From NCBI GenBank assembly GCA_937888365.1, contig CALBFA010000017.1, positions 1-35,584 of the forward strand: a DNA stretch of 35,584 nt, given 5' to 3'. A program made the translations under genes and the position numbers. The stretch is from an uncultured Fidelibacterota bacterium. Lineage in GTDB: Bacteria > Fidelibacterota > UBA8477 > JABMPR01. Below are positions 1 to 35,584 of this stretch, piece by piece (the stretch's first letter is position 1; every line of letters starts with the position of its first letter). A model generated the notes under the pieces. It made no database searches and had not been told where the DNA came from. It was given only the letters and a program-made list of their open reading frames with translations.

Positions 1-10
1 AAAGATTTTT

Positions 11-451
11 ATGATTCAAACAAAAGTATTTAACACAGTGAAAAAACCAAATTTAAAAGAAAAAGAAAGCATTATTAACTTCTTATTTGAAAACCTGCAA
101 GAGTATGGCGATCCAAAGTCTGACATAGAAAAATGTATGGATTACGCATTGAAAGAGACGCCCTCCTTTGGCGGTTTTGTTTTGGTGTCATTTTTTGAAA
201 ATGAGATTTCGGGTGTGGTTATCGTCAATCAAACGGGGATGAAAGATTATATTCCAGAAAACATCTTGGTTTATATTGCAACGCATAAAAAGCACAGAGG
301 CAAAGGAATCGGGAAAGCATTAATGCAAAAAACCATCGAATTGGCCGAAGGTAGCATTGCATTACACGTAGAGCCTGATAATCCAGCACGATTCTTATAC
401 GAAAAAGTAGGTTTTAGCAGTAAGTATATCGAAATGCGATTGAAAAAATAA
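11..451 (+). CDS. GNAT-family N-acetyltransferase
   Basis: A 146-residue protein with the acetyl-CoA-binding motif A of the GNAT fold: an R-G-K-G-I-G pyrophosphate loop at residues 96-101 (in HKKHRGKGIGKAL), followed by the expected amphipathic helix. The C-terminal part, with NPARFLYEKVGF, matches GNAT motif B. The whole fold fits, so the gene looks complete. It should transfer an acetyl group from acetyl-CoA to an amine, in the cytoplasm. The substrate cannot be read from sequence. It is the first visible gene of a plus-strand run and its stop lies 2 bp before the next start, so it is almost certainly co-transcribed with the symporter, amidohydrolase and racemases. That context suggests an amino-acid or peptide substrate (inference). 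Only 10 bp upstream are visible, so promoter and operon start are unknown. Confidence 0.85.
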   Translation: MIQTKVFNTVKKPNLKEKESIINFLFENLQEYGDPKSDIEKCMDYALKETPSFGGFVLVSFFENEISGVVIVNQTGMKDYIPENILVYIATHKKHRGKGIGKALMQKTIELAEGSIALHVEPDNPARFLYEKVGFSSKYIEMRLKK

Positions 452-453
452 CG

Positions 454-1902
454 ATGCATTACATCGACATTTCAATATTTGTACTCTACATGGCGTCTAT
501 GCTTGGCGTAGGCATCTATTTTCTAAAACGCAATAAATCGCAAGATGACTATTATGTGGGAGGTCGGGAAATGACGTCGCTGCATATAGGATTGTCCGTT
601 GTTGCCACAGATGTTGGTGGTGGATTTTCTATAGGACTAGGGGGTTTAGGCTTTTTAATTGGTCTTTCTGGCAGTTGGATGCTTTTTACAGGCATCGTTG
701 GCGCATGGATCAGCGCTATCTTACTTATTCTCATGATATATCCTCTCGCTAGAAAACACAATTTTTTAAGCTTTCCCGAAGTGCTGAACCACTTCTACGA
801 TAGAAAAGTCGCTATTGTGGCCGGCATTATCTCTTTAATCGGTTATATCGGATTTACCAGTTCTCAAGTATTGGCTGGCGCTAAATTAGCGGCGGCAACT
901 TTTCCCTCCATAACGATTGTGGATGCTGTATTATTGATGGGAGTTGTCGTCATTGGCTATACGGTTCTTGGTGGGCTCAAAGCCGTCATATATACCGATA
1001 CCATACAATGGATTATTCTTATGCTGGGTTTAATTCTAATTGGTATTCCATTAGGCTTCATAAAAGTTGGCGGTTGGGATGCGATTCGGACTTATTTACC
1101 GAGTAACTTTCTGAGCCTTACCAATATTTCTGCTATTCAATTTATCAACTGGATTATAACCATCGTTCCCATCTGGTTTGTGGGCATGACCTTGTATCAA
1201 CGAATTTATGCTTCAAAAGATGAGAAAACGGCAAAAAAGGCATGGTTTATTGCGGGCTTGTTTGAATGGCCCATCATGGCATTTATGGGCATTACTTTAG
1301 GATTATTGGGCAGGGTTGCCTTTGAACAAGGAATGTTTACTGAGTTTGGGTATGCTCCCGGCAGTCCTATAGATGCAGAAATTGGATTGCCTTTGCTCTT
1401 AACGCATATTTTCCCTGTTGGCTTGATGGGCTTACTTATGTCCTCTTATTTTTCGGCAATCATGTCAACGGCTGATAGTTGTTTGATGGCGGCATCGGGT
1501 AATTTCATAACGGATATATTAAGGCTTTCAAAACAAAACTCTCGGAGCATTCGGTATTCACAATTAGCAACATTAGCGATTGGGATACTGGCCATTCTTT
1601 TAGCGACCAAAATGCAAAGCGTGCTTGATTTGATGTTATATTCTTATGCCTTTATGGTTTCTGGGCTCTTTGTTCCTGTGTTGGGTTTTATGTTTTTGAA
1701 AAAACCATCTGCAAATGCCGCGCTGTATTCGATGCTTTTTGGAGGAGGAACGACTTTAGTTCTTATTTTAATCAAAGCCGTCTTGCCTTTTGGTTTAGAT
1801 GCAAATTTCTTCGGCATTACTATTTCAGCTCTCGTCTTTCTGCTTATCCAATCATTTCCCATGAGAAATAATTTATTTAACACACACTCGCAATTAGACT
1901 GA
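454..1902 (+). CDS. Sodium:solute symporter (SSF family)
   Basis: A 482-residue, highly hydrophobic protein with about 12-13 predicted membrane helices. It carries SSF hallmarks: an early DDYYVGGREM segment, a glycine-rich TM2 (ATDVGGGFSIGLGG) and the signature GGLKAVIYTDTIQ. The family (PutP, PanF, SGLT-like) couples sodium influx to uptake of amino acids, vitamins or sugars across the inner membrane. The length is normal and both ends look complete. The substrate is not determined by sequence. Downstream are an M20 amidohydrolase and two amino-acid racemases, so an amino acid, acyl-amino acid or short peptide is the natural guess. Its TGA stop lies 7 bp before the first possible (non-ATG) start of the amidohydrolase. 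Confidence 0.9.
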   Translation: MHYIDISIFVLYMASMLGVGIYFLKRNKSQDDYYVGGREMTSLHIGLSVVATDVGGGFSIGLGGLGFLIGLSGSWMLFTGIVGAWISAILLILMIYPLARKHNFLSFPEVLNHFYDRKVAIVAGIISLIGYIGFTSSQVLAGAKLAAATFPSITIVDAVLLMGVVVIGYTVLGGLKAVIYTDTIQWIILMLGLILIGIPLGFIKVGGWDAIRTYLPSNFLSLTNISAIQFINWIITIVPIWFVGMTLYQRIYASKDEKTAKKAWFIAGLFEWPIMAFMGITLGLLGRVAFEQGMFTEFGYAPGSPIDAEIGLPLLLTHIFPVGLMGLLMSSYFSAIMSTADSCLMAASGNFITDILRLSKQNSRSIRYSQLATLAIGILAILLATKMQSVLDLMLYSYAFMVSGLFVPVLGFMFLKKPSANAALYSMLFGGGTTLVLILIKAVLPFGLDANFFGITISALVFLLIQSFPMRNNLFNTHSQLD

Positions 1903-1942
1903 AGAATCTATTAATCAGAACATAAAAAATCTCCGACGGGGA

Positions 1943-3034
1943 TTGCATCAGCATCCTGAGCTTTCCAATGATGAGCGTCATACTTCGGAACGGATTATTC
2001 GCGCCATGAAAGAATATAATCCTGATGAGATTCTCTGGCTTGGAGAGACGGGCGTATTATTTGTTTTTAAGGGAACCGAAAAAGGGGAAACGTTACTTTT
2101 CAGATCCGAATTGGACGCTTTACCTATCAAAGAAATGACTGAAGTTGAATATAAATCTGTGAATGACAATGTCTCTCATGCCTGTGGACACGATGGACAC
2201 ATGGCGATTTTAGTTGGTTTGGCTCAAAAAATTTCCAATGACCGTCCAACGAAAGGAAATGTCGTTTTACTTTTTCAACCCGCCGAAGAAGTAGAACAAG
2301 GCGCTCGTGATGTCGTTGAAAACCCAAAATTTATGGCTATTAAGCCCGACTACATTTTCGCACTGCATAATATTCCCGGATTTAAGAAGCATAAAATAAT
2401 ACTTAAAAAAGGGTGCTTTGCTTCTGCTTCAAAAGGGATGACCGTTAAGCTTATGGGAAAAACAGCTCATGCGGCGGAACCTCAAAATGGCATTAGCCCT
2501 GCTAGCGCTATTTCTCAAATTATCAATAAATTACATGATTTAAGAGAAAATAACATGCTGTTTAGTGATTTTATTTTACTCACCATCATCCACATTCAAT
2601 TGGGCGAAATAGCTTTTGGTACTTCTCCTGGCTATGCTGAAATGCGAATGACATTACGTGCTTTCAAAAATGAAGATATGGATGTACTCACTGATAAATG
2701 TGAAACAATAATAAGAGATATAGCGAATGCAGAAAAATTAGACTGCAAATTTTCTTATAGTGAGGCATTTCCCGCAACAATGAATAATGATGATTGTGTT
2801 GGCATCGTTGAACAATCGGCAAAGCAGATTGGTTTAGATGTCCAAAATATTGAACAACCGTTTAAGTGGTCCGAAGATTTTGGCTATTTTGCCGAAAAAT
2901 ATAATACTTGTTATTTTGGTTTGGGTTCAGGGCAAAATCAACCTCCGCTTCATAATCCTGATTTTGATTTTCCTGACGACATAATTGAAACGGGAATAAA
3001 TATTTTTTATTCTATTTATAAAAAAATACATTAA
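1943..3034 (+). CDS. M20-family amidohydrolase/aminoacylase (start uncertain)
   Basis: A zinc-type M20D amidohydrolase: RSELDALPIKE, the metal-binding HACGHDGHM, then FQPAEEVEQGA, the dimerisation-lid segment AHAAEPQNGISPA and a C-terminal PPLHNPDFDFPDD metal site. Such enzymes hydrolyse the amide bond of N-acyl amino acids or peptide-like conjugates in the cytoplasm. The listed start is a TTG at 1943, but it lies inside the conserved family motif L-R-R-x-L-H-x-H-P-E-L. In-frame codons from 1898 encode E-E-S-I-N-Q-N-I-K-N-L-R-R-G, which clearly belongs to the protein. That stretch has no ATG, GTG or TTG. ATT at 1910 is the best upstream initiator, and an in-frame TAG at 1895 closes the frame. 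The gene follows the symporter directly and is followed without a gap by a racemase. Confidence 0.85.
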   Translation: MHQHPELSNDERHTSERIIRAMKEYNPDEILWLGETGVLFVFKGTEKGETLLFRSELDALPIKEMTEVEYKSVNDNVSHACGHDGHMAILVGLAQKISNDRPTKGNVVLLFQPAEEVEQGARDVVENPKFMAIKPDYIFALHNIPGFKKHKIILKKGCFASASKGMTVKLMGKTAHAAEPQNGISPASAISQIINKLHDLRENNMLFSDFILLTIIHIQLGEIAFGTSPGYAEMRMTLRAFKNEDMDVLTDKCETIIRDIANAEKLDCKFSYSEAFPATMNNDDCVGIVEQSAKQIGLDVQNIEQPFKWSEDFGYFAEKYNTCYFGLGSGQNQPPLHNPDFDFPDDIIETGINIFYSIYKKIH

Positions 3035-4192
3035 GTGATGACTGATAGTTCAATAATAACACTGAGCGAAAAATCAGTGAAAAATAACGTCTCTTTTTTT
3101 AAATCTAAATTGGGAGACAGGGCAAAAATTTCAGCCGTCGTTAAGGCAAATGCTTATGGACATGGCATCGAACAAATTGTTCCTGTTTTTGAGAAATATG
3201 GCATTGATCATTTTTCCGTTTTTTATTATAGCGAAGCGGTTCGCGTTTATAACTGTCTTTCTAAACCTCGGTCTATTATGGTTATGGGGTGGATGTGCGA
3301 CGAAAATATTAGGGATGCAATTATAAAAGGAATTGAATTCTTTGTCTTTAGTCTTGAAAGGTTAAGTGCGGCAATAGAATTTGCGAGAGCGCTTCATTTA
3401 AAGGCAAAAATTCATATTGAAGTCGAAACGGGCATGAATCGTTCAGGCCTAAATTCCGATGCATTAAACAAGGCGATTTCCATCATAAAAGAGAATAGAG
3501 AACAGATCGAAATATCAGGATTTTGTACTCATCTTGCTGGAGCTGAAAGCATTTCAAATTATTTTAGAATCCAAAACCAGTTGCAGAAATACAATGAAAT
3601 GTTAGCTAACTTTGAAGCCAATGATTTGTTTCCACAATATAAGCATGTTGCTAATTCTGCAGCCGCTTTTGTGTACCCTGAAGCAAGAATGGATTTGGTC
3701 CGCGTTGGGATTATGCTCTACGGCTTTTGGTCAAGTGCCGAAGTATTTATTCAGTATATTAATAGTCAAAAAAACAAAATTGACCCTTTAAAAAGAATCC
3801 TGGGTTGGACAAGTCAAATAATGACGATAAAAGAAGTTAAAAGTGGTGAATTTGTCGGATATGGAATTTCATATCTTGCCCAAACGAACATTACAACCGC
3901 ATTAGTCCCTGTTGGATATTCAATGGGTTATAGTCGTTCCTTGAGCAATAAAGGTCGCGTCCTTATTCGTGGCCATAGATGTAGTGTCATTGGTGTGGTT
4001 AACATGAACATGATTATAGTAGACATCACCCATGTGAAAAATGCAGAAGTTGGTAATGAAGTTGTTTTGATAGGCAAGCAGGGGAAACTAGAAATAAAAG
4101 TTAGTGCCTTTAGTGAGATAAGCGATGAACTTAATTATGAAATCCTAGCACATTTATCAGAGAGTATTTCTCGTATAATAGTGAAAAAATAA
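3035..4192 (+). CDS. alr: Alanine racemase family protein
   Basis: A 385-residue fold-type III PLP enzyme. The PLP lysine is K37 in VVKANAYGHG, the canonical alanine racemase motif. The opposite catalytic tyrosine is Y276 in GYGISY, with a C-terminal beta domain as in Alr. It should interconvert L- and D-amino acids, classically alanine for peptidoglycan. The motif that normally reads MDQ..VD reads MNMIIVD here, an Asp-to-Asn change at a usually conserved site. This may signal altered substrate range (inference). The translation can start at GTG 3035 or ATG 3038; the ATG is more likely, and no Shine-Dalgarno is seen, so translational coupling to the preceding gene (stop 3034) is expected. Co-location with an M20 amidohydrolase and a second racemase argues for a catabolic or salvage role rather than the main cell-wall Alr. 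Confidence 0.88.
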   Translation: MMTDSSIITLSEKSVKNNVSFFKSKLGDRAKISAVVKANAYGHGIEQIVPVFEKYGIDHFSVFYYSEAVRVYNCLSKPRSIMVMGWMCDENIRDAIIKGIEFFVFSLERLSAAIEFARALHLKAKIHIEVETGMNRSGLNSDALNKAISIIKENREQIEISGFCTHLAGAESISNYFRIQNQLQKYNEMLANFEANDLFPQYKHVANSAAAFVYPEARMDLVRVGIMLYGFWSSAEVFIQYINSQKNKIDPLKRILGWTSQIMTIKEVKSGEFVGYGISYLAQTNITTALVPVGYSMGYSRSLSNKGRVLIRGHRCSVIGVVNMNMIIVDITHVKNAEVGNEVVLIGKQGKLEIKVSAFSEISDELNYEILAHLSESISRIIVKK

Positions 4193-4197
4193 TAATT

Positions 4198-5280
4198 ATG
4201 GCTTTTGTAACATTAGATATCAAAAAACTTAAATCGAATTTCGAATATCTCAATACGCTCTTTTTGAAGAATGGCATTGAATGGTCGGTGGTTTCCAAAG
4301 TATTAAGTGGAAATAAAGTTTTCCTGACAGAATTATTAAAATTCGACATCCAGCAAATATGCGACTCTCGCGTAACGAATTTAAAAATGGTGAAATCGAT
4401 AAACCCCGAAATTGAAACCATTTATATCAAGCCGCCTGCAAAAAGATCGATCGCCAGTATTGTTAAGTATGCCGATATTAGTATGAATACGGAGTTTGAA
4501 ACAATAAAGCTATTGTCTGATGAAGCAAAACGACAGAATAAGATGCATAAAATCATCATTATGATAGAGTTGGGCGAATTGCGTGAAGGCGTAATGGGCG
4601 ATGATTTTATGGCTTTTTACGAAAGAGTGTTCCTCTTAACTAACATTCAGGTCGTGGGCATCGGCGCCAACCTGACGTGCCTGTATGGCGTATTACCCAA
4701 CCATGATAAGTTAATTCAACTAAGCTTATACGAGCAACTCATCGAGGCCAAATTTGACAGACAGATCAAATACGTTTCGGGTGGGTCGTCAGTTACCATC
4801 CCCTTAATCTTTCAAAATCTTTTACCCCGGGGCATTAACCATTTTAGAGTTGGTGAAACATTGTTTTTAGGTACCGATATCTACAACAATCGACCCTTTA
4901 AGAAAATGAATTCCAGTATATTTCAGCTTTATTCTGAAATTATAGAATTAACAAAAAAACCAATGGTACCTGATGGCGAGATGGGAACCAACGTTGAAGG
5001 GGAAGAATTCGAGTTTGACCCTATCAATATCGGAGAAACGACGAATCGGGCAATTATTGACATTGGTTTGCTTGATGTTGAGGTGAATCATTTAGAATTG
5101 GTCGATAAAAACATAAAAGTGGCTGGGGCAAGTTCTGACATGATTGTTATTGACCTCAACGAGAATAAAAAAAACTACAAGGTCGGCGATTTGATTGAGT
5201 TTAAGTTAGACTATATGGGTATTCTAAGAATAATAAATTCAAAATATATTGAAAAAAAGATAAAGAACGGCTTCAAATAA
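4198..5280 (+). CDS. Ornithine-racemase-like PLP protein (alanine racemase N-terminal domain family)
   Basis: A 360-residue protein with an alanine-racemase-type TIM barrel but no YGHG motif. The PLP lysine is probably K34 in SVVSKVLSGNK. Segments such as QQICDSRVTNLK, IIIMIELGELREG, VGIGANLTC, YVSGGSSVT, FRVGETLFLG and VAGASSDMIVID line up with the clostridial ornithine racemase (Orr) group. That group interconverts L- and D-ornithine in oxidative ornithine or lysine catabolism. It starts 5 bp after the alanine racemase, so the two are translated from one message. Specificity is inferred from family resemblance only; other members racemise lysine, serine or threonine. No terminator hairpin is obvious between its stop and the helicase leader. 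Confidence 0.78.
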   Translation: MAFVTLDIKKLKSNFEYLNTLFLKNGIEWSVVSKVLSGNKVFLTELLKFDIQQICDSRVTNLKMVKSINPEIETIYIKPPAKRSIASIVKYADISMNTEFETIKLLSDEAKRQNKMHKIIIMIELGELREGVMGDDFMAFYERVFLLTNIQVVGIGANLTCLYGVLPNHDKLIQLSLYEQLIEAKFDRQIKYVSGGSSVTIPLIFQNLLPRGINHFRVGETLFLGTDIYNNRPFKKMNSSIFQLYSEIIELTKKPMVPDGEMGTNVEGEEFEFDPINIGETTNRAIIDIGLLDVEVNHLELVDKNIKVAGASSDMIVIDLNENKKNYKVGDLIEFKLDYMGILRIINSKYIEKKIKNGFK

Positions 5281-5492
5281 TGTATAAAAATAATCACCGC
5301 GACATCCGTAAATTCAATAGTTTTGTAATTGGACAGGAATGTGCGCCGCAGTATGTGACTCTTCACGTAAAAACATTTACAATAAATCTCCCCACAATTT
5401 AATAATATCTCACGTTATTAAACCTTGTAGTCGCGTTGCCTTAAACTAGTTTCCGGGCAAATCCAACGATTGGGCTTGTATCGCTAAATTGG

Positions 5493-5524
5493 ACGGTTAA
5501 GAACAAGCGTTTACGCTCAACCGT
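5493..5524 (+). other. Hairpin in the leader of the DEAD-box helicase gene
   Basis: ACGGTT (5493-5498) pairs with AACCGT (5519-5524), and the inner AGCG/CGCT closes a TTTA loop, leaving an asymmetric internal loop on the 5' side. It lies 21 bp before the helicase ATG within a 265-bp gap that holds no gene. RNA helicase messages often have structured 5' leaders, but no function is shown here. The rest of the gap (5281-5492) shows nothing I can name. Confidence 0.35.
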
Positions 5525-5545
5525 TATAAACCAAAGAAAAACAAA

Positions 5546-6814
5546 ATGAAATTCGAAGATTTAAAAATAATTCCTTCAATACTCAAGGCATTGAGGGATG
5601 AAAATTATACCGAGCCTACTTCAATTCAGGCGAAATCAATTCCTCTGATTTTAAACAGAGAAGATGTTTTAGGCAGCGCACAAACAGGAACCGGAAAAAC
5701 GGCGGCGTTTGCAATTCCGATCCTTCAACATTTGTTTAATGACCCACAAAACCCACAGGGTAAAAGAAAAATACTCTCCCTCGTTGTCACTCCGACACGT
5801 GAGCTTGCCATACAAATTGGCGAAAGTTTTTCGATTTATGGAAAATATACCCATGTCAAGAATACCGTTGTTTTTGGTGGCGTCACTCAAGGGTCTCAAA
5901 CCAACGCTCTTTGGCAAGGTGTGGATGTCTTAGTCGCAACTCCTGGGCGCCTGCTCGACTTAATGGATCAAGGCTTTATCTCGTTACAGGATGTTAAATA
6001 TTTTGTGTTAGATGAAGCGGATCGCATGCTCGATATGGGTTTCATTCACGACATCAGAAAGATTCTCGCCAAATTACCCAAAGAACGACAGTCCTTATTT
6101 TTCTCGGCAACCATGCCTCAAAATATTTTGAATCTCTCACAACAAATTTTAATCAATCCAAAGAAGGTAGCTGTCGATCCCGCTTTTTCCACGGCGGAAA
6201 CGATTCAACAGTATTTATATACTACGAATCGAGATACCAAAAAAGATTTGCTTTTGCATATCCTCAAAGACTCTGACCTCAAGCAAGTATTGCTTTTTTC
6301 AAGAACGAAACATGGGGCCGATCGCATCACAAGTAATCTCCGGAAGAAGAAAATTGAATGTGCTGCCATCCATGGTGATAAGTCTCAAAACCAACGCCAA
6401 AAAGCTCTGCAGGAATTCAAAGATGGTAAAATAAGAGTCTTGGTTGCGACGGATATTGCGGCACGTGGAATTGACATCGACAAGCTTCGTTATGTTGTTA
6501 ATTATGATATACCCAATGAGTCTGAAACGTACGTACATAGAATTGGACGCTGTGGTCGGGCTCGCGAAGAGGGCATTTCTATTTCAATCTGTGAGCCAGA
6601 AGAAAACCTGTATATAAGAGATATCGAAAAGCTCATCAAGCAAAAGATTCAAATAGTAAACGACAATCCCTTTCCTCAGACAGACAAGCCCATGAATGCA
6701 GCGGAAAAGAAAGAGCGGGAAAAGGAAAAAGAGAAACAAAAACAGGCGTTTTTTGCCAATCGAAACAAAAAAAACGGCTCTCAAAATCCAAATTTCAGAC
6801 GTAACAAACGGTAA
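5546..6814 (+). CDS. rhlE: DEAD-box ATP-dependent RNA helicase, RhlE-like
   Basis: A 422-residue superfamily 2 RNA helicase with all core motifs: Q motif (EPTSIQ), motif I AQTGTGKT (45-52), PTREL, motif II DEAD (156-159), motif III SAT (187-189), ARGID, and motif VI HRIGRCGR (331-338). After about residue 380 comes a lysine/arginine/glutamate-rich tail ending in NFRRNKR, typical of RhlE-type enzymes for RNA binding. It unwinds short RNA duplexes during ribosome assembly and mRNA turnover. The ATG is preceded by AAAGAAAAAC, with no strong Shine-Dalgarno. It stands alone on the plus strand, separated from the racemase operon by 265 bp, and ends before a shared terminator. The paralogue assignment (RhlE rather than CsdA/SrmB) is from overall size and short tail. 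Confidence 0.92.
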   Translation: MKFEDLKIIPSILKALRDENYTEPTSIQAKSIPLILNREDVLGSAQTGTGKTAAFAIPILQHLFNDPQNPQGKRKILSLVVTPTRELAIQIGESFSIYGKYTHVKNTVVFGGVTQGSQTNALWQGVDVLVATPGRLLDLMDQGFISLQDVKYFVLDEADRMLDMGFIHDIRKILAKLPKERQSLFFSATMPQNILNLSQQILINPKKVAVDPAFSTAETIQQYLYTTNRDTKKDLLLHILKDSDLKQVLLFSRTKHGADRITSNLRKKKIECAAIHGDKSQNQRQKALQEFKDGKIRVLVATDIAARGIDIDKLRYVVNYDIPNESETYVHRIGRCGRAREEGISISICEPEENLYIRDIEKLIKQKIQIVNDNPFPQTDKPMNAAEKKEREKEKEKQKQAFFANRNKKNGSQNPNFRRNKR

Positions 6815-6914
6815 ATAAGTGACGCGCTCTTTCGGGTCGTGCATGCCGAGGGATTTTTATAAACATTGTTCTGTAGGATTTTCATGTATTCCCCACAAAG
6901 AAAAACTCAGCGCA

Positions 6915-6958
6915 AAAAAGCCCTGGTGCTCTATTGAATATCAGGGCTTTTTGTTTTA
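6915..6958. terminator. Bidirectional intrinsic terminator between rhlE and ssb
   Basis: A perfect 11-bp stem: AAAAAGCCCTG (6915-6925) pairs with CAGGGCTTTTT (6942-6952), with a 16-base loop, followed by TTGTTTT on the plus strand and preceded by an A-run that becomes a T-run on the minus strand. It can end transcription of the helicase gene (plus) and of the yggS-divIVA-ssb operon (minus), which converge here. Confidence 0.88.
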
Positions 6959-6975
6959 TTTCATTTCATACGAAC

Positions 6976-7446
6976 TTAGAAGGGCAAATCTCCGTGTTCA
7001 TCGTCACTGCCACCAAATTGTCCACCGCCTTGCTGAGGGGGAAATTTTTGGTTTTGGTTTTGACCACCACCTTGAGGTGCCGAAGATCCTTGCTGCTGGC
7101 TGCTTTGGCTTTTCGAGCCGAGTGGTGTAATAACGTCCACATTAATTTCGGTGGTGTAGCGCTTAATGCCGTCTTTGTCTTCCCAGGAGCGTGTCCGGAT
7201 GCGACCCTCGACATAGACCATGTCACCTTGATTTAAATAATTTGCAACGAACTCTGCCGTCTTACCAAAAATGGAGCAACGATGCCATTCCGTATGATCT
7301 TTTTGTTGGCCGGTGTTGTCTTTCCACGTTTCCGATGTCGCGACACTTATGTTCACTGCTGCCGAACCAGAAGGCAAATATTTAAGCTCTGGTTTTTGTC
7401 CAATCCGTCCTGCGATGATGGCTTTATTTACACTGTTTTTTTGCAT
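6976..7446 (-). CDS. ssb: Single-stranded DNA-binding protein SSB
   Basis: A 156-residue SSB. An OB-fold spans about residues 4-110 (NKAIIAGRIGQKPELKYLP, then WHRCSIFGKTAEFVANYL and VYVEGRIRTRSWED). A Gly/Gln-rich flexible linker follows, then the acidic tip ending in GDLPF, the docking peptide for replication and repair partners. It coats single-stranded DNA during replication, recombination and repair. The start is supported by a good Shine-Dalgarno (AGGAGAG, 7 bp before ATG). It is the last gene of a minus-strand operon, 19 bp after a PNP-like gene, and is followed by the shared terminator. The more usual neighbour, rpsF/rpsR, is absent. Confidence 0.95.
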   Translation of the reverse strand: MQKNSVNKAIIAGRIGQKPELKYLPSGSAAVNISVATSETWKDNTGQQKDHTEWHRCSIFGKTAEFVANYLNQGDMVYVEGRIRTRSWEDKDGIKRYTTEINVDVITPLGSKSQSSQQQGSSAPQGGGQNQNQKFPPQQGGGQFGGSDDEHGDLPF

Positions 7447-7465
7447 ATTCTCTCCTAAACAAACG

Positions 7466-7954
7466 CTATTGTTGTTCTATTTTTTCTTGATAAAATTCCG
7501 CAAGGTTACCAATTAACCATGCTTTAATTTTTATTCCTGCATGTGCCAAAACGATGGCCTCGTTCAGTCCGCTTTTTACGGTAAAAATTTTGTCCTTGTA
7601 TTCCGAAAGTTGCCTCGTTTCACCCGATGCTATCACTGTGCTTTCCTCGTCATTGGAAAAAATATAAACGTTTGATAAATCCGGAAATCGAACCCCTTTT
7701 GTATCATCATTTTTCCCAATCAATGGATTATTAAATGTCAAGTTAATGTGATCCCGAACCTGTAAATTTCCTTCTTCGTGCCCGATGGCATTAAATAACA
7801 TCACGACATATTCTTCATTTTTATAATCGTATAAATAGTCAAAAGCCCCTGGCAAAGGGTCGGAATAAAAGGTCGTTATTTCTGCCTCTGGGAGCCAATT
7901 TTTTAAATCTTTATAAAAAATGGGGTCGCATATTATTTTGGAATAACCGTCCAT
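7466..7954 (-). CDS. Miniature purine-nucleoside-phosphorylase-like protein, probably degenerate
   Basis: A 162-residue protein that I recognise only in part. Residues 55-95 (NAIGHEEGNLQVRDHINLT, then NNPLIGKND and GVRFPDLSNVY) closely follow the PNP signature, which reads roughly NAAGG..(8-10)..DHIN..G.NPL.GPN....G.RFPDMS.AY. Near the C-terminus, IVLAHAGIKIKAWLIGN resembles the PNP segment ARHAGM.V...S..TN. Typical trimeric PNPs are about 270 residues. Here the N-terminal phosphate loop, the G-R-H-x-Y-E-G segment, the G-P-x-Y-E-T motif and the GADAVGMST region are missing. The gene is only 3 bp from divIVA and 19 bp from ssb, so the missing parts are not nearby in another frame. It probably folds as a reduced PNP-like domain without normal catalysis (inference). 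A PNP gene beside divIVA fits the position of a once complete punA. Confidence 0.6.
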   Translation of the reverse strand: MDGYSKIICDPIFYKDLKNWLPEAEITTFYSDPLPGAFDYLYDYKNEEYVVMLFNAIGHEEGNLQVRDHINLTFNNPLIGKNDDTKGVRFPDLSNVYIFSNDEESTVIASGETRQLSEYKDKIFTVKSGLNEAIVLAHAGIKIKAWLIGNLAEFYQEKIEQQ

Positions 7955-7957
7955 GCT

Positions 7958-8581
7958 TTAGGCTTCATCCTCCGCTTCTTCGTCAAACGAAACGATGTCG
8001 TCATCTATAACGGGGGCTTCTTCTTCGACGACGTGTTTGTGCATTTCATCTAAATCGGCGATGGAAAGCTCGGGACTATTGAAGTCAATCGTCGGCTCGT
8101 CCACATTTTCAATTCCCGGTTGTTTTGCCGTATCTGGATATAAATTATCTAATAATTCGAGATGATTTTTTAGTGACGACTTAAACTGTATGACGAATCG
8201 CTCTCGTTGTGATTTGATTTCGAACATTTGATTTTGAACCTGGGTCAATTCTTCTTTGGCGGAAAAAAGCAATGCTTCTTTCTCTGTTTTCGCTTTGTTT
8301 AGCGTCACTTCAGCTTCTTTAATCGCTGTTTCCATGGCTTGTTTTCCTGAGTCTTTTGCCATCATCAATGTTTCTTGTATCGATTTTTCAAGTCGCGTAA
8401 AGTCGTCGATTTTGTCTTTTAGCGTTGCGATTTCTTTTTTAAGCCCATTTTTTTCTTCGATGTGCTTTTCCATCGCTTCGATGACATCATCCAAAAAAAG
8501 CTTAACCGCATCTTTATTATAGCCAAAAGCCGACTGGCTAAATTCTTTTTTTCGGATGTCGAGTGGTGTTAGCGTGGCCAT
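7958..8581 (-). CDS. divIVA: DivIVA-domain coiled-coil protein
   Basis: A 207-residue protein whose N-terminus LTPLDIRKKEF...GYNKDAVKLFLDDV is the membrane-curvature-sensing DivIVA domain (about residues 3-45). A long coiled coil follows, from about residue 35 to 140, then a strongly acidic tail (EEEAPVIDDDIVSFDEEAE). DivIVA/GpsB-type proteins mark cell poles or septa and recruit division or envelope machinery in the cytoplasm. It lies 7 bp after yggS, the same association seen in many Gram-positive ylm-div operons. In this apparently diderm genome its partner proteins are unknown. Confidence 0.88.
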   Translation of the reverse strand: MATLTPLDIRKKEFSQSAFGYNKDAVKLFLDDVIEAMEKHIEEKNGLKKEIATLKDKIDDFTRLEKSIQETLMMAKDSGKQAMETAIKEAEVTLNKAKTEKEALLFSAKEELTQVQNQMFEIKSQRERFVIQFKSSLKNHLELLDNLYPDTAKQPGIENVDEPTIDFNSPELSIADLDEMHKHVVEEEAPVIDDDIVSFDEEAEDEA

Positions 8582-8588
8582 AGTTTAC

Positions 8589-9296
8589 CTATCCTCTTTC
8601 TCCAAAAATAGCCTGACCCATTCGTAAAAAAGTCGCACCTTCTTGAATTGCTATATCATAATCATTTGACATGCCCATTGAAAGCTCGGGTGTCGAAAGT
8701 TTACCTCTAAATTGTTGATAAATATTTTCGGATAATGCAAACATCTTTTTAAATGCTTTTCGGATTTCATCTCGCGAATCCGTATTGGGTCCAATCGTCA
8801 TAAATCCACGACATTTAATATTAGAAAGCGTCAATAATTCACCTATAAAATCCGATGCTATTGCAGGATCTAATCCATATTTTGCAGAATCATAGCTAAT
8901 ATTGACCTGAACCAAAACCTCGGCGACGGCATTGTTCTCTCGAAAAATACTGTCTATTTTATGAGCCGTTTTCATGGCGTCGAGCGTTTGAATCAGGTCA
9001 AAAAGTTCTGGCAAAAATCTCACTTTATTGCTTTGAACATGTCCTATGCAATGTCGAATAATTTTGTCATTCTTGAATTGAGGCAGCTTTTCGATAGCCT
9101 CTTGAATTTTATTCTCGCCAAAATGTCGAATTCCTGCATCAATACCAGCGCGTATATATTCGGCTGGCTTCTGCTTGCTCACGGCAACAATGGTAATATC
9201 GTCGGGAGAGCGGCGGGCTTTCACGGCTATAGAAGCGACGTTTTCCGACGTGCGTTTCCAAGAATCAGAAATTTGTTGAATTGTTGTTGTGTTCAT
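8589..9296 (-). CDS. yggS: YggS/PROSC-type pyridoxal phosphate homeostasis protein
   Basis: A 235-residue single-domain fold-type III PLP protein. The PLP lysine is K41 in IVAVSKQKP, followed by RHFGENKIQEA, IGHVQSNK, VLVQVNIS, GFMTIGP and the C-terminal SMGMSNDYDIAIQEGATFLRMGQAIFG, all standard for YggS/YlmE. It has no known catalytic turnover and buffers PLP and affects amino-acid pools. It is the first gene of the yggS-divIVA-PNP-like-ssb operon. The 198-bp gap to the end of gyrA holds a long hairpin, so it probably has its own promoter, which I could not place. Confidence 0.93.
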   Translation of the reverse strand: MNTTTIQQISDSWKRTSENVASIAVKARRSPDDITIVAVSKQKPAEYIRAGIDAGIRHFGENKIQEAIEKLPQFKNDKIIRHCIGHVQSNKVRFLPELFDLIQTLDAMKTAHKIDSIFRENNAVAEVLVQVNISYDSAKYGLDPAIASDFIGELLTLSNIKCRGFMTIGPNTDSRDEIRKAFKKMFALSENIYQQFRGKLSTPELSMGMSNDYDIAIQEGATFLRMGQAIFGERG

Positions 9297-9428
9297 TCTT
9301 TTTAGGGCGATCCCCGGTCTCTATCGTGGTGTTGTTTTTTTGCGCTGTCCTTTGGGAAAACGGCCAAGAGACATTCCAGAATCAGATTTGAAAATGTTTC
9401 CTTCGTTTTTCACAGAACGCTATTTATA

Positions 9429-9468
9429 ATTCACAGAGATTGTTAAAATTCGAACAATCTCTGTGAAT
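9429..9468 (-). terminator. Perfect 16-bp inverted repeat after gyrA
   Basis: ATTCACAGAGATTGTT (9429-9444) is the exact reverse complement of 9453-9468, with an 8-base loop. It starts 27 bp downstream of the gyrA stop on the minus strand. The following minus-strand bases are TATAAATA, not a T-run, so it is an atypical terminator or a stabilising 3' hairpin, and a protein-binding palindrome is possible. Confidence 0.6.
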
Positions 9469-9494
9469 GTCATTTTTAGATTTATCCGAGCCTG

Positions 9495-12014
9495 CTATTC
9501 GTCACCCTCGGTAAAGATGTCTTCTTGAGTTGTCGTATCAATGACTGCATCTTCAATATCGTCTAATTCAGATTCGTCTTCAGGGTCTTTTTCTTCCTGA
9601 ACGCGCGTCACAGCGCCAATGTTATCTGTCGCACCCAGGCGAATCAGTTTTACGCCTTGCGTGTTCCGTCCAATGCTTCGGATGGCTTTTACAGGTTGAC
9701 GAATGAGAACGCCATTTTCTGTAATAATCATAAGGTCATCGCTGTCCACAACTTCTAGAAGTGCAATCATTTTACCGACTTTTTCGCTGGCTTTAAGAGT
9801 AATAACCCCTTTACCTCCACGATTTTGGACACGATAATTAATGACTTCTGTTCGTTTGCCATATCCTTTTTCCGAGACGGCTAAAACAGTTCCTTCTCGG
9901 CGGACAATTATCATACCGACTACATTATCGTCTGCGCCTGAAAGATTGATTCCTTTCACGCCCATCGTTTTTCTTCCCGTTGGACGAACGTCGCGTTCGG
10001 AGAATCGTATAGACATTCCTTTACGTGTTCCGAGAATAATATCGTTGTCGCCATTGGTTAAACGAGCGTCAATAAGGTAGTCGCCGTCGCGAATTTCTAT
10101 CGCAAAGATTCCGCCTTTTTGTGGACGGCTATAAGCGGTGAGTGCTGTTTTCTTGACGAGACCCTTCGCCGTTGCCATCGTGATATAATCGCCTTCTTTA
10201 TAATCGCGAATCGAGATATACGCCATGACATTTTCGCCTTGATCAATGCGAAGAAGGTTAATCAATGCTCTTCCTCGTGATGCTTTTCCCGCTTGAGTCA
10301 ATTCGTGGACTTTCATCCAATGACATTTTCCTTTATCTGTAAAGAAAAGTATGTTGTCGTGAGTTGACGCGATGAAAAGATGTTCGATAAAGTCGTCATC
10401 TTTTGCTTTTGCACCAGCGGCGCCTCTCCCTCCCCGAGATTGACGGCGGTAGCCCGAAACGGGATAGCGCTTGATAAAACCTTTGTGAGAAATCGTTATG
10501 ACCATTTCTTCTTCGGCTATCATGTCTTCAATCGTAAAATCTCGAGCGTCAAACACAATTTCGGTGCGTCGTTCGTCACCGTAGCGATTGAGTAGATCTT
10601 CAAGTTCGTCTTTAATTATTTGCATGCGCATTCCGAGATTGTTCAATATTTCTTTTAGGCGTGCAATGGTTTTGAGGACTTCTTTATACTCATCAATGAT
10701 TTTTTGACGCTCAAGACCTGTCAATTTTTGAAGCTTCATGTCGAGAATGGCTTGAGCTTGAATCGTCGATAATGCAAATTTCGAAACGAGTTCTTCGCGG
10801 GCTTCCGCAGGCGTTTTGGAGGCGCGAATCGTTTTGATAACGGCGTCCATATTATCAAGGGCAATTTTTAAACCCTCTAAAACATGGGCTTTTTTGTCGG
10901 CCTCTCTTAAGTCATATTCAGTACGCCTTACAATAATTACTTGGCGGTATTTGATATATTCAGAGATAATCTCTTTTAATGTGAGAATTCTGGGTAAGCC
11001 ATCAACAAGAGCCAACATAATAACGCCAAATGTTTCTTGAAGTTGACTGTGCTTATAGAGCAGGTTTAAAATGACTTCGGGGATAATGTCCCTCTTAAGT
11101 TCTATAACGAGACGGATTCCATCTTTATCGGATTCGTCACGTAAATCTGAGATGCCTTCCACCTTTTTAGTTTTGACAAGATCAACAATCTTTTCGATCA
11201 GGGTTGTTTTATTTACCTGATATGGAATTTCCGTAATAATAAGATTGTATCGACCATTTTTTTGCTCTTCGATATTGACGCGGGCACGCATAATAACTTT
11301 ACCGCGTCCCGTCTCGTAGGCTTCCTTAATTCCAGATGCGCCGTAAATAATAGCGCCTGTTGGAAAATCAGGACCTGTCACATGCTCCATGAGTTCGGCA
11401 GCCGTTATTTCTGGATTGTCGATTTGTGCTTTAATGGCGCCAATAATTTCGTTGAGGTTGTGCGGCGGCATATTCGTCGCCATCCCGACGGCAATCCCTG
11501 AAGAGCCGTTAACAAGCAGGTTGGGCAGAACGGCAGGAAAAACGGAGGGTTCTTTGAGGCTTTCGTCAAAGTTGGGCGTAAAAAGAACCGTTTCTTTTTC
11601 AATGTCTCGTAACATTTCGGACGAAATGCGTTTCATCTTGGCTTCGGTATAACGCATGGCGGCAGCGTTGTCGCCATCAATGGAGCCAAAGTTTCCTTGT
11701 CCGTCAACGAGAGGATATCTCAAGCTAAAGTCCTGAGTCATCCGAACGAGGGCATCGTACACAGCAGAGTCGCCATGAGGGTGATATTTACCCAATACAT
11801 CCCCAACGATACGAGCGCATTTTCGATACGTTTTGTTGTATTGGACGCCGAGTTCTTCCATTCCATAAAGGATTCGGCGATGAACGGGTTTGAGGCCGTC
11901 TCGAACATCAGGAAGTGCGCGTGAAACAATAACCGACATGGAATAATCCATGTAGGAGCGTTTCATTTCATCTTCGATGCTCGTATTTATAATGTTTTGT
12001 CTTTGTAATTCCAA
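9495..12014 (-). CDS. gyrA: DNA gyrase subunit A
   Basis: An 839-residue type IIA topoisomerase A subunit. The catalytic tyrosine is Y122 ([10 protein letters not shown]). The quinolone-determining region [15 protein letters not shown] carries Ser83 and Asp87, the sensitive wild-type residues, at the same numbers as in E. coli. The C-terminal beta-pinwheel domain begins with a GyrA box variant QSRGGRG and shows the repeating I-x-R-x-R-G-type blades, so this is a gyrase that wraps DNA rather than topoisomerase IV ParC. The protein ends in an acidic tail. It introduces negative supercoils together with GyrB, whose gene ends 29 bp upstream in the same operon. Confidence 0.97.
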
Positions 12015-12043
12015 AATGTGATTTTCCTTATTTCGTCAAACGA

Positions 12044-14251
<2,208 letters not shown>

Positions 14252-14259
<8 letters not shown>

Positions 14260-15352
14260 CCAGCACGACTACCGTTCTTTTATCATCGTCTGATATGCCA
14301 TGGTTTCTTAAATCGACCAAGTCCGTTGAGGTGATAAAAACCTGATGTTTTTTTTCTAATGCTTCGATAATTTTAATACTTCTTTTAATGTCGAGTTCGG
14401 CGAACAAATCATCGAGCAAATAAATTGGATGCTCATTATTTATTTTAATAAGAAATTGACCTTCGGCAAATTTTAATGCAACGAGGGCAAGTTTGTTTTC
14501 GCCTTGGGATCCGAATTTCCGGATATCTTTTTTGTTAAGGTAAAAAACATACTGATCACGATGAGGGCCAACAGACGTTCCGCCCCTTCGTTTATCCTGA
14601 GAGAGAGCGTCATTCATTTTTTTTCTGTACGATTCTTTCAATTCATCCGTATTTGATTTTAAGTTCGAAATGTAAACTGCTTTAAAGGATTTTTCAGGCT
14701 CAATTTCGCTCCAAATACGGTACAATATTTCTTTAAATGCTGAAAAATATTGCTCACGCTTTGCAACCAATATTAATCCAAATTCAATGAGTTGTTTATC
14801 TAAGACAGACAACACATCGTGGTTGATTTCAATCCCAGAATCAGCGTATTGTAGTAATAAGGCATTTCGTTGTTTTAGCGTCTTTTTATAATCGATTAAT
14901 GCACGTAAATAATTTTGGTCAATTTGTGAAAAAAGTTTATCAAAGAATGCGCGTTTAATTTCGGGGGTTCCAAGCGTTAGGGTTCCATCTTCAGGCGTCA
15001 AGGAAACGATAGGAATTTTTCCAATCATTTCAGAAACAGCATTTAAAGGCACATTGTCTGTTTTAATTTCTTTTTTCTTTGCTTTTTGATAAAGAACATT
15101 TACAGAAATTGTTCGCGCTTTATCATTTTCAAATTTGCCATTTACGGCATAATAATCACCACTATTTAACACCAATTCTTGATCAATACGTGTTTTAAAG
15201 CTTCGAGAGTAGCCTAGGGTGTGAATAGCTTCGAGAATACTTGTTTTACCGGACCCATTTTCTCCTAAAATAATATTGGTTTCAGGATTAAATGAAAAAT
15301 TGGCTGCGGGGTATTTTCTAAAGTTCTTCATTGATAATTCTTTAATCCACAT
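14252..15352 (-). CDS. recF: DNA replication and repair protein RecF
   Basis: A 366-residue SMC-like ATPase. Walker A is GENGSGKT (30-37), the ABC-type signature region lies around FGSQGENKLALVALKFAEG, and Walker B with D-loop is YLLDDLFAELD. RecF acts with RecO and RecR to load RecA at gaps in single-stranded DNA. The N-terminus MWIKELSMKNFRKY is the standard start. It lies 57 bp after dnaN and overlaps dciA, in the canonical dnaN-recF-gyrB-gyrA order. Confidence 0.96.
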
Positions 15353-15409
15353 AAAATACTTTCAATCTTAAATCGATATTTTTTTTACAAAGATATATAA
15401 AGGGATAAC

Positions 15410-16522
15410 TTATCTTTGTAAACGAATAGGCATAAGAAGCAATACTATAACTTCGCCGTCTTTTTGTGTTTCAGGCAGAACAAGTCCAGCACCAACGGCA
15501 TTCGTTAGTTTGAAATGTACTTTGTCTGTTTCTATTATTTTTAGAATATCACGTAAATAGATTGAGTTATATCCAATGACTATTTCTGCGTTATCATAAT
15601 CAACTAAGACTTCTTCTTTAGCGGATGTATTATTTTCTGGGTCTTCGGATGAAAGTGTTAGTAAACCTGGAACGACATTAAATTCTATTTGGTGTGTTGT
15701 GCGATTGGAAAAAATGGAGACTCTTTTAACGGATGTCATCAAATCGTTCGTATTAATAAAAATATTTTTATCATTTTCTGTGGGAATAACGGCATTATAA
15801 TCTGGATAATTTTCACCTATGAGACGTGAATAAATACTGGCGTTTTCCGTTACGATTTGAACATGTGATGTACCCAGCAGGAGTTGAATCGTATCTTCTT
15901 TATCAAGTAATGATGACACAATTCCTAAAAATTTAGGAGGGATGACGATTTTTAGCGATTCGCCATTTGTTTTAACATTTTCATTTGTGAATTTTATTAG
16001 TTTATGTCCATCCGTTGCGACGGCTCTAAAAAAGTCTGGCGTAAATTCAAAATAAACCCCAAGGAGTGCAGGTTTTAGCTCGTCTTTACTCACAAAGTTT
16101 ATGGTTTTATCAATCATGCGTTTAAAAATATCCGCATTGATGTTAATGGTCGAAGCATCCCCTATTTCAGGTAATCCCGGGAATTCACTGGCTTGATGAC
16201 CATTAATTTTGTAATTACCGACTGTCGAAGAAATATTGATTTTCGAACCATCAGATTCAAGGGTAATATCCGCATCAGGAAGCTCTGTTGTAATATCTTG
16301 AAGGATTCTAACGGGGATCGCAATTGATCCATCTTCTTCGCCTGTCACTTCTATATTCAAAGCATAGGTGATTTCAATATCAGTGGTGCGTAAAGTCAAA
16401 TTATTATCGTTTAAGACAAATAGAATATTATTTAAAATAGGCATTGTTGAGCGAGAAGGAGTTACTCTTGCCACTTGTTGAATACTTTTTGAAAGTAGAT
16501 TAGAATTGACTATAAACCGCAT
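15410..16522 (-). CDS. dnaN: DNA polymerase III beta sliding clamp
   Basis: A 370-residue clamp with three repeated clamp folds. Recognisable parts are the N-terminus MRFIVNSNLLSKSIQQVARV, AVATDGHKL in domain 2, RVSIFSN in domain 3 and the C-terminus LLMPIRLQR, the usual end that forms the partner-peptide pocket. It tethers polymerase to DNA. The start has a Shine-Dalgarno (TGGAGATG, a few bases upstream of ATG). It heads the minus-strand operon through gyrA. Upstream lies a 684-bp gene-free region instead of dnaA. Confidence 0.96.
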   Translation of the reverse strand: MRFIVNSNLLSKSIQQVARVTPSRSTMPILNNILFVLNDNNLTLRTTDIEITYALNIEVTGEEDGSIAIPVRILQDITTELPDADITLESDGSKINISSTVGNYKINGHQASEFPGLPEIGDASTININADIFKRMIDKTINFVSKDELKPALLGVYFEFTPDFFRAVATDGHKLIKFTNENVKTNGESLKIVIPPKFLGIVSSLLDKEDTIQLLLGTSHVQIVTENASIYSRLIGENYPDYNAVIPTENDKNIFINTNDLMTSVKRVSIFSNRTTHQIEFNVVPGLLTLSSEDPENNTSAKEEVLVDYDNAEIVIGYNSIYLRDILKIIETDKVHFKLTNAVGAGLVLPETQKDGEVIVLLLMPIRLQR

Positions 16523-16847
16523 ATTTTCATCTCCAGATTTAAATAAAAAATTTTGTTAATCTCATAGCCAGCCAAAGTAATTAAAAGGAAGATTTTTCCA
16601 AAGAAATGACTTCAAATTATCATTTTTTTTAAAAAGAATTTTAGAGAGGAGTAATAGACAAATGGTCTTATATTTAAATAAGAAAAGTACTAAGATTTAA
16701 CATTGATTGTTTTTGTTTTTATTAGTCTTTTAACAATGTTGAAAACTCTGTGTATAAACCCATTAAACTTCCTGAAAATGAGGTCGTTATAAAATTCAAT
16801 TATAGAGACTACTTGACGTTAATAAGCGATAAAAAATGTTAAAGAAG

Positions 16848-16875
16848 CCCGCACACATTGTTAAAAATGTGCGGG
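16848..16875. other. Isolated GC-rich hairpin in the dnaN-surA gap
   Basis: CCCGCACA pairs with TGTGCGGG around a 12-base loop, standing out in very AT-rich DNA. On the minus strand it is followed by CTTCTTTAACATTTTTTATC, a poor terminator tail. No adjacent gene ends here. It may be part of an origin structure or the terminator of an unannotated small RNA. Confidence 0.4.
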
Positions 16876-17156
16876 TTATAACACAATTCAAATAATCCAC
16901 TCCACGGGCATAAATAGTGAATAGTATAATTTGAAAAGAAAGAGAGGAAAAAGAATTAGAATATTTATCTAAATATTTGATAAACATGAATTTAAAACAA
17001 ATAATGAAATTGTTTACAATTGTTGATAAAATACCATTTGACCTTAATTAGCAAGACGTATAAGTGAGCTATATATTTTGAATATTATCGGATGTAAGTA
17101 CAATTTAATAAAATATTTATTCTAAAATAATTCTGAATCTAATTTTTAACTTAAGA

Positions 17157-17184
17157 TAAAAAAAGACTCCAAAAAGGAGCCTTT
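17157..17184 (-). terminator. Intrinsic terminator after surA
   Basis: On the minus strand AAAGGCTCC (17184-17176) pairs with GGAGTCTTT (17170-17162) over a five-T loop, with one G-U pair, and runs into seven T residues. It lies 22 bp after the surA stop and should end the mfd/foldase transcript. Confidence 0.85.
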
Positions 17185-17206
17185 AGATAATTGTTGATAA
17201 CTTTGT

Positions 17207-18487
17207 TTATGCTTTGATTTGAATAAACATTCTATTGCGTTGAGCGTTGATCCAATTCTCGAATTTTTCTTGTTTCTTTTTACTTACAGCCATCATTTCT
17301 AGATCCGACCAATAATCAATAAGATTCATTTTTCCACCCGATTTACGGCCACTGAGCAGTAAAATATGAAATTGATCTGATGAATAAACAGGAGAAGATG
17401 TTTTGCCTATTTTTAGTTTATCGACAGCATTTTTTAAATCGGGTGGCAGCAATGTTATATCGACATAACCCAGACGCCCCTTCTTCATCTTCATTTCTTC
17501 ATCTAAACTGTAAGATTCGACTGCTTGTGAAAAGCTGATTTTACCCGCATTAATGTCGTCGGCAATACCCATCATCTTTTTAGCTGTCAAAACCTTGTCT
17601 TCGTCATCTGGAGTGACTGGAATAAGAATATGTGAAACATTTACTTTGTCACCCTCCCTGCCTTCTAAGCGTAATAAGTGTAATCCAAACATTGTTTCAA
17701 CAATTTCGCTTAATTCACCTGGTTTTAAAGCGAAGGCTGCATCCTCAAAAGGCTTTACAAAAACGCCTTTTCCAACAAGGCCCAGATTGCCGCCATTCTC
17801 CGCAGAACCTGGATCGATTGAATATTCTTTTGCCACATCTTCAAAACGCAATTCACCTGCTTCAATAGCTCTTTTCCACTCGGTAATCCGCTTCAATTCT
17901 CTTTCTTTGCCCGCTTGACTGACTTGGACGGAAAGTGATAATATGGAAATATCGACTTTAGGGTTTTGAACGGGGAAACTGTCTTTATACGTCATAAAGA
18001 ATGTCTCTACTTCCCGACGGCTTACTTTAACATTGGAAAAAAGCTGATTTTGAACGAGCTCAATAATCTTGTTATTATTAATTTGGTCTTCGTAATAGGA
18101 TCGAATTTTATTTTTATGGACACCAAATAAATCCGCTGCATTTTCGAGTGAACCATACTGAGCTTTCAAATTATCAAGTGTGTTTTCTAATTCCAACCGG
18201 ACAGCTCGTTCTTCGACTTCAAGTGTTTCTTGACGAGCATATTCGAGCATTACTTCTTGATTAATGAGTTCTTGAAGCGATTTTGTTTGAAGGGACATCA
18301 TAATTTGCGGGTCATTAAGGATTTCTTGTCCTTTCCCCATTTGGCTTGCGTATAATTGGGCGACCTGATTGACCTCAGAAAGAAGAATTGCTTTGTCGCC
18401 AACGATTGCAGCGACGCCATCAACTAAATTTTGAGGCAGGGCAATGCTTAATGTTAAAAAAGTGAGTGTAATGATTTTTTTGATCAT
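17207..18487 (-). CDS. surA: SurA-type periplasmic peptidyl-prolyl isomerase/chaperone
   Basis: A 426-residue secreted protein: signal peptide over residues 1-18 (MIKKIITLTFLTLSIALP), a SurA N-terminal chaperone domain to about 165 (VDGVAAIVGDKAILLSEV is the classic beginning), and two tandem parvulin domains. The first (about 172-275) carries YSIDPGSAENGGNLGLVGKG and FGLHLLRLEGR. The second (about 277-385) carries VSHILIPV and RLGYVDITLLPP. SurA escorts outer-membrane proteins through the periplasm, so the cell has an outer membrane. It is the last gene of a three-foldase run and is followed by a good terminator. Confidence 0.9.
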   Translation of the reverse strand: MIKKIITLTFLTLSIALPQNLVDGVAAIVGDKAILLSEVNQVAQLYASQMGKGQEILNDPQIMMSLQTKSLQELINQEVMLEYARQETLEVEERAVRLELENTLDNLKAQYGSLENAADLFGVHKNKIRSYYEDQINNNKIIELVQNQLFSNVKVSRREVETFFMTYKDSFPVQNPKVDISILSLSVQVSQAGKERELKRITEWKRAIEAGELRFEDVAKEYSIDPGSAENGGNLGLVGKGVFVKPFEDAAFALKPGELSEIVETMFGLHLLRLEGREGDKVNVSHILIPVTPDDEDKVLTAKKMMGIADDINAGKISFSQAVESYSLDEEMKMKKGRLGYVDITLLPPDLKNAVDKLKIGKTSSPVYSSDQFHILLLSGRKSGGKMNLIDYWSDLEMMAVSKKKQEKFENWINAQRNRMFIQIKA

Positions 18488-18500
18488 GATTTACCTTATG

Positions 18501-19292
18501 CTAATATGCGCTGGACATGACAATCACTTTAGATTCATTTCGCAAACTATCTAAGAGATTTTCTCGCAGGGCTTTTTCTTTATTGATGGCTAAACGCGCT
18601 GCAATTTCATCCCAAACGGATTCTAAGGGAATTACAGAGTTTTCTGGGTACCATGCCTTGAGTTCAAAAACGTGGTAAATACCCGAATCTATATAGGGAC
18701 CAAAAACACTAGGACTATGATTTTGTTTGACAACATCGCGGATTGAAGGAATTAAACTGCTTAATTTGAAAATATCATATTCATAATCCAAGGTGTCTAG
18801 CATTAAATCAATGGTTTCTTGGTCATGTCGTTTTAATGCTCTTGAAATCTTATAAGCATCCGACCGCTTTGAAACAATGACATGGAGACCATTTAATTCG
18901 GCTTCGCCTCGTTTATATTCCGATTGATTATGATTATAGTAATCATTGATTTCTTCCTTTGTGACCATCGCCTTATCTTTTATATACCTACTTAAAGCCC
19001 AGTCGGATAATAGCTGCCGAGAATATTGCTTTAACTGCAAAGAAAAAAGAGGATCTCTGTCGAGGAGATGATATTCTGCAGATTGTTTTAAAAGTGTTTG
19101 TGTCACCCATTTTTCAATGATTAATGTTTTACTTATATCACTTAATGCATCCCAAGAAGGCACAAGAATACGAACATCATCTTGTAGAAGCTGTTCTTTT
19201 TCAACTTGAGCTAAAACGAGGACGCCTGCGTTTTTTTTAGAACACGAGAATATCAAAAACAGACAAACCGAAATAAGTGCGAAATATTTCAT
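18501..19292 (-). CDS. SurA/PpiC-like lipoprotein, degenerate isomerase domain
   Basis: A predicted lipoprotein of 263 residues when started at the ATG at 19292 (MKYFALISVCLFLIFSCSKK). That start places a proper lipobox (L-I-F-S-C) after a short signal peptide and lies 4 bp after the previous stop; the longer frame to 19343 would run 47 bp into the preceding gene. A helical N-terminal region (DISKTLIIEKWVTQTLLKQSAEYH) resembles the SurA/PrsA chaperone fold. The part where a parvulin domain is expected (ELNGLHVIVSKRSDAYKI ... VFGPYIDSGIYHVFELKAWYP) keeps its outline but lacks the usual GGDLGW-like core. It probably works as a chaperone with its two neighbours (inference). Confidence 0.7.
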   Translation of the reverse strand: MKYFALISVCLFLIFSCSKKNAGVLVLAQVEKEQLLQDDVRILVPSWDALSDISKTLIIEKWVTQTLLKQSAEYHLLDRDPLFSLQLKQYSRQLLSDWALSRYIKDKAMVTKEEINDYYNHNQSEYKRGEAELNGLHVIVSKRSDAYKISRALKRHDQETIDLMLDTLDYEYDIFKLSSLIPSIRDVVKQNHSPSVFGPYIDSGIYHVFELKAWYPENSVIPLESVWDEIAARLAINKEKALRENLLDSLRNESKVIVMSSAY

Positions 19293-19296
19293 CGTA

Positions 19297-21003
19297 TTAT
19301 TTATAGAATGTAAACGCAATCTCGTAATTGATTTCGACATCATATTTCTTCTCTAAATTAGATTTGTATTCAGCAATTAAGTCTTTACGTTTTTGGTTTT
19401 TAATATCAGACTTGATACGGCCTTTTGCCTTGTCAAAAGAGATAGGCTCAGGAGCATATTTCGCCTCTAAACGAATAATAGACCAAGCATTGCCGTTTTT
19501 AATTGGTTTCGAAATGTCATTCAAATTCATTTCAAAAGCAGCCTTCCCCATTTCTCCATAACGACCTTTTGTAAAAGGAGGTATTAAGCCGGAAGTGTTT
19601 TCAGCCGATTTACGTTCGGTGTTTGTTTTGGCTAATTTTTCAAAACTCTCACCACTTTGTATTCTATTATAGATGTCATTGGCTTTTGTCTCGTCTTTAA
19701 GAAAAATTTCTCTTACTTCGACTTTTTCTTTATCCATGTACTTTTCGTTTTTGTATTCCTCGTAATAAGCCATCAATTCATCATCGGACGGTTCAAGATT
19801 ATCATTGATTTTTTCAGCGAAAAAGGCATCATGAATATGCTTATTTTTAAAGCTTTCTGTTCCTGCATCAAATTCGTCGTCGTTATCAAAATTTTGTTCT
19901 TTGGCGTAGTCTAATATGACATTTTGCATAATAAGCGTCTCGATGAGCGAGCTAAATTGCTCGGCTTTTTCTAGTTTTGGGCGGCGCTTTTCTTCAAGGT
20001 GACGAATTTCATTTATCACCCACTTTGTGTCTTTTCCCTTACCATCATACGTAAATATAGGATCAGAAAATTCAACTTTTTCTAAGGCATCATCAAGAGA
20101 TAAACGCATGGAAACGAGGGGTTCTAATTCTTGGACGATGGCCGTTATAGCGTCGTTATTCATCGTCAAGCCGCGCGCATTTTTTAAACTATCGAGAAAA
20201 GAGCTCGCATAGCTATTTAGCTCTTGGCCTTTTGAACGTTGAGCAGAACTTTTTAACTTGGCTTTTTCTTCTTCATACGACTTAAGGGCCGTTTCACGCC
20301 TGCCCTCTAGTTTAATAATATGAAAGCCAAATGGCGTTTCGACCGCATCAGAGACTTCGCCGATCTTTAGGGCAAAAGCTGTTTCCTGAAAAGCGGGCAC
20401 CATTTGACCGGTTGAAAACCAGCCTAGGTCACCACCGGTTGTTTTACCTGAAGGATCTTCAGTAAATTTTGATGCTAGTGCCTCAAAATCGTCGCCATTT
20501 TTTAGGCGTTTTCCTAAATCATTAACAATCGCCATGGCCTCTTCTTTTGAGCGCGTCGTTGTGGCGCGTTGAAGCCCAGCGTATTGCACAAGAATGTGTC
20601 TCGCCCAAACTTCATATTTAGATTGTTCATATAAATTCTTTAAATAAGACTCAGAGATAATTTTGTCCATGATTGCTTTTTTATATACATATTGAAGCAT
20701 TTGTTGACGGTAGTTAGATTCGACTTGCATTTTTATCGTTTCAGACTCTCCAAACCCGAGGGCTGTACCTTCTACTATAAAGAGCTTCTCTTGAATAAAT
20801 GCGTCAATTCTATCTTTAATAACATCTTCTGTTTTACCGCTTAAACGAGCAAGAGGATTTTTATCAGTAAATTCACTGAAAGGAATTTTTTCCCCATCAA
20901 CAAGCGCAATTGTTTCGTCGTCTAGCGTTTCTTTTCCGCAAGAACCAAGAACCAGGATGGTAACAAGCATGAGAATGAGTGTTTTAAATTGTTTAGGTAA
21001 CAT
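19297..21003 (-). CDS. Parvulin-type peptidyl-prolyl isomerase lipoprotein (PrsA/PpiC-like)
   Basis: A 568-residue lipoprotein: signal peptide with lipobox L-G-S-C (Cys about residue 22). A helical chaperone region follows, then a canonical parvulin domain at about residues 132-241 (ARHILVQYAG, FTEDPSGKTTGGDLGWFSTGQMVP, FGFHIIKLEGR) and a second, more divergent one at about 415-525 (VREIFLKDET, GLIPPFTKGRYGEMGKAAFEM). It should be anchored in the periplasm and catalyse prolyl isomerisation during folding of exported proteins. The start is fixed by a strong Shine-Dalgarno (TAAAGGAGT, 8 bp before ATG). It heads the foldase genes, 63 bp after mfd. Confidence 0.85.
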   Translation of the reverse strand: MLPKQFKTLILMLVTILVLGSCGKETLDDETIALVDGEKIPFSEFTDKNPLARLSGKTEDVIKDRIDAFIQEKLFIVEGTALGFGESETIKMQVESNYRQQMLQYVYKKAIMDKIISESYLKNLYEQSKYEVWARHILVQYAGLQRATTTRSKEEAMAIVNDLGKRLKNGDDFEALASKFTEDPSGKTTGGDLGWFSTGQMVPAFQETAFALKIGEVSDAVETPFGFHIIKLEGRRETALKSYEEEKAKLKSSAQRSKGQELNSYASSFLDSLKNARGLTMNNDAITAIVQELEPLVSMRLSLDDALEKVEFSDPIFTYDGKGKDTKWVINEIRHLEEKRRPKLEKAEQFSSLIETLIMQNVILDYAKEQNFDNDDEFDAGTESFKNKHIHDAFFAEKINDNLEPSDDELMAYYEEYKNEKYMDKEKVEVREIFLKDETKANDIYNRIQSGESFEKLAKTNTERKSAENTSGLIPPFTKGRYGEMGKAAFEMNLNDISKPIKNGNAWSIIRLEAKYAPEPISFDKAKGRIKSDIKNQKRKDLIAEYKSNLEKKYDVEINYEIAFTFYK

Positions 21004-21066
21004 TAATGTAACTCCTTTAATAATAATATATTAGCATTGTGTTTCACTGGGGCAGAACATAGAGAA

Positions 21067-24000
21067 CTAAGTCATGTTTTCCAAGAATATTTTAAGCTCT
21101 TTAAGGGCGAGAGACCTCTGTGAATGAGTAATAAGAAAGGTGAGGGTCTTGTTGTTCATTATTTGGGTTTTTGCCCCTGTTGAATTAATAGCATTTGAGA
21201 TTTCTTTTATAAGCTTAGGGCCAACTTGTTCCACATATTCTGGATGAAAATCTCCCGTCGATTGGCCTGCTTTTTGGGCCAGGCTGCGGATTCCTTTTTC
21301 TTGAGCGAGCTTTGTTATTGCCGTTGAGTAAAAAAGGTTTTTTGACTCTTGTGGTAGTTTGCCAAAACGATCACGCAACTCTGCCTTAATTTCAAAAATA
21401 GCACTCACTGTTTCGGCATTTGCAACACGACGATAGAATGTTACACGATCCCGTTCGCTATTAATAAAGGATTGAGGAATTAAGGCCGGTAAATCAAATT
21501 TAAAATCTGGTTTAGGAAATAATGGGAAGCTCGAATCTTCACGAGCCTTCAAATCTTCTAGTGTTTCTTTAAGGATTTTAGAATAAAGCTGGTAGCCAAC
21601 GATGGTCATGCTTCCGCTTTGTTCGGTACCAAAGATGTTTCCGGCACCTCTTATTTCTAAGTCGCGCATCGCCAATTCGTATCCCCCGCCATAATGCGAG
21701 TGTCTTTCTAGGGCATTTAATCGTTTGATGGCATTTTCGCTAAGTTTGCGAACAGGCTGTGTTAAGAGATATGCATAAGCCTTCTTATTTGAGCGACCGA
21801 CACGGCCTCGTAATTGATATAGTTGAGAAAGTCCTAATGCATCAGAACGATTAATAATGATAGTATTCGCGTTTGGATTATCTAAACCCGATTCGACGAT
21901 TGTCGTAGAAAGGAGCATGTCATATTCATGTCTAAAAAAGCCAAACATTATCCGCTCTAAGTCTGACGGTTTCATTTGTCCGTGGCCAACTTGAATTTTT
22001 ATTCCAGGCAAGAGTACCTTTAGTCGTTCATGCATTATTCCAATTGATTCAACACGATTATGAATAAAATAAACTTGACCGCCACGCCCCACTTCTTGCA
22101 TTACGGCATCCTTTATAAGGTTGTCGTCATAAACATTGACGGACGTTTTAATCGGTATACGATTTCCCGGAGGTGTTGAGAGTAATGAGTAATCTCTGGC
22201 GCCAATGAGAGACATTTGAAGCGTGCGCGGTATGGGTGTTGCCGTCAACGATAAACAGTCCAAATGATTTTTAAACTCCAAAATTTGCTCTTTATTTTTA
22301 ACACCGAAGCGATGCTCTTCATCAATTATTAATAAGCCAAGATTAAGAAATTTCACATCTTTTGAGAGAAGCCGATGGGTTCCGATTAGAATATCAACCT
22401 TGCCTTTTCGAACATTTTCAAGCGTATTTAGAATGTCTTTTTTTGTTTTAAATCGTGAAACGACCCCAACAGTAAGAGGCAGGCCTTCAAATCGTTCTGA
22501 AAAAGTCTCAAAATGTTGCTCGGCTAAAATGGTTGTTGGAACAAGAACTCCAACCTGTTTTGAGTCGGACACGGCCTTGAATGCTGCTCGAAGGGCAACT
22601 TCCGTTTTACCAAAGCCAACATCTCCGCATAAAAGTCGATCCATAGGACGCGAAGACTCCATATCTTTTTTAATTTCCGCAACGGCCTTGAGTTGGTCTT
22701 CTGTTTCGTCAAAAACAAAGGCAGCCTCCATTTTTGATTGAAGGTCGCTATCGGGACTATACGCATGGCCATTCGTTACAAAACGCTTGGCATATAGCTC
22801 CATTAATTCTTGAGCATATTTTGAAATCGATGTTTTTGCTTTGAGCTTTAGCTGATCCCACTCGGTTGAGCGAAGCTTCGTAATTTTTGGTTTTATTTCG
22901 GAACCCGCCTCGTATTTATGGACGCGATCCATTTTTTCAACAGGAACGTAAACTTTATCACCATGTGCATATCCAATACATAGGACTTCAACAGGGACTT
23001 TTTTAACCTTGATGCGTTCTACGCCCAAAAAGACACCGATACCGAAATCCAAATGAACAACAAAAGAGCCCTCTTCTAAATCATCGGCATTTATAGCTGG
23101 CTTTGAGGGAAATGAGCGAGAAATGATATTTCGCTTACGAACACGATCAAAGACTTGATGGTCCGTAAAAATTGCAACTTTATGCGTGTTGTCAATAAAT
23201 CCCGATGTCAAGCTTAAGATGAGGGGCGTGTAGGATAAGTCCGCAAATATTTTCTTTAATCGATTATGTTGAATTCCGCTATCCGCACAAAGATAGACAT
23301 CATAATTGTTTTGATTTAGATATAAAACTCTCGCTTTAAACGAATCAAGATTTCTGTGATATAAGGGCTGTTGCTCAACCTGTAATAAATTTTGTTTTTG
23401 ATTTAGGCGCTCATAAAGATGTAAATAGTGGGACTTAAAAGCCGATTGTTTAATGTGATTTACAAACAGCTCTTCATCAATGACGGGTTGCAAAGAACTA
23501 TAAACTATCAAATGGGTTTCAAGGGGAAGCCCGGAAATTATAGTTTTACCCGAGTTGCTACTATAAGGATTTTGAGAAAACAGATTTACACTATTTAAAT
23601 TTTCAATTGAGCGTTGAGTAGCGGGATTAAATGAGGTAATTGTTTCTAGCTTGTCTCCAAAAAAATCCAGCCGGAAAGGACTCTCTGAATCGCCAGAAAA
23701 AAAATCGATAATACTGCCTCTAATTGAATAGGTTTGTGGCTCTAAAACAAAATCAACTTTTTCAAAAGACAGCTGGCTAAGCTGTTGTTCCACCCAGCTC
23801 ATTTTATACGCCTCGTCAACAGAGAGCGTTATACGAGAGAGAAGCCCCGCTGCATCAAAAGAACTTAATAAATTTGAAAAAGTGGATACATATAGGCCAG
23901 GCTCTCCATGCGCGAGAGAACGAAGGTGTGCAACAGACTGGCCTAAATCAACGCCGTCAATGAGAGTCTTCCCCAGAAAACGTATTGGCAGATCATCCAT

Positions 24001-24189
24001 GATTGAGGCTAGATCGTTGACAAGGGCGTCAGCAATCTTGGTGCTTGGCACACACACAAGGCTTGAAAAAGACTCGCCAGCTTTGGATGCAATAACAAAA
24101 GGCAAAATCGCCCCTGTAATTGAGCTCTCTCCAAGCTCTGCCGACTTTAGTAGATGTAAATAGTTATTGAGTCGTTTCACGTGAAACAT
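21067..24189 (-). CDS. mfd: Transcription-repair coupling factor Mfd
   Basis: About 1040 residues. An N-terminal UvrB-like region is followed by the RNA-polymerase-interacting module ([20 protein letters not shown]) and a RecG-like translocase with Walker [42 protein letters not shown] and [19 protein letters not shown]-terminal TRCF domain ends the protein. It removes stalled RNA polymerase at lesions and recruits UvrA. The frame opens further to 24240, but I prefer ATG 24189 ([15 protein letters not shown]), because the extra residues lie inside mnmG and look unrelated to Mfd. With this start it overlaps mnmG by 26 bp and its first codons lie in a ParB-binding palindrome. No Shine-Dalgarno is visible, so coupling to mnmG is likely. 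Confidence 0.95.
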
Positions 24190-26068
24190 GTTTTTTAATA
24201 TAAATAAGCAGTACGGCAATATCGGCGGGGCTGACGCCACTAATTCTGCTTGCCTGGCCTATGTTTTCGGGGAGTATCCGCTCAAGTTTTTGTCGAGCCT
24301 CTATAGAAATACCGTTTAGATTTTTAAAATCGAGATCTCTGGGCATCGCGATATTTTGAAGCCCCGCCACTTTATTTACGTGTTGTTGTTCTCGCTTTAT
24401 ATAGCCCTCATATTTAATATCCGTCCAAATAAGGTCGAGAAGAGGAGTTTCAAGCTGTTGCATCCACAAGGGTAATAAATAAAAAATCAATTTGATGTCT
24501 ATTCCCGGGCGCCTCATGAGGGCTGCGAGAGACTGGTGTTGATTTGGTATCTTTTCTCCTGTCAAAGAAAAAACGGGGCTCAATTTGTCGGGCGAAATGA
24601 ACGTCGAGTTACAATATAAGATAGAAGCCCTCGCTAAACGCTCTTCTTCTACAAAAGAGCGATAGATAGAGTCAGTTATAAGGCCAAGCCTGTTTCCGTA
24701 TTTGCCGAGTCTAAAATGAGCATTGTCGTAGCGCAAAAGGAGACGATACTCGGCACGAGATGTAAACATTCGATAGGGCTCATCTGTGTCTTTTGTAATC
24801 AAGTCATCAATTAAAACGCCAATATATGCTTCGTGTCGTTGCAGCACAAAAGGCGTTTCATTATTAACGCTTAAAGCTGCGTTAATTCCAGCGATTAAGC
24901 CTTGAGCGGCAGCTTCTTCATATCCTGACGTACCGTTAATTTGGCCTGCAAAATAGAGTCCCGAAACAAGCTTTGTTTCGAGTGTTGATTTTAATTGAGA
25001 GGGAAAAAAATAATCATATTCAATTGCATAGCCTGGCCTGTAAAACTCGACTTTTTCAAGGCCGGAAATAGTGCGGAGGGCCTTTAATTGGACATCCTCA
25101 GGCAAGGATGACGAATACCCATTGACATAGATTTCATCGGAGCCCAACCACTCGGGTTCAAGAAAAAGTTGATGGCGCGGTTTGTCTGAAAAACGAACAA
25201 TCTTGTCTTCGAAAGAAGGGCAGTATCTTGGCCCGATGCCTTTAATTTGACCTGTAAACAAAGGAGACAGGTGTAGAGACTCATTAATAATCTTATGGGT
25301 TGATTCATTTGAATAAACAAGGTGGCAAGCCTCATTGGGTGGTGTAAATGTTTTTCTATTTGTTTGAAAGCTAAAAGGTTCGGGATTGCTGTCCCCTAGC
25401 TCAACGGAAGTCTTTGAAAAATCAATAGTATGAGCTTTAACGCGAGGCGGTGTTCCTGTTTTTAATCGACCCGACGAAAAGCCAACAGACATTAAAGATT
25501 CTGTAATGCCTTTGCTTGCGGATTCTCCAGCACGGCCGGCAGAATAAGAAACATCCCCGATATGAATAACGCCGTTTAAAAAAGTACCGTTTGTTAAGAT
25601 AACTTTTTTTGAATAAAAAAGTCCAGATGATTTTGTTGCCACCCCTAAAACAGACAGAGGGGGCTTGTTGTCAAACAAAACAGAAACCGCTTCGGCCTCC
25701 AGCATTGAAAGAGAGCATGTTCTTTTACAAACATCTATCAAATAAGAGCTATATTTTTGCTTATCGGCCTGTGCTCGAGGGCTCCAAACGGCACGACCCT
25801 TTGAACGATTTAACATTTTAAACTGAATGCCTGTTGCGTCGATTGCTTTTGCCATTTCGCCACCAAGAGCGTCAATTTCTCGGACAAGGTGCCCTTTGGC
25901 CAATCCGCCAATGGCAGGGTTGCACGACATTCGGCCAAGGGCCCCTATCTCCATCGTAATGAGGAGCGTCTTTTTTTTCATTCGCGCAGAAGCTAATGCT
26001 GCCTCTATTCCCGCATGCCCGCCTCCGACAACAATTACATCGTATGTTTCACGTGAATCCACAATCAT
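24164..26068 (-). CDS. mnmG: tRNA uridine-5-carboxymethylaminomethyl synthase subunit MnmG (GidA)
   Basis: A 634-residue FAD enzyme. The dinucleotide site [17 protein letters not shown] has its glycines at 15-20, followed by [71 protein letters not shown] and [12 protein letters not shown], all standard. With MnmE it modifies the wobble uridine of several tRNAs. Its ATG overlaps the mnmE stop by one base (TAATG). The C-terminus HVSRETTQ is encoded by a parS-like palindrome that also begins mfd, and its N-terminal DSRET is encoded by a second such site. Confidence 0.97.
24173..24188. promoter_or_regulatory. parS-like ParB-binding site in the mnmG/mfd overlap
   Basis: CGTTTCACGTGAAACA matches the near-universal chromosomal parS consensus TGTTTCACGTGAAACA at 15 of 16 positions, with a perfect 14-bp palindromic core. 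It lies in the 26-bp overlap of mnmG and mfd and is read as HVSRET in one frame and as MFHVKR in the other. ParB loading at parS organises and segregates the origin region. No parA or parB gene is visible in the window. Confidence 0.85.
26045..26060. promoter_or_regulatory. Second parS-like site at the start of mnmG
   Basis: TGTTTCACGTGAATCC matches the parS consensus at 14 of 16 positions; both mismatches are in the right arm. It encodes the DSRET of the MnmG N-terminus. It lies 1.9 kb from the better site, and parS sites usually occur as clusters near the origin, which supports it. Confidence 0.6.
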
Positions 26069-27417
26069 TATTTACCAACGCAAAATTTTTGAAAGATCTC
26101 GTTTAAAATATCATCAGGAGTGGTCTCCCCTGTAAGTTCTGAAAGAGCGTTTAACGCTTCGTGTAGGTCAGAAGCAATAAACTCATGCCCCAACTCATCA
26201 TTTAACGCCTGCAAAGCGCCTGTGAGAGCGATTTTACAGTGTTGAAAACTTGTTGTCTGTCGCTGGTTTGTGAGAAAAGCGCTTTCATCGTATTTGTTGG
26301 CGAGCTCCGATATAAAAGACGTTAATGTTTCTCTTAGAGTAGAAATGCCCTCGTCTGTCACAGTCGATACAATTATAACCTCCTGTTTATTAAGAGGTTG
26401 TCTTGAAATGTCCGCCTTGGTTTGAATGTTAACAACTATAGTATCTTGTGGATAACTTATTTCTAGTTCTTTTTGGTCAAAAGAAAAAAGATTTAAAACA
26501 ATATCGGCCCGCTCTATTTCTCTTTGGCTTCTATTAACGCCGAAATATTCAACCTCTTCTTCGGTTTCTCTGATTCCAGCCGTGTCTACTAAAATTAAAG
26601 TATGCCCAAAGAGGGATATGGTATCCTCAATCGTATCTCGGGTTGTTCCGGGAACATTCGTGACGATGGCGCGCTCCTCGCCTAGAAGCTTATTAAATAA
26701 AGTCGACTTTCCTACATTTGGCCTGCCTGCAAAAACGACCCTAAAGCCCTCAAAAACTCGTTTTCCATAATGGTAAGAGTCCAATAATTTATCAATCGAC
26801 CGTATAGCCCCAATTATGGCGTTTTTGTGCTCGGAAAGAGTGATAAATTCAATTTCTTGGTCAGAAAAATCAAGTTCTGCTTCAATAAGTGTCAAGGGCT
26901 CACGAATCATTTGCTTTAGCGCAGAAATTGATTTTTTCAATTGCCCCTGCATTCTTTTTTGAGCTGAAGCATGTGAAGCCTCATCCCTAGCATGAATTAA
27001 ATCGGCGACACTTTCTGCCGTTGAAAGATCATATTTTCCCGACAAAAAGGCTCTGAATGTAAATTCTCCTGGTTCAGCGAGGCGAACACTTGGTTGATTT
27101 ACTAAAACAGATAAAAGCTTGCTCTGAATGTATTCTCCACCATGGATGCTAATTTCAACAATGTCTTGGCCTGTTGCCGAATGAGGAGCCTTAAAGTAGG
27201 TAACGATGCACTCATCAAAAACGGTGTTTGATAAATCAGGGTGAATGAGCTTGCCGAAAACGGCAAAACGAGGTTTAAGTCGATGATAATTATTAAAAAA
27301 AGGTTTAATGATCTCTTTAGATTGGGACCCGCTTAAACGTATAACGGCAATGCCACCCACACCAGGAGGCGTTGAAATGGCGATAATTGTGTCGTTTTGT
27401 AAATTAGCATCAAGCAT
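26068..27417 (-). CDS. mnmE: tRNA modification GTPase MnmE (TrmE)
   Basis: A 449-residue GTPase. An N-terminal tetrahydrofolate-binding domain ([21 protein letters not shown], then [11 protein letters not shown] and [19 protein letters not shown]) is followed by a helical domain with an inserted G domain: G1 GRPNVGKS (231-238), PGTTRD switch I, G3 DTAG (278-281). The C-terminus is FCVGK, whose cysteine is the conserved C-x-G-K end of the family. It forms a complex with MnmG for wobble-uridine modification. It follows yidC by 26 bp and overlaps mnmG by one base. Confidence 0.97.
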
Positions 27418-27443
27418 CCAAGGGATCGATATTTAGAAAAGAC

Positions 27444-29153
27444 CTATATTTTTGCGGGCTTCATATTTTTTTGCTGAATGATTGCCAGCAAGTTAAAGAG
27501 CGTGTAATAAAGATTTAAACCCGATGGAAAACTATAAAAGATGAATAAAAAGAAGACCGTCATAAAGTAGGGCATATTTTTCATCTGTGGATTTGCAGCT
27601 GCGGACGGAGCGGACATTTTTTGTTGAATAATCATGGTAACGCCCATTATAACAGGCAGAATATTTATTGGGACTCCCGCGATCATACCAACCGTATCGG
27701 GAAGGGATAAGTCTGGAATCCAAAACTCCAATCCCTTAAAAGCGGCTCCCCGTAACTCAATTGTTGTTCTAAAAAGACTGAAGAGTGCAAACAAAAGAGG
27801 CATTTGAATAACCATTGGCAAACACCCTCCAACAGGGTTAACCCCTTTTTCTTTGTAAAGCTTCATTGTTTCTTCTTGAACTCTTTTATTATTGCCTTTG
27901 TATTTTTCCTTTAGGGCATTGATTTCGGGTGAAATTGTTTGCATCATCTGAGTAGAGGCAAAACTTTTCTTTGTTAAGGGAGAAATTAGAACCTTAACCA
28001 AGATACTAAAAAGTATGATAACAAGACCATAGTTCGGGATAAGAGAATAGAGTTTCTTTAAAACCCACAGAGCCCCTTTACCAAGAAATCCAAACCAGCC
28101 CCAATCCATCATCTCTTCAAAATGAAGTCCGTATTGTTCAAGAATATCTATTTCTAGAGGGCCGATATAAACAAGATAATTCGAAAACTGAACATCTTGT
28201 TTTCGATTGTAAGCCTGCCGCATCTCGAATGACAGCTCTTTATATGGAGGCTCAGCTTGGTCAAAAAGCTGACGTGATTGATGTATCTCATAAGCGGGTT
28301 TTTCTGGAACCATGATAGATGTGAAATATTTATTCCGAACCCCTGTCCAGACCGTAGAGCCTGTTTGAGTTTCCGTTTCTCTGTCGGAGTCCGCATCATA
28401 ATCAGATGGAGAGCTATCGCTACCGAGCAATGCATATATTTTTGTATATGTGTTGTCTTCTTTTGCGCTTGGCTCGCATGAATTTATACCGCCATTCCAG
28501 GTGGTTGCAAAATATCGTCCTGCAACGGACTTTTCTAAACGATTAAGACGCTGCTCAAGGTCGAAATGATATTTATCTGGATGAAATGTAAAGGTTCGAA
28601 CAATTTGACCACCATTCGCTAAAGCCATCGTAAAAGAGAGTGATTTAGGCGAATTATTAACGGACATGGAAAGTTCAGGAGAATCACCGAGAGAGCATGT
28701 CGAAGGAAAAAGAGCCGTGGAAAGATCACCTTTTTCAAAACCGATGAATTGGTTTGACAATACCCCCCTTCCGTGTTGAGGTATGAGTTGAACGAGAGAG
28801 CTGTCTTTCATAAAATATTTTTTTAAATATACTTTTTCGAGAGTGCCGCCACCGAGGGTGGATAAATGGATTTCATATAAAGGTGTATGCACAACCACAA
28901 TTGATGTTTTTGCGTTTTCATAAACGGAAGGTTCAACAGAGTCAATCGACTTAAAGTCATCAATAATAGACTCTTCTGTAATGGCTGTCTCTACGGGACG
29001 AGAAACTAATTCTTGATTCGCGTTAACGACGGAGCTTGTGTCAACTTCGAAAGCTTTTGGGTTAACGAGTTTTTGATAAGGGTCACTAAAATAAGCGAGC
29101 AAAACCAAGCCCATTAAAAGGATGGCTATAAACGTGCGTTTTTCATCGGTCAT
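27444..29153 (-). CDS. yidC: Membrane protein insertase YidC
   Basis: A 569-residue inner-membrane protein in the Gram-negative arrangement: an N-terminal membrane anchor (TFIAILLMGLVLLAYF), a large periplasmic domain to about residue 350, then the Oxa1-type insertase core with five helices. The core contains VLISPLTKKSFAST and the cytoplasmic hairpin INALKEKYKGNNKRVQEETMKLYKEKGVNPVGGCLPM. It inserts membrane proteins alone or with the Sec translocon. It begins one base after the yidD stop, so it is strongly coupled to that gene. Confidence 0.96.
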   Translation of the reverse strand: MTDEKRTFIAILLMGLVLLAYFSDPYQKLVNPKAFEVDTSSVVNANQELVSRPVETAITEESIIDDFKSIDSVEPSVYENAKTSIVVVHTPLYEIHLSTLGGGTLEKVYLKKYFMKDSSLVQLIPQHGRGVLSNQFIGFEKGDLSTALFPSTCSLGDSPELSMSVNNSPKSLSFTMALANGGQIVRTFTFHPDKYHFDLEQRLNRLEKSVAGRYFATTWNGGINSCEPSAKEDNTYTKIYALLGSDSSPSDYDADSDRETETQTGSTVWTGVRNKYFTSIMVPEKPAYEIHQSRQLFDQAEPPYKELSFEMRQAYNRKQDVQFSNYLVYIGPLEIDILEQYGLHFEEMMDWGWFGFLGKGALWVLKKLYSLIPNYGLVIILFSILVKVLISPLTKKSFASTQMMQTISPEINALKEKYKGNNKRVQEETMKLYKEKGVNPVGGCLPMVIQMPLLFALFSLFRTTIELRGAAFKGLEFWIPDLSLPDTVGMIAGVPINILPVIMGVTMIIQQKMSAPSAAANPQMKNMPYFMTVFFLFIFYSFPSGLNLYYTLFNLLAIIQQKNMKPAKI

Positions 29154-29154
29154 A

Positions 29155-29391
29155 TTAATTTTTTATTTCCTCGCGAGACGGAACGACAGGATCATATCCA
29201 CCTTTTGAATAAGGGTTGCAGCGCAATATGCGCCAAAAAGTTTTGATAAGCGCCTTCCACCACGGAAGAGATTGAAACGCCTCAATACCATAGTGTGAGC
29301 ATGTGGGATAATATCGACAGTTGTTTCCCAATAATGGCGAAAAAGCAACCTGGTACCCTCTTATTATTTTTATAAAAATCGCGTTAATCAT
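29155..29391 (-). CDS. yidD: Membrane protein insertion efficiency factor YidD
   Basis: A 78-residue protein with the DUF37/YidD hallmarks: [23 protein letters not shown], then [34 protein letters not shown], with the conserved cysteines and the amphipathic N-terminal helix. It assists YidC-dependent membrane insertion at the inner face of the membrane. Its ATG overlaps the rnpA stop by 4 bp, and its stop is one base before yidC. Confidence 0.95.
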
Positions 29392-29756
29392 AAAGCAGGG
29401 ATTTGATGGATTAAGCGGTCTAAGGCAAGCGCCATACTATCAGACCGAACAAAGGATTTGTGAAACAAAAAAAGCCCGCCATGTGTATGAGGGAGGGCAA
29501 GTTTTTTATTTAACCAAAGACCCCAAAAGAGCCGTCTTGTTTTGTTTCTTTCCACTGCAGATCCAGCCAATTTACGAATCATAAAACCTGTCTCTGAACA
29601 CCCCTTTAAGTCCCAATAAAGCGTTATGCCGTTGAAGGACTTTTTTCGAGCTTTCCCTAGATAGGTTGAAAACTCATTGGGAGAAATTTTATTGGTCGGA
29701 AACAGTAAGGCGTTTTCTTCCTTTTGCTCGTCTTCTTGCAAGTAAATTTCTACCAT
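29388..29756 (-). CDS. rnpA: Ribonuclease P protein component
   Basis: A 122-residue basic protein with the RnpA fold and its RNA-binding signature, here [12 protein letters not shown] (family: AV.RNR.KR). The preceding segment [10 protein letters not shown] corresponds to the family G...SKK.G.A. It is the protein cofactor of the tRNA 5'-maturation ribozyme. The ATG at 29756 lies inside rpmH in another frame, giving a 68-bp overlap. The conserved core begins near residue 17, within codons that still overlap rpmH, so any workable start lies in rpmH. The first 15 residues ([15 protein letters not shown]) are unlike RnpA and probably reflect the constraint of sharing DNA. The protein is divergent, but position and motif are clear. 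Confidence 0.9.
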
Positions 29757-29832
29757 TTTTAGTTTTCATCCGAGCGCGAAAGCCATGTTTTCTGTGGCGC
29801 TTAACGCGGCTCGGTTGATAGGTTCTTTTCAT
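29689..29832 (-). CDS. rpmH: 50S ribosomal protein L34
   Basis: A 47-residue ribosomal protein, recovered by direct reading of the minus strand: it begins [18 protein letters not shown], followed by [24 protein letters not shown], and ends TVSDQ. The match to L34 is complete over the whole length. The ATG has an AAGGAA Shine-Dalgarno about 9 bases upstream and a plausible sigma-70 promoter further out. Its last 68 bp also encode the N-terminus of rnpA in a different frame. It is the first gene of the minus-strand rpmH-rnpA-yidD-yidC-mnmE-mnmG-mfd run. Confidence 0.96.
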
Positions 29833-29875
29833 AAATATATTTCCTTCAATATTCGATGTTATTTAAAAGCCGACG

Positions 29876-29903
29876 AATATAATAAGCATCGAAGAGAAGT
29901 CAA
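29876..29903 (-). promoter_or_regulatory. Predicted promoter of rpmH
   Basis: On the minus strand TTGACT (29903-29898) and TATATT (29881-29876), each 5 of 6 to the sigma-70 boxes, are separated by 16 bp. A start point a few bases further would give a leader of about 35 bases ending in the rpmH Shine-Dalgarno. Confidence 0.6.
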
Positions 29904-29925
29904 TTTCAGTATTTAACTATATATA

Positions 29926-30096
29926 GTGGCTAAAATTAATTTCAGTCAAGATATTCAAGAGCAATACAGCGAAGCCCTTATGGATGGAGAAAAAACTAAA
30001 AGCCAGAAAACAGATGCTCGCACTTTAGCCTCCACGACAAAGGCGATTTTAGCTTCGAATTTGAGGTCGGGTTTTAATGACATGACCAAACCGTAA
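29926..30096 (+). CDS. Short reading frame of unknown function at the accessory-DNA junction
   Basis: A 56-residue plus-strand frame starting with GTG 29926. It begins VAKINFSQDIQEQYSEALMD and has a balanced, soluble-protein-like composition with no low complexity. I do not recognise it. It is divergent from rpmH, and its last 48 bp overlap the 3' end of the gene on the other strand at 30049. One reading is the remaining N-terminus of a chromosomal gene cut by insertion of the accessory block; another is a chance frame. No Shine-Dalgarno is visible. Confidence 0.3.
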   Translation: MAKINFSQDIQEQYSEALMDGEKTKSQKTDARTLASTTKAILASNLRSGFNDMTKP

Positions 30097-30351
30097 CGTC
30101 AACTCTTTTAGTTGTTTACCCTTACTTAAAATATATCCATTGTGTTTTAACTCTTGGTCATATTTTTCTAAATACCGCTTAACGGTTCTTTCATTAATAT
30201 CATAAAAGCCCGCTACCATTTGGGTCGTAAATTTGTATTCGCCCTTAAAGAACATGCCAGGTAAACCAATATATTCTTGAACTTTTTCAACAGCAAAACT
30301 ATTATTTAATATGTTTTGTCTAGCAATATTTGAATTTGTCAAATCTCTCAT
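30049..30351 (-). CDS. DNA-binding protein, N-terminal part (probably truncated)
   Basis: A 100-residue protein starting MRDLTNSNIARQNILNN, followed by a helix-turn-helix-like region (FTTQMVAGFYDINERTVKRYLEKY) and HNGYILSKGKQLKELTLRFGHVI. I associate this with a family of DNA-binding proteins found near restriction and phage-type loci in Bacteroidota-like genomes. As I recall, those continue for a further 200 or more residues after this point. Here the frame stops soon after the H-V-I segment, just where it meets the rpmH-side DNA, so it looks cut at the 3' end. It follows an attC-like element and may be the end cassette of the array. No function can be given beyond likely DNA binding. Confidence 0.55.
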   Translation of the reverse strand: MRDLTNSNIARQNILNNSFAVEKVQEYIGLPGMFFKGEYKFTTQMVAGFYDINERTVKRYLEKYDQELKHNGYILSKGKQLKELTLRFGHVIKTRPQIRS

Positions 30352-30404
30352 ATAAAAGCTTTTTTATAAAAGGACATATTTTCTACAATGCTGTTTTCAA
30401 TGAA

Positions 30405-30470
30405 GCCCAACGGTTGGTGTATGTGGAGTGACATCCCGCAGGGTGCTATGCACGATACACATTGTTGTGC
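30405..30470 (-). repeat. attC-like recombination site after the ATPase gene
   Basis: A 66-bp imperfect palindrome 10 bp after the stop of the ATPase gene. Read on the gene's strand it opens with GCACAAC (6 of 7 to the R'' box RYYYAAC) and closes with GTTGGGC (perfect for R' GTTRRRY). Inside are an unpaired spacer and a 9-bp stem (GTGTATGTG with CACgATACAC) with one extrahelical base, then a small CCC/GGG terminal hairpin. This order is the architecture of integron attC sites, which fold as single strands, and the length is in their range (about 57-141 bp). Confidence 0.55.
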
Positions 30471-30480
30471 TTTCGTTTTT

Positions 30481-31929
30481 TTAATTATTAGTTTTCATTT
30501 TAAGTGTAATCTCTCCTATGTTGTAGGCATATATCGAAGCAGGGAGAAAAGTAAATCTCAAGCCTTGTATTTCTTTCATTCCAATTTGGTCAATTGAAGT
30601 AACAACAGCAGATTCAAAGTTATTTGTTTCACAAAATTTAATTAAACTTTTCAATTCTTGAGGCTTATTAAAATATCGGTTACTCCATTTAATTTCCACT
30701 CCCCAAACGGGTTTATAACTTTTATCATCAACTAAAACAAGATCTACTTCACCTTCATTTCTCCCGTCTTTCCATCTAGCATATGTTAAATCTAGTTGCT
30801 CTCGATGCATCCATTGTGAAAGAATTGCTGTTTCCACCATGTTACCCATTTCTTGGTCTGTTTCACTTATCGGGGAAAATAAAGCAGTGCGAAGTGATGG
30901 ATTAGTAAGATATACTTTGAAGCTTGTTATTCTTTTTAATCTTTTTGCATTGACCCCAACCTTATTTAATATCTTAATTAGGAATGCCGATTCTAAGTAT
31001 TCTAGATATTTTTTTAACGTATCCTTTTGAATCCCACTTTCCCTAGACATTGTCTCATATGAAAATTCATTTCCAGTATTATACGCTATGTATGTAAAAA
31101 ATCTGTTTAGCTCTTGTACATCTTTGATTCCGTACAAGCTTGGCAAGTCTCTAAGTAAAACTTTATCTACAATATCATTTTTTACATATCTACCCATATC
31201 ATTTTGTATTTGTTCAGATAACACAACCTCTGGGTATCCTCCAAAATTTAAATAATGGACAAATTCTTTATTTAATACTTTTGAATCATGCGTTAAGCAA
31301 TACTCTATATCCTTGCCTCCATATTGAACAACACCTTTAAAAATTAAATGATCTAATTCTTTCAAATGAATATATTCTTGAAATGTTAATGGAGGTAACA
31401 AGAAATCAGTAAATCTACCGGCTCCACTTTCCGTGCTGTGCCATTTTATCGCTGCAGCTGCCGAGCCAGAAACAATGAATTTAGTTTCAGGATATGAGTC
31501 AACTAATACTTTTAAGTGTCTTTCCCAATCTTTCAAGTATTGTATTTCATCAAAAAAGACATAACAACCATTAAGGTTTTCAAGGTTTAAAGAGTCTTTA
31601 CATAGAGTTAAAACATCCTCCAGACTTAAATTGACATAAATAGGGTTGTCAATCCCGATAAAGAATAGTTTATGAGGATTTGTTCCTTCTTTCAGTAAGT
31701 TTTCAATGCAATGAAATAACATTACTGTTTTTCCAACCCTTCTCGGCCCCATCAGGACTAAAGCTCTTTTAATATTCCTTTCAAGTACAAATGGATAAAA
31801 AAGATTAAAATATAATCGCTTGGACATTGAGCTATATGTGTTTGGTATCTCCTTGGTGATCCACCATGGATTTTCATAGCGAAGACGTTCAATAATTTTT
31901 TCTGTTGGAATAAGGCTTAGTATTGTCAT
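30481..31929 (-). CDS. AAA-family ATPase with DUF4143 C-terminal domain
   Basis: A 482-residue protein. Walker A is GPRRVGKT (61-68), Walker B is YVFFDEIQ (123-130), and the sensor segment is FIVSGSAAAA. A winged-helix region follows (FSYETMSRESGIQKDTLKKYLEYLESA), then a C-terminal domain with a PD-(D/E)XK-like pattern: D396 in GEVDLVLVD and E412-x-K414 in GVEIKW. These AAA_14/DUF4143 proteins are widespread in accessory DNA and linked by position to defence or toxin-antitoxin-like loci, but their biochemical role is not established. It is a single-gene unit bounded on both sides by long palindromes, as in an integron cassette. No Shine-Dalgarno is evident. Confidence 0.82.
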   Translation of the reverse strand: MTILSLIPTEKIIERLRYENPWWITKEIPNTYSSMSKRLYFNLFYPFVLERNIKRALVLMGPRRVGKTVMLFHCIENLLKEGTNPHKLFFIGIDNPIYVNLSLEDVLTLCKDSLNLENLNGCYVFFDEIQYLKDWERHLKVLVDSYPETKFIVSGSAAAAIKWHSTESGAGRFTDFLLPPLTFQEYIHLKELDHLIFKGVVQYGGKDIEYCLTHDSKVLNKEFVHYLNFGGYPEVVLSEQIQNDMGRYVKNDIVDKVLLRDLPSLYGIKDVQELNRFFTYIAYNTGNEFSYETMSRESGIQKDTLKKYLEYLESAFLIKILNKVGVNAKRLKRITSFKVYLTNPSLRTALFSPISETDQEMGNMVETAILSQWMHREQLDLTYARWKDGRNEGEVDLVLVDDKSYKPVWGVEIKWSNRYFNKPQELKSLIKFCETNNFESAVVTSIDQIGMKEIQGLRFTFLPASIYAYNIGEITLKMKTNN

Positions 31930-32063
31930 ATTTTTATCTTAATATAGCAATTATGTGTAAAATAAACAGAATTAAAACGACCTATTATTACAATTAATGC
32001 ATCTTTAAGCCGTTAATTGGAGAACGAAACTGTTAATTCGACAATCGGGTCTCTTAGCATTAA

Positions 32064-32194
32064 ACACAACGTTTGGGTATATGAAAAGTTGGGCATTTCG
32101 GAGCGATTTCCTGTCAAACCGCACAAAGTTAAATGCGAGCTACATACTTTATTTTCAGCACTATCCGCCCAATTTTTTATATACCGTGTTAGCG
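32064..32194 (-). repeat. Long attC-like palindrome upstream of the ATPase gene
   Basis: Two 19-base arms, 32076-32094 and 32167-32185, are complementary at 17 positions, and the two exceptions are G-T wobbles. Outside the arms an AACAC/GTGTT pair and AAC/GTT ends resemble degenerate R boxes (ACACAAC on the left, GTTAGCG on the right, plus strand). The total of 131 bp is within the attC size range, although box agreement is weaker than at 30405-30470. Confidence 0.45.
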
Positions 32195-32266
32195 TTTCGT
32201 TGTTTATTTTTCCAGTCAATTTATCTTTCATTTTTGCTGCATCTTTTCTGTCTGCTGTGCGTTTGG

Positions 32267-32338
32267 GTAGGCAAGCTCTTTGGCTGGTTTTGGTCGTGCG
32301 TTGGCTTTTTCGAGCGACCAGCCAATGTGCTTGACTAC
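32267..32338 (-). repeat. Long imperfect palindrome after the specificity subunit gene
   Basis: Arms of 22 bases, 32267-32288 and 32317-32338, match at 18 positions, including the perfect TTGGCTGGT/ACCAGCCAA stem. It begins 11 bp after the hsdS stop on the minus strand. An AGCCAAC sequence just outside resembles an R'' box, but no R' box (GTTRRRY) is found on the other side. It could be a degraded attC or a factor-independent terminator without a T-tract. Confidence 0.45.
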
Positions 32339-32349
32339 GAAGCGTTGGC

Positions 32350-33747
32350 TTACTTTGTTTCTTTCATTAGTTCGTTCATTTCTTTTTTAATTGCTTTAAT
32401 AAGCCTCTTTTTTTCTTCAATCAAACCAAAAGAATATTTTACTTTATCGCTTATTAATTTTATTGATTCATCATCAAGAATTGGAATACGGATTTTGTAA
32501 ATATTTTGAGGTCGAAGATGTGGGATAGTAGACGCTATTACAGTTCTCTTATTTGCTTGGTATTGTCCAATTTCTTTGATTGATAAAGCCAAAAAGATAT
32601 AATATGGATTTAATTTAGACATTTCTTTCATTCTCAAAATAGCGTGACCTGATGATAAAATGCAATTATCTTCATTTGTAACTAATGCCAAGTTTCCTAT
32701 ACTACCGTCTTTTGTAAAAGCAATATCATAAGGTTTTATTTCTTGTTTTAATTCTGTTTTAAAACTTTTGTCACAATAAAAATCAGGATAACTATCAAGT
32801 TCATAATTGAAAATATCAGAGGTTCTTAAAAAAGGAATACTGTCTTTATTTTTTGACAGATAGTCTAAGTAATTTGCACTTCCTATTTCTTCACCTTTAA
32901 AAATATCTATATGTTTTTTAAGGTCTTCCAGTTTAAATTTTTTACTTATAAAAGTTAAAACCTTTTCACCATAAGGGTCATAAGAAATTGGTGTCCAAGA
33001 CTTATTTTCTATTAATTCTTTAAGCGTTGTTTTAAAAGAAATATCTTTTTTTATAACATCTTTCTTTAAATTTAGCTTTGAATAAAAAAGGGCTTTACAT
33101 TCATTTATAGTTTCCAAAAATTCTTTCTGTAAAGAGGTTGCCTTTGAGTATTTTTCTACAAACTTATTTTGAATGACATTGTCAACATTAGGTATTATAA
33201 ATTTTTTGAGTTTTGTTAAAGAGAGTAAGCCTTGAATGTTGCCACCACCAGAGTAAATACATTGGTATTTAGAAAATTCTGAAAGAAAAAAGCAAGTTAA
33301 AAACTCAGGTTTGATTTTATCATTATTGCAATAAACATATGCTATATTTCTAGGTAAACTGCAACGGGAATTAAAATATTCTGCAAAAATTGCTGTATTC
33401 CCTAACGTACCAACTACCGATAACAATACAGCATCTTTTTTTAATTCTTTATTTATATTTTTCTCGTTGTCTTGCTCTGAAATATAGTTTGAATCAACTG
33501 TATCAACAAAACCTTCTTTAAGGTTATGAATATATAAATATTTAATTTCACCTTTCGGAAGAAGTTCAATGGCAGTATGTATTCCATCGGATAGTATAGG
33601 GAAGTATTCTTTATTACCAAGTTTAACAAACTTGTATTTAGATTTCTTAATTAGATTTTCGCTAAAGTTGAGAAAACTATAGTATTTAGGATTAAAACGA
33701 CCTTCTCTAATGACTTGTGAAATATTTACACTTAACTTATTTACCAT
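32350..33747 (-). CDS. hsdS: Restriction-modification specificity subunit (HsdS)
   Basis: A 465-residue protein with two target-recognition domains in tandem (roughly residues 30-210 and 250-440). Each ends in a helical spacer (ATSLQKEFLETINECKALFYSKL and KVKYSFGLIEEKKRLIKAIKKEMNEL), the organisation of type I HsdS or BcgI-type B subunits. TRD hallmarks include FPILSDGIHTA and FLRTSDI with IAFTKDGSIGNLALV. It determines the DNA sequence methylated or cut by its partner. It overlaps the methylase gene by 11 bp, so the two form one operon. Confidence 0.9.
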   Translation of the reverse strand: MVNKLSVNISQVIREGRFNPKYYSFLNFSENLIKKSKYKFVKLGNKEYFPILSDGIHTAIELLPKGEIKYLYIHNLKEGFVDTVDSNYISEQDNEKNINKELKKDAVLLSVVGTLGNTAIFAEYFNSRCSLPRNIAYVYCNNDKIKPEFLTCFFLSEFSKYQCIYSGGGNIQGLLSLTKLKKFIIPNVDNVIQNKFVEKYSKATSLQKEFLETINECKALFYSKLNLKKDVIKKDISFKTTLKELIENKSWTPISYDPYGEKVLTFISKKFKLEDLKKHIDIFKGEEIGSANYLDYLSKNKDSIPFLRTSDIFNYELDSYPDFYCDKSFKTELKQEIKPYDIAFTKDGSIGNLALVTNEDNCILSSGHAILRMKEMSKLNPYYIFLALSIKEIGQYQANKRTVIASTIPHLRPQNIYKIRIPILDDESIKLISDKVKYSFGLIEEKKRLIKAIKKEMNELMKETK

Positions 33748-35512
33748 TTTTCCAGTCTTTATAAAGTGAAGATATTAAAGCGATGTCGTCTTCTTGTTGT
33801 AAATCCCCTCGTCTATTATGTCCACAAGTTTCAGCAATTGCCATAAAAATTTCATAATCAGTTTCAGGCGTTTCTTCATCTAAGTATTTTTGCAAAACAA
33901 TTATACTCGTCTTAGTGCTTGTATGTGGCATAAATGTTTCAATAGGAACATCAATAACAGCTAATATTTTTGCTTGCTTTATTATGTGATTTCTTATATA
34001 TCCTAATTTGTCATTGCCGAGTATGCCATCAGGTAATACAATACCCAGTCTACCGCCTGGATTAAGCAACTGCAAACATCTTTCAATGAAAAGTATTTGA
34101 GGAGCTTCTTTGTCCTTTATTTTCCCCTTTTCCCACTGATTTTCTTTTTTATTAAACTTCCATTTATAACCAAATTCAAATTGCTTTATTATTTCTTCTC
34201 CAGTCACAGGTAATTTAGCACCAAATGGGGGATTGGTAACAATTACATCAAAAGATTCAAGTTTGATTTCTATTTGTGTTTTTTTGTTCCAATTTTTTGG
34301 AGAATCTAAACTGTTTTCACAAAACACGCCACCTCTTCCATCGCCTAGTAACGCCATATATGCTTTTGCAACTTTGCTTAGAAAGTAATCTTTATCAACA
34401 CCTCTTAGGTTTTTTATTGCTACCTTTTGTTTTTCAATTTCAATTTCATTGTCTGGCCAATTTAGGTTTTTACCTTCTTTCTCTATTTTATCCCAAATAA
34501 ATCTCATTGATTCAATCAAAAATCCACCGCTACCACAAGCAGGGTCAAGTATTTTCTCATCGGTTGAAGGGTTTACAATTTCAACTATCATCTTAACTAC
34601 ATTTCTTGGCGTAAAGAATTGCCCTTGCCCACCTTTTAAGGCGTGGTCAATAAAAACTTCAAAAGCATCTCCGATTGCATCTCGTGATGAATCTGTTAAA
34701 CTAAAGTTTTGTAACTCACCAACAACATAGAATATAGATTTTGAATCTAAATGGATATTATCTGAACTATCAATAACATCACTGTATTTTTTCTTTACTT
34801 CAGTAAATAAATCTTTTATCCTTTTTGCAACGTCTTCTGGTTCTTCATCTATTCCTGCTCTAAATGTCACAATATCTGTTTGACGAGTAAATTTTTCATC
34901 ATAGATTTTGCAAAAAATCATATTAATCAATTCCTGAGCTAAAACTTCATCTCTAGTTGCACCGACATTATTTGCTGCTAAATAATTCCTAATTGTTTTA
35001 AAGTTCGATTTTAAATTTATTGCTGGTTTTAAGTCACTCCTGACAAATTTACCAATATCCTCAAGTCTTTGATTATGCTTTGGAATATTCGGAATTTCTT
35101 GAAATAAAACTTTACCACCTTTTTCAAGTTTTCTAATAAAAAGTTTTTGGTCTCCATTAAACCAAACCCCAAGAGAAGCTTTTGAAAATCTCAAATAATC
35201 TTTAAGTTGTTCAAGTCCGTCTTGTCTCGTTTTCTTTTTGCATTCAATAATTATGGTAATATCATCTTCATTTCTTTTATTGTTAGCAAAAACTGCAATG
35301 TCAATTGGATATTCTTTTTTTGTATCTGAAGGTCTTACTTTAACCCTATACTGCGGTCTAGTTTGCAAAAGTGACTTTGGATATTCATAATCCTCTACTA
35401 AAATTTTAGAGTAAACTTGAACTGCCTCTATTTCTTCAGGTGTCGCTTTTACTTCTTCTCCAGATATATAGTCAAATATGTATCCTTCCTTTGGTTCTTT
35501 TTTATCTTCCAT
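33737..35512 (-). CDS. Nuclease-methyltransferase fusion (HsdR N-terminal-like domain plus N6-adenine methylase)
   Basis: A 591-residue protein with two parts. Residues 45-135 form an HSDR_N-type PD-(D/E)XK domain: D71 in YPIDIAVF and E90-C-K92 in ITIIIECKKK, then LRFSKASLGVWFNGDQK. Residues 190-560 are an HsdM/N6_Mtase: GQFFTPRNVVKMIVE, the AdoMet loop DPACGSGGF (323-331), and the catalytic NPPF (427-430), with helicase motifs absent. With the adjacent two-TRD specificity subunit this resembles type IIB/BcgI-like systems, where one polypeptide both cuts and methylates, more than a classical type I system with a separate HsdR motor. A separate hsdR could still lie beyond the window edge, since only 72 bp upstream are visible. 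Confidence 0.85.
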   Translation of the reverse strand: MEDKKEPKEGYIFDYISGEEVKATPEEIEAVQVYSKILVEDYEYPKSLLQTRPQYRVKVRPSDTKKEYPIDIAVFANNKRNEDDITIIIECKKKTRQDGLEQLKDYLRFSKASLGVWFNGDQKLFIRKLEKGGKVLFQEIPNIPKHNQRLEDIGKFVRSDLKPAINLKSNFKTIRNYLAANNVGATRDEVLAQELINMIFCKIYDEKFTRQTDIVTFRAGIDEEPEDVAKRIKDLFTEVKKKYSDVIDSSDNIHLDSKSIFYVVGELQNFSLTDSSRDAIGDAFEVFIDHALKGGQGQFFTPRNVVKMIVEIVNPSTDEKILDPACGSGGFLIESMRFIWDKIEKEGKNLNWPDNEIEIEKQKVAIKNLRGVDKDYFLSKVAKAYMALLGDGRGGVFCENSLDSPKNWNKKTQIEIKLESFDVIVTNPPFGAKLPVTGEEIIKQFEFGYKWKFNKKENQWEKGKIKDKEAPQILFIERCLQLLNPGGRLGIVLPDGILGNDKLGYIRNHIIKQAKILAVIDVPIETFMPHTSTKTSIIVLQKYLDEETPETDYEIFMAIAETCGHNRRGDLQQEDDIALISSLYKDWKNGK

Positions 35513-35584
35513 TATTTTTTATCTTTCAATTTTTGGGAGTGTCAAAATAACTGGGTCTGAAAGGGCCGTAATGAGTTGTGTGAT

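Follow-up and report, generated by a model that had tools for sequence, protein, structure and literature searches.

The window, by which we mean the whole stretch of 35,584 nt that was analysed, is an entire contig (C17) of a source genome of 2.53 Mb in 110 contigs. At its right end, an ATPase gene with AAA_14 and DUF4143 domains lies between two hairpins and is preceded by two restriction-modification-like genes. The features of this region are as follows.

30049-30351, reverse strand: remnant of the gene of the next cassette (PADLOC PDC-M59A, PDLC04717; residues 1-94 of 338 only)
30396-30411, reverse strand: start of the next cassette in the gene sense, downstream of E1; GTTGGGCTTCATTGAA, that is GTT-N7-ATT, the family form
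30405-30470, forward strand: E1, attC-like hairpin closing the AAA_14/DUF4143 cassette (family model R2, 43.3 bits)
30412-32070, reverse strand: inferred mobile unit (cassette), consisting of GTT-N7 (from 32070 down), the AAA_14 gene, R'' GAAAGCACAAC and the body of E1
30481-31929, reverse strand: cassette gene, AAA_14 + DUF4143 ATPase of 482 aa (PF13173, 3.6e-29; PF13635, 1.1e-27)
32064-32194, forward strand: E2, second family member, with a long loop (R2, 52.4 bits, rough E 3e-10)
32255-32348, forward strand: E3, probable degenerate member directly behind hsdS (inverted repeat I2 and inspection)
32350-33747, reverse strand: HsdS-like specificity subunit (matches PADLOC Specificity_I and mad5); probably an upstream cargo gene of this array
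33737-35512, reverse strand: type I-like N6-adenine methyltransferase (HsdM-like), probable cargo (PF02384, 2.7e-43; PADLOC MTase_I/II)

The ATPase also matched the PADLOC candidate defence family PDC-S01 (7.6e-57), and the contig ends 72 bp upstream of the HsdM-like gene. On the other side, the truncated PDC-M59A-like cassette gene adjoins rpmH/rnpA. No GTTGGGCTTC partner that could close the cassette of this remnant was found to its left, and the distal end of the array beside rpmH/rnpA therefore looks truncated.

The element E1 reads GCACAAC...GTTGGGC on the gene strand (30470-30405) and begins 10 bp past the stop codon of the ATPase gene (TAA at 30481-30483). In the forward orientation, the AAC of R'' is at 30409-30411 and the GTT of R' at 30464-30466. 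The R boxes are paired at 6 of 7 positions, the inner stem has one bulged base, the unpaired spacer is asymmetric, and a terminal CCCGCAGGG hairpin closes the structure. In its letters, its anatomy and its distance from the stop codon, the 66-bp element was as the original prediction had described it. The CCCGCAGGG tip is common to two Flavobacteriaceae copies (L069 and L078), and the single bulge is also present in a minority of family copies. The folding ('bottom') strand of E1 is the forward strand, antisense to the AAA_14 gene.

Folding of this strand had been proposed as a check, and the hairpin was seen, with an unremarkable energy (z about -1). A generic R-box/stem scan gave E1 a score of 19.5, against a null maximum of 19.0 in shuffled sequence. 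Neither measure separates E1 from chance, so both were dropped as evidence and the case for E1 had to rest on its relatives. The window had no Rfam match at gathering score, and BLASTN of E1 against its own genome returned E1 itself as the sole match.

The original prediction overlooked a stronger member of the family, E2, as well as the probable E3. E2 lies on the upstream side of the AAA_14 gene and scores above E1; its GTT (the complement of 32068-32070) opens the AAA_14 cassette in the gene sense. An exact match to its left arm, ACAACGNTTGGNTATATGAAAAGT, occurred in just two of the 84,980 species genomes searched (~0.03 expected), namely the Flavobacteriaceae Polaribacter glomeratus and Aequorivita antarctica. 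Within the phylum of the window, the exact arm occurred only in the window and all else was at control level. E3 has 22-nt arms that are 86% complementary and keeps ACCCAAACG, with GCA replacing GTT at the crossover position. It was not detected by R2, and from its sequence it is probably a degenerate element of the same family.

The arm of E2 led to A. antarctica and from there to relatives in Flavobacteriaceae. The A. antarctica contig is an array, in which six hairpins alternate with single genes on one strand. With a first model, made from the arms, 47 of 201 Flavobacteriaceae genomes were seen to contain relatives. The arms-only model R1 (57 positions) missed E1 and the long-loop copies, and its place was taken by R2, a covariance model made from 31 of these Bacteroidota elements, with the window sequence excluded from training. 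E1 and E2 are members of the R2 family by score, E1 with E-values of 1e-7 across 769 kb and 7.6e-10 across 5.9 kb (filters off), although all covariance-model E-values given here are rough, the calibration being short. Stem covariation was strong in R2: 95% of the cells were paired, and double changes numbered 97, compared with 30 after shuffling and no more than 35 in slid controls. Of the 31 training elements, 29 have a conserved G.T wobble at one stem pair and 21 at a second. When both strands were folded (with RNA energy parameters, or DNA where available), 105 of 120 elements gave the better structure on the strand antisense to the gene (p 8e-18), because the conserved G.T wobbles become A.C mismatches on the other strand.

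With strict filters, R2 elements were present in 52 of 396 Bacteroidota genomes; in the window's phylum, related elements were found in 41 of the 245 genomes examined. The relatives of the window elements in their own phylum were found by the covariance model alone, without help from BLASTN or the exact arm pattern. The window genome itself holds related elements at three other places, involving two further contigs.

All elements of one array share their direction in the Flavobacteriaceae loci, where up to 21 elements occur in 19.5 kb; one short R2 match (L130) is palindromic and hence was scored on both strands. Read as in the model, the element runs AAC...GTT and the segment between elements runs GTT-N7 ... 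N7'-AAC. The N7 and N7' of one cassette were complementary at a mean of 5.27 of 7 positions (n=86; 35 perfect, 21 more at 6/7), against 2.64/7 for the 7-mers that flank a single element and 2.56/7 for random 7-mers. This is the result expected of cassettes with a GTT crossover, since the two arms can pair only in the closed hairpin of their own cassette. In 67 of 74 cassettes the longest ORF was in the gene sense, its start codon a median of 27 nt past the cassette start and its stop a median of 15 nt ahead of the element. Homologous cassettes shared across genera start within ~3 nt of the GTT (600-nt flanks in the query) and end inside the next hairpin. For example, a cassette with a heavy-metal-domain gene occurs in P. 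glomeratus and two other genomes (G280 and G398) at 82-85% identity. The cargo of the arrays is accessory, including beta-lactamase-fold proteins, alpha/beta hydrolases, TPR proteins, Fic, cation efflux and DUF6090 proteins, and others.

Some arrays had features of their own. A 4.7-kb contig (L088, G430:C26) holds nine elements, several of them near-identical 117-nt hairpins with differing N7 arms, in a dense array of small cassettes. The 6.8-kb array contig of A. antarctica (L043, NODE_25) has transposase sequences at either end and a very high stated coverage (368), and may be an amplified array or a multicopy plasmid. Group II introns (RF02001, RF00029) were found next to several elements, on the R' side (L112 8101-14308, L115 968-1155, L094 16340-16512), and several directly follow the GT of this side (GTGTGTGCCCAGCATGGGCATCT). 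Class C group II introns associate with attC sites, and by analogy the introns observed here may target these hairpins.

A tyrosine recombinase is encoded at the 5' end of the arrays in the gene sense. Around 33 recombinase loci read with R2, 23 elements were downstream and none upstream, and in all 18 loci with an element the nearest one had the expected direction. These recombinases aligned with the IntI profile (TIGR02249) only at 1-180 and 239-315, below the cut-off, and the insertion characteristic of IntI was absent; we refer to them as patchless. In the tree, they fell outside the IntI clade, which had a support of 100/100. Homologues of one array recombinase were present in 135 of 201 Flavobacteriaceae, a count that reaches down to E 1e-35, so that some of these homologues need not be array integrases. 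Many array recombinases (L007, L133:8436-9572, L123) have an extra N-terminal domain of ~80-100 aa, with no Pfam name, before the SAM-like domain.

An attI-like GTT was found 33-107 nt past the recombinase stop codon, in the order palindrome, ~6 nt, GTT-N7, and the arrays begin ~35-110 bp behind the recombinase. The palindrome arm had a median of 11 nt, against 5 in shuffled sequence, and 14 of 18 loci had an N7 that paired at 6 or more of 7 positions with the end of the first cassette (shuffled mean 1.5). An IS91-linked integrase was rejected as the identity of the recombinase, as the gap to the first element is just 0.4-1.2 kb and holds the attI-like site and a cassette. In G373 and elsewhere, no patchless recombinase was found in the stretch read around the arrays; the recombinase near the G373 array is of a different, phage/ICE-like type and was left out of the counts.

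In the window's own phylum, 11 of 81 element hits were within 10 kb of a patchless recombinase, where 0.12 were expected. Judging from the coordinates, the group A recombinase genes are co-oriented with the array, and the group B genes point away from it, as in canonical integrons. Recombinases of group B divergent from the elements were seen at L177, L178, L179, L180, L181 and L190. As the two integrase groups are arranged in opposite ways, there may be more than one lineage. Many recombinase genes lie a few hundred bp from a contig end on the downstream or attI side, and 11 of the 38 listed from the window's phylum begin no more than 700 bp into their contig; the arrays may break assemblies or vary within populations.

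The genome of the window has its own group A patchless recombinase, outside the window.

C25:27009-27974: group A patchless recombinase with SAM-like N-terminal and Phage_integrase domains

This recombinase groups with the array-type recombinases of its own phylum, on a branch separate from the chromosomal XerC/XerD. Its nearest structures were XerC-like 4a8e (5e-42) and XerA 5hxy (8e-37), and the IntI4 structure 2a3v matched it in two stretches only. The contig C25 ends 102 nt past the coding sequence with AATAAACGTAATACGTTTAGCGATACGTT, a palindrome and GTT; its terminal letters (...CGTTTAGCGATACGTT) stop exactly at the attI-like GTT, where the relatives have their first cassette. No other occurrence of this attI-like string was found in the assembly, and a join of C25 to the window contig was thus not found. 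From the hairpin arrays and the recombinase with its attI-like end in the same genome, it follows that the AAA_14/DUF4143 gene is a cassette gene. The original reading of the locus as an integron cassette therefore stood in so far as it concerned a cassette recombination site, which is supported by the arrays, the pairing of cassette ends, the common orientation, the cassettes shared across genera, the attI-like site and the integrase in the genome.

The state of the copy in the window is a separate matter. The end 7-mers of its AAA_14 cassette pair at 5 of 7 positions, and for a single cassette the chance of 5/7 or more is ~0.10. As the neighbouring gene is truncated, E3 lacks GTT, the pairing is 5/7 and there is no integrase within the window, the array piece beside rpmH/rnpA may be an old or immobile remnant. 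One could go further and suppose that the system is real in Bacteroidota, that the window copies are inert fragments acquired by lateral transfer of an array piece, and that the C25 recombinase serves other arrays. The loss of the GTT of E3, the truncated neighbour, the imperfect cassette ends and the restriction of the exact E2 arm to the window within its phylum, with the rest at control level, all fit this explanation. However, related elements occur in 41 of the 245 genomes and elsewhere in the same genome, and the C25 recombinase clusters with the array-type recombinases of the phylum. We regard such an origin as possible, but somewhat doubtful.

The original prediction had assigned E1 to attC and named a covariance model and a search for IntI in related genomes as checks. 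A canonical-attC model (R3) was made from ten attC sites adjoining IntI in the same phylum. It detected a held-out class 1 attC site (33.4 bits, E 7e-6) as well as further canonical sites and the IntI arrays of the phylum. On E1, the same model gave 8.2 bits (E 0.44) even with filters off, and canonical attC was not found there. The best match of R3 on five of the new arrays was 18 bits, and R2 in turn detected none of the canonical attC sites. In the canonical sites, two extrahelical bases stand where they would be expected, and the R2 elements have no conserved counterpart to those columns of R3. No canonical IntI was found at E<=1e-60 in any of 400 Flavobacteriaceae, while 42 of the 245 genomes from the window's phylum had IntI over the cut-off, as a positive control. 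The window's genome is among these 42, with a complete and divergent gene.

G000:C21 (L020) 193-1176: canonical IntI of 327 aa

This IntI scored over the curated cut-off (355.9 bits), and the contig C21 begins with CTAAC, i.e. it ends at GTTAG on the attI side. The window genome thus seems to carry both kinds of integron. IntI was found in related genomes, where its absence would have counted against the original reading, but it is probably not the enzyme that acts on elements of the E1 type.

It could be argued that E1 is a canonical attC site moved by this IntI: its ends resemble RYYYAAC/GTTRRRY, and the genome has both the enzyme and a contig that ends at GTTAG too. But R3 finds class 1 attC and the IntI arrays of the phylum and scores E1 at only 8.2 bits, R2 finds none of those sites, the two extrahelical columns have no conserved counterpart, and the family of E1 is present in Flavobacteriaceae in which IntI is absent. 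We consider this explanation improbable, and the part of the original assignment that placed E1 in the canonical IntI/attC class was not supported, the array recombinase being without the IntI insertion as well. Still less probable is a role of the hairpins as transcription terminators or RNA elements, or an origin as dispersed palindromic repeats, with no recombination and with genes lying between them by chance. The hairpins do lie close behind stop codons, and some end near T-runs, but terminators leave unexplained the complementary 7-mers at the ends of gene segments, the cross-genus cassettes with matching borders and the start of the arrays at a recombinase and a palindromic site. E1 has no Rfam match, and in the family the better-folding strand is antisense to the genes.

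Taken together, E1, along with E2, is very probably a cassette recombination site of an integron-like gene-capture system distinct from IntI/attC. The evidence is all computational and consists of the family, its arrays, the pairing of cassette ends, the orientation, the agreement of shared cassettes at their borders, the place of the attI-like site and the association with a recombinase. The best reading of these data is an integron class, unrecognised until now, in Bacteroidota and in the phylum of the window. We think it likely, with rather less assurance, that this is a separate and widespread class, with a patchless Xer-like integrase, a palindromic double-stranded attI, attC analogues in which the strand is chosen by G.T wobbles, and cassette capture in Bacteroidota as well as at least one other phylum, and that it is invisible to finders based on IntI and attC.

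The strand choice, the cleavage point, the chemistry and the part played by this enzyme are what we infer. In the proposed mechanism, the strand antisense to the gene would be extruded as a hairpin, and the G.T wobbles would favour folding of that strand; their asymmetry would replace the extrahelical bases in the choice of strand. A tyrosine recombinase without the IntI insertion would bind the hairpin, cut at GTT and recombine it with the double-stranded attI-like site adjoining its own gene. Cassettes would then enter in a single direction as GTT-N7-gene-N7'-AAC-hairpin, where N7 would be a cassette-specific arm of 7 nt, paired only in the circular cassette or the whole hairpin. The candidate integrase for the window genome is the C25 recombinase.

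The proposed system resembles the canonical integron in many respects. Both have an integrase gene beside the insertion site and arrays of one direction, made of mostly single-gene, promoter-poor cassettes that end in imperfect hairpins. The GTT crossover triplet, the bottom-strand asymmetry, the pairing of R'' with the R' of its own cassette and the association with group II introns are also alike. In contrast, the new integrase lacks the IntI insertion and is outside the IntI clade, and the new hairpins have conserved G.T wobbles in place of conserved extrahelical bases. Each R arm of the new family measures 10 nt and includes a free 7-mer, whereas the canonical ones are RYYYAAC/GTTRRRY, and the attI-like site, in the main layout, is a palindrome 3' of a co-oriented integrase gene. 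Canonical attC recombination uses the folded bottom strand, which is chosen via the extrahelical bases, the central spacer and the terminal structure (review, PMC8946536).

The array pieces of the window, with no integrase nearby, are similar to the CALIN of IntegronFinder, which are attC clusters lacking an integrase, but the window sites escape the canonical attC model. In its structure matches and its SAM-like and Phage_integrase domains, the C25 recombinase is like the simple tyrosine recombinases of the Xer/XerA type; unlike these, recombinases of its type are linked to cassette arrays and an attI-like site, and it is not a chromosomal XerC/XerD. In the classification of tyrosine recombinases by Smyshlyaev et al. 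(PMC8138268), the IntI insertion was called essential for integron function, and no cassette arrays were credited to the patchless members of the integron-like subgroup of simple tyrosine recombinases.

For Bacteroidetes, a single complete integron, that of Salinibacter ruber, was reported with IntegronFinder 2.0 (PMC9024848), and the new arrays have therefore evidently been unrecognised. Sites resembling attC were reported in a Polaribacter phage (PMC9892861). A literature search that excluded preprints and subscription papers returned no published description of such arrays, and an earlier account is possible. Bacteroidota, a major group of the sea and the gut, are regarded as almost devoid of integrons.

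The comparison would also put a mechanistic rule to the test: canonical IntI needs the insertion and the extrahelical bases together, and here both are absent together, with wobble pairs conserved instead. If this reading is true, much of the accessory gene stock of Bacteroidota, including hydrolases, beta-lactamase-fold, TPR and Fic proteins and toxin or defence candidates, would reside in arrays that shuffle their genes and go unseen by annotation tools.
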